Program-made: the position numbers and the translations under genes
Part shown: positions 1 through 64,000 of the stretch, piece after piece
How the letters are laid out: each line of letters starts with the position of its first letter
Position numbering within the stretch: the stretch's first letter is position 1
DNA from: Symmachiella dynata
GTDB lineage: Bacteria > Planctomycetota > Planctomycetia > Planctomycetales > Planctomycetaceae
Reading direction: 5' to 3'
Length of the DNA stretch: 64,000 nt
NCBI RefSeq assembly: GCF_007747995.1
Contig: NZ_CP036276.1
Span: 5,260,001-5,324,000, forward strand
Notes under the pieces: model-generated
The model's input: only the letters and a program-made list of their open reading frames with translations
Databases searched by the model: none
What the model was told of the DNA's origin: nothing

Positions 1-263
1 ACTCCGGCCAAGGTACTCGACAGCTGAGATAGGCTGAATAGATGTCAGTAAAGGCCTTTTAAAAAGATACTACACCATGGGCAATCCCCCCATCAACGTT
101 GCCAGTCGACGTGCGAGAATCTTTGCCGGTTGTGCGGTTTGGTTGCAGAAAGAACGACGCGGTTGTCATTGAACCGTTGATTGGTGTTTCTGGCAATGTT
201 TTCGGTTATGCTCAATACTTGAATACATCACCCTCAACCGCTGCCCAATTCGAGGTGACTCCT

Positions 264-1349
264 ATGAGAACCGTTTTATCAGCCCTAGTGTTGCTCGCAT
301 TGGTCCCCGCCCTCCACGCTGCGGATGACATCACGATTCAACGCGTGCACGGGCCGGAGATTCCCGGGAAGTACAAACACCCCGCGACAATCACCGAGTT
401 GGAGAACGGCGATTTGTACATCGCCTACTACGGCGGCGCGGGGGAGTATGAAGGGGACACGGCTGTCTACGGCACGCGGCTGGTGAAGGGGGCGACGGAG
501 TGGACCAAGCCGGTGGTCATCGCTGACACGCCGGACCGCTCCGACGGGAACGGGGCGATCTGGCAGGGGCCGGACGGGACGGTCTGGTTATTCTACGTTA
601 CGAATTACGGCCCTACGTGGTCCTCCGCACGGGTCAAATACAAGATCTCCAAAGATGGGGCAAAGACCTGGTCCGACTCGCATCTGCTCTCCTTCGAAGA
701 AGGAACAATGGCACGCAGCGCCCCGATTGTGCTCAATGACGGCGACTACTTATTGCCGCTGTATCACGAGACGGGTGAGGATCGTGAAGGAACGGCGCCT
801 GATACTTGCAGTTACTTCTTGCGGTACAACCCGAAGAAAAAAACGTGGACGCCGACGAATCGCATCTATTCCCAAATCGGCAATCTGCAAGCCTCGCCGG
901 TGCAGATTGATGATGACTATTTGATCACCTATATCCGTCGCGGCGGGCGATTTGGACCGCTCAAAGAGGGAGGCGTCGCCTATCGCAGCGAGTCGCACGA
1001 TGGGGGGCGGACGTGGAGCAAAGGGGAACCGACGGAGTTTAAGAACCCTAACTCGGCGCTGGACTTCATCAAACTCAAAAACGGCCACCTGCTGATGGTG
1101 TGGAACGACAATAACGAGGGAGAACGGATGCCGCTCACCGTGGCCATTTCAACCGACAACGACAAGTCTTGGCCACACCGGCGGAACATCGTGAACATCC
1201 CGGGAGACACGACCGCCTATCCAGTTGCGATTCAAACCCGCGACGGCAAGATTCACATCGTCTATACGTCGGGCGTGCGGACGATCATTAACCATGCGGT
1301 TTTTGATGAAGCGGCGATTTTGGGACACACGGATGGGATTGCGGAGTGA
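264..1349 (+). CDS. Secreted sialidase-like (BNR/Asp-box) propeller protein
   Basis: The product is 361 residues long. It opens with a signal peptide (about residues 1-19, hydrophobic core then ALHA-A), so it is probably exported. Three Asp-boxes are visible: SKDGAKTW (129-136), SHDGGRTW (244-251) and the weaker STDNDKSW (296-303), which mark a six-bladed sialidase-type beta-propeller. Proteins of this family bind or cleave glycans; in planctomycetes many are annotated as exo-alpha-sialidases without tested activity. The ATG at 264 was chosen over an upstream in-frame start at 99 because it has GAGGTG 7 bases upstream and begins the signal peptide. No arginine triad was verified, so catalysis is uncertain. 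The family assignment is firm and the substrate is unknown. Confidence 0.85.
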   Translation: MRTVLSALVLLALVPALHAADDITIQRVHGPEIPGKYKHPATITELENGDLYIAYYGGAGEYEGDTAVYGTRLVKGATEWTKPVVIADTPDRSDGNGAIWQGPDGTVWLFYVTNYGPTWSSARVKYKISKDGAKTWSDSHLLSFEEGTMARSAPIVLNDGDYLLPLYHETGEDREGTAPDTCSYFLRYNPKKKTWTPTNRIYSQIGNLQASPVQIDDDYLITYIRRGGRFGPLKEGGVAYRSESHDGGRTWSKGEPTEFKNPNSALDFIKLKNGHLLMVWNDNNEGERMPLTVAISTDNDKSWPHRRNIVNIPGDTTAYPVAIQTRDGKIHIVYTSGVRTIINHAVFDEAAILGHTDGIAE

Positions 1350-1731
1350 TCGGGGTTTGAAGAAGTGTCTGCTGTTGGTTGTTCGGCCCTCTCCCAGCGT
1401 TACAAATTGCATCTGCGAGACGGATATTGATCGAAGTATTCGGTTGGTAAAAAGTTCGGGGTGGCCGCGATAGCTCTGCCATCGGGGCGGGCACAGCCCG
1501 CAAGAAGCCGCAATTTCCGTGCTCCTGCACGAGCAGAGTCTTGTTGGCAGGGAGAGCTGAAACTGCTGCTTCTTGTGCCGTTGGCACACCGATTGCCGTT
1601 GGCAATCGCTGCCACCCTCGGTTTGAAGTGGTGTCTGCTGTGGGTTGTTTGCCCCTCACCCCGGCCCTCTCCCAGGGGGAGAGGGGGAAGTTTTCGGTGT
1701 GCATTCGCTTTGTCGCGGGGAACATTCTTCG
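1350..1731. other. Intergenic region with repeat remnants
   Basis: No gene is supported here. It holds an imperfect direct repeat: about 1354-1398 and 1620-1677 share the series GGTTTGAAG, GTGTCTGCTG, GGTTGTT and GGCCCTCTCCCAG. The second copy continues into a full palindromic repeat at 1652-1688. The middle part (1480-1620) is a patchwork of short inverted motifs such as GGGCACAGCCC and is probably decayed repeat DNA. Confidence 0.6.
1652..1688. repeat. Dispersed palindromic repeat, CTCTCCCAGGGGGAGAG type
   Basis: A palindrome centred on CTCTCCC-AG-GGGGAGAG, preceded by CCCCTCACCCCGGC. A second full copy lies at 32861-32903 and a partial one at about 1385-1395. It sits 44 bases upstream of the next start codon. 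Confidence 0.8.
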
Positions 1732-2979
1732 ATGGCGGTTTACCTGATTGGTACGTTGGATACTAAAGGGACGGAGACGGATTTCGTCCGGGAGCAGCTG
1801 CGCGCTTGCGGTGTGACGGAGGTGGTGGTTGTCGATGCGGGTTGTCTTGGTGAACCGCAGATTCTCGCTGACATTTCGCGTGAAACGGTTTTTGAACTTG
1901 CCGGGACTTCGTTGGCTAAGGTACGCGCTGCGGGTGACCGGGGGGCGGCGATTACGTTGGCGGCGCAGGGGGTGGCGGAGTTGATCGCGCAGCGGCACGC
2001 CACGGGGGCGGTCGATGGTGTGCTGGGGCTGGGGGGATCGGCGGGGACCACGATTGCGACTTCCGCCATGCGGCGACTGCCGGTGGGAATCCCCAAATTG
2101 ATGGTCAGCACGCTGGCGTCGGGACAGGTCCGGCCGTATGTGGGGGACAAGGACATCTTGATGCTCAATGCGGTGGTCGACATCGCGGGGATCAATCGCA
2201 TCAGCCGCGCCGTATTAGGTAATGCCGCGCGGGCGTTGGCGGGCATGGTGACGTTGAAGGCAGAGTCCGAAGAGCGAACCGACGACAAACCGCTGATCGC
2301 CGCCACGATGTTCGGCGTGACGACTCCCTGTATTGAACAGGCCCGCAGCGTGTTGGAAGAGGCGGGCTATGAAGTGCTCGTGTTTCATGCCACGGGGAAT
2401 GGCGGTGAAGCGATGGAGTCGCTCATTGCCGAGGGCCTGATTGCCGGCGTGCTGGACATCACCACGACCGAATTGGCGGATGAGTTGGTGGGGGGCGTTC
2501 TCTCCGCCGGTCCCGACCGCCTGACCGCTGCCGGACGCGCAGGCATCCCGCAAGTCATTTCGGTGGGGGCGACCGACATGGTCAATTTTGGCCCGGTCGA
2601 GAGCATTCCGGATGAATTCGCCGATCGACAATTTTATGTGCATAACCCCACTGTGACGCTGATGCGGACCACAATCGCGGAAAACCGACTATTGGGCGAG
2701 GAGATCGCCCGCAAGGCGGCTGTGGCGACTGGGCCGGTCAAGATTCTGCTGCCGCTGCAAGGGGTCTCGGCGATTGATGCGGAGGAACAACCGTTTGACG
2801 ATCCGGCGGCGCGAGCGGCGTTGTTTGAGAGCATTCATGCGCATGGCGGCGCTGTTGATGTTTTGGAGATTGACCGGCATATTAACGATGCCGAATTCGC
2901 CACAACTGCGGCGACGGCGTTGTTGGACATTTTGCGATCCCGCAAAACATCCGACCCCCCCGGCGGACCCGGGGGCTGA
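1732..2979 (+). CDS. Tm-1-like ATP-binding domain protein (UPF0261)
   Basis: The 415-residue product matches the UPF0261/Tm-1-like family along its length: [15 protein letters not shown] at the N-terminus, GLGGSAGTT near residue 100 and [15 protein letters not shown] shortly after are hallmark stretches. In tomato Tm-1 this domain is the N-terminal half of a protein that inhibits tobamovirus RNA replication; the bacterial role is unknown but a nucleotide-binding enzyme is likely. The gene for the second Tm-1 half follows 82 bases downstream. The ATG at 1732 starts the conserved N-terminus and has GGGGAA upstream. The last residues (Pro/Gly-rich) and the stop codon lie inside a dispersed palindromic repeat (2955-3033), so the C-terminus has probably been replaced or extended by it. 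Confidence 0.9.
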
Positions 2980-3033
2980 TGGAAATTGCGAATCATTCCC
3001 CACCCGTTATCAGCCCCCGGCTTTGCCGGGGGG
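2955..3033. repeat. Dispersed inverted repeat, CCCCCGGC/GCCGGGGGCTGA type
   Basis: Two arms, CCCCCCGGCGGACCCGGGGGCTGAT and its near-complement around GCCCCCGGCTTTGCCGGGGG, are separated by an AT-richer centre. A second copy with the same order of arms lies at 21408-21480. The left arm overlaps the end of the Tm-1-like gene. Confidence 0.85.
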
Positions 3034-3061
3034 CATTCAATCACCACAACCCCCAAATCCC

Positions 3062-3895
3062 ATGACCCAACACACACGCGAAACTATTCTGGAAACCCTC
3101 CGCACAAAAGTCGCCGCCGGGAAACCGATCATTGGGGGCGGCGCCGGAACTGGCATCAGTGCCAAATTGGAAGCGGCCGGTGGGATTGATCTGATCATCA
3201 TTTATAATTCCGGCCGGTTTCGCATGGCAGGCCGCGGGTCGCTGGCGGGGCTGATGCCGTATGGCGATGCGAACGGGATTGTGATGGAGATGGTCCGCGA
3301 GGTGTTGCCGGTCGTGCCCGACACGCCGGTAGTGGCGGGGGTGTGCGGCACGGATCCGTTTCGGGTGATGTCGGCCTTTCTGCAAGACGTACAGCGAGCC
3401 GGTTTTGCGGGGGTGCAGAACTTCCCGACCGTGGGACTGATCGACGGTACGTTTCGAGCGAATCTCGAAGAGACGGGGATGAGTTACGGGTTGGAAGTCG
3501 ACATGATCCGCCAGGCGCACGAACTGGGACTGTTGACCTCGCCTTATGCCTTCAATCCTGACGAAGCAACCGCGATGGCTACGGCGGGGGCGGATATTTT
3601 GATTCCCCATATGGGGCTGACCACCAAAGGCAGCATCGGAGCCGAAACGGCGATCACTCTGGATGAGGCCGCCCAACGGGTGCAGGAGATGCACGATGCG
3701 GCAAAGCGAATCAATCCTGAGATTCTGGTGCTGTGCCACGGCGGGCCGATCGCTGAACCAGCTGATGCGCAATATATTTTGGACAACACCGAGGGAATTG
3801 TGGGCTTTTATGGGGCCAGCAGCATGGAACGCCTGCCGGTGGAAACGGCGATTACAGAGCGGATCCGAGAATTCACGAACATCGGCATCGGTTGA
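3062..3895 (+). CDS. PEP-hydrolase-family TIM-barrel protein (Tm-1 C-terminal homologue)
   Basis: The 277-residue product matches the phosphoenolpyruvate hydrolase-like TIM-barrel family (Pfam PEP_hydrolase). Conserved stretches are [16 protein letters not shown] (about 20-35), [33 protein letters not shown] and LCHGGPI near the C-terminus. In plants and fungi this barrel is fused behind the UPF0261 domain to make Tm-1-like proteins; here the upstream neighbour encodes that other half on the same strand, so the two probably act together. The start at 3062 begins the conserved region, just after the repeat at 2955-3033. Substrate and reaction are unknown. Confidence 0.88.
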
Positions 3896-4062
3896 TGGGT
3901 TATTGCGACAATTCTGAGCCGATCCGGCTCTTGCTGGGATTGTCATCAGTGTGGTTTTTCGCCAATAATGAAGAACTCACTCACTTTGCGAATCCGATTC
4001 TCAAATTGCGAAACTAGTTTGCTTCATTTTTCATCTCCCTACTATCGTAACCGGCTGTCCCG

Positions 4063-4866
4063 TTGAATCATCCTTCCCGAGAATTGTTGGTCGCGATCGA
4101 TGTTGGCAACAGCCGCATTAAGTTGGGACTTTTTGAGAAAAATGGCCGCGCGCGGAGCGAACGGCGGTTGCCGGAGTATCTGCGTTCGATGGCGGTCGAG
4201 GTGGATGCGGCGGTCCCCTGGCATGAGCTGGCACGCTGGACCAAGAAGATTGATGGCGAAGTGGTGGCGGTGATCTTGGGGGGCGTGAACCCCCGGGGCC
4301 GCGATAAAGTCCTCGATGGTTGGCCGGCAACCGGTTGGCCCAATCCGCAGGTGATCGACAATCCCTTTGTGTTACCGATCGAACTGCTTGTGGACTCGCC
4401 ACGGACCGTTGGTGTGGATCGGTTGCTCAATGCGGTGGCCGCCAATGTGATTCGTCCCCCGGAATCGCCCATGATCATCGTCGACAGCGGGACCGCGACG
4501 ACGGTGGATGTCATTTCGACAACCGGCGCCTTCGAAGGAGGGGCGATTTTGCCGGGCTTTCAACTTTGTTCGCAGGCACTGCACCAATACACAGCCTTGT
4601 TGCCTCGTATCTCGAATGACGAAATTGTCGGCGAACCGCCAGCGGCACTTGGCAAAAACACACGCGATGCGCTGCGGAGCGGTTTGTTTTGGGGACAATT
4701 GGGCGCCATTCGAGAATTGATTCGTCATCTTCGCGAAACGCTCCCTGCAGAAGCCACGATTGTCGTCACCGGTGGTGCGGGACGACTCATCGCACCGCAA
4801 TTACCCGGCGCGCTACATCACCCCTATTTAGCGCTACAAGGTCTAGTGATCGTTGGCAATGACTAA
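4063..4866 (+). CDS. coaX: Type III pantothenate kinase
   Basis: The 267-residue product should phosphorylate pantothenate in the first step of coenzyme A synthesis, in the cytoplasm. It belongs to the ASKHA fold: DVGNSRIK (13-20) is the phosphate-1 motif, GVDR (117-120) carries the likely catalytic aspartate, DSGTATT (141-147) is the phosphate-2 motif, and GGAILPG follows. The start is TTG at 4063, which sits directly before the conserved N-terminus; no ATG is available there. Length fits the family (about 255). It stands alone, with 167 bases before and 219 after it. Confidence 0.95.
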   Translation: MNHPSRELLVAIDVGNSRIKLGLFEKNGRARSERRLPEYLRSMAVEVDAAVPWHELARWTKKIDGEVVAVILGGVNPRGRDKVLDGWPATGWPNPQVIDNPFVLPIELLVDSPRTVGVDRLLNAVAANVIRPPESPMIIVDSGTATTVDVISTTGAFEGGAILPGFQLCSQALHQYTALLPRISNDEIVGEPPAALGKNTRDALRSGLFWGQLGAIRELIRHLRETLPAEATIVVTGGAGRLIAPQLPGALHHPYLALQGLVIVGND

Positions 4867-5085
4867 TTATTCGCTGGGTCCTCTTGTCAGGGTTTTAACG
4901 GAGTGATAATACGCACTTAACAACAGGCCGTCATAGTTTTCGCATCCGGTGACGACGGCAAGCCAATTGATGGTTAAATGACACTCTGAACCTTCCCTGA
5001 CGGTCGACTGTCTTCACGTCAAACCGATTGAATTTATCGCTCTGTGCACCTCCGCACCGCGATTCCCTCCAACAGTCATTCCACA

Positions 5086-6480
5086 ATGTCCCGCCTGAGA
5101 ACGAAACCGATTCGGTCACGATTGGCCAATCCGGTACAAATCCAACCGAGTCTGACTCCCGTTGCGCCGCAGCGGAAACCGTTCTTTTTGGGTTGGACCG
5201 TGCTGTTTATCGCCGCTCTGGGCATGTTTGCGTCGGCGCCGGGGCAATCGTTTTCCGTGGCGACCTTTAAAGAGCCGATGGAAGCGTCGTTGAAAGTCAC
5301 CGACACTGCATTTTCGGCGGCCTATCTCGTTGCAACATTGGTCTCGGGCGCCTGTTTGCCCTTTGTCGGACGATTGACGGACCGCTACGGCGCGCGACTG
5401 TTGCTGCCGATCATCGCGCTCGCCCTCGGGGGCGCTTGTCTGTGGATGTCGTCGGTCGAAAGCTTTATGGGGCTCTTCATCGGCTTTTGCTTGATCCGCC
5501 CATTGGGGCAAGGATCGTTGACTTTGGTCAGTTCCTGGCTGGTGGGGCATTGGTTCGAGAAGCGCCGTGGGATGGCGATGGGGCTGTTGGGTCTGGGTGG
5601 AACGCTGTCGGTGATGTGCATTCCGCAGATCAACCAGTACGTCACGACCGAATTCGGCTGGCGGTCGGGGTGGGTCTGCTTGGCGGTCATTGTCTGGGCG
5701 ATTCTAATATTGCCCGCAATTGTGTTCGTCCGGAATCGCCCTGAAGATGTCGGATTATTGCCCGACGGCCAATTGACCAAAGAGGAGAAAACAGCTCACC
5801 CCCAACAGGATCTTGAGGAGGCAGCCACGGCAGAAATGGCCGGTGTGGAATCCGCCGTTGGTCACGATCAGACTGTCGAAGAGGCGTGGAAGCATTTGAC
5901 GTTTTGGAAGCTGTTAATGCCGTTGTGTACCGGCGCATTAGTAGGGACCGGTTTGGTGTTTCATCAGGTCTCGATCTTTGCTGAAGCGGGGTTGTCGGTC
6001 ACGACAGCGGTCACCACGTTGAGCATTCAGGCAGCGGCAGCCAGCTTGGGCGCGTTGTTGTTTGGCTACCTCAGCGACCGTTTTCCGGAACGGAAATTGA
6101 TGGCGATGTCGATGGTCTGTTTAGCGACGGCCCAGTTGTTGTTGACTTCGCTGAACCATGTGGGACTGGCGGCAATCTACGGCATGCTGCTGGGCACGCA
6201 TGGTGCGATTCTGAGAACAGCCGGGAGCGCCGTGTGGGTCAATCAATATGGTCGATTGCACCAAGGAGCGATCCGTGGAATCGTACTCACGTTTCAAATC
6301 GTAGCCAGCGCCCTGGGCCCGTTGCCATTTGCTCTTGCCAAAGATTATTGGGGAGGTTATTCCATGGCGAACTGGATGATGCTGGTGCTGCCGATTGGCT
6401 CAGCAATCGCTGTTTGGACCGCCTATCCCCCCAAACGGGTCCTGTCGGCCATCCAGCCCCCGGTGTCCACCGACGCTTAA
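5086..6480 (+). CDS. MFS transporter, monocarboxylate/oxalate-formate antiporter-like
   Basis: The product has 464 residues and about 12 hydrophobic segments in two halves, split by an acidic loop near residue 230 (TKEEKTAHPQQ region). The loop 2-3 motif GRLTDRYGARL and its second-half copy GYLSDRFPERK are the MFS signature A motifs. The first half (FFLGWTVLFIAALGMFASAPGQSFSV) resembles monocarboxylate and oxalate:formate antiporter subfamilies, so a small carboxylate is a plausible cargo, but this is inference. Start is uncertain: GTG at 5044 is in frame and would add 14 residues; neither has a convincing ribosome site. Confidence 0.85.
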   Translation: MSRLRTKPIRSRLANPVQIQPSLTPVAPQRKPFFLGWTVLFIAALGMFASAPGQSFSVATFKEPMEASLKVTDTAFSAAYLVATLVSGACLPFVGRLTDRYGARLLLPIIALALGGACLWMSSVESFMGLFIGFCLIRPLGQGSLTLVSSWLVGHWFEKRRGMAMGLLGLGGTLSVMCIPQINQYVTTEFGWRSGWVCLAVIVWAILILPAIVFVRNRPEDVGLLPDGQLTKEEKTAHPQQDLEEAATAEMAGVESAVGHDQTVEEAWKHLTFWKLLMPLCTGALVGTGLVFHQVSIFAEAGLSVTTAVTTLSIQAAAASLGALLFGYLSDRFPERKLMAMSMVCLATAQLLLTSLNHVGLAAIYGMLLGTHGAILRTAGSAVWVNQYGRLHQGAIRGIVLTFQIVASALGPLPFALAKDYWGGYSMANWMMLVLPIGSAIAVWTAYPPKRVLSAIQPPVSTDA

Positions 6481-6547
6481 TCGCGTTGGTGCGGCTGCCG
6501 GAGTTCCAGATCCTCGCAAGCGGTCAAAACGGCAAGGAGGCTGTGAG

Positions 6548-8074
6548 ATGGTGATTTGTGGATTGCGTCAACTGCGCTGGGTGGCTCTCTGGGCGTTTAC
6601 CCTCAGCTTGTGGGCACTCCCCGCAGCGGCGGCGGATTTCTCGGCGATTCCCCGCCCGGCCAAAAATGATCACACCGCGGCATCCTTGCGGAACTATCAA
6701 GCCGCCCTGCTCGCCCCCTACGGCGGTGATTACCGTAAGCTGCCGTTGGCGGTGAAAGCCGCGCATTTTGAGTGGGAGATCCAAAATTACTTCACCTCCC
6801 CTTGGCAGCAGGTGCATTACAAAATCACGCTGCGGGACAAGGTGGGCCGTCCGCCCAAAATGGGTTTGGGAGCGGATACGTCGACTTGGAATGGCGCTTT
6901 ATTGGCGGCGTTGAGTTACAAGTACGCCGTCACCAAAGACCGCCAGACGCTGCAGCACATTTCGAGCCTCTTGCGCGGTCTGCACTTTTTTCAACAGGTG
7001 ACCGAATATCCCGGACTTGTCGCTCGCTCGGTTTTGCAATCCGAGGAGCCGATCCACAAAAACATATACAAGTACACCGACGACGACGGCACGGTTTATC
7101 ATTTCCGGAGTGATCCCGCGAAGGGAACCTATAACCAACTCGTTGGCGGTTACGCAACGCTGATGCTGTTGGTCTATCACGATTTGCCGGCGGCCGATCA
7201 AAAACTAGCGCTCGATGATCTAACGGCCGCTGTCGTGCATTTGTTGGAACACGATTATCGCCTCACCGACAAGGACGGCAAACCGACTCCCTACGGCGAT
7301 ATGACTCCCGTGATCGGCCCGCAAGGTGTGCCATTCAATGCACAGGTCGCCTACATGATTGTGGCGACCGGCATGCATTTTGTGCCGCAGGATCACCCGC
7401 GACGTCAAAAGATCGAGCGCGCCTTCAAACGCCTCCGCAGCAAACATCACGTCTACTACTCCGCGCCGCTGAAGAGTTTTATCCTGCCGCAAAAAATCGG
7501 CGGAAGTGTGTTGGTCAAAGGGATGAACGATCGAAATCATGTCACCAATGCAGCCTACGTGAGTTTGATGCTCGATCTGCATCAATCGGCCCGCGATCAG
7601 ACCGAAATGGACGGCACGTTTTTATTCCGCATGGGCCGAACGATGTTTCACAGTCTGCGACGAATCGAAAACGAGCACAACAGCCTGTGCAACTTCATGT
7701 GGTGCGGACTGCTGAGCCATCCGGTCGTTTTTCAGAAAATCATCCAACCTGAGGAACAACAGCGAACCGGAGCGCAACTGAATTATTTGCTGTACACCGG
7801 CATCGAACAATTACGACGATTCCGCCTCGACCGTTTCAGCACCCCAGGCGAGGTCGAGACCGTTGACTACCCGGTCTGGGTTGATGAGTCCAAGCCGAAT
7901 AGCGGATATGCCTGGAAGAACAATCCTCACTCCGCATGGCGGAGCAATGGCCCTGCGATTAACCAAGCAACGTGCAGTATCGATTATTTGCATGCCTATT
8001 GGCTGATGCGGTACTACCGCTTGGATGAACTCGTCCAAGCGCGGCAGTGGCATGGCGAGGTGCTGGGGAAATAA
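6548..8074 (+). CDS. Secreted protein of unknown function, toroid-like
   Basis: The 508-residue product starts with a signal peptide (hydrophobic stretch to WALPAAAA, about residue 28), so it is exported. The body is rich in aromatic and helical segments, with patterns such as DTSTWNGALLAALSYKYAV and YNQLVGGYATLMLLVYHDL that resemble alpha/alpha-toroid enzymes (glycosidases, epimerases, lyases). No catalytic motif is recognised with confidence. The ATG at 6548 has a strong AAGGAGG 8 bases upstream, which decides it over an in-frame start at 6395. It lies 67 bases after the transporter gene and may be co-transcribed with it. Confidence 0.7.
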   Translation: MVICGLRQLRWVALWAFTLSLWALPAAAADFSAIPRPAKNDHTAASLRNYQAALLAPYGGDYRKLPLAVKAAHFEWEIQNYFTSPWQQVHYKITLRDKVGRPPKMGLGADTSTWNGALLAALSYKYAVTKDRQTLQHISSLLRGLHFFQQVTEYPGLVARSVLQSEEPIHKNIYKYTDDDGTVYHFRSDPAKGTYNQLVGGYATLMLLVYHDLPAADQKLALDDLTAAVVHLLEHDYRLTDKDGKPTPYGDMTPVIGPQGVPFNAQVAYMIVATGMHFVPQDHPRRQKIERAFKRLRSKHHVYYSAPLKSFILPQKIGGSVLVKGMNDRNHVTNAAYVSLMLDLHQSARDQTEMDGTFLFRMGRTMFHSLRRIENEHNSLCNFMWCGLLSHPVVFQKIIQPEEQQRTGAQLNYLLYTGIEQLRRFRLDRFSTPGEVETVDYPVWVDESKPNSGYAWKNNPHSAWRSNGPAINQATCSIDYLHAYWLMRYYRLDELVQARQWHGEVLGK

Positions 8075-8081
8075 CGGCTGT

Positions 8082-8867
8082 TCAGAGTTCCATCGGCCAC
8101 GAGATACCGGCCGAGATACCGCCGTCGACGTAGAGTGTTTGGCCCGTCATGAACGCTGAGGCTTGGGACGCCAGGAAGATGGCGGTCCCGACCATATCCT
8201 CAACTTCGGCCATCCGTTCCAGCGGCGTGTTCTCCTTGCCCCACTTGAGCATTTTAGGATCGGACCACAGTTTGCGGGTCAGGTCGGTGAGTGTAAAACC
8301 CGGGGCGAGGGAATTGACGCGGATGCCGTAGCGGCCCCATTCCAGCGCCAAGCCCCGTGTCATCATTTTCATGCCCGCCTTGCTCATCGCATAAGGCAAC
8401 ACGCCTTTGAGGGGGGCATAGGTGTTGAGCGAATCGATATTGATCTGCGTGCCGCTATGCTGTTCGATCATCCGCTTGCCGACCTCCTGCGACATCAAAA
8501 ATGCCCCTTTGAGGTTCACATCGATAATCGTGTCGTATTCCTCAACGGTGAATTTCTCGGCCGCCTGCCGCTTATTCACGCCGGCAACGTTGATCAGCGT
8601 ATCGATGCGGCCAAACTCGGCCAGAACCGTGTCGACACAACAGCGGATTTCGTCGACGTTGAGAACATCGCACACGATGGGTGTCACCAAGTTGCCGTGT
8701 TGGGAAAGTTCCTCAGCGGCCGCCGACAGAGTCGCTTCATCGCGTCCAGTGATGATCACCTGAGCCCCACGTGTGGCGAATCCGCGGGCTAATTCAAAAC
8801 CGATCCCCCGACTGCCACCGGAGACGAGTGCGACTTGTTCAGCCACGGAAAATAGTTTGTCTGTCAT
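8082..8867 (-). CDS. SDR-family oxidoreductase
   Basis: The 261-residue product is a classical short-chain dehydrogenase/reductase. The cofactor motif GGSRGIG is at 17-23, NVAG at 93-96, and the catalytic set is Ser146, Tyr159 and Lys163 (YAMSK). GRDEA after strand 2 suggests NADP(H) preference. The overall pattern is close to gluconate 5-dehydrogenase and similar sugar or polyol dehydrogenases, but the substrate cannot be read from sequence. The ATG at 8867 begins the conserved region; an in-frame upstream start would add 24 unlike residues. It converges with the preceding gene, leaving only 7 bases between stops. Confidence 0.88.
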   Translation of the reverse strand: MTDKLFSVAEQVALVSGGSRGIGFELARGFATRGAQVIITGRDEATLSAAAEELSQHGNLVTPIVCDVLNVDEIRCCVDTVLAEFGRIDTLINVAGVNKRQAAEKFTVEEYDTIIDVNLKGAFLMSQEVGKRMIEQHSGTQINIDSLNTYAPLKGVLPYAMSKAGMKMMTRGLALEWGRYGIRVNSLAPGFTLTDLTRKLWSDPKMLKWGKENTPLERMAEVEDMVGTAIFLASQASAFMTGQTLYVDGGISAGISWPMEL

Positions 8868-8977
8868 GATATCGTTGAACTCTGAGCAATGTCTTGATTG
8901 GGAAACGATTAGCGAGCGATTGGTCAGGATAACATACATCGTCGATGAGCGCTAGCATCCCCACGAAAAAGGGGCCG

Positions 8978-9050
8978 CTGACGGCTTGTCCGCCAGTGCA
9001 GAACGTGTGACTGGCAATACACTGCTGGGCAAGCCAGCAGTGGCACCCGA
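8978..9050. repeat. Dispersed inverted repeat, GCCAGCAGTGGCACCC type
   Basis: It contains GACGGCTTGTCCGCCAGTG and then ACTGCTGGGCAAGCCAGCAGTGGCACCCG. Further copies lie at 26722-26832 and 35607-35682. It occupies part of the 339-base gap between the two divergently oriented genes; the rest of the gap (8868-9206) shows nothing else I can support. Confidence 0.75.
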
Positions 9051-9206
9051 CTCTCGGACTGTTAGAGACATGCCGCGCAAACGTGGGAAAAATGCCTGTG
9101 TGAATTCCTGATTTCGATAATCCGGCTGTGGAACGAAAACCGCTAGTGTATTCATGTGACCTGCTGGCCTAGAATGACCCGCAACGCCAACCCACGGAGC
9201 ACCGTC

Positions 9207-10610
9207 ATGGACTTTCCCTACTATCCCATCAACGATTTCGGTCCCGCCATGAAGGGATTGGTGATTGGATCGTTGGGGATTTTTCATGTCTTCCTCGCGC
9301 AGTTTGCCATCGGCGGGGGAATGTTGATGTGCTATTTCCAATGGCTATCACAAACCGGCCGCTGCGCGCCGGCGCGGCAATTTGTCGACGGGTTTTTTCG
9401 GTTTCTGGTGTTGGTCAGCTTCATCATGGGAGCCGTCACCGGGGTGGGGATGTGGTTCACCTCGATCCAAATCAGTCCCCGCACGATTGGCATGATGGTG
9501 GATGAATTCCATTGGATCTGGGCGGTGGAATGGACATTCTTCTGTCTCGAAATCGTCGCCGGTTATTGCTTTTATCGCTACGGAACCCGTTTGGATGATT
9601 CCGCACGGATGACGCTTTTGGTGCTGTATGCCGTCGCCGCCTGGGGCAGTCTGTTTTGGATCAACGGTATTTTATCGTGGCAATTGACGCCCGGCATCTG
9701 GCTAGAGACGCATACGATCCAGGATGGATTTTTTAATCCCAGTTTTTGGCCCTCGCTGCTGTACCGCACACTGGTTTCGATGGCCATCGCCGCGTTGGTG
9801 GCCTGCGTTGTGATCAATGTGATGCCGGGATTGGACCGGCCAACGCGGAGCGTGTTGATCAATCATGCGGCACATTTTCTGCTGCCGATGGTTTTTATGC
9901 CCGTGTTGGGTGTGTGGTATTTGATGAGTTGGCCGGAGGACAGCCGCGCTTGGGTCACCGGAGGAAGTCCCGCCATGTCGATGTTCCTGGCGATCGGCGT
10001 CGGGTCGTCGCTGTTGGTGGGGGCCTATGCGACGATTGGAATTTGGTGGGGCAAACTTTATATCAACGGCGCGACCGCCACCTTACTGTGCGCCTTGGCA
10101 ATGGCGGCCACGGCGGGAGGAGAGTTTGTGCGCGAAGGAGCGCGCAAGCCGTATACCGTGCGTGAGGTGCTGTATTCCAACTCGATCCTGCCGTCGGAAG
10201 TCGCCCGCTTACGGCAAAGCGGTTCGGTCACCAATGATCCCTTTCCACTGCAGAATGCTGCCGACTATCCAACACAGCAACTGCAATTGGGGGCAAAGGT
10301 GTTTCGGTTTCAATGCAGCATCTGCCATACGATGCAGGGTGTGAACGGACTGGTGGAATTGACGGGGCATTGGTCCGATGACCAGCGACGGTTGATGATC
10401 GCGCAATTGCAACACACCAAACCCTTCATGCCCCCCTTCTCCGGGTCGGCAGTGGAACTGGAATCGCTGGTGCAATTGATCGGTTGGGAAACGGCTGGAC
10501 GGCCGGAGGGAGCGACGGAGGCGTCGTTGGATCCGGAGATTTTAGAGCGGATTCAAACGTGGCTGGATGAAGCGGGCACCGCACAAGGTTCTAGGAATCC
10601 CCAGAAATAA
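9207..10610 (+). CDS. Cytochrome bd-superfamily CydA-like subunit with fused heme c domain
   Basis: The 467-residue product looks like the membrane core of CydA followed by a cytochrome c domain. Visible matches to CydA: His27 in IFHVFLAQF (E. coli His19 position), the AVE..CLE pair Glu108/Glu115 (E. coli Glu99/Glu107 region), FWINGILSWQLTPG (ANGWMQNP region), and EFVREGARKPYTVREV (GRQPW region). The large quinol-binding Q loop is absent, and Arg187 stands where the heme b558 ligand His186 is expected. Residues 370-374 are CSICH, with Met408 in KPFMPP as a likely sixth ligand. The likely job is a membrane oxidoreductase fed by cytochrome c rather than quinol. ATG 9207 has GGAG upstream. It forms an operon with the next gene. 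Confidence 0.82.
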   Translation: MDFPYYPINDFGPAMKGLVIGSLGIFHVFLAQFAIGGGMLMCYFQWLSQTGRCAPARQFVDGFFRFLVLVSFIMGAVTGVGMWFTSIQISPRTIGMMVDEFHWIWAVEWTFFCLEIVAGYCFYRYGTRLDDSARMTLLVLYAVAAWGSLFWINGILSWQLTPGIWLETHTIQDGFFNPSFWPSLLYRTLVSMAIAALVACVVINVMPGLDRPTRSVLINHAAHFLLPMVFMPVLGVWYLMSWPEDSRAWVTGGSPAMSMFLAIGVGSSLLVGAYATIGIWWGKLYINGATATLLCALAMAATAGGEFVREGARKPYTVREVLYSNSILPSEVARLRQSGSVTNDPFPLQNAADYPTQQLQLGAKVFRFQCSICHTMQGVNGLVELTGHWSDDQRRLMIAQLQHTKPFMPPFSGSAVELESLVQLIGWETAGRPEGATEASLDPEILERIQTWLDEAGTAQGSRNPQK

Positions 10611-10624
10611 ACAAAGAGGCCCCC

Positions 10625-11713
10625 ATGCAGTCCGTGTTTCCGATCGGTTTACCGTGGCCCACGTTGATGTACCTGTTTTTGTACATCGTCACGCTGATCA
10701 TCCATGTCGTATTCATGAACTACGTGCTGGCCGGGACGTGGTATTTGGTTTCGATGAGTCTGTTTGAACGGCGAAAACCCGATCAAACCCCCTCGCTAGT
10801 AGCCGGCACATTGCGAGAATGGCTGCCGTTTATGCTGAGTGCGGCGATTACGGCTGGCATCGCGCCGCTGTTGTTCGTGCAGATTCTGTATAAACGCAAT
10901 TTTTACACAGCCAATCTGCTTGCCTTTCATCGCTGGATGGCGATTCTGCCGGTGCTGATTGCCGCGTTTTATCTGCTGTACATCTGGAAAGCGAAACGTG
11001 TGCAGGCCTGGCCGCGATATTTCACGTTTCCGCTCGGTTTATTGACCTTTGCCGGGTTTGCGTTTATCGCCTGGTCCTGGACGGAAAACCATTTGCTCAG
11101 TATCAACGCCGGGGCCTGGGCCGAGCATTATGCTGCCGGCAATTGGATGTACAAATCCCGTGAGGTCTTGCCACGATTGGCCGTCTGGTTTGCCGGCAGT
11201 TTTCCTACGCTGGCGCTCGTGTTGGGTTGGCAACTGTGGTATTTGCAGCGTGATGTTCCAGACCACGAAACGGTCGGCCGTCACCGGATGTCGATGTTGG
11301 CCTTAGCGGGGTTGGTAACTTCAGCAGTCGCCGCCGCACTCTATGCAGTGGCGATTCCCCCGGAGGTCCGCGAGGCAATCACCGGCTACATGGGGTGGCC
11401 GTACGTGTTTCTCGCCGGCAGCGGCTGGGGCGTGCAATTCGCTTCTTGGTTACAAGTCCGCCGTTCCGCACGGTTGGAGAAAATCTGGCTGGCGACCGCT
11501 TCGGTAGGACTGTTGATGACACTTACGGGCGCCGCCATGATTCGCGAGATCATTCGCTGGTTCCGTATGGACGAGAAAGTCCTCTTTCCGCTGCACAAAC
11601 AGGCAGCCGAGGTGGGGGGACTTTCGATCTTTCTGCTGTTCTTCGTCGTCAATGCGGCGTTGTGTGTCTATTGTGTCCTCCGCGTGAGACGTGGCTTGCG
11701 ACGCGAGAGTTAA
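10625..11713 (+). CDS. Membrane partner subunit of the bd-like complex (CydA-prime-like)
   Basis: The 362-residue product is an integral membrane protein with about eight hydrophobic segments. It does not look like CydB. Its start (LIIHVVFMNYVLAGTWYLV, His27) has the same layout as the upstream subunit (IFHVFLAQFAIGGG, His27), and near the C-terminus AAMIREIIRWFRMDEKV echoes the AATAGGEFVREGARKPY segment of that subunit, so the two may be ancient duplicates. It starts 14 bases after the upstream stop, with AGAGG before the ATG, so the pair is almost certainly one operon and one complex. Heme content is unknown. Confidence 0.72.
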   Translation: MQSVFPIGLPWPTLMYLFLYIVTLIIHVVFMNYVLAGTWYLVSMSLFERRKPDQTPSLVAGTLREWLPFMLSAAITAGIAPLLFVQILYKRNFYTANLLAFHRWMAILPVLIAAFYLLYIWKAKRVQAWPRYFTFPLGLLTFAGFAFIAWSWTENHLLSINAGAWAEHYAAGNWMYKSREVLPRLAVWFAGSFPTLALVLGWQLWYLQRDVPDHETVGRHRMSMLALAGLVTSAVAAALYAVAIPPEVREAITGYMGWPYVFLAGSGWGVQFASWLQVRRSARLEKIWLATASVGLLMTLTGAAMIREIIRWFRMDEKVLFPLHKQAAEVGGLSIFLLFFVVNAALCVYCVLRVRRGLRRES

Positions 11714-11873
11714 TTAGACCGGCCGACAGAGGAAGGCGCCCCTCATCTGGGAATCAACAACTGACGCGGTTGATTCCCGCTACAATTTTCGCAATGCTAC
11801 GGCTAATATTTCCCATTCTTCAGCGAATCATCTCCACTAGGATTCATTGGTGGACCAATAAGCGAATACAACC

Positions 11874-12290
11874 ATGAGTACCAACGACAACGTGGAAGAT
11901 GTCCTGTACGAAGAACATCCGGCGATGTTTCGCAATCGACCGGTCTATTTTGTCTTCTGCTGCCTGCTGATCGCCGCATTCGGCATCGGGCTGGTGATGC
12001 TGCTGATCTGGTATTTCCAGTCGATTGGCACGACCTTGATCATCACCGAGGAACGCACGACCCTGCGGCGGGGCGTCTTCTCCAAGTACACCAATGAAGT
12101 CACGCACGATAATGTCCGCAACGTGCAGATCGCGCAGACGTTTTTGCAGCGGATCATGGGTGTAGGGAACGTGGGGATTTCCAGTGCGGGGCAATCGGGC
12201 GTAGAAATTTTCGTACGCGGCATCCCCGATCCGGAACGTGTGCGGGAGATCATCCACAACGGCTCCCGCGGCGAGTACGAACCGGACTGA
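11874..12290 (+). CDS. Membrane protein with bacterial PH domain (YdbS/DUF304-like)
   Basis: The 138-residue product has a hydrophobic segment at about 24-46 and then a bPH2-type domain: TTLIITEERTTLRRGVFSK followed by NEVTHDNVRNVQIAQTFLQR and VGISSAGQSGVEIFVRGI, the usual pattern of DUF304 proteins. Such proteins sit at the membrane and often tune stress or antibiotic responses; the exact function is unknown. It is 160 bases after the bd-like operon. Its stop abuts, with no gap, the stop of the convergent PQQ gene. Confidence 0.85.
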   Translation: MSTNDNVEDVLYEEHPAMFRNRPVYFVFCCLLIAAFGIGLVMLLIWYFQSIGTTLIITEERTTLRRGVFSKYTNEVTHDNVRNVQIAQTFLQRIMGVGNVGISSAGQSGVEIFVRGIPDPERVREIIHNGSRGEYEPD

Positions 12291-13853
12291 TTACGTCCCC
12301 GCGCTGCCGGTCAGGTCCACGCACAACAAGTAATACTCGCCGCCATGCGCTTTGTCTTCGCAGCGGATGTACAGCCGTTTGCGGGAGAGCACCGGGCCGG
12401 TCCAACTGGGGTATTTCATTTCCGGGTACTTCACGCGGCTGGTTTGCGAGAACTTTTCCGGATCGACCGGAACAAGCGCCAAAGCTCCGCGTTCGCCCAG
12501 CACGATCAGGTTGCCCTGGGCCATGATGGCCGAACCGCGGCCGTACCATTTTGGCTCGATGGAACTGGCCCCGTCGCGGGGATTGACCAATTCGGCACCT
12601 TCCTCTTCGTCGGTCATCCATTTGACTTCGCCGGTGGCCCAGTCGATGCAGCGCATCGAGGAGGGAACCTCATGCCGGCCGCTGAACCCGTATAAATAGC
12701 CGTCGTGGTAGACTGGCGTCGTCCAATGCGCTCGCATGCTGTCTTTGTTTTTCCACACTTCTTCGACCGATTGGCCGTCGGCACCGACTTGTAGAAGGAC
12801 CGAGCCTACTCCATAAGCGGCGGAGAGAAAAATTTGGTCATCAACCACAATCGGCATGGCGGCGTTCACGGAATCGTGGATTCGCGAACGGAAATAATAG
12901 GCGAAGTTGATCTTGCCGGTTTGCGGATCCAGCGAAACCAAACCGGGCCGCATCAAAGCGAGCAGGTGACGTTTCCCCTGGATTTCGCGGACCACCAATG
13001 AGGAGTAGCTGGCGAGTTTGGGATCGTCCGCTCCCGGCTTGCCCTTCATGTCCCAGGCATCGGTTCCCACGTTTTCCCAAACGATATCGCCGGTGATGGC
13101 ATCGAAGGCGACGACCCCTGCATTGGGCTGCCCGCCAACCATCACGATTAGCAGATTGCCTTCCAGTATGGGGGTACTCCCGACTCCGAAAAAGGCTTGG
13201 GGAATATCGAAATCTTCATTCGTGTCCCGCGTCCATAAGACTTCGCCATCTTCAAGTTTTAAGCAACTCAACCGGCCGTTGGACCCGAAGGTAAAAACTC
13301 TGTCCTGAGTGACCAATGGAGTGCAGCGTGGACCGTTGCTGTAGCCGTAGGGATCGCGAAAATCAGTGGGAAAGGTTTCCCGCCACAACCATTTTTTTTC
13401 ATCGGCGGTATAACATTCGATGACGTCCTCGTTCCCCTGGCGGTGAAAGAGGACGAGATGATTGCCCATGATCGAGGGAGCGGCATACCCGCTGCCGACG
13501 CGCATCTTCCAGAGAACGGGCGGACCGTCAGCGGGCCATTCGTCGAGCAGTCCGGTCTCTTGGGAGATCGAATCGGAGTGCAAACCGAGAAATTGCGGCC
13601 AATCCTCGCCGCTGCGCTCGGTTTCGGGCGAGCTCCCGGCGACGTACGGCTCGCGCGGCCCCAAGACGATGGACTCGCGTTTTTTGGGTTTCTTGGTATC
13701 AGTTTTTGCCTTGGCCGCCTTGTCAGCTGCGGTTTTCTCCACAGTCGCGACTTCTGTATCCCCATCATCGCCACCACATCCGAGGAGGGATGTTGCGAGA
13801 AACAGGCCCAGGAGGGCAACAGTCAAGGAATTCCGATACGTTTTTGCAGTCAT
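12291..13853 (-). CDS. PQQ-like beta-propeller lipoprotein
   Basis: The 520-residue product begins with a lipoprotein signal peptide ending in LLGC (lipid-modified Cys26) and a charged, Lys/Ala-rich linker. From about residue 85 (DWPQFLG) it is a PQQ-type propeller: repeated strands such as GDIVWENVG, GEVLWTRDT and GEVKWMTDE carry the tryptophan-docking signature. It is related to WD40/PQQ proteins and BamB but planctomycete paralogues are usually of unknown role; dehydrogenase activity is unlikely without the quinoprotein residues. ATG 13853 is preceded by AGGAAG. An in-frame upstream extension of 101 codons looks non-coding. Confidence 0.85.
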   Translation of the reverse strand: MTAKTYRNSLTVALLGLFLATSLLGCGGDDGDTEVATVEKTAADKAAKAKTDTKKPKKRESIVLGPREPYVAGSSPETERSGEDWPQFLGLHSDSISQETGLLDEWPADGPPVLWKMRVGSGYAAPSIMGNHLVLFHRQGNEDVIECYTADEKKWLWRETFPTDFRDPYGYSNGPRCTPLVTQDRVFTFGSNGRLSCLKLEDGEVLWTRDTNEDFDIPQAFFGVGSTPILEGNLLIVMVGGQPNAGVVAFDAITGDIVWENVGTDAWDMKGKPGADDPKLASYSSLVVREIQGKRHLLALMRPGLVSLDPQTGKINFAYYFRSRIHDSVNAAMPIVVDDQIFLSAAYGVGSVLLQVGADGQSVEEVWKNKDSMRAHWTTPVYHDGYLYGFSGRHEVPSSMRCIDWATGEVKWMTDEEEGAELVNPRDGASSIEPKWYGRGSAIMAQGNLIVLGERGALALVPVDPEKFSQTSRVKYPEMKYPSWTGPVLSRKRLYIRCEDKAHGGEYYLLCVDLTGSAGT

Positions 13854-14577
13854 GTTGTCTTCCTGTGATTGCCGGCGAGAGTCGTCCTTGGCTATTACGA
13901 AATTAATTGCTGGCCTGCCTGAAATATTTTCCGGTCGACCGGGTATCCCGTTTAATTCACCCCTGGTCCGTGCAAAGTCCCCCGCGTCACCTCGAAGCAG
14001 ACAAATCGGCTTTCGCACTTCGAAATAAAAACCTGATCGCCCTGATTGAACCCAGTCATTGCCCGATTTGCAAGGGGAGAGCGCAACCTGATTCGGGTGG
14101 CTAGAGAGGGCGGTATGCCGTACGCCACGAACAGCACTGGAGATCACGACACACAAAGACCATGTTGCGACTCAGGGCACGAAATTCCACTCGGGTGCGG
14201 TTTCTCTCCGAAGGACTGGATGCCTCAGCATGGCATTCATGATAATCGTTCCAACCCACCTAATCGTGCCTCCGGGATTCATACCAAGCCCGGTGGACCC
14301 GGAACACGGCTCGGGGCAGCTGAGGTCCTGGAATCACCACACAATCCGCGAATCCTGCAGGAATGCGCTTAGGGGTTCTCCTTGACCAGGCTGGTCAACG
14401 ACGAATCTGACACCAGCGCTCAAACGAATGACGGAAACTACTAGTGGACTCATGAGTGCCTGTTTTCACGGGACCCAGGAGTTCATTTTGACAGCGCGGG
14501 AAATGATAGGTCTATAAAAACTGTCATTGCTCCCTCGATATTACTCAGCTGTCATCGTCATTTGCAGGTTTCTCACC
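13854..14577. other. Intergenic region, no gene seen
   Basis: This 724-base stretch separates two divergently transcribed genes and should hold both promoters. Short open frames exist but none has a recognisable product or a good ribosome site. I see no repeat-family copy in it. Confidence 0.5.
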
Positions 14578-15840
14578 ATGGGCACTCAGCTTAAACGTCT
14601 TAGTTGGATATTCGCGATACAGGTCGCATGTGTCGGGCTAGGATTCTGGGTTCAGTACCAGTTTTTGCGATCGTTTTCCCAGCGATCCGCCAGCCAAGTC
14701 GCGTGGGATGAGATTACCTCTGTCAGCTCTGAAATTGTCGCCACAACGCGTGCATCTCAAGCCGAGGCCGTCGATGTTTCGCAGTTATTGAGCCAAGTCC
14801 GTTCAGCGGTTCCCGAACAACCTTGGCAAGCCACGTTGGTGGATGCGGATTGGCGGATTGTCGATCGCGCATCAAAGCACGAGGCCTCGCTCCGACCGGG
14901 AACAACGATTTCTTGGCAGCCTGCTCGCCTGCCGCAACCGGAAACGAATGTTGGCCCAATTCCAGGAATCGCAGCCTTTCCGGACGGTCTGCACGCCGCT
15001 TCGGTATTCAAACTTTCTGATTCCCCTGAGACAGTCCTGATCCATGTCCCGTTGACAGCCGTCAACATGACAACCGCTGAGGCTTTCAAGACCACGCCCA
15101 TGGCAATGTCGCTGGCGCTGCTGTGGACGTGTACATCGCTGGGAATTTGCACCTATATGATTGGGTCGCGCATCGGCGACGCGATTGAGAAGTCACAACT
15201 GAACGCCGAGACCGAGACTCTGCAAAAATCGCAGTCATTGTTGCGCACACAAGATGCGGTGATCTTTGGATTGGCGAATTTGGCCGAATCACGCGATCCA
15301 GAAACTGGCGAACACCTGCAGCGTATTGCGTTGTACGCAACGGCGTTGGCCCGATCCCTGCGCAACAATCCAAAATTCCGCGATGTTGTCGACGAAGAAT
15401 TTGTTCGCCTGATTGGAACAGGTTCGGCGCTGCATGACATTGGGAAGGTGGGCATTGAAGATGCGATTCTTCGCAAACCGGGGCGTCTGAGCCTCGACGA
15501 ACGCAAAGAAATTCAAAGGCATTCCCTCATTGGTTCGGAATGTTTGCTCAAAATCGAACGACGGTTGGGTGCGTCTAATTTCCTACAAATGGCCCGTGAA
15601 ATCGCTCATTCGCATCACGAGTGGTGGAACGGCAGCGGATACCCCGACAATCTCATCGGAAACGAGATCCCCATCGCCGCCAGAATTGTCGCCATCGCCG
15701 ACGTTTATGATGCGTTGGCCACCCGCCGGGTGTATAAGCCCGACTTGCCGCACATCGCCTGCGTAGGATTCATTGAGAGGGGTCGCGGAACACAATTCGA
15801 TCCGGATTTAGTCGATGCATTTTTGGAAGTCGAACAATAA
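14578..15840 (+). CDS. Membrane HD-GYP domain protein (cyclic-di-GMP phosphodiesterase type)
   Basis: The 420-residue product has membrane segments at about 8-30 and 176-198 enclosing a periplasmic sensor-like region, then a cytoplasmic HD-GYP domain. The domain has His247 (GEHLQRI), the HD pair at 286-287 (HDIGKVGI), HSLIGSE, HHEWWNGSGYP (346-356) and DVYDALATRRVYK. This is the set used by cyclic-di-GMP phosphodiesterases to bind two or three metal ions. The frame stops at TAA 15838-15840, but the same frame continues for 48 more codons with the usual HD-GYP tail, so the gene looks shortened by one stop codon. ATG 14578 was chosen over TTG 14527. A related gene follows. Confidence 0.88.
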   Translation: MGTQLKRLSWIFAIQVACVGLGFWVQYQFLRSFSQRSASQVAWDEITSVSSEIVATTRASQAEAVDVSQLLSQVRSAVPEQPWQATLVDADWRIVDRASKHEASLRPGTTISWQPARLPQPETNVGPIPGIAAFPDGLHAASVFKLSDSPETVLIHVPLTAVNMTTAEAFKTTPMAMSLALLWTCTSLGICTYMIGSRIGDAIEKSQLNAETETLQKSQSLLRTQDAVIFGLANLAESRDPETGEHLQRIALYATALARSLRNNPKFRDVVDEEFVRLIGTGSALHDIGKVGIEDAILRKPGRLSLDERKEIQRHSLIGSECLLKIERRLGASNFLQMAREIAHSHHEWWNGSGYPDNLIGNEIPIAARIVAIADVYDALATRRVYKPDLPHIACVGFIERGRGTQFDPDLVDAFLEVEQ

Positions 15841-15987
15841 TTCCGCCGCATCGCCGAACAATACTCCGACATCATCCGCCCCGGCGCGGAGGGCGACGCC
15901 TCCTCCACCGCGTACAGAGAACATGTTGATACCGAATTGGATTCGTCACTCGATGCCGCTCACGCCACGCTAAACGTTCACCATTAG
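15841..15987 (+). pseudogene. Orphaned C-terminal tail of the HD-GYP gene after an in-frame TAA
   Basis: Directly after the TAA, in the same frame, the DNA reads FRRIAEQYSDIIRPG and on for 48 codons to TAG at 15985-15987. Many HD-GYP proteins end with VDAFLxVEDxFRxIAxxYxD, which is what one gets if the TAA were a glutamine codon (CAA). It may be a recent nonsense mutation, a sequencing error or a read-through site; the catalytic domain itself is complete without it. Confidence 0.6.
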
Positions 15988-16023
15988 CAGCAATTGCTTT
16001 CCGCTGAAAAACACGGAGTTGCC

Positions 16024-16998
16024 ATGCATACCACACACACACCAACCAACCGCACGAAAGAGCAGTTGGTACTGGAAATCTCCATCATCATGGTGACATT
16101 GGGGCTGACTTGCCTGCTCTACCAAATGCAAGCTTACAAAATGGTGATCCTCAATCTGTTCTTTCTGCCTGTCGTATTGAGCGGATTTTTTCTCGGGCGG
16201 TATTTGGCCGGCATCACGGCGTTGTTTTGCTTCATGTCAGCTTCGATTGTGATTGCGCTGAACCTTTCCACTATCGAGATCTATGCCTCAGCCTCGACGA
16301 CTGCATTGGCAATCACCGCCTGGGGAGCCGTTTTGGGGCTGACATCGTTATTGATCGGCACGCTGAGTGATGAGCGGCGCATTCAGATGGGCGAACTGCA
16401 TGACGCCTATGTCGGCGTGGTCGAAGTCCTCTCGCGCTACCTGCAAAGTGCCCATCCGCGCTTGAAGGACCGTTCGGTGCGGATCGCCGAATTGAGTCAG
16501 AAAGTCGCCGATGAAATGCGACTAACGGGTCGGGAAACCGATGACATCCGTGTGGCGGCGCTGTTGTATGATGTGGGGAACATCGAAATCACCACCTCAG
16601 TCATCCGCAAAGCAGTCGGCGCGCTGGAACATGAAAGCGACGACAAGTTTGAGCAAACCATTCAAGGGATGGATTTGGTGATGTCGCTGGGATCGATACT
16701 CAACGGCGCCGTGCCGTTGCTCCTCAACCAAGACCAACAAATTAAGGCCGCCCGTGAGGCATTGGGAACCGCAACGACGGGGCCGGTGCCTCTGGGGGCA
16801 AAAATCATTCGAGCAGTGCGGGCCTACGACAACTTAATGCTGCACAAACGCGGCAATGCGGATCCCTCGTCCCTGGATCCGTTCACGGAACTTCAGCGGG
16901 ATGATTCACTCGACAAACGCGTACTGGCGGCGTTGCAATCAGTGACGGCAGAACAGAGCCCAACGGGTGCGCCACAATTGGTCGAAGCGACAGTCTAA
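16024..16998 (+). CDS. Membrane protein with degenerate HD-GYP-like domain
   Basis: The 324-residue product has three to four membrane segments (about 18-115) and then a cytoplasmic HD-superfamily-like domain. The metal residues are lost: the position of the HD pair reads LLYDVGNIEI (Tyr182-Asp183) against HDIGKVGI in the upstream gene, and the first histidine site reads RSVRIAEL instead of HSxRVAxL. It is therefore probably a non-catalytic partner or sensor. ATG 16024 has GGAG 8 bases upstream. It lies 36 bases after the tail of the upstream HD-GYP gene, so the two are probably one transcript. Confidence 0.75.
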   Translation: MHTTHTPTNRTKEQLVLEISIIMVTLGLTCLLYQMQAYKMVILNLFFLPVVLSGFFLGRYLAGITALFCFMSASIVIALNLSTIEIYASASTTALAITAWGAVLGLTSLLIGTLSDERRIQMGELHDAYVGVVEVLSRYLQSAHPRLKDRSVRIAELSQKVADEMRLTGRETDDIRVAALLYDVGNIEITTSVIRKAVGALEHESDDKFEQTIQGMDLVMSLGSILNGAVPLLLNQDQQIKAAREALGTATTGPVPLGAKIIRAVRAYDNLMLHKRGNADPSSLDPFTELQRDDSLDKRVLAALQSVTAEQSPTGAPQLVEATV

Positions 16999-17028
16999 TG
17001 CATCTGACGTTTGCATTGGACAGCGCGG

Positions 17029-17787
17029 CTAAAGATGATCGGTGCCTAAAAAACGGCCGCCGTCGACGCGGAAGACTTCACCGGTGACAAAATCCGTACC
17101 TTCCAGCAGATACAACACAAGGTTATTGGCGTCGGACGGGACCCCGATTCGCTTCAGCGGCGATGCCTGACGGATGGACTCAATCTGTTCAGGCGTCAGA
17201 TGCGGCGGCGGATCGATCATGGCCGGGGCGACGGCGTTGACGGTAATCGTCGGGGCCAATTCCAAGGCCAATGCGGTGGTCATCGTGACCACTCCCCCTT
17301 TGGCGATCAAGTAGGGCAGAAAGCCCTTGTAGGGACGAAAGACGGCCCAATCCGCGAAATTGACGATCTTACCCTGCAACCCATCCACAGTCGGGTTTTG
17401 TTGCATGGCTCGCGCTGCGGCGAGGGAGGTCAAGTAAGGTGCTTTGAGATTTGAGGCGATGTTATCGTCAAAGTCTTCTGGAGCGAGTTGATCCAGCGGC
17501 GATGCGTTGAAGGTGCTCGCCATGTTGATCAGACAATCGATCGAGCCAAATTCCTCGACCGTTTGGGCCACCAAGGCCTCGACGTCCGCCGGTTGCCGCA
17601 AATCGGCTTGAACCGCAAGCCCCCGCACGCCGAGTTCCTCTACCTCATCTACGACCGCCTCGATCGTGTCGCGACTCTGAAAGTAAGTGAGCGCGATATT
17701 CGCCCCACGCTGCGCCAAATCGACGGCCAATTTTGCGCCGACACGGCGTCCCCCGGTGATCAGGATATTGCGATCGTTGAGTTGCAT
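17029..17787 (-). CDS. Pteridine-reductase-like SDR oxidoreductase
   Basis: The 252-residue product is an SDR enzyme with TGGRRVG (11-17), the Arg-containing cofactor motif typical of the PTR1/FolM group. NMASTFNASPL (88-98) resembles the NNAS-x-F motif of these enzymes. The catalytic residues are Tyr159 and Lys163, and Asp146 stands 13 residues before the tyrosine, the same spacing as Asp181-Tyr194 in Leishmania PTR1, replacing the usual serine. A pteridine or folate reductase is therefore the best guess; other SDR activity is possible. It lies downstream of the TPR-methyltransferase gene on the same strand. Confidence 0.8.
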   Translation of the reverse strand: MQLNDRNILITGGRRVGAKLAVDLAQRGANIALTYFQSRDTIEAVVDEVEELGVRGLAVQADLRQPADVEALVAQTVEEFGSIDCLINMASTFNASPLDQLAPEDFDDNIASNLKAPYLTSLAAARAMQQNPTVDGLQGKIVNFADWAVFRPYKGFLPYLIAKGGVVTMTTALALELAPTITVNAVAPAMIDPPPHLTPEQIESIRQASPLKRIGVPSDANNLVLYLLEGTDFVTGEVFRVDGGRFLGTDHL

Positions 17788-17792
17788 AGGAG

Positions 17793-17896
17793 AGTAGGCT
17801 TTAGGCTATAGACTTTGGGCTGTAGGTTTGGGCACCGACACGCTGGGCGATGCCCCCACTATCCTACAGCCTATGGCCTACAGTCTAAAGCCTAGC
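17793..17896. repeat. Dispersed inverted repeat, TAGGCTTTAGGCT / AGCCTAAAGCC type
   Basis: The arms 17794-17826 and 17862-17896 are imperfect inverted copies (GTAGGCTTTAGGCTATAG against CTACAGTCTAAAGCCTAG). It fills almost the whole gap between two co-directional genes. Related stretches occur at 49438-49506, 51565-51585 and 51757-51791. Confidence 0.75.
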
Positions 17897-17897
17897 G

Positions 17898-19067
17898 TCA
17901 GCATTGGATCACGCCGATGCCGCCCCATTGGGCGTCGGATTGGATTTGCATCTTATCACCGCTCAGTTCGCCCCACAGCCGGGCGACGTGGCAGTTTTGG
18001 TCGCGATGCAATTGCGTATCCTTGATGTCGTGAAAGGCGATGAGGCCTCCCTCGCGGACCAGATTTTTATACATGAAGAAGTCGAGCTTCACCCCTTCAT
18101 AGGTATGGTCGCCATCAATGAACAGGAAATCCAACTTCTCGCCGTCGAGCGTTTCGCGGACCTTTTCGTAAGTCGAGACCGCGTGTGAATCGGCATTGAT
18201 TGCCGAGAAGTTTTCGGACCAACCCGACATCATGACATTACGGCTTTCGATTTCTTCTACCGCGAGCCCGCCGAAATCACCACCGGGCAGGTCGACGGTG
18301 ATCCGGTGCCCGCTGTTTTCAAGCAACTTGCACCACAAATACATCGTGCCCCCGCGATGCGAACCGATCTCGAGAATGTTCCGCGGGGCGGTAATCAGCA
18401 CCGTGCGGACCAAGGCTTCGATTTCACTGCGGATTTGCAACATGCCGATCTCAAAGGCGGCGTCAATCAGCTCTTTGAGGCGGGCTTCCTGGTAGCAAAC
18501 CAAGGCTTGATCGATATTGCCCTGCTGCTCCAAGGTGCCGCCGAGTTGATGAAACGCGCCGCCGTGGTTTTGATCTAACCGCAGTGTTTGTTGAAAACTG
18601 GCGGTCGCCTCGCCGAGTTTATTTTGCTGCCGCAGGCTGACGCCCAGATCAAAATGCGCTGCCGCCATTTGCGGATCCAACTCCAGGGCGCGACGCTGCG
18701 CGGCTTCGGCATTGGATGAATCCCCTTGTGCCGCAAACGCCTGCCCCAGACGATGAAAACACTCGGCATCTGCCATGGGGGTGCCCACGACCTGCGACAG
18801 CCGTTCGATGGCCTGTGCGAAGTTGCCCTCTTCGAAATCCATCTGCCCCAATTCTTTGAGCGACTCCAGATGGTCCGGTTGCGTGGAGAGAATATGTTCG
18901 TAGATCTCGCGTGCCAAATGCCTATGTCCCGGTACGGCCGTCGCATTGGGATTGATCTCCCAGCCCGAATCAATCCGCGTCCCATTGACCATTCCGCTCT
19001 TTTGGGAGATCGGAGTTCGGTTGCGTTGTGAGGCGGTTCGATCGGCCGTTATTTGTTGGGACACCAT
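17898..19067 (-). CDS. TPR-repeat protein with class I SAM methyltransferase domain
   Basis: The 389-residue product has an N-terminal TPR array (about 50-195; repeats such as AECFHRLGQAFAAQGDSSNA and AAHFDLGVSLRQQNKLGEA) joined to a methyltransferase domain. NILEIGSHRGG (230-240) is the SAM-binding motif I, and LFIDGDHTYEGVKLDF (315-330) is typical of the Methyltransf_24 / CmcI-like family, in which the acidic residues bind a metal. Small sugars or secondary metabolites are usual substrates of that family; here the substrate is unknown and the TPR part may recruit it. ATG 19067 has AAGGAC upstream. Confidence 0.85.
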   Translation of the reverse strand: MVSQQITADRTASQRNRTPISQKSGMVNGTRIDSGWEINPNATAVPGHRHLAREIYEHILSTQPDHLESLKELGQMDFEEGNFAQAIERLSQVVGTPMADAECFHRLGQAFAAQGDSSNAEAAQRRALELDPQMAAAHFDLGVSLRQQNKLGEATASFQQTLRLDQNHGGAFHQLGGTLEQQGNIDQALVCYQEARLKELIDAAFEIGMLQIRSEIEALVRTVLITAPRNILEIGSHRGGTMYLWCKLLENSGHRITVDLPGGDFGGLAVEEIESRNVMMSGWSENFSAINADSHAVSTYEKVRETLDGEKLDFLFIDGDHTYEGVKLDFFMYKNLVREGGLIAFHDIKDTQLHRDQNCHVARLWGELSGDKMQIQSDAQWGGIGVIQC

Positions 19068-19481
19068 CGCATCAAGTCCTTAATCCCAGTCGGCGGGGCC
19101 CATTCATGAGCAGCCGCCATCGTCTGTGTTTTGAGTCGGTCCAGGAGCGGCCAAATCGAGATACACCCTCGTCGGTCCCCGCCTACGGTTTATATCGGCA
19201 ACTCGGCCAACCCTCTGGATCTTCAGCGGCAGTTTGCACAAGATTCGAGTTATCTTCCGGGTTGTATCGATTGGCGGTTTGACGAACGGCAATGGCGGTC
19301 ATGGCGGTTTTTCCGGCTTAAGTCTCTGAATGCACGATATCCGGGTCCCTCTTGAATCGCAGGGCGGATGTCGTTTCATGGAGACAAGAAAATCAAGCAC
19401 CCCCCCATGTTCCCTACCCCAGTACACGCCATGTGGGGGGAATGATCTCGGTCGAACCACCGAATGAAGCGAACCACCGAA

Positions 19482-19690
19482 CGCCGAAGGCGTTCTTCAC
19501 CTTAGCCTAGGGTCGCGAACGAAGTGAGCGCACCCTAGGTTGGCAGCCACACCACGAAAACCAACCCTGAAGGGGTTGCACACATTGATAAACCCCTTCA
19601 GGGTTTGTGAGGCGTCAATGATCCCATTCCCAGGGCGGCGCGGCGTGGCCGCTTGCCCTGGGCTGGCATGTTTCACCCCTTTGGGGTGGG
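19482..19690. repeat. Composite palindromic repeat, AACCCTGAAGGGGTT type
   Basis: The order of elements is CGCCGAAGGCG, CACCCTAGGTT, ACCCTGAAGGGGTTGCACA, AACCCCTTCAGGGTTTGT, CCCAGGGCGGCGCGGC, GCTTGCCCTGGGCT and CACCCCTTTGGGGTG. The same elements in similar order recur at 40406-40648 and 47240-47445. Confidence 0.85.
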
Positions 19691-19710
19691 TCTCTTATGG
19701 TCCTTAAAAT

Positions 19711-19746
19711 AAAAAACGCGGCCGAATCGTGGGGGATTCGGCCGCG
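19711..19746 (-). terminator. Intrinsic terminator of the sigma-factor gene
   Basis: On the minus strand a 12-bp perfect stem (CGCGGCCGAATC / GATTCGGCCGCG, loop of six) is followed by TTTTTTATTTTAAGG. It lies 30 bases after the stop codon of the sigma gene. Confidence 0.9.
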
Positions 19747-19775
19747 CTGGGTTTTATCGAGCGCTTACGCGCTCT

Positions 19776-20339
19776 TCAGACTGGTGCCGGTGCGGCGACC
19801 AGTTCTTCTTTCAAGCGGTTCCGTGCGGTGTGCAGTCGCCGCTTGATCGTTCCGATCGGGCTTTCGAAGTGGTCGCTCATCTCCTTGAGCGATTGGCCCT
19901 CGAAGTAGAACGCCATCAGCGTTTGCCGGTCCAGCTCACGCAGACGCGACAAACCACCCCGGACCCGGCCGGCATCTTCTTTTTGCATCAGGCTTTCCAA
20001 AGGGTTGGCCCGATCCATTTTCAATGCCGACACCGTATCCGTACCGGTCACGACCTCGTGCGGCCGTCGGACCGCTCGGTTGATCGCCATCCGCACGGCG
20101 ACTTGCTTCATCCAGCCGACGAACCGCTCTGGGTCACGCAACTGGTCCAGCTTCCGCATCATTTGCAAGAAGACGTCCTGCGTGACTTCCTTCGCTTCGG
20201 ACCGGTTGCGCAGTCGTCGCAGCACGATGGCGAACACGATCGGCTCGAACCGCACCGCCAATCGACCGAACGCCTCACGGTTGCCCGCTTGAGCTGCCCG
20301 CACCAATTGCAAGACCTCGTTGTCTGCCAATTGCATCAT
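19776..20339 (-). CDS. ECF-type RNA polymerase sigma factor
   Basis: The 187-residue product has the two sigma domains of the extracytoplasmic-function group. Region 2 (about 15-85) includes FEPIVFAIVLRRLRNRSEAKEVTQDVFLQ and WMKQVAVRMAINRAVR; region 4 (about 120-178) includes LMAFYFEGQSLKEMSDHFESPIGTIKRRLHTARNRLKEEL. It should direct polymerase to a set of stress or envelope promoters. No anti-sigma gene is visible next to it, so control may be unusual or distant. The ATG pair at 20336-20339 follows GGAGAG by about 8 bases on the minus strand. A strong terminator follows. Confidence 0.93.
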   Translation of the reverse strand: MMQLADNEVLQLVRAAQAGNREAFGRLAVRFEPIVFAIVLRRLRNRSEAKEVTQDVFLQMMRKLDQLRDPERFVGWMKQVAVRMAINRAVRRPHEVVTGTDTVSALKMDRANPLESLMQKEDAGRVRGGLSRLRELDRQTLMAFYFEGQSLKEMSDHFESPIGTIKRRLHTARNRLKEELVAAPAPV

Positions 20340-20663
20340 GACTTTATCTCTCCTTCCCAATCACAGTTTTTTCAGATTGGGTGTCGGCCGCAGCCAAGTC
20401 GTGGTTCCGCTCTCTTATAACAGCCGGAAACCATCGAACTTGCGTCTGCAAACCTATCGTTGGGTTTTGTTCACGAAATCGCCGGAATCAATGCGTTCCG
20501 GACGTTTTGCTTTGGGGGAAATCGCTGGAAACCGTGGCGTGCTAATTCCAGCGGATCCAAATACGGCAACGGGCGACCGGGACGATACGGCGAAGCTTGG
20601 GGGCTTCGCGGCACAGCCGGCTCGCTTGCTCGGATTCAGTGAGTGACAGTCGTGTTGGCTGAA

Positions 20664-21041
20664 TTAGCCTCGTGATGTCGAACTGAAGACGAGTGGCGCC
20701 GCCTGGGACGCCGCAAGCCGCCGGAGTTTTACGCCCGGTAGCGACGATACCTGTTTCACACTCGATACGTGTGATTGGGTTCCGTCGGAGCTGTCGCACA
20801 TGGAACAACACGCGAAGCGCATATTGCTGCCATGGGTGCGGACTCTGCTCTCGACTACCGGGTACCCCGGTTCCGTCGGCCACGTTATCCCGCGTAACGC
20901 GGACGTGGCGGGCCGTTTCCCAAAAGCGCGACCCACGGAGGGCGTGCATCGATGGAGACAGCCATTTTCGACGTCCGAACCGGCATAAATACCAGCGTTG
21001 GCGATCATCGTCGAAATCGTGATTTGGCGGTTGCTCTTCAT
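20664..21041 (-). CDS. Possible small protein of unknown function
   Basis: A 125-codon frame begins with ATG at 21041 and has GCAGGAGG centred 10 bases upstream, one of the best ribosome sites in the window. The product starts MKSNRQITISTMIANAG and is rich in Arg, Ser and Cys; nothing in it is recognised and the C-terminal half looks like translated non-coding DNA. Perhaps only the first part is real, or a frameshift has broken the gene. Confidence 0.3.
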   Translation of the reverse strand: MKSNRQITISTMIANAGIYAGSDVENGCLHRCTPSVGRAFGKRPATSALRGITWPTEPGYPVVESRVRTHGSNMRFACCSMCDSSDGTQSHVSSVKQVSSLPGVKLRRLAASQAAPLVFSSTSRG

Positions 21042-21407
21042 CGAAACTACCTCCTGCGAAAAGGGGTCGCAGTGAACAAAAAGAGAGTTAAATCTCCACC
21101 CCGTCGGGTCGATGCTGACCCAAAAGCGGCGAGCGCTCAAAATCGGGGTATAGCCTCCGTGCGAAGACCGGCTACACCGATCTCCTGCGTATCTGACGCA
21201 GGAATCTTCGACAAGGTTCGCGCAATTCTTGGAAATATTGGAAAAGTTTTCCCAGGAAATCACGAAAAACGTCGAAATCCCTGCAATACGGGCGGAAAAC
21301 AAAGCGAATCTCCGTTTTCTACCAACAAAAATTTACCCGCGCCGCGAGGAAATGTCCAGAGGATTTTCGCCAGTTGGGGTGGCGAAGGATGCGGGTTGGG
21401 AGACAAG

Positions 21408-21480
21408 CCCCCCGGCAAAGCCGGGGGCTGATGGAAAAATTGCCCTTCCGCCTGCCGTCAGCCCCCGGCTTTGCCGGGGG
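21408..21480. repeat. Dispersed inverted repeat, CCCCCGGC/GCCGGGGGCTGA type (second copy)
   Basis: The left arm reads CCCCCCGGCAAAGCCGGGGG followed by CTGATGGAAA, and the right arm is GTCAGCCCCCGGC followed by TTTGCCGGGGG. Order and content match the copy at 2955-3033. Confidence 0.88.
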
Positions 21481-21519
21481 TTACGCGGATAGCGGGATTA
21501 ACGTTCCAGCGCCAGTGGG

Positions 21520-21549
21520 TTGACGTTCGAGACAATGCGGCAATAATAC
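21520..21549 (+). promoter_or_regulatory. Candidate sigma-70-type promoter of the SRP RNA
   Basis: TTGACG at 21520-21525 and TAATAC at 21544-21549 are 18 bases apart. The predicted start of transcription near 21556 is about 25 bases before the stem of the RNA, so a short 5' leader would have to be processed. Confidence 0.4.
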
Positions 21550-21580
21550 CCATTCACCCCGCTATTTTGCGCGGGCAGCG

Positions 21581-21681
21581 AATGATTGCCTCCGAGTGCA
21601 GTGGAGACGTGCCAACCGGGTCAGGTCTTAACCGAAGCAGCCCTAAGTACTCACCTTCAGGTGTGTGAGGAGGCAATCATT
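21581..21681 (+). ncRNA. ffs: Signal recognition particle RNA (small bacterial 4.5S type)
   Basis: The RNA scaffolds Ffh in the signal recognition particle for co-translational targeting of membrane proteins. The end arms AATGATTGCCTCC (21581-21593) and GGAGGCAATCATT (21669-21681) are perfectly complementary over 13 bp. The tip has the SRP core: GGGTCAGGTC (about 21618-21627) and GAAGCAGCCC (about 21634-21643) form the conserved symmetric and asymmetric loops of helix 8. The six bases between them are TTAACC instead of the usual CGGAAG, so the tip is not a GNRA loop; it may be a URRC-like loop. The 3' end overlaps the last 5 bases of the convergent LRR gene. No database check was possible but the core motif is decisive. 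Confidence 0.92.
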
Positions 21682-22795
21682 GGCTGCCTGCGTTTTTTTG
21701 CGCGCTGAGGACGGGTTCCGCTTCAGTATCCTCTGTTTCCCCGTCAAAATCATCGAACAGTCGGTGAACGATATCCATCATTCGTCCTCCGTCATAATCA
21801 TCATATTTTTGGCGAAATTCTTCTATTGTTAGTCTCTTTTCAATATTGATCCGACAGTCGGAGAGCTGTCGTTCAAGTTCAGCGGCACCGGTCGCAGTTA
21901 CATTTGTATTCGAAACGTCAACCCATTGTAGATTGCTCAATGATCGAAAATGGCGCAATCCGCTATCGTCAATTTCGGCGAATTCCAAATACAACCATTT
22001 GAGACGTGACATTTTCCCCAACACTCGGCAATCCGCGTCCGTCAATTTCACGTGGTGCAATGACAACTCTTCGAGGTCAAGTCGCCGCAAAAAGTCGGCC
22101 ATCTGCAAATTGTCCAACCGCGGATGAGCAATCCCCAATTCCTTGAGATTGGGCAGGCTGGCGATTAACTCGACAGTTTCCGGATCAATGACCAGGTTGT
22201 TTAAGTACAGCGATTCCAGTCCCCGAGCACGACTGATCGCTCGCACAAAATCAGCGTCTTTGATTTGTTGCGATGCAAGGGATAGGTTGCGGAGTTTGGG
22301 AAGCCCGCCGATCATCTCAGCCTGCGCATCGGTCAAGTTGACATAGGATAGGCCTAGAGCTTCCAGGTTATTGAGTTGGCCGATCAACGTAAGGTCGTCG
22401 GCGCTAACCTGACTGAACGAATATAAAGACGGATAATCGCCTTTGTTTGAGCATGTGACTGGCATGTTCGCCAATTCGGCAATCTCCACATCAAAATCAA
22501 ACTCAGCCGGTTCATGATACCAAAATCCGCATACGCCACCGTTAACAGTGACATTTCTAATACTGATGGCGGTTTCGTAGTTTTCGTCGATTTGTTCCGA
22601 AATGAATCTCGGCAGACGTGACTCCGTCCAGATGTCAAAATCACGTTCCCACAGCGCCGCAATCGCCTCGCGCTCGCGCCAAATTGGCACCAGAGTACAC
22701 ACCACCCCCACAACCGCGATCACGACAAGCGACAGCGCGTACAACCACCATCTTCGGCGGGACTTACTGTGCTGTGATTCGTTCGATTCCGACAT
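21677..22795 (-). CDS. Membrane-anchored leucine-rich-repeat protein
   Basis: The 372-residue product has a short charged cytoplasmic start, one membrane segment at about 16-36 and an outer domain. From about residue 135 to 310 there are six or seven LRRs, for example LNNLEALGLSYVNLTDAQ, LPKLRNLSLASQQIKDAD and LDLEELSLHHVKLTDAD, which form a protein-binding surface. The C-terminal tail is acidic. The start at 22795 has GAAGGAG upstream. Such proteins are numerous in planctomycetes and their partners are unknown. The stop codon region overlaps the SRP RNA gene on the other strand. Confidence 0.85.
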   Translation of the reverse strand: MSESNESQHSKSRRRWWLYALSLVVIAVVGVVCTLVPIWREREAIAALWERDFDIWTESRLPRFISEQIDENYETAISIRNVTVNGGVCGFWYHEPAEFDFDVEIAELANMPVTCSNKGDYPSLYSFSQVSADDLTLIGQLNNLEALGLSYVNLTDAQAEMIGGLPKLRNLSLASQQIKDADFVRAISRARGLESLYLNNLVIDPETVELIASLPNLKELGIAHPRLDNLQMADFLRRLDLEELSLHHVKLTDADCRVLGKMSRLKWLYLEFAEIDDSGLRHFRSLSNLQWVDVSNTNVTATGAAELERQLSDCRINIEKRLTIEEFRQKYDDYDGGRMMDIVHRLFDDFDGETEDTEAEPVLSAQKNAGSQ

Positions 22796-22909
22796 GCGAG
22801 CTCCTTCGCTTATACGAGCTTGGTCGCGTCCCCACCTTAATACACTCAACGAGAATTCGCGTCAAATTTCACCTGCGGCTTACGGCGGATTAACCCGCCT
22901 CAAACGCGT

Positions 22910-25003
22910 TTATTCCATCCAGAAGGCGTAGAGTTTGGCGCGATCCAAGTGGAACCGCAGGCGGATTTCGCCATCGGGGACAAGCTGAGTGGTATCCCAC
23001 TCGACGACATGGCGGACAGCGTCGCCACCAATCGGCATTGACGAGACGACTTTGTCCCCGTTTAGCATCTCCACGCGGATTGAACCGGCGGATGCGTCGG
23101 CGTTGAGACACAACTGGTTCCCGGCCAGCCGTAGCGGTTTTGTCGTGAGCGTTCCCTGGTCAGCAGCGTCCATGGAGACAAAACCATCCAGCCTTAGCGT
23201 CGCCAGGCCGATGGCACCGTCGTTGGGGATTTCGTTGTGCAGGGTGCTACGACCTGCATAGTAAAACCACAATTCGTCCCCTACGCGAATCGGCGGCGTG
23301 GCGGGGACCGAATTGTTGCCGAAGTCCCAGTCCCCCTTTTCCGCTCCCGTCGGAATAAATGGTTCGCGTGAGGGGCGTTCCCAGTGACGACCGTTGCGGC
23401 TTGTCGCCAATTGAATATCCACCACATCGGACTGTGTGTGATACATGCGTAGCAGGCCAATGAACACGGTTTCATAATGAAACAAGGACATCGCATACAT
23501 TTCGTCATCGGCCGCGTCCTGCTGATCGACGGCCGACATGAAATAGGTGTCGGTCCAGTTGAAAAAATCTTTGCTCGTCGCATAACCGCGTGCCCGTTTG
23601 CCGTCCTTGAAGATCTTTACCATCGCCACCCATTGCTTCTCGATCGGATTCCAATGCAACGTCGTACCGTCATATCCTTGATCGATCAGCACGCCGACAT
23701 CCTTCCAGTGTAATCCATCAGGAGAAGTGAAGCCTCGCAGCCCGTTGTAACGCAACAGCGCCTTGTACCGACGCTCGGGATCAGCATCATGCGGGTCAAA
23801 AACAACCGAGGTTTGGCTCCAACCGGGCAGGACAATGTTGTTGCCTGTGCTATCGCGAAACGGATGCAGGCCCAACGTTGGCTTTTTCCAATGGATACCG
23901 TCAGCTGATTCCGCGTAGCAGACAAACGAGGGTTGGTCGACATGTTTCCCCCACGCCAAATACCACATGCGAAACAGTTTGGTCTCCGGATCGCGGATCA
24001 CACCGCCGTACAATAAGACGCTGCGGCCTTCCCAAGGTTGATCGGGAACGATCAGTGGGTTGTCCCCGTGCTTGCGGACCGGATGCATTTGGCGCGTCAG
24101 TCCTTGCTGCGACTCAATCACCTGATCATCCAAGAACAATTGCTTCCGTTTGCCCACCGAAATCGGGCCAACCCCCGTAACACGTTCTTGGCTCACGTCG
24201 CGCAGCGGTGGTTCGGGCTGTGAAAGTTTGCTGTTTTTTCCCAACAGACCCCCGACACGAATGTCGTCCCACGTCCCGGTCCCACGCGCGGTTTGGGGCG
24301 ACGTATCACCCAGCTCGACAGTCGCCACCGCAGCCGCGGCATCAAGATCAAAATACACCCCCAGCAGTTTTTCTTGTCCGGGCATTCCAGCCCATAACTC
24401 CACCGCTTTTTCGCTCGGGCGGCGATGTTGGATCACCCGCATCCATCGATCGGCGGCAAATGTGCCTGCGGTAGGACGTGAATGGCGCATTCGAGTTGAG
24501 CCCGGTGTGGACGCATGCGTCACTTCGATTCCAAACATCGGCTCGTCCGACTTCTTCACAGCATGCAGGATGAGGCCGACATGTTTATCTCCCGCCGAAC
24601 TCGCCGACCAGATCACGAAGTCCTCCATCGCAGCATCGGCGTCGCCGCGAAAAACGAATTCGGTTACGGTCTCGCCCGCGACGCTCGGAGCATCGTAGCG
24701 TGGTTGCAAGCGAATACGACCGATTTCATCGCCAGTCGTGGTCGAGACCCACCCCGCGCGGCGGCCGGCAAATGCGTCGCCACGGGTCACGCGGACGATG
24801 CCTTGCTTGCGTCCAGAAAACGGATCTCCCAGCCATCGGATCCCGGCATTGAGCGGTTGTACGATACCGTCGCTGTAATTTTCAAAATCGACATGCAATA
24901 CACGACCGTCTGACCGCGGAACCGGCGGTTGCAGTCGGTCATCGGCAAATGCAACGTCAACCACCAGGACGGTTAGTGCTAAAACCGTGAGTGAAATCCG
25001 CAT
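22910..25003 (-). CDS. Secreted protein with LamG-like and GH32/43-like propeller domains
   Basis: The 697-residue product begins with a signal peptide ending near AFADD (residue 20). Residues about 35-250 look like a concanavalin-type beta-sandwich (VLHVDFENYSDGIVQPLNAG start, TGTWDDIRVGGL end). Residues about 270-610 form a five-bladed-propeller-like domain of the GH32/43/DUF4975 kind: QLFLDDQVIES, NPLIVPDQPWEG, FRMWYLAW and SADGIHWKKP. A second gene in this window (40664-42184) shares this domain. Hydrolysis of a plant or algal glycan is plausible but the catalytic acids were not identified with certainty. ATG 25003 begins the signal peptide. Confidence 0.78.
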   Translation of the reverse strand: MRISLTVLALTVLVVDVAFADDRLQPPVPRSDGRVLHVDFENYSDGIVQPLNAGIRWLGDPFSGRKQGIVRVTRGDAFAGRRAGWVSTTTGDEIGRIRLQPRYDAPSVAGETVTEFVFRGDADAAMEDFVIWSASSAGDKHVGLILHAVKKSDEPMFGIEVTHASTPGSTRMRHSRPTAGTFAADRWMRVIQHRRPSEKAVELWAGMPGQEKLLGVYFDLDAAAAVATVELGDTSPQTARGTGTWDDIRVGGLLGKNSKLSQPEPPLRDVSQERVTGVGPISVGKRKQLFLDDQVIESQQGLTRQMHPVRKHGDNPLIVPDQPWEGRSVLLYGGVIRDPETKLFRMWYLAWGKHVDQPSFVCYAESADGIHWKKPTLGLHPFRDSTGNNIVLPGWSQTSVVFDPHDADPERRYKALLRYNGLRGFTSPDGLHWKDVGVLIDQGYDGTTLHWNPIEKQWVAMVKIFKDGKRARGYATSKDFFNWTDTYFMSAVDQQDAADDEMYAMSLFHYETVFIGLLRMYHTQSDVVDIQLATSRNGRHWERPSREPFIPTGAEKGDWDFGNNSVPATPPIRVGDELWFYYAGRSTLHNEIPNDGAIGLATLRLDGFVSMDAADQGTLTTKPLRLAGNQLCLNADASAGSIRVEMLNGDKVVSSMPIGGDAVRHVVEWDTTQLVPDGEIRLRFHLDRAKLYAFWME

Positions 25004-25185
25004 GATGTCGTCTTCTCTCTCGAGAGTTGCCTGGATGATGCGAGAGCCATTCTGCATGCTCGGGGGCGACTGGTACCTTGTCGGGGGTTCGTCCATTCTA
25101 TCAGATTTCACGCCCGACTTCCGCCAGTGACGCCCACCTGCGAAAATAGATCCGTTCCCATTTTCCTACAGAGAGTTTCAGCAGC

Positions 25186-25863
25186 GTGAATTATTTTGCC
25201 CATGGCATTCGATACACCGACCGGCCCTATTTTCTGGCTGGGACGGCGACGCCTGATTGGTTGTCGATGGCGGATCGCCGGGTGCGGTTGCGGCCGCAGC
25301 ATGTGCAGCCGTTTGCGGATGGATCGGGGCAGCCCCAAGCGGAGTTTGCCGCCGGGGTGTTGCAGCACATGGAAGACGACGACCGTTTTCATCGCTCAGC
25401 TGCGTTTTTTGAAGTGAGCGGCGCGCTGTTGCCGCTGTTTCGCAAGTTGCTGGAGCCACACGACGGGTTTCGGCCCGGGTTTTTGGCGCACATCGTCACT
25501 GAGTTGCTGATGGATGCGGTGTTGATCGAGCGGCATCCGGAAATGCTGCAGGCCTATTATGCGGCGATCGACGCTGTGGATGCGGAATTGATTCAGCAGT
25601 CGGTGAATGCGATGGCCAAAAAACCGACCGAGCGGCTTGCCGGCGTGTTACCGTTATTCACGCGCGAGGGGTTTCTGTGGGATTATTTGGATTCGGAGCG
25701 GTTGTTATATCGCTTGAATCAAGTGATGCGGCGTGTCAAACTACAGCCACTCCCGCCGGAGACCACGGCGGTCCTGGACGAATCGCGGCTGCTTGTTCGC
25801 GCGCGAATTGACGATTTGATTTTGATACCGGTAAAGCCCCCCACAAAGGATGCTCCCCCATGA
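25186..25863 (+). CDS. Hypothetical protein, ACP-phosphodiesterase-like N-terminus
   Basis: The 225-residue product starts MNYFAHGIRYTDRPYFLAG, which recalls AcpH-type phosphodiesterases (MNFLAHLHLA..SLxGNLLxD), and has helical segments with spaced histidines (LQHMEDDDRFHRS, LAHIVTELLMDAVLIERHP). An HD-like helical hydrolase is a reasonable guess; the function is not known. The start is GTG at 25186. The last bases overlap the next start codon as ATGA, so the next gene is translationally coupled, which suggests the two products work together. Confidence 0.65.
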   Translation: MNYFAHGIRYTDRPYFLAGTATPDWLSMADRRVRLRPQHVQPFADGSGQPQAEFAAGVLQHMEDDDRFHRSAAFFEVSGALLPLFRKLLEPHDGFRPGFLAHIVTELLMDAVLIERHPEMLQAYYAAIDAVDAELIQQSVNAMAKKPTERLAGVLPLFTREGFLWDYLDSERLLYRLNQVMRRVKLQPLPPETTAVLDESRLLVRARIDDLILIPVKPPTKDAPP

Positions 25864-26702
25864 AGTATGGCATGAATATGCTGCTCTGGACGACCAACGT
25901 TGGCGAAGAACATTTTCCGATTTTGGAGCGTCTCAAGTCGATGGGCTATGACGGCGTCGAGATCCCGATTTTTGATTTGGAATTGGAGCCGTATCGAAAA
26001 CTGGCGGAAAAATGCGACGAATTGGGCCTGGAGCGAACGGCGGTGACGGTCTGTTCCAGCGAAGCCAACCCAGCATCCCCGGATGCCGCACTGCGCAAAG
26101 CGGGGCTTGAACATATCAATCAGGTGGTTGACGCGTGCGCTGTGTTGGGGGCGAGTCTATTGTGCGGGCCGTACCATTCGGCGATCGGCGAATTCAGCGG
26201 CGACGGTCCCACAGGGGACGAACGCAAATGGTCGCAAGAAACACTCGGCCACGCCGCCGACCATGCCCAAGCGGCTGATGTGATGCTGGGGTTGGAATAC
26301 CTCAATCGCTTTGAATGCTACTTGCTGAACAGCGCCGCCGACTGCGCAGAATTCGTGCGTGCCGTCGATCATCCGAACTTGCGCATGATTTACGACACAT
26401 TTCACGCAAACATTGAAGAAAAGCATGTCGACGAAGCAATCCGAACCTGCGCCGACGTCACCTGCCACGTGCACATTTCAGAAAACGACCGCTCCACGCC
26501 GGGCGCAGGGCACGTGGAATGGGACAAAACATTCCACACTTTGAAAGAAACCGAATACGACGGCTGGATGACCGTCGAAGCCTTCGGCTTGGCCCTGCCG
26601 GAATTGGCGGCGGCCACGAAGATCTGGCGGAAGATGTACACGTCCGAGGACCAGTTGGCCGAAGCCGCGCTGAAGTTCATGAAGACAAACTGGAACGCTT
26701 AA
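25860..26702 (+). CDS. Sugar 3-epimerase/isomerase, D-tagatose 3-epimerase-like TIM barrel
   Basis: The 280-residue product is a xylose-isomerase-type TIM barrel. The four metal ligands can be placed: Glu146 (GLEYLNRFE), Asp179 (MIYDTFH), His205 (CHVHISE) and Glu240 (MTVEAF). Their spacing (33, 26, 35) equals that in Pseudomonas cichorii D-tagatose 3-epimerase (Glu152, Asp185, His211, Glu246), so a manganese-dependent keto-sugar epimerase is the best call. The exact sugar is unknown. It overlaps the upstream gene by 4 bases (ATGA) and ends 7 bases before repeat DNA. Confidence 0.88.
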   Translation: MKYGMNMLLWTTNVGEEHFPILERLKSMGYDGVEIPIFDLELEPYRKLAEKCDELGLERTAVTVCSSEANPASPDAALRKAGLEHINQVVDACAVLGASLLCGPYHSAIGEFSGDGPTGDERKWSQETLGHAADHAQAADVMLGLEYLNRFECYLLNSAADCAEFVRAVDHPNLRMIYDTFHANIEEKHVDEAIRTCADVTCHVHISENDRSTPGAGHVEWDKTFHTLKETEYDGWMTVEAFGLALPELAAATKIWRKMYTSEDQLAEAALKFMKTNWNA

Positions 26703-27121
26703 AGCGCCTGGTGCCCAAAGGGGGTGCCACTGGCGGCTCGTCCGCTAGTGCGATGGTCTATGGACGCACCGATGCTTAGGAATTGATGTCGTGACTCAAC
26801 TCACTGCTGGACAAGCCAGCAGTGGCACCCGGCGATGGTACAAATCAGCATGCTACAATCGATGTCGCGGCGGCTAGCGAAAGCGAGAATTGGATTTTGA
26901 AAACACGCTCTTAAAAGGACGTTTGTTTGCTAAAAACGCTGGCGCCGAACAGCAACGACTGTCAGTGCAAGCTGGAAATGAGCGAAGCGATTATCGACAT
27001 CAGCTGTTTTACCTCATTATCACGCGAATCGAGCTAGTAAATTCATTATTTAGAAGACTAGCTTTCACAATTCTCAGCACAATAACGATACCATAGTCAC
27101 TCTACCTATCGAGTATAAAAT
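26703..27121. other. Intergenic region with repeat, then AT-rich DNA
   Basis: The left half carries a copy of the GTGGCACCC repeat. From about 26890 the DNA becomes clearly richer in A and T and stays so through the following gene, which suggests the edge of an acquired segment. No gene is supported within it. Confidence 0.6.
26722..26832. repeat. Dispersed inverted repeat, GCCAGCAGTGGCACCC type (second copy)
   Basis: GGTGCCACTGGCGGCTCGTCC on the left and ACTGCTGGACAAGCCAGCAG followed by TGGCACCCGG on the right, with about 60 bases between. Confidence 0.78.
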
Positions 27122-28144
27122 ATGTTCCGTTCATCTGATCAACTGCGCGTCTTAATGTCTTCGATCGCAATATGCATTATTCTGTACTGCTGTACTCATT
27201 GCTACGCCGCAGATTCACAGGACGGCCAGACGGGCGATGGTCTACTCGACTATTATATGCGGCAATTTGCCAAAGAGAAAGGTGTGCGACCAGCCGACAT
27301 CAAGAACGCACTTCGCATCATTAACGATCGTGCCACGACTTCCAAGGAACGAACTCGTTTATTACTTAGTATTGCCGCTTACTCGAGACCGAATGAGGTT
27401 CCTGTGGAGGACATCAGTCGTATCATTGGCCGTGTTAAAAAGAGCACTATTGACGAAAAGGCAGCTGCGGCATGGTGTCTATCAAAGGTGACATGTGCGG
27501 GCTCAGGAAATGTTTGCATCCACGCAGAAAGAGTATTGTTTTCTGAATGGAGAAATCGTGCGCACGGCTGGGAGCATAGAATTGCAATCTTGTTTCCGTT
27601 AATGATTTCGACAAGATCACCAAATGTATTGATGCGCGACTATTGCAGAATATTGCGGGACTCAGACGCGAATTACGAAACGATCGTTCGGATAAACGAA
27701 ATCATTTGCAACTTGATAGAGCTTAGAAAAGTAGTCAGCGGGGACGCAGCCGCAAATTATTATATGGTCGCATATGACCAAGACAAGCTACCGCAATCTT
27801 CACGGCAACGAATGTTATGGGTAATGTCGGATCTTATGACACGATCGCTAGCGAACAAGCAAATTAACATAGCTAGCGAAACGACCGTGGACATTCATAA
27901 ATTAGGACAAGCTGAGTTTTGCAACCATAAAAACGACGAAGAGACGCGAGTCCTAGGTGCTCAGTTGATAATTCCAGATGAAACAAAAAAGTATGACGTG
28001 GATCCAGAGACTATAGAAGCGGCTAATAAGTACCTGGCAAGCGATGCCACATCCAGTGAGCTGCGATCTAGTTCATCACTTCTATTGAAAGTAATAAAGA
28101 ACGCACAATCCCAAAACCGCAGGCGCGCGGTTCAAAAACAATGA
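27122..28144 (+). CDS. Secreted protein of unknown function in an AT-rich segment
   Basis: The 340-residue product has a signal peptide (hydrophobic IAICIILYCCTHCYA, cleavage near residue 29). The rest is mainly helical and resembles HEAT/ARM-like helical repeats in places (STIDEKAAAAWCLSKV, ETIVRINEIICNLIEL). No family is recognised. The base composition and codon choice (many AAA, ATT, AAT codons) are unlike the GC-rich neighbours, and it lies directly beside two insertion elements, so recent transfer is likely. It ends in a basic tail (QNRRRAVQKQ). Confidence 0.6.
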   Translation: MFRSSDQLRVLMSSIAICIILYCCTHCYAADSQDGQTGDGLLDYYMRQFAKEKGVRPADIKNALRIINDRATTSKERTRLLLSIAAYSRPNEVPVEDISRIIGRVKKSTIDEKAAAAWCLSKVTCAGSGNVCIHAERVLFSEWRNRAHGWEHRIAILFPLMISTRSPNVLMRDYCRILRDSDANYETIVRINEIICNLIELRKVVSGDAAANYYMVAYDQDKLPQSSRQRMLWVMSDLMTRSLANKQINIASETTVDIHKLGQAEFCNHKNDEETRVLGAQLIIPDETKKYDVDPETIEAANKYLASDATSSELRSSSSLLLKVIKNAQSQNRRRAVQKQ

Positions 28145-28341
28145 CGGACGTAAACTGAGCCCGCAAAGGAAGTACAATCGAAAATCACCTACGAAAACTG
28201 ACCGCGAATGTACGCAAACGATGAGCGATCCGCAACACAACTCAACAATTTTTCAGCGACGAGGCGCACAGATAGCGCAGCCGCTGAATGTGTGGATCGT
28301 CGGAGTATTACGTAGCGAGTTCGTACCACTTGATCAGCCCG

Positions 28342-29298
28342 TGCCTTGTTGAAAACTGACCGATTACCCCACGCTGGTCGCTAACGCCGCAAGGCATAGG
28401 CGAGGACTTTGAGGCCGGCTTCAATAATGAGGCTGCTTTCGGAGCGGGCAGCGAGCGCAGAACCCATCGTCCGTTTCAAACCGCTCATGAACGATTCCAC
28501 TAGCCAACGCCGGCCGTAACCATTTTTCTTCAGCCGCTGCTTCGTCATCTGTTGTCGATACTCGCCGCCCACGCTGCCGTCCGCACGATGCACCGCTGGC
28601 GGAATCCAACTTTGCACGCCCCAGCCCTCGCGACAGTACATGTGAATCCACTCGGCATCATAACCCGCGTCGGCAAACAGCCGTTTGGGCTGCGTAACAT
28701 GCCGCACTTTCTCCAATAATTCAGGCGCTTCGCATTTGTCGTTTCCCGGCCCCCAACCGACCACCAAGCCGGCTGGCAACATCGATCCAGCCACAATACA
28801 GACCGAGAGTTTCACGTATTTCTTTCGTGTTTTTCCGCTCCGTACGCGAAAGTGTGCACTGGCCGACGACGTTTCCAAACCGGTCGAATCCATCGATGCC
28901 TCGTCCGCATCAGCGGCAAATTCCTTGATGATCTCCGCCAACATGGCGTCAGTGATTTCCAGGACGTGCGAGCGATCGGCGAAGTATTTCAACGTCGAGT
29001 AGTGCGGCAAACGCGTGAGCTCCATCCGTTCTCGCAGTTGGTCGGACGCGCCGAGGATGTCGATGATGCCGCGATAGGTGGTTTTCAAGTACGCTTTGAG
29101 AATCAGGATTGTCAGCAATTGCGACTGCGTGAATTTCTGCGGGCTTTTGGGGTGCGAATAAGGCTGGACGAATTTCGTAGACAGCCGCATAGACAGTGAA
29201 GCGACTTCCAACAGCACGTTCGGTTGATGGGGGTTGCTCATAGCAGTTACATTTAGCGCGCTGCGGCTAACAATTCAAGTGGTGTTTTCAACAAGGCA
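28342..29298 (-). mobile_element. Complete 957-bp IS element (IS5/IS1182-like DDE) with TSD
   Basis: The ends are a perfect 15-bp inverted repeat: TGCCTTGTTGAAAAC at 28342-28356 and its complement at 29284-29298. The 9-bp sequence ATCAGCCCG flanks both ends directly (28333-28341 and 29299-29307), a target-site duplication. One transposase gene fills the element. Intact ends, intact gene and a perfect duplication point to a recent insertion. Confidence 0.92.
28381..29241 (-). CDS. IS transposase, DDE type
   Basis: The 286-residue protein cuts and joins the IS ends. The DDE residues can be placed: Asp in SMDSTGLE (about 118), Asp in FADAGYDAEW (about 192) and Glu in WLVESFMSGLKR (about 249), a layout typical of IS5-related transposases. 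The N-terminus (KFTQSQLLTILILKAYLK) is the usual helix-turn-helix region. The frame is intact and lies 39 and 57 bases from the two ends of the element. Confidence 0.92.
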   Translation of the reverse strand: MSNPHQPNVLLEVASLSMRLSTKFVQPYSHPKSPQKFTQSQLLTILILKAYLKTTYRGIIDILGASDQLRERMELTRLPHYSTLKYFADRSHVLEITDAMLAEIIKEFAADADEASMDSTGLETSSASAHFRVRSGKTRKKYVKLSVCIVAGSMLPAGLVVGWGPGNDKCEAPELLEKVRHVTQPKRLFADAGYDAEWIHMYCREGWGVQSWIPPAVHRADGSVGGEYRQQMTKQRLKKNGYGRRWLVESFMSGLKRTMGSALAARSESSLIIEAGLKVLAYALRR

Positions 29299-29482
29299 AT
29301 CAGCCCGCCGAACCGTTCGTGGCGGGTGATCTGCTCAAGCACGATTGTCTCATTTACCGGCGGCGGATCTGCACAGGAAGGTGGCAGAAAATCTTGCGAA
29401 GAATGCGCCCGGTTGTCGTTGTAATAGCGGACGTATTCACGGATGAGATAGTTGAGGTGCTTCTCGCCGAAGATCAAGAAGT

Positions 29483-29725
29483 TGTGCTTACCTGGCCCCT
29501 TTAACCGAGACCAGGGCCTGATATACGATTCAGGTTTCTAGCTCCAGAAGAAGGAGGCAATTATGCCGAGTAAGCGTCATACATCAGAACAGATCATTAC
29601 CAAGTTGCGGGAAGCTGAAGTTCATCTTTCCCAAGGGATGACCATTCCCCTGATGTGCAAGAAACTGGGGATTCATCAACAGACCTACTACAAGTGGCGA
29701 CGCGAGTATGGTGGTTTGCGGATGG
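29483..29725 (+). mobile_element. Truncated IS3-family element
   Basis: The left end is probably TGTGCTTACC at 29483, followed by an imperfect palindrome (CCTGG..CCAGG) and the first open frame. The element is lost after about 29725, where the 3' flank of the protease gene begins. No right end or second frame is present. Confidence 0.7.
29563..29725 (+). pseudogene. IS3-family orfA, 3'-truncated
   Basis: ATG 29563 follows AAGGAGG by 7 bases. The product MPSKRHTSEQIITKLREAEV through KLGIHQQTYYKWRREYGGL is the helix-turn-helix protein that binds IS3-type ends. After GGLRM the frame runs into unrelated DNA antisense to the protease gene and is meaningless, so the gene is broken at about residue 54 of the usual 90-100. 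Confidence 0.85.
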
Positions 29726-29742
29726 CACCCGCGTTGGCAGTT

Positions 29743-30768
29743 TCACCCCGGCTGCGTGGGGTTCGCGCCTTGTTGTGGTGGCGTGATGAGTTCAATCGCC
29801 GCTGGTTTTCTCACTGGCCGTTGTTCGCCCGGGTCGTAATAGCGGATGGGGTCGGGGGTGATGCCGATGATCAAAAATGCCAGCGTTAGCCAGCCGAGAA
29901 TTTTGCGGCCCCAGCCTAGCGGGACGTTGTCGTTGGCAGTTGGCGGATGCTTGGGGCCCATGAAGGTCACTAGCGCGACCATCAACAACCACTGATACCG
30001 GCCGGTCCAAGCCATATAGCCGACGACCAGCAGCAGAAAACCGATGGCGACGATGTGTGCTTTTTTGCGGAGCAAGGCATACATGATATGCCCACCGTCG
30101 AGTTGGCTGACCGGGACCAAGTTCAGAGCGGTGATGAAGATCCCCACCCAGCCGGCAGCCGCCATGGGGTGAAATTCGAGACTGAAGGTAGCGGATGTTA
30201 CTGGATGAAAATATGCGATTAGCCATTGGAACAACAGCGGCGCGCCAAGAAAAAACTCTGGCGTCGTAGGCATTGTGTAAGTTGGCTCGCTCCACATGAT
30301 GCCCAAGACGGCCATGGGCAGCGCCAGCACCAAACCGGCCAGGGGGCCTGAAATGGCAATGTCGAACAGCGCTTTGCGGTCACCCGCTCCGCGCCGCTGA
30401 AAAATCACTGCTCCCATCGTTCCGATCGGAGGGAGCGGCATCGGGATGAAATAGGGGAAACTAGCCGGCACACCGTAGCGAACCGATTGCAAGAAATGCC
30501 CCATTTCGTGGAAAACCAAAATCGACATTAACGACGCGCTATAAATCGCTCCACCGACCCAACCGGAATCGAGCACTCCCACGTACCACGTACTTAAACA
30601 GGTCGCCACGAACAACATCAGCGGCCGGAACCAACGTTTCGGGGGGGCTGCGGGTCTGCGTGAGCCTTCCGGAACGTTGCCCAGTCGAATCTCACGTTCG
30701 TGTTGCGCAAGGAGTTCGTCGAACTGCTCGGGCGTCAAATTGTCTATGTTCAGTCCTTGATTCGCCAT
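29743..30768 (-). CDS. Site-2-protease-like M50 family membrane metallopeptidase
   Basis: The 341-residue product is an intramembrane zinc protease. HEMGH (87-91) in a membrane helix holds the zinc and catalytic Glu88, and NLVPVSQLDGGH (about 218-229) supplies the third ligand, matching the NxxPxxxLDG motif. There are about seven membrane segments and a soluble N-terminus of 45 residues; the arrangement is like EGY1/YwhC-type proteins without a PDZ domain. A role in regulated proteolysis of membrane substrates is inferred. Its 3' end is close to the broken IS3 element, but the reading frame seems complete. Confidence 0.88.
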   Translation of the reverse strand: MANQGLNIDNLTPEQFDELLAQHEREIRLGNVPEGSRRPAAPPKRWFRPLMLFVATCLSTWYVGVLDSGWVGGAIYSASLMSILVFHEMGHFLQSVRYGVPASFPYFIPMPLPPIGTMGAVIFQRRGAGDRKALFDIAISGPLAGLVLALPMAVLGIMWSEPTYTMPTTPEFFLGAPLLFQWLIAYFHPVTSATFSLEFHPMAAAGWVGIFITALNLVPVSQLDGGHIMYALLRKKAHIVAIGFLLLVVGYMAWTGRYQWLLMVALVTFMGPKHPPTANDNVPLGWGRKILGWLTLAFLIIGITPDPIRYYDPGEQRPVRKPAAIELITPPQQGANPTQPG

Positions 30769-31078
30769 GCTGATCCGGTCCGAGTGATTGGAAGTCCTGC
30801 CAGACGTATTCTACCATGCGAGTGGGATGACGAACACCGGTGGTTTTAGCCCGAAACGTAATCCCGCCTGCCGGTTACAGCAATTAGCGGGGTTTTTCGA
30901 CGCGACATTTGGGATTCTTGCCCCCAAGGCAACAATATGCCGTAGGGCAGGCTCCCACCTGCCGTGATTGAACAGGCACGAACAACATGATTCGCGGCAG
31001 GCGGGAGCCTGCCCTACGATGAATTCATCGCCTTCGAGCCTGTCCCCACAAGCCACAAGCCTACCACGGAATACGACG
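30769..31078. other. Divergent intergenic region with inverted repeat
   Basis: This region separates the protease gene from the dehydratase gene and should hold both promoters. The inverted repeat at 30942-31017 takes up its centre. Nothing else is recognised. Confidence 0.55.
30942..31017. repeat. Dispersed inverted repeat, GGCAGGCGGGAGCCTGCC type
   Basis: Arms GTAGGGCAGGCTCCCACC (from 30942) and GGCAGGCGGGAGCCTGCC (from 30996, ending CTAC at 31017) are complementary. Related copies lie at 42325-42400, 43883-43904 (one arm) and 51604-51625 (one arm). Confidence 0.88.
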
Positions 31079-32812
31079 ATGACAACTCGACCGCTACGCA
31101 GTTCCGAATGGTTCGCCGGACGTGACGAATTGGCGCTGCAAAACCGTTCCGCGTTGCGGTCCATGGGATTCGATGCCGATTTCTATGCCGGCAAACCGGT
31201 GATCGGCATCGCCAACAGTTGGAGCGAACTGAACAACTGCAATCTCAACCTCCGCGATTTGGCCGAAGCGGTCAAACGGGGGGTGATCGCCGCCGGGGGA
31301 TTGCCATTGGAATTCCCCACCATTTCGCTGGGCGAGGAATTCATGAAACCCTCGGCGATGCTATATCGCAATCTGATGGCGATGGACATTGAGGAAACGA
31401 TCCGCTCGAATCCCATCGATGGCGTGGTGCTGTTGTGCAATTGCGATAAGACCACCCCCGCGCAATTGATGGGCGCCGCCAGCGCCGATTTGCCGACGAT
31501 TCAACTCAACGGCGGACCGCGGACTGTCGGAAATTGGCGGGGACAGCCGGTCGGGTCGGGGACCGACATGTGGAAATACTGGGACGATGTCCGCTCCGGT
31601 AAGATGTCCCGCGAGGAATGGAACGAACTGGAACGCTGTATCTCTTGCGGCGTGGGTGCGTGTAACGTGATGGGAACAGCTTCGACAATGACGTCGCTGT
31701 CCGAAGCGTTGGGCGTGATGCTGCCGGGGGTCTCCAGTCTCAAAGCGAATGATGCGCGGCGGTTGGCAGCGGCCGAAGCAACGGGGCGGCGGATTGTGGA
31801 AATGGTTCATGAAGACCTCCGCCTTTCAAAAATCTTCACACCCGCCGCATTTGACAATGCGATTCGAACATTGTCGGCGCTGGGGGGATCCACAAACGCC
31901 GTTGTGCATTTGATTGCCATGGCGGGACGGCGGAATATCAAATTGCCGCTGAGCCGCTTTGATGAACTCGCACAACAGACGCCGTTTTTGGTCAATTGCA
32001 GTCCGTCGGGAAAATATCTGATGGACGCCTTCCACGCCGCTGGTGGCGTGCCGGCGGTGTTGTCGGAATTGAAGAGCTTGCTGAATTTGGATTGTCTGAC
32101 CGTGACGGGGCAGTCCATAGGCGAAAACATTGCCGCCGCGCGCAGCCACGATACGGATGTGATTAAGACGGTGGCGGACCCCATGGCGGCCGACGGTGCG
32201 TTGGCGGTGGTGACGGGAAACCTCGCGCCCAGCGGGGCGGTGATCAAAACATCGGCTGCTTCGCCGCACCTGATGCAGCATCGCGGCCGCGCGATTGTGT
32301 TCAACGATTACGCCGACATGCTGGCCCGTGTGAATGATCCCGCATTGCCAGTCGATGCGGACAGTGTGCTCGTATTACGCAATGCCGGTCCCAAAGGCGT
32401 GCCGGGGTTTCCGGAATGGGGCATGATTCCGGTGCCGCAAAAATTGCTTGAGCAGGGAATCACTGACATCGTCCGCATCAGCGACTCGCGGATGAGCGGC
32501 ACGAGTTACGGAACGGTGGTACTGCACATCGCCCCCGAAGCGGCCGCGGGCGGATTGTTGGGCTGCGTACGCGACGGTGATGAAATTGAGTTAGACGTAG
32601 AAGAGCGACGCTTGCATCTGCATCTCGACGACGCGGAAATTCAACAGCGCCGCGCCGAGTGGCAACCGCTGCCCACCAAACATCTGCGGGGATATCCGCG
32701 GCTGTACATCGACCACGTACTGCAGGCCAATGAAGGCTGCGACTTTGATTTCCTCAGGCCCGAGTCGGATTCCGCTGTGGAATTTGTTCCACCAACGGTG
32801 GGTCGGTCTTGA
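31079..32812 (+). CDS. IlvD/Edd-family sugar-acid dehydratase (L-arabinonate dehydratase-like)
   Basis: The 577-residue product should dehydrate an aldonic acid, using an iron-sulfur cluster and magnesium. Cys54 (NNCN), Cys122 (CNCDKTTP) and Cys195 (GACNVMGT) have the same spacing (68, 73) as the [2Fe-2S] ligands Cys59, Cys127 and Cys200 of Rhizobium L-arabinonate dehydratase, which favours that sugar-acid branch over IlvD of branched-chain amino-acid synthesis. Length also fits. The chosen ATG at 31079 begins MTTRPLRSSEWFAG; an in-frame extension upstream is encoded by repeat DNA (it reads SRQAGACPT, as does the extension of the gene at 42432). Confidence 0.88.
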   Translation: MTTRPLRSSEWFAGRDELALQNRSALRSMGFDADFYAGKPVIGIANSWSELNNCNLNLRDLAEAVKRGVIAAGGLPLEFPTISLGEEFMKPSAMLYRNLMAMDIEETIRSNPIDGVVLLCNCDKTTPAQLMGAASADLPTIQLNGGPRTVGNWRGQPVGSGTDMWKYWDDVRSGKMSREEWNELERCISCGVGACNVMGTASTMTSLSEALGVMLPGVSSLKANDARRLAAAEATGRRIVEMVHEDLRLSKIFTPAAFDNAIRTLSALGGSTNAVVHLIAMAGRRNIKLPLSRFDELAQQTPFLVNCSPSGKYLMDAFHAAGGVPAVLSELKSLLNLDCLTVTGQSIGENIAAARSHDTDVIKTVADPMAADGALAVVTGNLAPSGAVIKTSAASPHLMQHRGRAIVFNDYADMLARVNDPALPVDADSVLVLRNAGPKGVPGFPEWGMIPVPQKLLEQGITDIVRISDSRMSGTSYGTVVLHIAPEAAAGGLLGCVRDGDEIELDVEERRLHLHLDDAEIQQRRAEWQPLPTKHLRGYPRLYIDHVLQANEGCDFDFLRPESDSAVEFVPPTVGRS

Positions 32813-32860
32813 GGATGCGTAGGGGACGTTATTTGCATTGGGGCTGCGTGTTGGTTGGCG

Positions 32861-32903
32861 GCCCTCACCCCCGGCCCCTCTCCCAGGGGGAGAGGGGGGA
32901 GGG
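32861..32903. repeat. Dispersed palindromic repeat, CTCTCCCAGGGGGAGAG type (second copy)
   Basis: GGCCCTCACCCCCGGCCCC then TCTCCCAGGGGGAGAGGGG; same layout as 1652-1688. It lies between two convergent genes, 5 bases from the stop of the minus-strand one, and could act as a shared terminator-like hairpin, although no T-run follows. Confidence 0.82.
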
Positions 32904-32907
32904 TTGT

Positions 32908-34347
32908 TTACATTGTGATGCCGTATTTTTTCATTTTGTTGTACAGCGTCACGCGGCTGATGCCGAGGTCTTTGGCGGTTTGTGTGCGGCTGTGGCTGTT
33001 GCGTAACAGGGCGTGCTCGATGACTTCCTGTTCGGTAGAGGCCACTTGGCGTTCCAACGATTCGGCGGGCGGCAGGTTGAGGTGCGGCGCGCGGGTGCGT
33101 CCTTTGTCAGCCATTGGCTCGTTGCTGGGACCAGCGATTCCAGCTGTGATGTGCGACGGCAGATGCTCAGTGCGCAAGTGCCCGTCACGACAGTAGATTA
33201 CGGCTCGCTGGATCACGTGCTCCAACTCGCGCACGTTGCCCGGCCAAGGATAGGCCAACAACGACTCGTAAAGCTGATCGTCGGTCGAATCAATTTTCAC
33301 GCCATGCTTTTCCGAAAACCGTTCCACAAAGCGTTCGGCCAACGGCAAAACGTCGGACGTCCGCTGCCGCAGCGGGAGGATATCGAATTTCAACATATTC
33401 AACCGGTAGTACAAGTCAGGACGAAATCGTCCCTGCTCGACGAGCGGTTGAAGTTCCAAATTGCTGGCAACAATAATACGGGCTTGGGACTGCATAGTTT
33501 GATTGCTGCCGACCGGTTCGAATTGCCCCGATTCGATCACCCGCAACAACTTGACTTGCTGCTCCAACCCCAACACGTCGATTTCGTCCAACAGAATGGT
33601 GCCGTTGCCGGCGGCGAGGAATTTGCCGTCTTTGTTGGCATGAGCACTGGTAAAGGCCCCTTTCACGTGGCCGAACAGTTCGCTTTCGATCAGGTCATTC
33701 GGCAGCGCTCCGCAAGCGACAGTCATTAACGGCTCATCACGACGGGGAGAGGCTTCGTGAATCAACTTGGACAAGTGCGTTTTGCCTGCACCGGTCTCAC
33801 CGATCAGCATCACAGTGACATCGTATTCAGCAGCGATTTCTAGATCGACCAGCATGCGACGCATGGCCGGAGTCTTGGTTTTAAATTGCTGCGACAAACT
33901 GCCCGGAACTTTGGCAGGTGTGGGGGATACTTGAGCTGCGGGTGTTTTTTCCGGCGCTGACGGCGGTGCATCGGTCTCACTCAGGTGGCCGAAGTACTCC
34001 GCCAATTGCGCGATGTTGTCATATGCCATCAAACGCACCGCAGGTCCGCAGGCGACCAAGCGTTGAATGGGTTCGGGGGCATTTTGCTCGGTGAGCAAAA
34101 CGGTATTGAGTTGCCCGTAATTTCCCAACAACTCTTCCAGAAATGCAGCTTGGGCATGCCCGCCCCCTTCGATCAAACGGAGATCGGCAACAAGTCCCTC
34201 GGGATCGGCTTCGGCCAAATAGGCCAATACTGCTGAGGGGCTGTCGCACACTTCGACGTTAAAAATGTCACCAAATTCTTGGACGACATCCGCTACGAAA
34301 CTACTGTCAGGGGTCAATAATAGGATTTGGGGTCGACGTGTGATCAT
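32908..34347 (-). CDS. Sigma-54-dependent transcriptional activator
   Basis: The 479-residue product has a receiver-like N-domain (about 7-120, with Asp55 in VADLRL at the usual phosphorylation place but few other conserved residues), an AAA+ domain and a Fis-type helix-turn-helix. Walker A is GETGAGKT (183-190), the sigma-54 contact loop reads GAFTSA (230-235) instead of GAFTGA, Walker B is LLDEID (252-257), and FRPDLYYRLN has the arginine finger. The C-terminus TQTAKDLGISRVTLYNKMKKYGI binds DNA. It activates RpoN promoters. No sensor kinase is next to it. The ATG at 34347 begins the receiver domain. Confidence 0.92.
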   Translation of the reverse strand: MITRRPQILLLTPDSSFVADVVQEFGDIFNVEVCDSPSAVLAYLAEADPEGLVADLRLIEGGGHAQAAFLEELLGNYGQLNTVLLTEQNAPEPIQRLVACGPAVRLMAYDNIAQLAEYFGHLSETDAPPSAPEKTPAAQVSPTPAKVPGSLSQQFKTKTPAMRRMLVDLEIAAEYDVTVMLIGETGAGKTHLSKLIHEASPRRDEPLMTVACGALPNDLIESELFGHVKGAFTSAHANKDGKFLAAGNGTILLDEIDVLGLEQQVKLLRVIESGQFEPVGSNQTMQSQARIIVASNLELQPLVEQGRFRPDLYYRLNMLKFDILPLRQRTSDVLPLAERFVERFSEKHGVKIDSTDDQLYESLLAYPWPGNVRELEHVIQRAVIYCRDGHLRTEHLPSHITAGIAGPSNEPMADKGRTRAPHLNLPPAESLERQVASTEQEVIEHALLRNSHSRTQTAKDLGISRVTLYNKMKKYGITM

Positions 34348-34645
34348 GAACTGGCCCGACGAAAAAGGAGGTGAATCTAGTCCCATTCTTCCATGATGGC
34401 CTTCCAACGAATGTGGGGGCAACCTCTTCTGTACAAATACAGTGCCAAAGTGTAAAGAAATTTGAACTGGCCTGCATAACTGTCATAGCAGAAATAGATT
34501 ACGGCTTTTTCGCAGCCGGATTACACGCGCGCGCCATGTTGCAGAATTACCCGAGGCAAGTGATAAAGTGTTGCCGAAACTCAACAAGCGACGCAATCCG
34601 CAAACTTCGTTCCAGCAAGTCAACAGAAGTGTGCAATCATGCGCG
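34348..34645. other. Intergenic region, no gene seen
   Basis: About 300 bases upstream of the activator gene and downstream of a membrane-protein gene. A GGAGGTG at 34366 overlaps a GTG start of a 92-codon frame but leaves no spacing, so I do not call a gene. No clear sigma-54 promoter was found. Confidence 0.45.
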
Positions 34646-35539
34646 CTAAGCAGATGAATCGTTGCCTAGGCGTAGCTGCCGGTCGACCCATGCTTCATCC
34701 ACGAAACGCCGCAGCAGCCAGCGCAAGGATCGCTCCATAGCCGCCAACTCAGTTGTCGTGGGCGGCGCATCGGAATTGTCGAGCGATGTGACACCAATGA
34801 GACTCATGCGCAGCAAGAGTCGATCGCCTTGGGCCATGAGGTTGAGTCGATCGAGCACGCGCTTGCTCCAGACAATGCCGAATTGATCGCGAAATTCAAT
34901 CCAGACACGGTCCAGAGGTACGCGGACGGCATACGTCGGCCGCGCCGCATGGGCCGCCCACCAAAGCGCCGCAGTTAGAAACAGCGTGGCGAGGAGACGA
35001 CAATGATCCGTCTGGGGCAACCAGGAAAAATCAGCGGTCGCCGTCGGTGCGACCACCAACAATAACGCCCCGGCTGTGAGTGCTGCCGCAAGCGTGAATC
35101 TTGTTCCCAAATAATTTCCCAGCCCCATCACAACGACAAAGGCATACCCCACGACCATTGGTGTTTGCAGCAAGAATTGGCCGTTGGCCAGGGTTTGAGA
35201 AACGGTGGCGGCTGCGGGCCAGCCAAACACAAGCAGAAAAGGCAGCACAATAAACCAACTCCAAACGCGCGTCACCGGTCGCTGCGCGCCGAGCACGGCA
35301 ATCGCCGGGCAGAGCATCAATAGCGCCGCGGCATACCAGACAAGTTGCACGATGCCGCGGTGTGAATCGGCGGCAAACAATTGGCCTGCAGCGGCAGCCA
35401 TCCAGATCGTTAAACCAACTCCCCCCCACCGCCAAGCAGAGATCAAAGTCGTCCGCTGCACAGCTGTGCGAGCCCGCCAATAGGGAAGGAGCGTCGATGC
35501 AATCGCAATGAAGCTGAGGTATTCGATGAGGCGTTCCAC
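34646..35539 (-). CDS. Membrane protein of unknown function
   Basis: The 297-residue product has six or seven hydrophobic segments in the first 200 residues (for example WGGVGLTIWMAAAAGQLFA and WSWFIVLPFLLVFGW) and a soluble C-terminal domain of about 95 residues (VPLDRVWIEFRDQFGIVW on) that is charged and Arg-rich. I recognise no family. It stands between the activator gene and the TIGR00300 gene on the same strand. Confidence 0.65.
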   Translation of the reverse strand: MERLIEYLSFIAIASTLLPYWRARTAVQRTTLISAWRWGGVGLTIWMAAAAGQLFAADSHRGIVQLVWYAAALLMLCPAIAVLGAQRPVTRVWSWFIVLPFLLVFGWPAAATVSQTLANGQFLLQTPMVVGYAFVVVMGLGNYLGTRFTLAAALTAGALLLVVAPTATADFSWLPQTDHCRLLATLFLTAALWWAAHAARPTYAVRVPLDRVWIEFRDQFGIVWSKRVLDRLNLMAQGDRLLLRMSLIGVTSLDNSDAPPTTTELAAMERSLRWLLRRFVDEAWVDRQLRLGNDSSA

Positions 35540-35606
35540 GTGGTTAAGTCTCTAAAGAGCCCGCTCCATAAGCGAGTGCTTTGATGCCACTTGACTCGGA
35601 GGTTGT

Positions 35607-35682
35607 GTGCCACTGGGTCGGCCAGTGTTTGTAGATTGTCCCGATATTTGGTTCTTGCACTGGCAAAGCCAGTGGCACCCGA
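35607..35682. repeat. Dispersed inverted repeat, GCCAGTGGCACCC type (third copy)
   Basis: TGTGCCACTGGGTCGGCCAG on the left and CACTGGCAAAGCCAGTGGCA, then CCCG, on the right; matches 8978-9050 and 26722-26832. Confidence 0.78.
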
Positions 35683-35713
35683 AATTGTCACTGCCCTAAA
35701 AAATAGCTGCCAC

Positions 35714-36967
35714 CTACTCGTTGTGCAATTCATTCACCAGCACGCGTAAAAAAGGCTCGACGTCGGTCACCAAACCGACCGTTTGGAATGAGCCGCGATC
35801 CGAGAGTTTTGTGACCGTCGCTGGGTTGATGTCGACACAGACGACTTTCACCCGTGCGGGAAGTAGATTGCCGACAGCGATCGAGTGCAAGGTCGTCGCA
35901 ATCATCAAACAAAAGGTCACATCATGAATCAGTTCCCGCATCCGTTGCTGAGCGACGAGCGTATCGGTGATCACCTCCGGCAGTGGGCCGTCATCCCGAA
36001 TACTGCCAGCTAAGACGTAAGGGATGTCGTGTTGCACGCATTCGTACATGATGCCGCTTTTTAGACTGCCGTTCTCAACGGCCGCCTTGATTCCCCCGGC
36101 ACGACGGATGGCATTGATCGAGCGGAGGTGATGTTCGTGCCCTTCGTCCATCACGTTGCCTTGTTCCATCGAAATCCCCAAGCTGGTACCGAACAATGAC
36201 TGCTCAATATCGTGTGTTGCCAACGCATTGCCGGCGAACAGCAAGTCGACATAACCTTCGCGAATCAGCGTGCTGAAATGGTCGCTGCTGCCGGTATGCA
36301 CAATCGCCGGTCCGCCCACGACAAGAATTTTTCCCTCACCGCGTTGAGCTTTGCGCATTTCGGCAGCGACGTCGCGAACGAGAATCCCCTTCGGTTTTTC
36401 GCTGGAGACGGCGCTGTTCATAAAAGCAAAGGCCCCATTCGCCGACAATTCCCGCTTGAGTGGTTTCACACGGACACCCAAACGGCCCACGACAATCCGG
36501 TCTCCCTTGGCCACTTGGCACATAGGCAGACAATCGGCCGCATCGCCGGCGGCGCTGATGCGGAGGCCGCAATCCATTTCTTGTGGGGAGACGTCAATCC
36601 AAGTGCCGTGGAGTCGCACTTGTGTGTCCTGATTCGTCGTGCAATAGAACCCGCTAGGAAACGCTCCGTCCATGTCGGCTTCGACGATCGTGCAATCCTG
36701 TTGGTGTACCGGAACGGCGCCGTGTTGACCGATGGAAGTGAGAATCTTCTCCAACAAATCGGCCGTTTCGGCGCTGACCTTTAAAGTGGCCGAACTCGGA
36801 TCAGCACGCCGCTGACCGATATTGATCTGCTTGATTTCAAACGTGCCGCCCAGCGTGGTGATTTCGTCGAGAATCTTCGGCAAAATCAGACTGTCCACGA
36901 TGTGCCCTTCGAGCAACACATCCTCGACAAACGTGGCTGCGGACTCGCTCGCTGATTCGTCGCTCAT
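35714..36967 (-). CDS. TIGR00300-family protein (ornithine cyclodeaminase type, LOR/SDH domain)
   Basis: The 417-residue product matches the TIGR00300 family, once called LOR/SDH conserved domain. Characteristic stretches are LEGHIVDSLILPKILDEI (about 18-35), ILVVGGPAIVHTGSSDHF, DLLFAGNALATHDIEQSLFGTSLG and GNLLPARVKVVCVDINP, with an NAD-binding fold in the second half. An archaeal member is an ornithine cyclodeaminase giving proline, and in cyanobacteria the domain is the C-terminal half of the arginine-dihydrolase enzyme ArgZ/AgrE. Here it stands alone, without the dihydrolase half. Conversion of ornithine to proline is therefore likely but inferred. Confidence 0.83.
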   Translation of the reverse strand: MSDESASESAATFVEDVLLEGHIVDSLILPKILDEITTLGGTFEIKQINIGQRRADPSSATLKVSAETADLLEKILTSIGQHGAVPVHQQDCTIVEADMDGAFPSGFYCTTNQDTQVRLHGTWIDVSPQEMDCGLRISAAGDAADCLPMCQVAKGDRIVVGRLGVRVKPLKRELSANGAFAFMNSAVSSEKPKGILVRDVAAEMRKAQRGEGKILVVGGPAIVHTGSSDHFSTLIREGYVDLLFAGNALATHDIEQSLFGTSLGISMEQGNVMDEGHEHHLRSINAIRRAGGIKAAVENGSLKSGIMYECVQHDIPYVLAGSIRDDGPLPEVITDTLVAQQRMRELIHDVTFCLMIATTLHSIAVGNLLPARVKVVCVDINPATVTKLSDRGSFQTVGLVTDVEPFLRVLVNELHNE

Positions 36968-37247
36968 GATGTCGTCCGATTCGATAATATTTACCAGTGT
37001 GGGGAAAACGACAGCGAGAGAAAACCGGTCCTCAACGCGACGCTTTCACGTCGTCGCCAATGCCGCTAACATACTGAACCATGTTCAGTGAAGTTCCATC
37101 GTCTCGCGCGACCGAATTGTACGTTTCGCACGGAATGGGATCAACGTGGATGATTCTCGGTCGCAAACCCGGTCTCAGAACCAGGGAGACTGTGCGAGCG
37201 AGTCGTGAACCGGTTTTTTGCGATCATTAACAAGACAGTGACGGACC

Positions 37248-38765
37248 ATGGCCAAACAGAAAAAGACAGCAATTACTCCGACGCGGGAAGCGGATTATCC
37301 GGAGTGGTACCAGCAGGTGATCAAAGCGGCCGATCTGGCGGAACTTTCGCCGGTCCGCGGGTGCATGGTGGTCAAACCTTGGGGTTGGGGCATCTGGGAG
37401 AACATGCAACGTGTGCTGGATGGCAAGTTCAAGGAGACGGGGCACGAGAACGCCTATTTCCCGCTGTTCATCCCGATGAGCTACCTCGAAAAAGAGGCCG
37501 AGCACGTTGAAGGCTTTGCTAAAGAATGCGCCGTCGTCACGCACCACCGCTTGGAACCGGATCCTGATGGCGGGCTGCGTCCGGCGGGCAAGCTCGACGA
37601 ACCGTTGATCGTGCGTCCCACCAGCGAGACGATCATTGGCGAAATGTATGCGCGCTGGGTCCAGTCGTATCGCGACTTGCCGATCTTGATCAATCAATGG
37701 GCCAATGTTGTCCGTTGGGAATTGCGGCCACGGATGTTTCTGCGGACGGCCGAATTTCTGTGGCAAGAAGGACACACCGCACACGCCACCGAAGCAGAAG
37801 CTCGTGAGGAAACCGAGCGGATGCTGCATGTGTATGCCGACTTCGCCGAGAACTGTATGGCGATGCCGGTCATCCGCGGCGAAAAAACCGCAGCGGAGCG
37901 TTTCCCTGGAGCTGTCTCGACGCTCACGATCGAAGCCATGATGCAGGACCGCAAAGCGCTGCAATCGGGGACGTCGCACTTTTTGGGGCAGAACTTTTCC
38001 AAAGCGCAAGGCATCAAATTCCAGAATCAAACCGGTGACGAGGAATTCGCTTGGACGACCTCCTGGGGTGTCTCGACGCGGTTGATTGGCGCTTTGATCA
38101 TGACGCATAGCGACGACGACGGACTGGTACTGCCGCCGCGATTGGCGCCGGCGCACGTCGTTGTGCTGCCGATTTACCGTAGCGACGAAGAACGCCAAAA
38201 CGTGCTTGCCTATTGCGAGAAACTCAAAAAAGAGTTGGAAGCGCAATCCTATGGCGGCGAGCCGGTGCGTGTGCGGATGGACGATCGGGATCTCCGCGGC
38301 GGCGAAAAGAACTGGCAGCACATCAAAAAAGGAGTGCCGCTGCGAGCCGAAGTCGGTCCGCGTGATCTTGAAAACGACTCGGTCTTTCTCGCCCGCCGCG
38401 ATACGGGCGAGAAAGTCGGTATACCGCGGAACGAACTCCTGGGAACGGTCGGCGACATTCTGGGTGAGATTCAAGACGGCCTGTTTCAACGGGCATTGGA
38501 ATTGCGCGAACAGAATACACGGACGATCGATAATTTGGACGAATTCCGCGAATACTTCACGCCCAAGAACGCCAATAAGCCGGAAATCCATGGTGGATTT
38601 GCGTTGTGTTACTTCGTCGATGAAGACCCTGCTGTAGAAGCGGAGTTGAAAAAGTTGAAGGTGACCGCCCGTTGCATTCCCATGGATCAAGACGGTGAAT
38701 CAGGGCAATGTCTATTCACCGGAAAACCGACCACGACTCGCGCGGTGTTTGCCAAGGCATACTAG
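37248..38765 (+). CDS. proS: Prolyl-tRNA synthetase, archaeal/eukaryotic type
   Basis: The 505-residue product charges tRNA-Pro. It has the class II motifs: motif 1 around GCMVVKPWGWGIWENMQ (38-54), motif 2 RWELRPRMFLRTAEFLWQEGH (about 152-172) and motif 3 TSWGVSTRLIGALIMTHSDD (about 273-292), then an anticodon domain and a C-terminal zinc-type domain ending VFAKAY. It lacks the YbaK-like editing insert of the bacterial form, which fits the short archaeal/eukaryotic type. The ATG at 37248 gives the usual N-terminus. The 280 bases upstream show no T-box or other leader element. Confidence 0.96.
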   Translation: MAKQKKTAITPTREADYPEWYQQVIKAADLAELSPVRGCMVVKPWGWGIWENMQRVLDGKFKETGHENAYFPLFIPMSYLEKEAEHVEGFAKECAVVTHHRLEPDPDGGLRPAGKLDEPLIVRPTSETIIGEMYARWVQSYRDLPILINQWANVVRWELRPRMFLRTAEFLWQEGHTAHATEAEAREETERMLHVYADFAENCMAMPVIRGEKTAAERFPGAVSTLTIEAMMQDRKALQSGTSHFLGQNFSKAQGIKFQNQTGDEEFAWTTSWGVSTRLIGALIMTHSDDDGLVLPPRLAPAHVVVLPIYRSDEERQNVLAYCEKLKKELEAQSYGGEPVRVRMDDRDLRGGEKNWQHIKKGVPLRAEVGPRDLENDSVFLARRDTGEKVGIPRNELLGTVGDILGEIQDGLFQRALELREQNTRTIDNLDEFREYFTPKNANKPEIHGGFALCYFVDEDPAVEAELKKLKVTARCIPMDQDGESGQCLFTGKPTTTRAVFAKAY

Positions 38766-38840
38766 TTTTTCCCGAGTCTTACGGCAGCTTTCGGAGATTC
38801 GACCAACCCATCCTGTTGTTCTCGAGCGAAAAAACAGACA

Positions 38841-39725
38841 ATGCTCGACGTGGCGATCATCGGCCTCGACTCGGCCTGGGAAACGACGCATCAACCGGCT
38901 TTGCAAATGCTGCGCGACCGGATGCGTATCCGCGTCGTCTGGGATGCCGTCGCCACCCGCGCCGAACAAGCTGCGTCTGAATTCAAAGCGACTCCCTGCG
39001 AGGGAATCCTCCGCGCCGTCTCCCTACCCTCGGTCCAAGCGGTCTTGGTACTGGGAGATGCATGGTGCCGTGACGCGTTGCTGTCATTTCTGATGCAAAA
39101 TGACAAACCCAGTTTTGTCGCAGATGACACGACTCTGCTACGAGCGAGTGCCATCACCGATTTCACCGACAAAGACCTCCGCACGCCCATGATCGTGCCG
39201 GAACTTTCGTTGCGATATACCCCGGCTACGAGTCGTTTGCGAGAATTGATGGCGACACGACTGGGCGCCGCCCGGGAAATCGATGTCCAAGTCGAATGCC
39301 CTGCCAGTAATGACCTGATCCAGTCGCGGCTGCCGTTGATCGATTGGTGCCGGTATCTGGTAGGCAAGCAAGCAACCGTCCAACAATCCACAGACGAAAC
39401 TTTGCTGCTGGAGTTCCCCCCCTCCCGATCCCAAACCGAGTCGGCACTGGCCCGCATCACGCTGGTCGAGACTCCGACCGCTACCCAGAACGTTTCCCCG
39501 TTCACAGCCACCATTCAATGCGAACGGGGGACCGCTAAGCTGCGCGGAACACAGGAAATCACTTGGACGCACGCTGAGGATCAACGCACCGAAGTCCTGG
39601 AAGGCGAACGCGACGGCATGGTCGTACTCCTCGATCTCTTCTGCCGCCGCGTGCTGGGTGGCCTAGTCCCCATCCCCACCATTGACGACCTCATCACATC
39701 CGCCCGTCTGGCGAATGAAACCTAA
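38841..39725 (+). CDS. Gfo/Idh/MocA-like protein, divergent
   Basis: The 294-residue product has the order of a Gfo/Idh/MocA dehydrogenase: a beta-alpha-beta start (DVAIIGLDSAWETTHQPAL), VVWDAVATRAEQAASEF after the third strand, and a C-terminal sheet domain. The glycine-rich cofactor motif is poor (GLDSAW for GxGxxG) and the usual EKP motif is absent (DKPSFVADD), so NAD binding and activity are doubtful. It is 75 bases after proS on the same strand. It may be a non-enzymatic relative. Confidence 0.65.
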   Translation: MLDVAIIGLDSAWETTHQPALQMLRDRMRIRVVWDAVATRAEQAASEFKATPCEGILRAVSLPSVQAVLVLGDAWCRDALLSFLMQNDKPSFVADDTTLLRASAITDFTDKDLRTPMIVPELSLRYTPATSRLRELMATRLGAAREIDVQVECPASNDLIQSRLPLIDWCRYLVGKQATVQQSTDETLLLEFPPSRSQTESALARITLVETPTATQNVSPFTATIQCERGTAKLRGTQEITWTHAEDQRTEVLEGERDGMVVLLDLFCRRVLGGLVPIPTIDDLITSARLANET

Positions 39726-39743
39726 ACGTGCGTAAAAAATTCT

Positions 39744-39880
39744 TAGCCACAGATGAAACACAGATTGAACACAGATAAAAAAAGAATGAAAACAGTTTGC
39801 CGTTGATCGCGAGGGCAACGGTAATAGAAGCTGGTTTCTAATTTCAATCTGTGTTTGATCTGTGTTCAATCTGTGGCTAC
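39744..39880. repeat. Inverted repeat, AGCCACAGATTGAACACAGAT type
   Basis: Arms 39744-39776 (TAGCCACAGATG..TTGAACACAGAT) and 39843-39880 (ATCTGTGTTCAATCTGTGGC) are complementary, about 65 bases apart, filling the gap between two convergent genes. One arm recurs at 61635-61669. Confidence 0.82.
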
Positions 39881-39899
39881 GAAAACCCCTCGCGTCGAT

Positions 39900-40325
39900 T
39901 CACTCCCATTCGCCTTGCAGCGTGAGCACCAGTCGTCGGGAGGTCGCGTAATCGCGGTGTTCGCACAGGTAGATGCCTTGCCAAGTGCCCAGACAAAGCT
40001 GGCCGCTGCTGACGGGGATTGTCAGTGTGTTGCCCAGCATCGAAGCTTTGATGTGGGCCGGCATATCGTCGGGGCCTTCGCAGGTGTGCACATAGGGCCA
40101 CGATTCGGGGGCGATTTTATTGAACGCCATTTCCAAATCGACCGGCACATCGGGATCGGCGTTTTCGTTGATCGATATCGAGGCGGACGTGTGCTGAATA
40201 AATACGTTCAGCAATCCGGCACGGACGTCCGCCAAATCAGGAATCGCCGCCACGACCTGCCGCGTCACCAAATGAAACCCCCGCGGCGCAGCCGGGAGCG
40301 TGAGGTGGTATTGTCGAATTTCCAT
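39900..40325 (-). CDS. yjbQ: YjbQ/UPF0047 family protein
   Basis: The 141-residue product is a compact trimer-forming family found in all domains of life. Conserved stretches are GLLNVFIQHTSASISINENADPDV (about 37-60), GPDDMPAHIKASMLGNTLTIPV (about 83-104) and LGTWQGIYLCEHRD (about 111-124); the histidines in HTSAS, DDMPAH and CEHRD sit at the putative active site. Weak thiamine-phosphate-synthase activity has been reported for the family, but the true role is unknown. The ATG at 40325 begins the conserved sequence; the region before it is repeat DNA. Confidence 0.92.
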   Translation of the reverse strand: MEIRQYHLTLPAAPRGFHLVTRQVVAAIPDLADVRAGLLNVFIQHTSASISINENADPDVPVDLEMAFNKIAPESWPYVHTCEGPDDMPAHIKASMLGNTLTIPVSSGQLCLGTWQGIYLCEHRDYATSRRLVLTLQGEWE

Positions 40326-40405
40326 AATGCACTCATTGAATAATTGAGATAACGCTTGGTTAGTTTCAAATCTAACCATTCAGTCCCCATCACAGCAACG
40401 TGATT

Positions 40406-40648
40406 ACCCCGAAGGGGTTTGACATCATAGCCCAGGGTAAGCGGCAACGCCGCGCCACCCTGGGAAACGGTCCGTTTTATATGCTCGAACCCTGAAGGGG
40501 TTTGACACCGCGATCGCCGACGATTGTTTGGCCATTCCCCGGTTGAGCAACCCCTTCAGGGATGTGTTTGGTTTCTCTCCGTGACCCAGGGTGCGCTCAC
40601 GGCGTTCGCAACCCTGGGCTATGATGTTAAACGCCTTCGGCGTTTCTA
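40406..40648. repeat. Composite palindromic repeat, AACCCTGAAGGGGTT type (second copy)
   Basis: Elements include ACCCCGAAGGGGTTTGACAT, AGCCCAGGGTAAGCGGCAAC, CCGCGCCACCCTGGG, ACCCTGAAGGGG, AACCCCTTCAGGG, ACCCAGGGTGCGCTCACGG and AACGCCTTCGGCGTTT. It fills almost the entire 338-base gap between two genes on the minus strand; nothing else is seen in that gap. Confidence 0.86.
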
Positions 40649-40663
40649 TTGCGAGTCTCCCCA

Positions 40664-42184
40664 CTACTCCCGAAACGCGAAGCTAAACAACTCCGCGTCC
40701 CGCAAGTGAAATCGTAGGCAGATCGGTTCTCCCGCCAGTGAGGCGAGCGTTTCTTTGGAAAAACCGACGTCGGCTCGCAGTTCATCTCCTTGAAATGGTT
40801 TGGGACGGGAATAGTCCGACAGCGGGCGGCCGTGCACGTCGCACAACTCGACGATCACCATCCCCTTGCCGCGCGTGCGGGCGTTGATCTCTAATTTTAA
40901 TCCGGTGAATTGGATCGGCACCGTCGTCAGCACGCCGCCTGTGGCGGGACCATCGGCCGAGACAAAGCGGTCCAGCTTCCAAGTGGCCAGTCCGATGCTG
41001 CCATTGAACTCGCTCATCCGCCCGGTCCCCTCCGCGCGATACAAACAGGGTGTCCCGTGCGTGTAGTTCGCGCCGCCATAATACAGGCGGATTTCGTCGC
41101 CAACACGTATTGCTTCGGAGGGCGTGGTGAAGAATCCGCTGTCCCACTCCCCTACCCTGCCCCGTGGAACACATGGGGTGCGAAAGGGACGTTCCCAATT
41201 CACCAAATCCCGTGTGACCGCCAGCTGTAACTCGCCCGGTCCTTCGTGATTGCCGTAACGCGCATTGTTGTTCACTGTGAAGACCCACGGAAAACCGAGC
41301 GTGCAACTCTCCGCTTGATACACGCCGACACCATAAAATTCCGTCCGCATCAATTCAGGATCGTCCGGTTGGTCCAAGATGGGGCGTACCTCTTCAATTC
41401 GCGCTAATGACCCCGCGTCGTCGCGCAGATCGGGTTTCAATATGTAATACGGCTCGGTCCATTTCAAAAAATCGTCGCTGGTGCTCAGGGCAAAACAGCG
41501 GCGGACCTGTGTGCCGACCTTGGTACTATGTTTGGGAAGGGCGACGTATTTTTTGCGGACGTGATCGTAATAAGCGGTCAGTACGTCACTCGACCGGCAA
41601 ATCGGCTCCTGGCTGAGGCGGGTCCAGTTCAAACCGTCGGGCGAAGTGTAGGTGTGCGGGCCGCCGGCCGGTTTGGGTTCGTTGATCCAACAGACCATTT
41701 TGTAGCGCCGCGCGGGATCGGGATCGTTGTTGTCCTTCATCACGCTGGCCAACAGGGCGTTGGAGACGACGTTGGTCTTGCGGCCATCCTTGGCGGGAAG
41801 CGTGCCGACCAGCGGTTTTTCCCAGGTGATGCCATCTTTGCTGGTGGCGTAACAAGTCACGAAATGGTCATAGCTTTCGGTCGGCATCCCCAGATACCAC
41901 ATCTTGAAGAGCTGTTCTTCGTTGTCGAACAATACATTTCCATAGATCTCAAGCCGCCATCCTTCCCAGGGCTGATCGGCACGGATCAGAGGATTTTGAG
42001 AATGTTTCTCCCCGGGATGCAGTGTGAACGCCACGTTTTTCGCCTCACGGACCAGGACTTGATCCACGAACAGTTGTGCGCGATTGCCGACGTCAAACGG
42101 CGAGTCCGCTCCGTTTGCCACAAGTGTCGACGCAGCGAGAGTATTTAGCAAAACAGCAGCGAACAACAGCGGGCGAATCGGCAC
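40664..42184 (-). CDS. Secreted GH32/43-like propeller protein
   Basis: The 506-residue product has a signal peptide (start to VANGA, about residue 27) and a single propeller-type domain: QLFVDQVLVREAKNV, NPLIRADQPWEGW, FKMWYLG, SKDGITWEKP and SPDGLNWTRL repeat the pattern of the gene at 22910-25003, but without the LamG-like part. Both probably act outside the cytoplasm on glycans; the catalytic residues were not confirmed. The start is GTG at 42184 with GGAG 6 bases upstream; an in-frame TTG at 42229 would put 15 extra residues before the signal peptide. Confidence 0.77.
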   Translation of the reverse strand: MPIRPLLFAAVLLNTLAASTLVANGADSPFDVGNRAQLFVDQVLVREAKNVAFTLHPGEKHSQNPLIRADQPWEGWRLEIYGNVLFDNEEQLFKMWYLGMPTESYDHFVTCYATSKDGITWEKPLVGTLPAKDGRKTNVVSNALLASVMKDNNDPDPARRYKMVCWINEPKPAGGPHTYTSPDGLNWTRLSQEPICRSSDVLTAYYDHVRKKYVALPKHSTKVGTQVRRCFALSTSDDFLKWTEPYYILKPDLRDDAGSLARIEEVRPILDQPDDPELMRTEFYGVGVYQAESCTLGFPWVFTVNNNARYGNHEGPGELQLAVTRDLVNWERPFRTPCVPRGRVGEWDSGFFTTPSEAIRVGDEIRLYYGGANYTHGTPCLYRAEGTGRMSEFNGSIGLATWKLDRFVSADGPATGGVLTTVPIQFTGLKLEINARTRGKGMVIVELCDVHGRPLSDYSRPKPFQGDELRADVGFSKETLASLAGEPICLRFHLRDAELFSFAFRE

Positions 42185-42324
42185 GACGGCACTCCAGTGG
42201 AATCCAGGTGAATCAACAGCAACGGCCAATCGATTGTCAGGCCCCCATCCCCGGTTGTCAACGCGGCCGCACGTTCGTTGATTTCCGCAATCACGACGCG
42301 CATGTTAGGATGAACATCAAAGCG

Positions 42325-42400
42325 GTGGGGCTGGCTTCCGCCTGCCGTTTTTGGAGAGGGACACACAGCTTGAATCCCGGCAGGCGGGAGCCTGCCCTAC
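42325..42400. repeat. Dispersed inverted repeat, GGCAGGCGGGAGCCTGCC type (second copy)
   Basis: Left arm GTGGGGCTGGCTTCCGCC, decayed; right arm GGCAGGCGGGAGCCTGCC and CTAC, ending 31 bases before the nnrD start codon. Confidence 0.84.
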
Positions 42401-42431
42401 AAACAGAACACCATCCAACCGGAACAGACCG

Positions 42432-43298
42432 ATGGCTCTTGAACGTGTAACTGAATTACCAGAACTTCCCGCACGCAAGACCGACTCGCACAAAGGGTCC
42501 TTCGGCCGCGTGTTGTTAATTGCCGGCAGTCGGGGGATGAGTGGGGCGGCTTGTTTGAGCGGTCTCGGTGCGCTGCGCGGCGGCGCGGGGCTGGTGTTTG
42601 TGGCAGTCCCCAGCGGCATTGTGTCGATTGTGGCTGGCAGGGAACCATCGTATTTGACCATCCCGCTTCCCGAAGATGAAGCGGGGCGTTTGCATGCATC
42701 CGCAACTGAAACACTTCAGGACGAAGTGGCCAAACCGGATGTGATCGCCATCGGCCCTGGCTGCGGTCAGTCTCAGGCGGTCACTGACATCGTGACGTGG
42801 CTGTACCGCGACATCGACAAACCGCTGGTGGTTGATGCTGACGGGTTGAACGCTCTATCGACACTGGATACCTTGCCGCCCGCCGCAGGGCCACGGATTT
42901 TGACGCCGCACCCTGGGGAATTCGCTAGGCTGACGGGGACTGATATTAAAACCGTGCAACAAGCGCGGGAAGAGATGGCGACCGAATTCGCCGCAACGCA
43001 CAGCTGCGTGGTCCTGTTAAAAGGGGCCGGAACGGTCATCACCGATGGTCACCGCGTGGCCGTGAATAGCACAGGCAACAGCGGCATGGCCACCGGCGGT
43101 TCGGGAGACGTTTTGACCGGTCTGATCGCGGCGCTGTTGGCACAAGGCCTGCCGGCCTTTGAAGCGGCACAACTTGCCGCGCATCTGCATGGACTAGCGG
43201 GTGATTTGGCTGCCGCTGAGTTGAGCGAGCCGGGGTTGATTGCTTCGGATTTGCCACGGTATTTGCCGACGGCGTGGTTGCGGATGTTGGCTCGGTGA
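42432..43298 (+). CDS. nnrD: ADP/ATP-dependent NAD(P)H-hydrate dehydratase
   Basis: The 288-residue product repairs hydrated NAD(P)H, which forms spontaneously or by GAPDH, in the cytoplasm. It is a ribokinase-fold protein: SFGRVLLIAGSRGMSGAA (about 23-40), DADGLNAL, LTPHPGEFARL and TGGSGDVLTGLIAALLAQG are the family's signature stretches. It lacks the N-terminal epimerase domain (NnrE) found in the fused bacterial enzyme, so the epimerase must be encoded elsewhere. The ATG at 42432 begins the family sequence; the in-frame extension upstream is repeat-derived. Confidence 0.93.
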   Translation: MALERVTELPELPARKTDSHKGSFGRVLLIAGSRGMSGAACLSGLGALRGGAGLVFVAVPSGIVSIVAGREPSYLTIPLPEDEAGRLHASATETLQDEVAKPDVIAIGPGCGQSQAVTDIVTWLYRDIDKPLVVDADGLNALSTLDTLPPAAGPRILTPHPGEFARLTGTDIKTVQQAREEMATEFAATHSCVVLLKGAGTVITDGHRVAVNSTGNSGMATGGSGDVLTGLIAALLAQGLPAFEAAQLAAHLHGLAGDLAAAELSEPGLIASDLPRYLPTAWLRMLAR

Positions 43299-43346
43299 AT
43301 CGTTTGTAACGACCGCCAGTCTGCGGTGGACATATTGGAGGCACCC

Positions 43347-43838
43347 ATGAAGAGCGTCGTTGTGACGATAATGATTGCCGTACCTGCAATCATCGTAATC
43401 CTCCCCTTGGCGATGTTCGTCTATTCTGTGTGGATCCAAAAGCGAACGGACGCCCGAATTCGACGCGCAGGAGGACCTCGGACGTTGAGCGAGATCAAAG
43501 CGGCGATTGGCCAGAGGCCGTATTCGCTGGTGAGTATCCCGAATGAGTCGGGCAAACCTGAAGTTTGGATCTGCCTGTGTGACGTTGGACCGTGTGAAAT
43601 ACTAGAGGTCGCAGATCAGACAAGATCGCAAAGAGATGACGTCCGCCAAGCCGTTGAGGATCTATTCAATGAGTTTCAGAAGAAACTTGAAACGGTGGAA
43701 AACAAAATGAACTTAGACTTCAAGGGAGACCGGTTGCATCCTGTGCCGTTTTCCGGCGGTACGCTGGACTACCTGGAAGATCACATTGGCTTTCCTGCCA
43801 TTCGAAAAATCGACTTGTGTTACATCAATCTGAAGTAA
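43347..43838 (+). CDS. Small membrane-anchored protein of unknown function
   Basis: The 163-residue product has one membrane segment at about 4-29 (VVVTIMIAVPAIIVILPLAMF) and a cytoplasmic or outer domain of 130 residues with alternating acidic and basic stretches. ATG 43347 has GGAGG 6 bases upstream. No family is recognised. It is 48 bases after nnrD and is probably co-transcribed with it. Confidence 0.6.
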   Translation: MKSVVVTIMIAVPAIIVILPLAMFVYSVWIQKRTDARIRRAGGPRTLSEIKAAIGQRPYSLVSIPNESGKPEVWICLCDVGPCEILEVADQTRSQRDDVRQAVEDLFNEFQKKLETVENKMNLDFKGDRLHPVPFSGGTLDYLEDHIGFPAIRKIDLCYINLK

Positions 43839-43882
43839 GGCGGTCAAACTCCACTCGCCTTGAGCAAAAAACAAGCAGTTGC

Positions 43883-43904
43883 GGCAGGCGGGAGCCTGCC
43901 CTAC
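43883..43904. repeat. Single arm of the GGCAGGCGGGAGCCTGCC repeat
   Basis: One arm only, ending CTAC at 43904, between two convergent genes and 12 bases from the stop of the RTX gene. Confidence 0.8.
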
Positions 43905-43916
43905 GTTGCTATGCTG

Positions 43917-44909
43917 CTATTCATATCGATCACCCGCGAAGCCGTTGAAGTCGTAGATCGTCTCTTCCAGGTAGCCGATTACAAATGGTCGGTTGGCGCT
44001 CGAGGGGCGGAAGTGCCAGTGTTGGACGAATGTGTCGGCACCCGGCCCGCCCCACATATAGTCGCGTTCGCCGTCACTACTATTTTTGGAGCCGCCATTC
44101 AGGTAATCATTCCCGTCCTGCCCTTTGAGATAATCGGTGCCGCTTTCGCCGTACAAGCGATCGTCACCCAAATTCCCTAGCAAGGTGTCACGCCCACTGC
44201 CCCCCCTTAATACGTCATCGCCATGGCCACCGGCCAGCCAGTCGTTGCCTTCCATGCCTAAGAGAGTGTCGTCACCGGCTTCACCATAAATCCGATCGTT
44301 ACCGCTATGGCCAATCAAAGCGTCGTTGCCATCGCGGCCTTTGAGTGTGTCGTTACCGAAGCTTCCCATCAAGATATCGTCGCCCTGTCCGCCGACCACA
44401 TAGTCGTCGCCCTGACCGGCATCGACCACATCATCACCCTTGTTGCCTTTGATGTAGTCATCGCCTTCGTCACCGCGGAGATAGTCATCCCCACTATTGC
44501 CATAAATAGTGTCGTCGCCTTCTTTACCATAGATAGAGTCCACGCCTGCTCCGCCGTAAATCCAGTCGTTGCCCGCCCCGCCGAAGATTTCAGAGTCCTT
44601 TTCGGTGCTGTTGTAAATCACATCATCGTCGCCGGCACCGCGGATGCGGATGAAGGCGATATCGTCGGCATCGAATTCCCGGTGCTGTGACTCGACCCAA
44701 TAACCGCCGACATACTCATAGGCCTTGACGTGGATTGTCTGTCCGCTGTCGTCGTAGAACACGCTCAACTTGTCACGGTCCGCGGTGCCGATCACTTCCA
44801 GATTGGCGCCGTCGAGATGAATGTCGACACTACCCGCCATCAGCCGGCGATCTTCCAGGTTTTCAAATCGCATGGAACGTACGTTTTGACGGTGCGTGCG
44901 GTGAGACAT
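43917..44909 (-). CDS. RTX calcium-binding repeat protein with planctomycete-type N-terminus
   Basis: The 330-residue product begins MSHRTHRQNVRSMRFENLEDRRLMAG; the LEDRRLM segment is the LEPRxLL-like signature seen at the start of many exported planctomycete proteins. Residues about 120-285 hold 18 consecutive nonapeptides of the GGxGxDxUx type (such as GGAGNDWIY, GNSGDDYLR, GEAGDDTLL), which fold into a calcium-filled beta-roll after export. The C-terminal 40 residues (TFVQHWHFRPS on) are unlike the repeats. It is probably a surface or matrix protein; no enzyme domain is present. ATG 44909 has AAGGAC upstream. Confidence 0.9.
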   Translation of the reverse strand: MSHRTHRQNVRSMRFENLEDRRLMAGSVDIHLDGANLEVIGTADRDKLSVFYDDSGQTIHVKAYEYVGGYWVESQHREFDADDIAFIRIRGAGDDDVIYNSTEKDSEIFGGAGNDWIYGGAGVDSIYGKEGDDTIYGNSGDDYLRGDEGDDYIKGNKGDDVVDAGQGDDYVVGGQGDDILMGSFGNDTLKGRDGNDALIGHSGNDRIYGEAGDDTLLGMEGNDWLAGGHGDDVLRGGSGRDTLLGNLGDDRLYGESGTDYLKGQDGNDYLNGGSKNSSDGERDYMWGGPGADTFVQHWHFRPSSANRPFVIGYLEETIYDFNGFAGDRYE

Positions 44910-45354
44910 GGAGCGTCCTTTGGTGGGAGGAATGGTTGGAGCGTCGACTGCGGAAAATACCGGCGATTGCTGAGTATTCGTGTATTGCGTGAGAACCGTG
45001 GGAGTGCGTATGCCACCGTGCGAGAGCATGCGGCCAAACTGCGTTCAACAATAGGATCACAACTGCTCTACAAAACCGGGCATGTTTTCTTGCAGTTTTT
45101 TCGAATAAACCACAAGTCATTGCTCACATAGCACTTAAGACACCAGGTAAATGGTTGGTTTCTCGACCGCGCGCCTCGGTGGTCCCCGCGAAGCAAATTT
45201 CCCCCCTTTGACTCTCAACCCCCGCTTTGTTGTAATAACCCCATAATCAACAACAATAAAAAGGCACAGCGACCAACGGGAGCGGCATATCGTTCTCGAG
45301 CGGAAGCTCGCACAAAGCGGCTGTGCCGCCGCATGGATGAAATGAGGGCGTGGG
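44910..45354. other. Divergent intergenic region, no gene seen
   Basis: It separates the RTX gene from recJ and must contain both promoters. A short inverted pair TTGTTGT / ACAACAA lies at about 45229-45260. No repeat-family copy and no RNA gene were recognised. Confidence 0.5.
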
Positions 45355-47148
45355 ATGGGACGGGTTTGGCGTTTTGCGCCCTATGATCAAGCAGCGGCGC
45401 GGCAATTAAGCGGCACCACACAACTTTCGCCATTGGCCGCTCAGGTACTGTTCGGACGCGGCTACGAAACCGCTGAAGCGGCCCGCGGTTTCTTGGATGC
45501 AAAGCTGTCCGATCTGCATCCCCCCGAAGCGCTTCCCGGTGTTCCAGAGGCGACCGATCGGATTCTCAAAGCCATCAGCGAGAACCGTCGCATCACGATT
45601 TACGGTGATTACGACGTCGACGGTGTGACCGCCACGAGCCTGTTGTGGCATTGCCTAAAACTGGCCGGCGCGGATGTGCATTATTATGTGCCGCATCGCT
45701 TGGAAGAGGGGTACGGACTGAATTGTGAGGCTCTGAAATCTATTCACGAAGATGCGCCCAATTCGCTCGTCGTAACGGTTGATTGCGGGATTGCCAGCGT
45801 AGAAGAGGCGGCCTATGCCCGTGAGTTGAGACTGGAATTGATCGTCACCGACCACCACCAATTCGCGCAAACTCTGCCCGAGGCCGCTTGTCTGGTTCAT
45901 CCCCGTCTACCGGAAACGGATTATCCGTTTGGCGATCTGTGCGGCGCGGGCGTTGCGTTCAAACTCGCCTGGGCGATTTGCAAACGGCTGGGGGATGGCA
46001 AAAACGCTTCGCCGCGGATGCGGGAATTCCTGTTGGATGCCGTGGGGCTGACCGCTATCGGGACCATCGCCGACGTGGTCCCGCTGGTGGGTGAGAATCG
46101 TGTGATCGTGCGTTATGGATTGAACAGCCTACTGGATCGCGCCAACATCGGCCTCAAGGCGCTGATGCATATCAGCGAACTGAATAACAACCGTTTGCTT
46201 GATTCCGAGGATATCGGCTTTGGCCTCGCCCCCCGTATCAATGCCGCTGGAAGGCTGGGGCAAGCGCGGTTGGCGGTCGAATTGCTCACGACTGATAAGA
46301 CGGATCGCGCGGTCGCCTTGGCGGATTACTTGAATCAACAAAACGAAATGCGAAAAACCGTCGAACGGCGGATGCTCAAGCAGGCCAAGGAACAGGTCGC
46401 GGCAAATCCTGACTGGGAAAATGCCCCCGCACTCGTTCTGGCCGATCCCGATTGGCATGCGGGTGTAATTGGCATTGTCGCCGGGCGGGTTGCCAGCCAC
46501 TTTGCGCGGCCGGCAATTATGATTTCAATCAACAAACAGGACCAAACCGGCCAAGGCTCCGCCCGCACGTTTGCTGGGTTCGATCTGCATGCGGGACTGA
46601 GTTCCGCAGCGGAGCATCTGATCAAATTCGGCGGGCATCAAGCGGCTGCCGGGTTGCGGATTCATGCCGATAACCTCGACGATTTTCGCGCCGCCTTTTG
46701 CAATTACGTTTCTGGGAACCACGAAGTCACCGAGCGGGATTTGGAAATTGACATCGATGCCGAAGTCCGGTTAGCGGACCTCACGCACCGTGCGGTGACC
46801 GAACTCGACAAGCTCGGCCCGTTCGGACAAGGCAATCCGCGTCCTGTGCTGGCCTGCACCCAAGTCGAACTGACCGAACCGCCGCGCAAAATGGGAGGCG
46901 GAGATCGCCATCTCTCACTACGCGTGCGTCAATACGGCCGCGTTATGCGAGGGGTCTCGTTTGGCAATGGCGAGTGGGCCGATGAAATGGCCAAAGTCAG
47001 CGGCCCGATTTCGATCTGTTTCAAACCGACCATCAACCGTTTTCGCGGCCAAGAAAATGTCGAGTTCCATCTAGTCGACTGGCGTGCAGAAGAAGCCGCT
47101 ACAAAGCCAGCCACAGCGGCAGTTTCCCAGAAATCCGCCAGCCGATAA
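45355..47148 (+). CDS. recJ: Single-stranded-DNA exonuclease RecJ
   Basis: The 597-residue product degrades single-stranded DNA 5' to 3' in recombination and mismatch repair. It shows the DHH-family motifs DYDVDG (85-90), VDCGI (142-146) and DHH (166-168), a DHHA1 domain with GGHQAAAG (about 423-430), and a C-terminal OB-like domain (LGPFGQGNPRPVL on). Length is normal for the family. The start ATG at 45355 gives the usual N-terminus (WRFAPYD). Confidence 0.96.
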   Translation: MGRVWRFAPYDQAAARQLSGTTQLSPLAAQVLFGRGYETAEAARGFLDAKLSDLHPPEALPGVPEATDRILKAISENRRITIYGDYDVDGVTATSLLWHCLKLAGADVHYYVPHRLEEGYGLNCEALKSIHEDAPNSLVVTVDCGIASVEEAAYARELRLELIVTDHHQFAQTLPEAACLVHPRLPETDYPFGDLCGAGVAFKLAWAICKRLGDGKNASPRMREFLLDAVGLTAIGTIADVVPLVGENRVIVRYGLNSLLDRANIGLKALMHISELNNNRLLDSEDIGFGLAPRINAAGRLGQARLAVELLTTDKTDRAVALADYLNQQNEMRKTVERRMLKQAKEQVAANPDWENAPALVLADPDWHAGVIGIVAGRVASHFARPAIMISINKQDQTGQGSARTFAGFDLHAGLSSAAEHLIKFGGHQAAAGLRIHADNLDDFRAAFCNYVSGNHEVTERDLEIDIDAEVRLADLTHRAVTELDKLGPFGQGNPRPVLACTQVELTEPPRKMGGGDRHLSLRVRQYGRVMRGVSFGNGEWADEMAKVSGPISICFKPTINRFRGQENVEFHLVDWRAEEAATKPATAAVSQKSASR

Positions 47149-47239
47149 AACACCGTCATTCCGAAATCGATTGTCATACGATATCCGTCGCAGCATGTTA
47201 TCTGGCACAGCTTGATATGTGGCACAGTTCAGCACACTT

Positions 47240-47445
47240 ACGCCGAAGGCATAGCACACCCTAGGTTGAAGTGTGACACGGAAGCACAACCCTGAAAGGG
47301 TTGCACACTCGTTGATCCACTCGGGACATCGCCGCGTTTCTCGTGAAAAACCCCTTCAGGGTTTGTTTGGTATTGACCGGTTTTCCCAGGGTGGCGCGGC
47401 TTTGCCGCTTACCCTGGGCTATGATGTTTAACCCCTGCGGGGTAT
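47240..47445. repeat. Composite palindromic repeat, AACCCTGAAGGGGTT type (third copy)
   Basis: Elements are CGCCGAAGGC, CACCCTAGGTT, AACCCTGAAAGGGTTGCACA, AACCCCTTCAGGGTTTGT, CCCAGGGTGGCGCGGC, GCTTACCCTGGGCTATGATG and ACCCCTGCGGGGT. It fills most of the 338-base gap between recJ and pcm; nothing else is seen there. Confidence 0.87.
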
Positions 47446-47486
47446 TTTTTCTGATACTCATGCGTCTTTGATTGAGCTGAAAACTG

Positions 47487-48152
47487 ATGGATTTGGAAAC
47501 CAGTCGGCAAGCATTGATCGCCACGCTCAAGCGGGATGGCATCCATAGCCAAGCGGTCTTGGAAGCGATCGCCGAGACACCGCGCGAACGGTTTATGCCT
47601 GAAACCGTTCGCAACAAAGCGTACGAGAATATCGCTCTGCCGATCGGCGACGGGCAAACCATCAGCCAGCCCTACATTGTGGCGTTGATGACACAGGCGT
47701 TGGAATTGACCGGCCGGGAAAAGGTGTTGGAGATCGGCACCGGTAGCGGATACCAAGCGGCAATCCTTGCTCAATTGTGCCGCGAGGTGGTCACCATCGA
47801 ACGGATCGCCAACCTCTCCCGCCATGCGCAGGTCGTGCTCGATTCATTGGGTTACGACAACATCGATTACCACGTCGCCGACGGCACATTGGGATATCCC
47901 GACGCGGCCCCCTACGACGGCATCTTGGTCACAGCCACCGCCCCCAAACTCCCGCAAGCGTTGTGCGAACAACTCACCCTCGGCGGCCGCATGGTGATCC
48001 CGATTGGTGAAGCGAAGGTCCAAGAACTGAAACTCATCACCCGCGGCACCGACGGATTGCGGGTAAAAAAACTGTGCGACGTACGGTTTGTGCCGTTGAT
48101 CGGCGAACAGGGTTGGGAGGACGGCGAATCCCCGGGCGAATCCGAAGACTGA
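47487..48152 (+). CDS. pcm: Protein-L-isoaspartate O-methyltransferase
   Basis: The 221-residue product methylates isoaspartyl residues in aged proteins so that they can return to normal aspartyl, in the cytoplasm. QTISQPYIVALM (57-68) and LEIGTGSGYQAA (81-92) are the hallmark PCMT motifs; MVIPIGEAKVQEL is the usual post-II region. It has no signal peptide, unlike the second PCMT in this window (62069-63298). The start ATG at 47487 follows repeat DNA by about 40 bases. Confidence 0.94.
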   Translation: MDLETSRQALIATLKRDGIHSQAVLEAIAETPRERFMPETVRNKAYENIALPIGDGQTISQPYIVALMTQALELTGREKVLEIGTGSGYQAAILAQLCREVVTIERIANLSRHAQVVLDSLGYDNIDYHVADGTLGYPDAAPYDGILVTATAPKLPQALCEQLTLGGRMVIPIGEAKVQELKLITRGTDGLRVKKLCDVRFVPLIGEQGWEDGESPGESED

Positions 48153-48183
48153 TGCGGGCATGCATTGCACGCCGTTTTGATGG

Positions 48184-49305
48184 CTACCCGCACATCGCCG
48201 ACAAATCGCGCAAATAATCCAGTGCTTCGTCGATATCCGGCGCATCGTAGGCCGGTTCGCGGCCGGCGTCGTCGCACTCCTCCAAGAGCATCAGTTCTTC
48301 GAAATCCTCTGAGGCTTCCAAACGGCGCCGTGCGCGGGCGCCGATGCTGCCGTCGGCGACCGCATGTGCTTCCATATGATGCTCGATTAGCCAAGCGGTC
48401 CGCGGCGTGATGTAATCGGCCAGTGCTTCCAGCCCTGCGGACACATGGTCGTCGGGATCAATCCCCTTGCCCACGTCATGCAACAGCGCCGCCAGCAGAA
48501 ACTCCTCGTCGTAGGGACGTTCTTCGCGGGCGATATCGAAGACCTGCAGACTGTGATACAGCACGTCCCCTTCGGGATGGTATTTCTTGGACTGCTTCAC
48601 TTGCTCCAACGGGACGAGCAGCATCTCGTAAATCTGGAAGCGATCGACGCGTTCCTCCACCTCGGCGACCGCCTCGTCAAGATCCAGGCTGGGATACTCC
48701 ACAGCGAGAAACTGTTCCAACTCCGCAATACTGGCCCGCTCGATGGCTTTGCCGGTGACGGAACTTTTGAAGACGTAATGCGCCTGCTTCGACGCATAGA
48801 TCGTCAGTTCAAAGGGAAACTGGTCGTGGAAATGCAGGTGATTAAAGACCCGCTCCTCGCCATGTTTGCGGACCTGCTTGCGCTCCAGGTCGTGCGGAAT
48901 ACCTTCTTCGCGCAGCACCGCCACGACTGCTTCGACGCTGTCGGAAAAGATATGAATATCGATATCCGACCCGCGCCGCACATGACCGGTCATCACGCTG
49001 CCGATCAGCCGGGGGCGAAACCGCTCCAATAGCCGCATGACTCTCAGGGCAGCGACGCGCATTTCGCGGAGGTTGGCGGTCCGTTGGTCCCCTTCATGCA
49101 TGCGGGCAAAGCTTTGAATCGCATCGCGGATTTCGGCATTACTAGGCAAGTCACGGGGCTTCACCCAGCCGCGACACAACTTGCGACCCGCCTTCATCTT
49201 GGCGGTGTAATATTCGGATTCTTGCCGGGAATACATCAGACGGGCCGCTTCAAAAGCGATTTCCCGTCGCAGCTTGTCGCTGGGCATTGGTGCAGGCGCG
49301 ACCAT
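48184..49305 (-). CDS. Nucleotidyltransferase-HD domain fusion protein
   Basis: The 373-residue product joins a Pol-beta-type nucleotidyltransferase (about 85-190) to an HD hydrolase domain (about 245-345). IGSVMTGHVRRGSDIDIHIF (101-120) has the GS and DxD residues (Asp114, Asp116), and YHSLQVFDIA with LLHDVGKG has the HD pair. CCA-adding enzymes also pair these domains, but here the sequence around the NT site and the basic N-terminal 60 residues are different, so tRNA repair is unlikely. The substrate is unknown; nucleotide addition and removal on a protein or small molecule is possible. ATG 49305 is preferred; ATG 49287 is an alternative. Confidence 0.75.
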   Translation of the reverse strand: MVAPAPMPSDKLRREIAFEAARLMYSRQESEYYTAKMKAGRKLCRGWVKPRDLPSNAEIRDAIQSFARMHEGDQRTANLREMRVAALRVMRLLERFRPRLIGSVMTGHVRRGSDIDIHIFSDSVEAVVAVLREEGIPHDLERKQVRKHGEERVFNHLHFHDQFPFELTIYASKQAHYVFKSSVTGKAIERASIAELEQFLAVEYPSLDLDEAVAEVEERVDRFQIYEMLLVPLEQVKQSKKYHPEGDVLYHSLQVFDIAREERPYDEEFLLAALLHDVGKGIDPDDHVSAGLEALADYITPRTAWLIEHHMEAHAVADGSIGARARRRLEASEDFEELMLLEECDDAGREPAYDAPDIDEALDYLRDLSAMCG

Positions 49306-49437
49306 GTTTTCGCGCCGGGGATCTTGAGAAGAGTAGGCAGAGGGCAGTTGGCGGTAGGCAGTAAAAAAAGTGGCCGGTGGCCGGTGGTTAGTGGCCAGAG
49401 GTTGGACCATGATGACTCAACGGGTTAGGTGCGCCAA

Positions 49438-49506
49438 CCCTACAGCCAAAAGCCTATGGTCTACGGCCTAATTCCTCAAGCCTGTTCCCTCACGCCTCAA
49501 GCCTAA
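49438..49506. repeat. Dispersed repeat, AGCCTATGGTCTACGGCCTA type
   Basis: CCCTACAGCCAAAAGCC, TATGGTCTACGGCCTA and repeated CTCAAGCCT motifs match the arms of 17793-17896. It touches the stop codon of the next minus-strand gene. Confidence 0.65.
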
Positions 49507-50000
49507 GTCTGTTGCCCGGGGACTGAATCGACTAGGTCTTGGACTAATTTGACTAGTACCTCGTGCGTGCAGTGCATGTCGATTTGTTCGCGGCCGGATT
49601 GGCCGGCTTGGGAGCGGAAGCGTTGTAGGCTCACTCCGCTGGGGGCGTGGAGGACGGCTTCATAAAAGACCGTGTCGCCATCTTGTTTGCCGGGCGGGGT
49701 GGAACGGACGAGGACTTTTTTCTGTTTTTCGTCCTGTTCGAGCGCCCCCATGTTTTCCAGCAGGTAGGTGAGTCGATTGCAAATATCGTCGGCCCATTCC
49801 TTCACCTTATCGAAGGCGACGTTTTCCAGTCGATCGGCTTGCAGCCGCAATTCGCGAATCGAGCAACTCATGCGGTCCACGACCGTAAAGTCGACTTCCA
49901 CGCGGACATCTTGAGATGTCCAGATGGCGCAAGTTGGCTGTTCGGAGGAATATCCGTGCAGGCTTGTCAGCGATTTTAAAACTTTAGTGGACAGGGCCAT
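49503..50000 (-). CDS. Conserved small protein of unknown function, spoVR-linked
   Basis: The 165-residue product is soluble, with no signal peptide or membrane segment. It is mixed alpha/beta with a charged helix (RLENVAFDKVKEWADDICNRLTYLLENM, split here between about 55 and 83) and a Gly/Lys-rich turn. I do not recognise a family. It starts 37 bases after the spoVR stop on the same strand, so it is probably the last gene of the prkA-yeaH-spoVR transcript and may act with them. Confidence 0.65.
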   Translation of the reverse strand: MALSTKVLKSLTSLHGYSSEQPTCAIWTSQDVRVEVDFTVVDRMSCSIRELRLQADRLENVAFDKVKEWADDICNRLTYLLENMGALEQDEKQKKVLVRSTPPGKQDGDTVFYEAVLHAPSGVSLQRFRSQAGQSGREQIDMHCTHEVLVKLVQDLVDSVPGQQT

Positions 50001-50037
50001 GATGACACCATTGGATAACGATTATAAACGTCGGTTA

Positions 50038-51555
50038 TCAAGACTTGGGATTGCTCTCGTGTTCCGAACCATCGTAGGAAAGGATGGTTGGCGTCTCGTC
50101 CACAACCGTTTCGATATGCACCGGTCGGGACCAAAGTTTTTCTAAATTGACGAGCGTGTCTTCCGCATAGTCTTGTTTTAATTCCGTCCCCTGAAACCTG
50201 TGAAATAAGTAGAGTTCGCCTCGATTGCGATAGTTTCCGTCGAGGACATGGATAAAAGGACGACCGTGATTGGTCAGGTTGTTTAACAGTTGTTGTTTGA
50301 TGCTATTGAATTCGCGGTCGGCAATTTCGTAGTAATTTGTATCTTCGTTGTACCGATACTGAAAGAAATTCTGTTCGATACAAAATTCAGGTGTGAGGAA
50401 GTTGTCGATAAATGTGACATCGTTGTGAACCCGGCGGACTTCGAAAATCTTTTCGCGCCCCTTGCCCAACTGCCGGTCCCACTTGGCTTTTTCGTGCATG
50501 TCGTCGCACGCTTCGTATTCCGGGCCGAATTTTCCTTGGTCCCAGCGGCGTTCGATGTCCTTAAACAGCTCGATGCCCAATTTATAAGGGTTGAGCCGAT
50601 TGCGGCTGGTGGCCATAGTTCCGCTGTGGTGATCTGCGTACTCAATCACCTCGGCGTCGGTCAAACCGTGCGTGGTCATGATTTTGCTGTGCCAATAACT
50701 GGCCCAGCCTTCGTTCATGATCTTGGTTTGTCCTTGCGGTAGAAAATAATATGCCTCGTTACGGATGATTGACAAGACGTCGTGTTGCCAACTTTTTAGC
50801 GGCGCGTGTTCTAGCAAAAACAACAGCACGTCGCGCTGAGGAGTATCGGGAAAAGAGCGGCTTTTCTCCTTGTTTTCCTGCGTTTTACGTTCCTCGTCCG
50901 CTTCGGCTTGCAAAACGTCGGGCGGATTGATGTAGGGATCCATGTAATCTTTTGACGGAAACTTTCGGGTCGACTCTTGCGAATCCTCATCCTCTTTGTC
51001 CGGTTTCGGCGGAGCCTCTTCCTGTTGTTTTTTGACGTGCGGTAAATGCGAGTCGATCAAATCTTCTAGCGACAGGCAGGCGTCGATGAACTGTTCGACC
51101 GTTTCACTGCCGTAGCGATCGATATAGCGTTTCACGCGGCTGGCGTGGTTGGCCATCTGGTCCAGCATCTTGCGATTGGTGGGCGAAAACCAGGCGTTGT
51201 TCTTAAAGAAGTCGCAGTGGCCATAGACGTGGGCGATGACCAGTTTTTGATCCGTGAGTGAATTGCAGGAGAGCAGATAGGCGTAACAGGGATCGGTGTT
51301 GATCACCATTTCATAGATTTTCTGCAGCCCGTACGTATAGCCTTTCATCAGTTCGTCGTATTGCGCGCCGAATCGCCAATGCGGATAGCGCGTGGGGAAT
51401 CCCCCATAGGCGGCGATCATGCTCAGTTCTTCATAGTTCACGAACTCGAAGATCGTGTCGTAAAAGTCCAAGCCATAACTCGCCGCATGCGCCTCCATCT
51501 CGCACTGGATGGCGGCGATATTCGAGGGCAATGGTCGATGTGTGGAGACGGGCAT
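50038..51555 (-). CDS. spoVR: SpoVR family protein
   Basis: The 505-residue product is a full-length SpoVR/YcgB-type protein. Typical stretches are MEAHAASYGLDFYDTIFEFVNYEELSMIAAYGGFP near the N-terminus (about 20-54), HVYGHCDFFKNNAWF (about 110-124) and NPYKLGIELFKDIERRWDQGKFG. In Bacillus it is needed for spore cortex; in non-sporulating bacteria it is part of a stress and stationary-phase set with PrkA and YeaH. Its function is biochemically unclear. It is the third gene of that set here. The ATG at 51555 has no clear ribosome site and is preceded by two kinds of dispersed repeat. Confidence 0.93.
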   Translation of the reverse strand: MPVSTHRPLPSNIAAIQCEMEAHAASYGLDFYDTIFEFVNYEELSMIAAYGGFPTRYPHWRFGAQYDELMKGYTYGLQKIYEMVINTDPCYAYLLSCNSLTDQKLVIAHVYGHCDFFKNNAWFSPTNRKMLDQMANHASRVKRYIDRYGSETVEQFIDACLSLEDLIDSHLPHVKKQQEEAPPKPDKEDEDSQESTRKFPSKDYMDPYINPPDVLQAEADEERKTQENKEKSRSFPDTPQRDVLLFLLEHAPLKSWQHDVLSIIRNEAYYFLPQGQTKIMNEGWASYWHSKIMTTHGLTDAEVIEYADHHSGTMATSRNRLNPYKLGIELFKDIERRWDQGKFGPEYEACDDMHEKAKWDRQLGKGREKIFEVRRVHNDVTFIDNFLTPEFCIEQNFFQYRYNEDTNYYEIADREFNSIKQQLLNNLTNHGRPFIHVLDGNYRNRGELYLFHRFQGTELKQDYAEDTLVNLEKLWSRPVHIETVVDETPTILSYDGSEHESNPKS

Positions 51556-51886
51556 GGTTGATTTGGCTTTAGGCTGTAGTCCGTAGTTTTTTGAAAAGGC
51601 CGCGTAGGGCAGGCTCCCGCCTGCCGTCAATTGTTGTTTCCAGGAGCCCTTCGTCTTGTGGGATGTCCATTGCGACGGCAAAGCCGTCGGTTTGGGGCGT
51701 TGTTGTGTAGAATGCGAACCAGAAAGCGTCAATCAGGTGATTTGACTCCATCCGCCAACCCTAAAGTCTACGGCCTACCAGCCGACAGCCGTCTACAAGA
51801 AGTTTCAAAACCCTCTGACGCGTCACGTAAACACTTGTATTATAAACTCCTGAACAGGCGCAACCGGGTTTTGAAACTGTTTCTAG
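51556..51886. repeat. Gap of repeats between yeaH and spoVR
   Basis: This 331-base gap holds GGCTTTAGGCTGTAGTCCGT (51565-51585), one arm of the GGCAGGCGGGAGCCTGCC family on the minus strand (51604-51625), and a CTAAAGTCTACGGCCTACC stretch (51757-51791). No gene is supported. Confidence 0.7.
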
Positions 51887-52996
51887 TCACTTCCCTTTTC
51901 CTAAAAACGACTTAATGGATTCGTAAATCGCTTCTTTATTTTCTATTTCCGAAAGCACCACGTTGTCGTGCTGTTCACGCACCTCTTGGAGTTCACGAAT
52001 GAATTCGCCCGATCCGTACGGGCTTTCGACTTGGCCGTAACAGAATAAATTGCAGTGGGGCACGATGTTTTCGGTCAGGATCTCTAGGCAATCGCGGTTG
52101 TCTTCGCCCCAATTGTCTCCGTCGGAAAACTGAAACACGTAAATATTCCAGTCTGTGGGATTGAAGTCTCGTTGAATCAAACTATTCACCACGTTGTAGG
52201 CTGAGGAGATTCTGGTCCCGCCGCTTTCGCGGGTGTGATAAAACGTGTCTTCGTCGACTTCGCGGGCGACGGCGTCATGGATGACGTAACGCGTTTCGAT
52301 GCCGTCGTATTGGTTTTGCAGCCAAGTGTCGATCCAAAATGCTTCGATGCGGACGATTTCTTTTTGGTCGTCGGTCATCGATCCTGAAACGTCCATGACG
52401 TAGATCACCGCGGCGTTGGTTTCCGGTTCATCGGTGGTTTTCCAACTGCGATACAACTGGTCGTCACGGGTGGGGATGATGACTGGTCGCTGCGGGTCGT
52501 AATCATCCGAGGCAATCAGCCGCCGCAGCGCTTTTTTATAGGTCCGTTTCAAATGCCGCAGTGAGTTGGGACCGGTCGTGCGAATGCTCGTATAGCGGTC
52601 CTTCTTGGTGGTGATGTTGTTTTTGCCCTTGGGTTCGATTCGGGGCAGTTCCAGTTCCTGCCCCAACATTTCCGCCAGCTCGTCTAATGTGACTTCGACT
52701 TCGCGGAGATGGCCGCTGCCTGGTTGATCGCCGGCTTGGCCTTGTCCGTCACCGTCATCCTGCCCGCGTCCGATTGGCTGTCCGACGTCGCCGTCGCCTT
52801 GTCCCACCCCGCCGGCCCCTTTTTGGCCATGTTGAAAATGCGGGATCTCGATATTTGGGACGGGAATGCTGACATAGTCCCGGCCTTTGCGGCCGATCAT
52901 CTCGCCGTGAGTGATATATTTCCGCAACTGCCGACGGACTTTACCGCGCACAATATCCTTAAATCGCGATAAGTCTTGATCAATGTTGCGGGACAT
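51887..52996 (-). CDS. yeaH: YeaH/YhbH family (DUF444) VWA-type protein
   Basis: The 369-residue product belongs to the DUF444 family. The N-terminus [20 protein letters not shown] is typical; residues 55-95 form a Gly/Gln/Asp-rich linker ([17 protein letters not shown] part); DVSGSM (202-207) is the MIDAS motif of a von Willebrand A domain and [16 protein letters not shown] follows as in YhbH. In enterobacteria and Bacillus the gene is linked to prkA and spoVR and is used under nutrient stress. It is 260 bases downstream of prkA on the same strand. Confidence 0.95.
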
Positions 52997-53256
52997 GAGT
53001 CGGCCTTGCGCGAAACTGCCTAGAACGAGTTTCAAAACCCGGTTGCGCTTGTTCTGGAAACGTTCAGATTCGTGTCAGTGAGACGCGACAGAGGGTTTTG
53101 ATACGACTTGTAGTGAAGGATGTCGCCGGTGATGAGTCGTCTGGCGACAACGGATTTGAGCGACCGGCGACCTGACCGAACGAGTCCGCCGCGAATACCG
53201 TAGGAGGACGGAACGGATATCCGCGGGAACTCATGAAAACTTACTGACTCGTACGG

Positions 53257-55308
53257 CTATTCACTCTTGGCGTCGCCGCGAGCGAAAATACTGGCCACAT
53301 ACTGCAATACGTCGGTGGCAGATTCTTCGTTGTATCCAAAGTCACGGATCAGCCGGCCTTTGACGATGTCGATTTTGACCTGCGTGTCGGCATCGACCAC
53401 GTTGGACACCAAACTGGTGAGTTTGATCGTATCCTTCTGATCCTCGAATAGTTTCAGTTCCAAGGCCTTTTGCAAACGTTCATTCGTTTTGTAATCAAAC
53501 TGTTTTCCGTCCAACGACAAGGCGCCGATGTAGTTCATGATTTCCCGGCGGAAGTCATCCTTGCGGGTGTCGGGAATATCGATCCGTTCTTCGATGGATC
53601 GCATCAGACGTTCGTCCGGTTCCTCGGATTGACCGGTGAACTTGTTTTTGACGGTCTCTTTTTGGGTATAAGCTTTGACATTGTCGATATAGTTCGAGCA
53701 CAGCCGCCCCAATGACTCTTCGTCGGCGGCGATGGCGCGTTGAACTTCATTTTTGACGATGTCGGTATATTCTTCTTTGACCACAGCGATCAAATGCCGG
53801 TAGTTTTCACGGATCTCATCGTTGGGGATCAGCGAATGATGCTTCAGCCCCGATTCGAGTTCGTTGAGAATCATAAACGGGTTTAAACTTGTGGCTGTGC
53901 CGTTGGCGACCAGGGCATTGGAGACTTTATCCTGAACGTAGCGCGGGGAAATCCCGTGCAGCCCTTCGGACTTGGCTTCGTTCCGCAGATGTTCGATGTT
54001 GTCCAGCGTAAAGCCGGGGAGCGACTTGCCGTTGTACAACTTCAACTTTTGCATCAACGTCAGGCCGGCGTTTTTCGGTTCTTCTAAGCGGGACAACACC
54101 GCCCACATCGCTGCGATTTCCAGTGTGTGCGGCGCTATGTGTTTGCCACGGACACGTTTGGTGTTGTAGTCCTTTTCGTAGATACGGATTTCTTCGGAGA
54201 GTTTGGTTACGTACGGAATATCGATTTTCACAGTCCGGTCGCGCAAGGCTTCCATGAATTCGTTGGACTGCAACTTGCGATATTCCGGTTCATTGGTATG
54301 CCCAATGATCACCGTATCGATATCGGTCTGAGCAAACTTCTTGGGTTTGATCTTGTGTTCTTGCGACGCCCCCAAGAGGTCGTATAAGAACGCGACATCC
54401 AGCTTGAGGACTTCGATAAACTCGATCAACCCTCGATTAGCGACGTTGAATTCACCATCAAAGTTGAAGGCGCGGGGATCGCTTTCACTGCCGAATTCAG
54501 CGATCTTGCGATAGTTGATGTCGCCGGTCAGTTCCGTCGAGTCTTGATTCTTTTCGTCTTTGGGCTGGAAGGTGCCGATTCCGATACGGTCTTGTTCGGA
54601 GAGAATCACGCGGCGAATCGTGGTGTCTTTGACGACCCGCGTCCAGTCGCCGTCGTATTTCTCGAGACGTTGATTGAACATGAACCGGCACAACGGACAG
54701 AGATCACCGTTGATCTCGACAGTGTGGCGATCTCCCTCGCCATCATTCTCGGCGTTGAGGTATTCCAACAATTCGCCGCGGTCACTGTTGGGAATTAGGT
54801 GCAACGGTTCTTCCCGCATGGGACACCATGTAATGTCCTCGCCTTCTTCACCTTTCCAACCAAACGAATAGAGTGCCCCCTCGTCGGTTTCGCTATAGCG
54901 TTCGACGCCCCGTTTGAGCAAGCGGGCGATGGTGCTTTTGGAACTCCCCACCGGGCCGTGCAATAAGAGCACGCGGCGTTCGCTGCCGTATTTCTTGGCG
55001 GCGCTTTGAAAGACGTTCACCAGTTCCATCAGCGGCTTGGTGAGGCCAAAGATGGCATCGCGACCGTCGTTTTCAGGGTCGTCAAAGAACTTGTAGCGGA
55101 TGCGGCCTTCTTTGCTGCCTTCAACCGGATACGTTCCGTAGGAAAGCACCAAATCGTAGAGTCGCTGCCAACCGGTGCGTGTGACGTACGGTTTTTCGCG
55201 GACGATGTCGAGGTACTCTTGGAAAGAGCCTTGCCAGTGTTCCTGGCGGTAGACCTCGGGATTTTGTCGCTGTGATATGCGATCCAGGATCGAGTCGCTG
55301 TGTACCAT
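53257..55308 (-). CDS. prkA: PrkA family AAA+ protein (serine kinase / protease-like)
   Basis: The 683-residue product is a full-length PrkA/YeaG. The Walker A motif reads GPVGSSKST (118-126); [11 protein letters not shown] (about 204-214), LFNVANRG-like [14 protein letters not shown] (about 288-301) and [12 protein letters not shown] follow, with the C-terminal kinase-like domain after residue 450. PrkA works at the start of a stress and stationary-phase system; kinase activity was reported for Bacillus and protease activity more recently. ATG 55308 has a strong GGAAGGAGG 6 bases upstream, so translation is efficient. It is the first gene of the prkA-yeaH-spoVR set. Confidence 0.96.
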
Positions 55309-56062
55309 AGTGGACCTCCTTCCGTAGCAGCAGTTCACTGAAATGTGAATCGCTTGTGGCCCCGTGGAGTCTTCCGTGTACGTGCGTGTCCAAAATATCT
55401 TAGCGCAGCAAGAACGACCTCACTCGCAAAAGAAATGCGTGATTGCGGTGAAGAAGTTGCTGACCGTCCATGGTCGACTACCAAATTTTAAATACTGGGG
55501 ATACGGGACCTAAGGTGAAACCGGTGACAGGCAAAGCGTCGAGGATTTCCACCGCCAAGCGGCGGGTGTGTAAACAGTAATCCAATTATCAATCAACACG
55601 CGCATCCTTGCAATACCTGTTTTGAGCTAAGACAACGAATGAGGATCTGTCGGCCATCGTCTAAAAATGCGCAACAACTTTGCTGGATGTAACTTAAGGA
55701 CCCTCCCCTTGTTGCAATTCATGGACTGGCTAAAAATGTGGCAGCAGGAGTCGCCCGGATTGGACATTCACACCTGACGGCAGAAAAGGAGGCATGCCAT
55801 GACGCATCTGGCCATGTCGCACTTTTGTGCGACACACTTAAGTGCGACACAGTCCAGTGCGTCGCAGGAAGATGCATTGTTTGATTTGCTTTTTTCGAGA
55901 GAATTCCCATCGTCGTAATTTTGACTAATACGTCGTTTAGAAAACGACACTGACCCAGTGATCGCTAACCAGCCAAAACGAAACGTCATCGTCGACCTCC
56001 CGTAATCGGCGAAAACCAAGAGGGGCAACGGCTGGCAGTGATCATCCTCAGGAGGGAACGTT
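55309..56062. other. Divergent control region between prkA and csrA
   Basis: This 754-base region should hold the promoters of the prkA operon and of csrA. Its middle carries a degenerate 15-base tandem array (55792-55866), which includes the perfect hairpin GTCGCAC-TTTT-GTGCGAC at 55816-55833. Around 55440-55690 nothing is recognised. Confidence 0.55.
55792..55866 (-). repeat. Degenerate 15-base tandem repeat, five units
   Basis: On the minus strand the units are TGCGACGCACTGGAC, TGTGTCGCACTTAAG, TGTGTCGCACAAAAG, TGCGACATGGCCAGA and TGCGTCATGGCATGC. In one frame they read as C-x4-C-x4-C repeats, but no start with a ribosome site leads into them. Confidence 0.65.
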
Positions 56063-56329
56063 ATGTTGGTTCTTGGACGTAAAGTGGGCGAAAAAATCTT
56101 CATTGGTGAAAACGTTTGTGTGACCGTCTTGGAAGTTAAGGGGGATCGCATTCGACTTGGGTTTGAAGCCGGCAAAGAGATCCCGATTCATCGCGCTGAG
56201 GTGGTTCAGCAATTGCAGGAATTTGAGATAGACAACCCCTGTGCTGAGGGTAAACTGCGCGGTCGTGTCGATGCTCGCAACGGTGATTGCCGCAAAAATG
56301 TGCACGGAGCGACTTGCACAGCGTCATAA
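56063..56329 (+). CDS. csrA: Carbon storage regulator CsrA
   Basis: The 88-residue product is an RNA-binding dimer that controls translation and stability of target messages by binding GGA in hairpin loops. MLVLGRKVGEKIFIGENVCVTV and RIRLGFEAGKEIPIHRAEV match the family, with Arg in IPIHRAEV at the usual RNA-contact position. Most CsrA proteins have 60-75 residues; this one has an extra tail of about 25 residues with three cysteines (NPCAEG, NGDCRK, GATCTAS), which is unusual. The ATG at 56063 has AGGAGGG about 8 bases upstream, itself a GGA site that CsrA could use for self-control. A terminator follows. Confidence 0.94.
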   Translation: MLVLGRKVGEKIFIGENVCVTVLEVKGDRIRLGFEAGKEIPIHRAEVVQQLQEFEIDNPCAEGKLRGRVDARNGDCRKNVHGATCTAS

Positions 56330-56442
56330 AGAGGACGTCTTGAAACAGCCAGCGTATTAAGAATAATTTTTTTCAAAAATGAAAGGAATCGGAATCCGCG
56401 CCAGCGGTAGAGGCTGGTTGACTCAAGGAATTGATTTCAATG

Positions 56443-56471
56443 AACCCCCCGGTTTGCTCGGGGGGTTTTTT
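56443..56471 (+). terminator. Intrinsic terminator of csrA
   Basis: An 8-bp stem AACCCCCC / GGGGGGTT with a 9-base loop is followed by a T-run (56464-56471, TTTTTTG). It lies 113 bases after the csrA stop. Confidence 0.9.
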
Positions 56472-57020
56472 GTTGGCTGAGGAGATTTACCGCTCGGCAT
56501 TCTCCGCAAATCGGCGCAACCGACTTCTGAGATACTGAGAGGAATGAAGTGAATTTCCCCGAGAAAAAGACGTGATTTTAGGGGGATCGCAGAACTCCTC
56601 TTCGAGAAAATCGTGGTTTCGCGTATACTTCTAGCCTATACTTGTCATAGCCATTTCACACATACACATCGTCCCGTTGTCGAAACGTTCGGCAATCCGG
56701 TTCTTACTGAATCAACCTCGTCATACCTACGAAACTGATTGCGGAGCGATCAGCGATAACTGTTGCCGCAGGCTCCGTTCGACCATGCGCATGCCCTGAC
56801 ATTGGGAACTATGCCGTTAAAAGGCACAGTTGTTGCTCATCAAAAAAGCACATCCATACATTGGTTTCACTAAGCGACAAAATTGTTATGCCGGCGTTTA
56901 ACTTGCACCTAGGATTTCGATGAAACTGACTCGCTGGATTTTTGGGTTTCTGCGCACGAAGCGTTGAAAACCTTTGTAGAGAGATGCGTCTCTTGTCTTC
57001 GCCTCCTGAAAGGGGAAGCC
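56472..57020. other. Intergenic region with a possible leader peptide
   Basis: About 550 bases with no recognised gene except the short frame at 56920-56967. Two TATACTT motifs at about 56622-56645 could be part of a promoter, but no good -35 box is seen. Confidence 0.5.
56920..56967 (+). CDS. Possible 15-residue leader peptide
   Basis: ATG 56920, with AGGA 6 bases upstream, opens a frame reading MKLTRWIFGFLRTKR then TGA. It lies 53 bases before the start of the giant propeller gene. It may be translated and affect expression of that gene; chance is also possible at this length. Confidence 0.25.
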   Translation: MKLTRWIFGFLRTKR

Positions 57021-60000
57021 ATGCATCGCATGCGTGTCAAATTTGTTCCGCTTGTGGCGACATGCTTCGCTGCCAGCGCGGTATTGTTTCTCTCGTCAGC
57101 CGATATGGGCATGATGCTCTCGGCGGAGGACGGAGTCCAGGTTCAAAGGGTGGCCCGGCTGCCTGCGAATACCGCCGACACTCCGCGCGAGATCTCTCCA
57201 GCTGAAGCACAACAACAGCGCGAGGCGCTGCGGCAATTTGTGTTTCGCAATCGCGAATTGCGTCTGTGGATCGATGCCGCTCAACGGCTAATGACCGCCG
57301 GTCGAAATGACGAAGCGCTGGCGCAACTCCAACGTGTGTGGGAACACAACGAGGACAGTTTTCTTTACGACCCCAGTCAAGCTGATCCCCGCAGTGCTCG
57401 CAGGGAGGCGGAACAGTCGTTTGAACAACTCGCCGTTTCTATTTGGCGACGCTACGAAGTCCTGTTCGGTCCTGTCGCCCAACATCACTTGCAAAAGGCG
57501 GTCCAAGACGGCAACGTGCAGTCGGTCCAAAAAGTGAGTCGCGACTACTTTTATACGGATGCCGGATTTCAAGCGACGAATCGCTTAGCCACTTGGTGGG
57601 CGGATCATGGGAACTACGACGCAGCGGCGCGGTGTTGGGATCGCGTGTTTGAAAGTCGCGTGCACGCCCGGCGAATCGGACAAGTCCATCGGGTCAAGGC
57701 GGCCATCGCGTTTCGCCGCAGTGGGCAATCCCAGCGTGCTGAGGAAATACTAGCCGGTGCTGGAGTCGTGACTGCCAACGGAACGGACCCGCAGAGTACT
57801 TTCGACAATTCGCTGACGTACGCTGGATACAACGACGAAACCAATGCGCGGGCCGCCCTGTGGCCGATGGTGATGGGGACTCCCAGTCGCATTGCCAACC
57901 ACGCAGGGAGTTCGCCTTACTTGCGACCGCTATGGCAACATGCATTTTTCAATCGAAAAACGGCAACCACGGTCGAGGTCGATGTCAACGAGAAGATTGC
58001 CAAGTGGTCCAAAGACCAACGTGAAAACGGACAGCCGATCGCGATTGCGCATTATCCAATCGCCGTCGGTGACCAAGTCGTACTGCGGGATCGCCAAGGA
58101 ATTCAGTCGCTCGATTCGCAAACCGGAGCCTCGCGCTGGAATTTTGTCTGCGAATCGTCGCTGACGAAGATCAAACATGCCAAGAGCCGCGGAAAACGGG
58201 CCGACTGGAACTGGCTGTTGGCCGGCAATGCCAGTTGGGGCATGTTGTCCAGTGACGGGCAACACGTTTTCGCTATTGATGAATTAGAATTGAGCTGGAA
58301 TCCACCACGGGTGATCGGTGGAAAAGTGGTCGAGGATCCAAGCAGGGATCGACGAAAGTCGAATCGTTTGATTGCACTGCCATTGCAATCGGATGGTTTA
58401 GTGAAGTCGCCGACATGGTCGGTGGGTGGAGTCGAATCGGAATCGAAAACCTCAAAGCCCGATCACTTGGCAGGACACTTTTTCCTCGGCGCGCCGCTCC
58501 CCTTGCATGGGCGGTTGTTCGTGGTTTCTGAATATCGGCATCAAGTGAAATTGACCGCCTTGGATCCAAGCACCGGTGAGGTGGATTGGTCGCAAGGAAT
58601 CGCTCTGGTGGATATGTCGATTGACCAGGATCGCCACCGTTACGCACTCCCCTGCACGCCGTCTTATTCTCAAGGCATTCTTGTTTGTCCGACGCAGTTG
58701 GGCGTCATTGTCGGCGTGGATGAAACGACTGGCTCATTGCTCTGGGTTTATTATTACGGTGACCTGCTGCCGAAAAAACAATTCGGCAGCATGCCGTTTC
58801 GTCGGCACACTCCACACGGGTACGTCGGTTATCCCGACTTGCCGTTGATTGCCGAAGGCAATGTGATCACCATGCCGCGGCAGTCGAATTTTATTCATAG
58901 CATTGATTTAGCAACTGGCGACGGAAATTGGAAAGCGCCACGGGATGACAGCGAGTACGTTGCCACCGTTGATCGGGGAACAATCCTCGTCGTGGGACGT
59001 CACAAATGCCGTGGCCTGGATCTTGCAACCGGTGAAGTTCGTTGGGAAGTGCGGACCGGGATGTGCTCCGGACGCGGCGTCCAACTGGGCGACGAATATA
59101 TTTTGCCGCTCGCGAATGGGACGGTTGCCAATCTGAACATTGCTACCGGTCAAAAATCAGGACTGTCGACCATTTTGGCCAAGGATGCGATCGGCAATCT
59201 CGCCGTCCACGATGACATTATCTATTCCCTGGTGCATGATCGATTGACGGCGTTTCCGCAGACGGAGCCGCATCTTCAAGAATTGACCGCACGCATTAGC
59301 CGTCAAGAAGCGTCTGCTACGGATTTATTGCAAGCGGGTGAGTTGGAATTGATTCTTGGTCGTTTGGAATCTTCGAAGCGGCACCTGCGATCGGCGCTGC
59401 GAGAGGAAATGCCGGTCGATCGGATTGAGGACGCCGAATCATTACTGTGGGAAGCGTTGTATTTGCAGTTGCATTCGCCTTCGACTGAAGAACCGGTGCT
59501 GCTGGCAGAGTTGAGCGAAGTGACGCACTCTCCCATGCAGCGCGCCCGCTATTTAGTGCACAAAGGGGAATACGAACTTCGCCAACAGCATTTTGAAGAA
59601 GCAGTCGATGCGGCACTGCAATTTGCAGATTTGGGTTTGACCGAACCGGTTCCCTTGGGCACCGACAAAACGCATCTCGTCACACAAGCCTCGTGGGTTC
59701 CCGATTTCTTTAGCCGCATGTGGAGCCAAGCCGACCCCGAAACGGCGGGATGGATTGGATCGCAGATTGCGCAACGTCTGGAAACCGCGCTGTCTAAGCG
59801 ACGCATTAAACCGCTACGGCGTTTCTTGGCGAATTTTGCGAACTTTGAAGAAGCCGATCGCGCACGTTTGTTATTGGCGGAATTGGAGTTGAACGAAGGT
59901 CGATTCCAGACCGCAGAGTTGCTACTCAACAAATGCCGTCGTGACGGCGACTATTCCATTGCCGCGACTGCGACATGGGCGCTGGCCCAACTGTACGCCG

Positions 60001-61592
60001 ACCGTCACCTGTACACCAAGTCGGCGGAAATGGCGCGGGACTTGGGAGAACATTTTGCCCGCGAAGAGGTCGCATCAGGATTGACGGGTGCACAGGCCGT
60101 TCAGCAACTGGGACGCCGCGACCGCACATTCCAAGCTGCGCTTTCGCCTCTCCGCGCGACTGCGGAAATTACGGGAGTCGGGATCAGCGAAGACCGTTCC
60201 CCTCAGTTCCAACTAGAAAACGTCTACTCCAATTTTTGGCGTCCGCTCAACGTCCCATACGATTGCGGCTTTGACTTACGGCCCACGGGCAAACGACGTC
60301 CGAGTACCGATTTGTGGCAGGTGCATCGCGAACTGGGAATGGCTGTGGGAGTCCTACGGTTGCCGAAGGGAGCCGTTGCTCCGTCGGCCGGTGCGGTGAA
60401 TCAAGCCTTCTCCGGACATTTCTTCGCGGCGGGAAGCCATGAAGGGGGAGTGATGCATGGTGTGTCGCTGCTGAATCCCGCTCAGCCCATGGGTAAAAAT
60501 GGATTGAAGCCCGCTGAGAAAACCGTTTCGTGGACAACGGTGGCAGCTGGCGCCTCGGAAAATGTCGGGACGATTCTACCTGGACCGGCCGGGTTTACGT
60601 TCGTTGCCTTTCAATCGCCGCAAAAGTTGCTGGTCCTTGATCCAGCCACGGGCAAGGTCCGTTGGCAGCGCAACGATATTCAACCGAGCGGCGGTTTGAT
60701 GGCCGACCGAGAACATGGCCTCTTCGGCGACGAAGATGTCTTGGTGATGATGGGCCGCGACAAAAAATCATTCACTGTCTACGAGACGGCGACCGGACGA
60801 GAACTGCGGCAAGGGACGCTGGAGATCGAGCTGACCCAACAGCGAAAACTGTTTGGACGCAATTTTCTGCATGTTGCCCAAGAAGGAGAGATCCGCTACT
60901 TGCGGTTGTGGGATCCATTGACCGACGAATTCCTCTGCAATGAACCGGTGTTGTCAACCACAGCGGTGCGATCAAATCGTAATCCGCTCATCGTTCCTGT
61001 TTCCTACTCGAATAGCTTTGCCTTTCTCTGCCAACAGACAGGGGGACTGCGAGTTATCAACGGGATGACCGGCCGGGTCGAATTGGACGTTCCGCTTACG
61101 GCGGAAGAGGCGAGTGGGATACGGCATCTTTCGATTTTTCAAGACGAACACCGCATCTACGTAAATATGCAACGGCATGTTCGCGGAGCATGGCAGGCGA
61201 ATTCCTTCGCAGGAGAAACCTACCTGCCCCACACACGGATCAACGGCGAGTTACAAGTCTATCGCCGCAAGGATGGAGAGTTATTGTGGACGCGCGGGAT
61301 TCCGCAATGCGTGATCCCCCGCATCGACGACTTCCAGGAACCGGTGCTGGTGACATTAAGCCGCGTCAATTGGCGGGGCCAGTTCTTCCTGCAAGTGGCC
61401 GCCTACCACGCCGACACGGGGGAATTGCTCGGTCGTCGCCGCGATATTCTTTCGCATCGTATCGTCCAGGCGACGTTTGATCCGCATCACCGCCGGTTGG
61501 AGCTGCGAAGCCTCAAGAACCGGATTTCCCTGCAACTCCGCAACCAGCCAGCGCTGGACAGCGACGCATTGCAGATGGCCGAGCGACCGTAA
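57021..61592 (+). CDS. Giant secreted PQQ-propeller / TPR protein
   Basis: The 1523-residue product has a hydrophobic signal segment (MRVKFVPLVATCFAASAVLFLSS in two parts, residues about 3-27) and is probably exported or anchored. Order of domains: an N-terminal helical TPR-like region (about 50-290), a first PQQ-type propeller (about 330-740; repeats such as GDGNWKAPRD and GEVRWEVRTG), a second TPR-like region (about 745-1070; LTGAQAVQQLG at its end), and a second propeller (about 1090-1500; GKVRWQRND, DGELLWTRG). Such size suggests a scaffold of the planctomycete cell envelope. No catalytic site is seen. The ATG at 57021 has AGGGGAAG upstream and begins the signal segment, so it is chosen over TTG 56964. 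Confidence 0.82.
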   Translation: MHRMRVKFVPLVATCFAASAVLFLSSADMGMMLSAEDGVQVQRVARLPANTADTPREISPAEAQQQREALRQFVFRNRELRLWIDAAQRLMTAGRNDEALAQLQRVWEHNEDSFLYDPSQADPRSARREAEQSFEQLAVSIWRRYEVLFGPVAQHHLQKAVQDGNVQSVQKVSRDYFYTDAGFQATNRLATWWADHGNYDAAARCWDRVFESRVHARRIGQVHRVKAAIAFRRSGQSQRAEEILAGAGVVTANGTDPQSTFDNSLTYAGYNDETNARAALWPMVMGTPSRIANHAGSSPYLRPLWQHAFFNRKTATTVEVDVNEKIAKWSKDQRENGQPIAIAHYPIAVGDQVVLRDRQGIQSLDSQTGASRWNFVCESSLTKIKHAKSRGKRADWNWLLAGNASWGMLSSDGQHVFAIDELELSWNPPRVIGGKVVEDPSRDRRKSNRLIALPLQSDGLVKSPTWSVGGVESESKTSKPDHLAGHFFLGAPLPLHGRLFVVSEYRHQVKLTALDPSTGEVDWSQGIALVDMSIDQDRHRYALPCTPSYSQGILVCPTQLGVIVGVDETTGSLLWVYYYGDLLPKKQFGSMPFRRHTPHGYVGYPDLPLIAEGNVITMPRQSNFIHSIDLATGDGNWKAPRDDSEYVATVDRGTILVVGRHKCRGLDLATGEVRWEVRTGMCSGRGVQLGDEYILPLANGTVANLNIATGQKSGLSTILAKDAIGNLAVHDDIIYSLVHDRLTAFPQTEPHLQELTARISRQEASATDLLQAGELELILGRLESSKRHLRSALREEMPVDRIEDAESLLWEALYLQLHSPSTEEPVLLAELSEVTHSPMQRARYLVHKGEYELRQQHFEEAVDAALQFADLGLTEPVPLGTDKTHLVTQASWVPDFFSRMWSQADPETAGWIGSQIAQRLETALSKRRIKPLRRFLANFANFEEADRARLLLAELELNEGRFQTAELLLNKCRRDGDYSIAATATWALAQLYADRHLYTKSAEMARDLGEHFAREEVASGLTGAQAVQQLGRRDRTFQAALSPLRATAEITGVGISEDRSPQFQLENVYSNFWRPLNVPYDCGFDLRPTGKRRPSTDLWQVHRELGMAVGVLRLPKGAVAPSAGAVNQAFSGHFFAAGSHEGGVMHGVSLLNPAQPMGKNGLKPAEKTVSWTTVAAGASENVGTILPGPAGFTFVAFQSPQKLLVLDPATGKVRWQRNDIQPSGGLMADREHGLFGDEDVLVMMGRDKKSFTVYETATGRELRQGTLEIELTQQRKLFGRNFLHVAQEGEIRYLRLWDPLTDEFLCNEPVLSTTAVRSNRNPLIVPVSYSNSFAFLCQQTGGLRVINGMTGRVELDVPLTAEEASGIRHLSIFQDEHRIYVNMQRHVRGAWQANSFAGETYLPHTRINGELQVYRRKDGELLWTRGIPQCVIPRIDDFQEPVLVTLSRVNWRGQFFLQVAAYHADTGELLGRRRDILSHRIVQATFDPHHRRLELRSLKNRISLQLRNQPALDSDALQMAERP

Positions 61593-62068
61593 GCCCCAGC
61601 GCGGTTGAGCCGCCCCCCAAACGACGCTGTTTTTTAGCCACCGATTGAACACAGATCAAATACAGATTCGCGGGGGAAACCGCAACGTCCCAAACCGACG
61701 GCTTGCCGTCGAGCACGGCGCCCCGTGTCGCTGGCCATCGATTTTCGAAAAGGTCGCTGTGCACCTGAGCATCAACAAGCCGCGGCACGTAAAAAAATTT
61801 GCGCAAGATATAAATCTTTGAAACGTTGGTAGCACGGGTGGCTTTAGGGGGGCAGCGGGTGAGGATCTCGAGAGAAACTCCCGAAATGCGTGCGACAAAA
61901 ATAGGCAGAATTGCCGCCCAAAGGGAATCTCGCGGTTCCCGCCGCTCATTTTGTGTCGTAAAATGAGGATTGGGCCATCTAGAAGCGCATCGAAGTTCTT
62001 AACGCGGGCGTTCCGCGGTTTAAGTTCTTCTTAACGATGAGAGTCACGATTCTCGGGGAACCCAAACC
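61593..62068. other. Intergenic region with one repeat arm
   Basis: No gene is supported in these 476 bases. The arm TTAGCCACCGATTGAACACA at 61635-61669 belongs to the family at 39744-39880. The last 60 bases should hold the promoter of the secreted methyltransferase gene. Confidence 0.55.
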
Positions 62069-63298
62069 ATGCTCGTCCTGACTGATTTCGGGAAGCGATT
62101 CGGAATCACCCTGGCTGTCTGCTTGATCGCAGCCCTGCCCTTGCGGGGCATGGCGAAAGACACGCCTGCATTTCGTCAGCTGCGATTGAAGATGGTGAAA
62201 AACGTCGTAGCACGCGACGGGATCACCGATGAAGCTGTCTTGTCGGCGATTCGTGCCGTACCGCGGCACGAGTTTGTGCGGACGTCGCTACAGAAACTCG
62301 CCTACTACGATCAGGCATTGCCGATCGGATTCAAACAGACGATTTCACCGCCGTTTGTCGTCTCCTACATGACGCAAACCATCGAGCCCAAACCATCGGA
62401 CCGCGTATTGGAGATCGGCACCGGTAGTGGGTACCAAGCGGCGGTGTTGGCCGAGATTGTGGATCATGTTTATACGATCGAAATCGTTGAGCCACTGGGT
62501 AAATCTGCTGCGCGGCGTTTGAAACGATTGGGTTACGACAATGTGACGGCCAAAGTGGGCGATGGATACCAAGGCTGGGAGGAGTATGCCCCGTTCGACA
62601 AAATCATCGTCACCTGTTCGCCGGAAGACGTTCCTCAAAAGCTGATTGATCAACTGCGGGACGGGGGCAAGATGATCATTCCCTTGGGCGAGCGGCATCA
62701 ACAGGTGTTTTATCTCTTCGAAAAACAAGAGGGTGAGCTAGTCAAGCAACAGTTGATTCCCACGTTATTCGTTCCCATGACAGGTAAAGCGGAGGATGAG
62801 CGTCAGGTTCAACCGGATCCGTTGCATCCTCGAATCGTCAATGGGGGGTTCGAAGCGGCTGGGAACGAAGAGGGTCGCGCCGAGGGTTGGCATTATCAAC
62901 GGCAAAACCAACGGATTTTGGTCCAAGCGCCTGAGGGGAAGGCGTATATGCAATTCCAGAATGATACGCCGGGACGCGGGTCGCAAATCCTGCAAGGCTT
63001 CGCCATCGACGGCAGCGAGATCTCGCACCTGGATATCAGTTTGTTCGTGCGACTCGAGGCGGGACGCAAAGGGCCGTTGCAGTACGAATTGCCGGCGATT
63101 TATGTTTACTTCTACGATCAATCGCGACAGGTGGTCGGCGACGCCGTTGTTGGACCTTGGACCGGCACGTTTCCGTGGAAGGAAGTCCGCGAAACCGTCA
63201 AAGTGCCGCGGCATGCCACGGAAGCCATTCTTCGTGTTGGCCTGAATGGCGGGCTCGGCACGCTGTGTGTGGATGATATCCGGATCGCACCCCGATAA
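62069..63298 (+). CDS. Secreted protein-L-isoaspartate O-methyltransferase with C-terminal sandwich domain
   Basis: The 409-residue product has an N-terminal signal peptide (about 1-29, ending RGMAKD), a PCMT domain (about 35-235) and a C-terminal domain (about 245-409). QTISPPFVVSYM (90-101) and LEIGTGSGYQAA (114-125) are the PCMT motifs. The C-terminus (VNGGFEAAGNEEGRAEGWH start, GTLCVDDIRI end) looks like a carbohydrate-binding or galactose-binding-like beta-sandwich. Methylation needs S-adenosylmethionine, which is not expected outside the cytoplasm, so the location is puzzling; it fits the planctomycete habit of large internal compartments. A cytosolic paralogue is at 47487-48152. Confidence 0.88.
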   Translation: MLVLTDFGKRFGITLAVCLIAALPLRGMAKDTPAFRQLRLKMVKNVVARDGITDEAVLSAIRAVPRHEFVRTSLQKLAYYDQALPIGFKQTISPPFVVSYMTQTIEPKPSDRVLEIGTGSGYQAAVLAEIVDHVYTIEIVEPLGKSAARRLKRLGYDNVTAKVGDGYQGWEEYAPFDKIIVTCSPEDVPQKLIDQLRDGGKMIIPLGERHQQVFYLFEKQEGELVKQQLIPTLFVPMTGKAEDERQVQPDPLHPRIVNGGFEAAGNEEGRAEGWHYQRQNQRILVQAPEGKAYMQFQNDTPGRGSQILQGFAIDGSEISHLDISLFVRLEAGRKGPLQYELPAIYVYFYDQSRQVVGDAVVGPWTGTFPWKEVRETVKVPRHATEAILRVGLNGGLGTLCVDDIRIAPR

Positions 63299-63355
63299 GC
63301 TCAGGCAGCGATTCCGCATCGGGTTGCCGCTGTTTGTTCGGCTTCGATGGCCGCC

Positions 63356-64000
63356 TTAACGGCGTGGTTGAATGCGGCCGCGGTTGGCGTTAGTTGGACG
63401 CTGCGTCGGTTGTTGCGGTCCGAGAATCCCTAGCAGGCTCCGTCCCAGACCGTCCAATCGGGGGATGACGGATTGATTAATCTTCGGGTCTGCGGTCGTG
63501 CCGGTCACCTTGACGTAGACCCAATTTTCAGTCAGTCCGGCGGCAAGATTTCCCACGATCGGCACGGGTAGTTTGTTGCGCGGCTGGGTGGAGTAGAAGT
63601 CGAGATCGAGCGCGCCATCAGACTGTCGCATTCGTCCGCGACCTCGCAAACTGATGGCGTCCCCTGCCAAATCGATCTGCTGGAAGAAGTATTCATGCTT
63701 CGTGGATTCGAATTTGACAAACGCGCGATCGAATGCCGTCTTGTCCGGCGGCAGAAAACTCAAGGCCTTGGTCATCTGTAGAATCACAGGCAATTCATAG
63801 AGCGCCGCCGGGTTGATACTGATGTTTCCCCGACCAAGAAAGCTATTGGGATCAGAGCCGCGTCCCTCGAACACCACGTTGCCGTTGATCACGCCGCGCA
63901 ACTGCTTTTGTTTGGGGGCGTACCGTTCGGTATACCGTTCCACGCGGCCATCTTTGATATGGATTTTGATTTTATACGCGTTGTTTTCGTCCAACGTGGC
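63356..64000 (-). CDS. AsmA-like/DUF3971-type protein, C-terminal part (runs off the window)
   Basis: Only the last 214 codons are present and the frame is open to the right edge, so start and total length are unknown. The visible part (LRGVINGNVVFEGRGSDPNSF; GRGNISINPAALYELPVIL; DLAGDAISLRGRGRMRQSDG; LDLDFYSTQP; NWVYVKVTGTTADPKI) is the pattern of AsmA/TamB-like C-terminal domains, which form long envelope-spanning beta-structures for lipid transfer or outer-membrane upkeep. The tail (QPTQRPTNANRGRIQPRR) is basic and disordered. It converges with the methyltransferase gene. Confidence 0.72.
   Translation of the reverse strand, partial: ATLDENNAYKIKIHIKDGRVERYTERYAPKQKQLRGVINGNVVFEGRGSDPNSFLGRGNISINPAALYELPVILQMTKALSFLPPDKTAFDRAFVKFESTKHEYFFQQIDLAGDAISLRGRGRMRQSDGALDLDFYSTQPRNKLPVPIVGNLAAGLTENWVYVKVTGTTADPKINQSVIPRLDGLGRSLLGILGPQQPTQRPTNANRGRIQPRR

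Follow-up and report, generated by a model that had tools for sequence, protein, structure and literature searches.

A CydA-like gene with a fused cytochrome c domain and its paralogue in Symmachiella dynata: a probable cytochrome c-fed oxidase of the cytochrome bd superfamily

What feeds electrons to a cytochrome bd-like protein that has no quinol site? To our knowledge, the characterised bd enzymes all use quinol. The question is raised by two genes in the window, the stretch of 64,000 nucleotides of the Symmachiella dynata genome (a single contig of 7.77 Mb) to which, unless a locus is named, all positions below refer. The gene of subunit 1 (9207..10610, forward strand, as are all features of the pair given below) encodes a CydA-like protein of 467 amino acids with eight predicted transmembrane helices and a C-terminal cytochrome c domain. 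It is followed on the same strand, after a gap of 14 bases, by the gene of subunit 2 (10625..11713), which encodes a paralogue of 362 amino acids with nine transmembrane helices and a CydA fold. For subunit 1 the ATG at 9207 was chosen over the GTG at 9156 because the homologues begin at the ATG (Met in all 26 that have a residue there). The pair had been predicted from the sequence to be a bd-like enzyme that takes its electrons from cytochrome c. Our analysis supports this reading, with electrons presumably flowing from cytochrome c into the enzyme, and we give a probability of roughly two in three that the pair is a terminal oxidase of the cytochrome bd superfamily fed by cytochrome c.

One scan of species genomes found 42 loci with a relative of subunit 1 (55-82% identity), mostly in Planctomycetota and also in Polyangium, Tectomicrobia, a Verrucomicrobiia bin and others. 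Some of these loci are near-duplicates (five are from Schlesneria), so that the counts given here are not independent. A profile of the subunit 1 alignment matched in 39 of 392 planctomycete genomes (two weakly, E 1e-4 and 9e-4), in 18 of 329 genomes of the Polyangium phylum (one match partial and two weak) and in 9 of 288 genomes of the phylum of the Verrucomicrobiia bin; no viral family was found for the pair. Subunit 1 falls into two tiers, a close one (E < 1e-160) and a distant one (E ~1e-25 to 1e-93), and of the 17 distant matches in the planctomycete scan 14 make up our tier 2. The subunit 1 alignment holds 40 of the 42 loci and the window (L012 and L017 omitted as near-duplicates) and that of subunit 2 holds 35 of 39 loci (L012, L017, L022 and L029 omitted); the incomplete tier-2 sequences L062 and L070 were left out for subunit 1 and L062 for subunit 2. 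Residue counts for subunit 1 refer to 43 sequences in tier 1 (42 loci and the window), minus those ending before the column in question, and to 12 sequences in tier 2.

Subunit 2 directly follows subunit 1 in 39 of the 42 loci, in some of them cut by the end of the contig. Of the remaining three loci, L003 and L037 stop at a contig edge and L042 has other genes at that place, but all three genomes carry a subunit 2 match on another contig, so that both genes are present in 42 of 42. The pair thus appears to be retained even when unlinked, with the reservation that L042 is a metagenome bin. L042 is also the closest relative, with a subunit 1 that is 82% identical; its subunit 2 copy on the other contig (L133) is 68% identical, and no subunit 1 was found within the 10.5 kb surrounding that copy. 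In tier 2 a subunit 2 relative lies beside or near subunit 1 in 13 of the 14 loci; in the remaining one, L062, nothing better than a weak match (7.5e-4) was found. Two scans read side by side gave no sign of mutual exclusion with canonical CydA: a strong CydA accompanies the pair in 3 of 10 carriers, roughly the chance expectation if the smaller sample corresponds to the first 149 genomes.

Subunit 1 is homologous to CydA. The profile alignment (Prob 98.6, E 5e-16) pairs His27 (9285..9287) with His19 of E. coli CydA, a ligand of an active-site heme, and Glu108 and Glu115 of helix 3 (9528..9551) with Glu99 and Glu107, at a spacing one residue shorter; in an earlier alignment using tier 1 alone, Glu115 stood one residue off Glu107. 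The default alignment spans residues 15-207 only, and the pairing of Glu310..Arg313 (10134..10145) with Glu445..Arg448 comes from a relaxed alignment of 314 columns. His27 is found in 42/42 tier-1 and 11/11 tier-2 sequences, Glu108 and Glu115 each in 42/42 and 12/12, and Glu310 and Arg313 in 43/43 and 12/12. These residues, among them the landmark His27 originally named, are invariant in both tiers and aligned to CydA. Lack of CydA likeness or of conserved ligands would have spoken against the assignment, but the predicted fold of subunit 1 is nearest to CydA (VIA) and the ligands do not vary. By profile, fold and the equivalents of His19, Glu445, Glu99 and Glu107, subunit 1 belongs to the CydA superfamily, and its hemes are predicted on that basis. 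His102, also in helix 3 (9510-9512), is present in 42/42 tier-1 sequences and replaced by V or F in 12/12 of tier 2; an extra ligand or a proton relay is a possible role. The kinship with CydA escapes routine annotation: a scan of the single sequence against Pfam and NCBIfam matched cytochrome c families only, the CydA Pfam profile had no match even at E 0.01 in 32 of 41 subunit 1 members, and the best 60 of 68 PDB sequence matches to the profile of subunit 1 were all cytochrome c domains.

What subunit 1 has lost is the quinol side of CydA. Arg187 and Glu310 are separated by 123-132 residues in all 55 sequences, compared with 192-262 residues between His186 and Glu445 in 31 CydA, which bears out the earlier claim of a missing Q loop. 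An arginine had also been placed at the position of the heme b558 ligand His186. A histidine is indeed absent, none being found in that segment of the window's subunit 1, but it is Tyr186 that sits opposite His186, and the arginine is the next residue, Arg187 (9765..9767; 43/43 and 12/12). Met257, the candidate equivalent of the ligand Met393, is kept in 41/43 tier-1 sequences and in 1/12 of tier 2. The full set of features of a canonical quinol oxidase, a Q loop with Glu257 and the b558 ligands His186 and Met393, was not found in subunit 1. Because the quinol site and the b558 histidine are lost, electrons would need another entry, and a periplasmic heme c is the evident route. The opposite direction seems to us quite improbable: quinol would be oxidised at another site, such as one within subunit 2 or between the two subunits, and heme c would pass the electrons on to soluble cytochrome c in the manner of alternative complex III and not of an oxidase.

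The heme c domain spans 10269..10505 and occupies the place of CydA helix 9: after helix 8 subunit 1 exits the membrane and, at the point where helix 9 would start, continues into a cytochrome c. The attachment motif CSICH (10314..10328, residues 370-374) is complete in every sequence (Cys370, Cys373 and His374 in 43/43 and 12/12), and Met408 (10428..10430; 42/42 and 12/12) is the likely second axial ligand, as had been proposed. With CxxCH, a distal Met and a cytochrome c fold, the domain belongs to class I. Its heme would be attached about 60 residues past Glu310 (range 51-80). Lys and Arg are commoner in the predicted cytoplasmic loops of subunit 1 in 43/43 sequences (median 11 vs 3), and the heme c should therefore be periplasmic. 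A distant subunit 1 (L112, 1954-3501) carries two tandem CxxCH motifs.

The second protein had been described as a distant copy of CydA with a histidine at the place of His27; the histidine and homology to subunit 1 are borne out. Its profile matches subunit 1 with E 3e-10, CydB (24 sequences after a length filter) with E 1.2e-3 and CydA with E 2.3e-3. VIA fold comparison gave the CydA chain as best in 10 of 10 bd entries, and in Foldseek CydA and CydB chains were intermixed among the matches. His27 of subunit 2 (10703..10705), opposite His27 of subunit 1, is found in 40/40 tier-1 and 13/13 tier-2 sequences, and Arg307-Glu308..Arg311 (11543..11557) lies opposite Arg309-Glu310..Arg313. Glu308 and Arg311 occur in 37/37 and 36/37 sequences of tier 1; in tier 2, Arg311 is kept in 11/13, and 12/13 have Q, H or D at the position of Glu308, five of the 13 reading RH..R instead of RE..R. 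Known families recognise the protein poorly: the single-sequence scan against Pfam and NCBIfam gave nothing convincing, and among 36 subunits 2 there were only weak matches, to DUF5463 in eight (best 0.0086) and to CydB PF02322 in one (0.068). In the PDB its profile matched receptors and designed proteins by sequence, at E 0.0039 for the best, which we regard as chance.

The loss of Glu308 in tier 2, together with the poor conservation of subunit 2 (43% mean column identity), would suit a degenerate, non-catalytic CydA relative such as a heme sensor or an assembly factor. Subunit 1 is strongly conserved (65%) and every core ligand in it is invariant, which makes such a role very improbable. 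Seven of the 13 tier-2 subunits 2 (L065 2875-4707, L066 2905-4743, L067, L068, L113, L114 and L115) carry one or two fused cytochrome c motifs, which seem to take the place of the last helix. The profile match ends at 321-335 in these seven and also at 315-318 in two of the six without CxxCH (L061 and L069), so that the replacement of helix 9 is not cleanly controlled. Because His27 and RE..R occur in both subunits, and both carry a cytochrome c in part of tier 2, one may picture a bd enzyme that, in contrast to the one-sided CydAB, is pseudo-symmetric and has a separate heme core in each half, each with a cytochrome c to feed it; we regard this as tentative and rather doubtful.

Where does the pair stand within the superfamily? 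A family lacking the quinol site and tied to a c-type heme, OR-C, was reportedly described by Murali, Gennis and Hemp in 2021, and we take the gene pair to be a likely member on the strength of that description. The archaeal CydAA' of Caldivirga consists of two CydA paralogues, oxidises quinol and is not known to have a fused cytochrome c. The pair resembles it in that two paralogues of the CydA superfamily are encoded together (by homology, and with both nearest to CydA by VIA), and differs from it in the fused cytochrome c and in the quinol oxidation of the archaeal enzyme. Compared with canonical CydAB, subunit 1 retains the CydA fold of helices 1-8, counterparts of His19 and Glu445/Arg448 and the helix-3 glutamates, but has no Q loop, no b558 histidine and a cytochrome c domain at the position of helix 9, while its partner is its own paralogue and not recognisably CydB.

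According to the literature, the bd superfamily comprises three families, OR-C exists beside OR-N, and Nitrospira has a bd-type enzyme without a quinol site (PMC10839748, PMC12342949, PMC12324825, PMC13189123, PMC11707229). The donor of OR-N is probably cytochrome c and not quinol, and its subunits may assemble as CydAA' (PMC10839748, PMC12342949, PMC12324825). The bd-like oxidase of nitrite oxidisers, which we read as OR-N, is described as having 14 transmembrane helices, with three helices where the Q loop would be (PMC3578206). The pair thus shares with OR-N of Nitrospirota and Nitrospinota, as there described, the missing quinol site, the proposed cytochrome c donor and the proposed two CydA-type subunits. 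Unlike OR-N as we read it (about 14 transmembrane helices, some of them extra ones that stand in for the Q loop, and a chain to which no heme c is fused), subunit 1 has eight transmembrane helices and a heme c domain, and it is separate from a clade of long CydA-like proteins. The ten long proteins found (601-768 amino acids; L101-L108, L110 and L111) come from planctomycete genomes, five of them from one genome family, carry no CxxCH and are probably of the OR-N type; 11 loci had yielded the 10 matching ORFs (none in L109), of which eight entered the tree. That tree, built as originally suggested with both subunits, covers 61 sequences over 355 columns. Canonical CydA, the long proteins, subunit 2 and the two tiers of subunit 1 taken together each separate in it at support 100; we do not trust the deeper order. 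Subunit 2 joins the long proteins at support 86, a grouping that we distrust because the branches are long. No published description of the two-gene unit was found in the literature searched, which excluded Murali et al. 2021.

Based on these features we propose the following course of the reaction. Two active-site hemes would lie in subunit 1 on the periplasmic side, with His27 and Glu310 as ligands. The tethered heme c, directly past the Glu310 helix, would be reduced by the pool of cytochrome c in the periplasm and in turn reduce the heme pair, with no heme b558 in between. Since the ligands of the O2 site and the helix-3 glutamates are kept, the reaction is most likely the reduction of O2 with protons taken from the cytoplasm. 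The protons would arrive past Glu108 and Glu115, and, as in canonical bd, one charge would cross the membrane per electron with no pumping involved. Subunit 2, a duplicated CydA-like protein (CydA'), would complete the dimer instead of CydB and may carry a heme of its own.

The host seems able to supply such an enzyme. Cytochrome c chemistry should be available because the genome encodes a caa3-type oxidase, beside it a bc-type cytochrome b to which a cytochrome c is fused, and elsewhere three more members of the heme-copper family (one A-type-like and one cbb3-like, both below NCBI cut-offs, and one without an NCBIfam match). No canonical CydA above cut-off was found in the genome; a sub-threshold PF01654 match elsewhere (20.1 bits) was dismissed, as its ORF region looks like a transporter. 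The four heme-copper family proteins already present also suit an enzyme of the same anatomy that is fed by cytochrome c but reduces nitric oxide, peroxide or another small oxidant in stress defence and not in respiration. This variant would agree with the surroundings of the pair, in which no respiratory gene recurs among the 67 loci clustered (ORFs of at least 80 amino acids, many loci with short flanks), but neither does any other third gene. Beyond both subunits the largest clusters span eight and four loci, and we read the former as frames antisense to or overlapping the subunits. As the helix-3 glutamates and both active-site ligands of an O2 reductase are retained, we consider a small-oxidant reductase unlikely.

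In S. dynata the neighbours of the pair are a short-chain dehydrogenase gene, which lies on the opposite strand, and a gene for a bacterial PH-domain protein. No FNR-like box was found from 8900 up to the first gene of the pair, the nearest matches lying within genes, and no sigma-70-like promoter was found in 8900-12000. The window as a whole holds 42 FNR-like palindromes with at most two mismatches (shuffle mean 29; 0 of 100 shuffles reach 42). At 14527-15840 and 15994-16998 it also holds two adjoining, HD-GYP-like genes of the HD-domain family HD_5.

The general kind to which a cytochrome c-fed oxidase of this build would belong, bd relatives without a quinol site, is already known on paper. 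For annotation, the pair adds proteins of which most subunit 1 members are missed by the CydA Pfam profile and whose subunit 2 has no convincing family. It is carried by planctomycetes, a Verrucomicrobiia bin and Polyangium, including a culture-collection strain. If our reading is true, a unit this compact, with just two genes and a built-in heme c, would permit a direct test of cytochrome c use by bd enzymes, and would show whether the O2 site works without heme b558.
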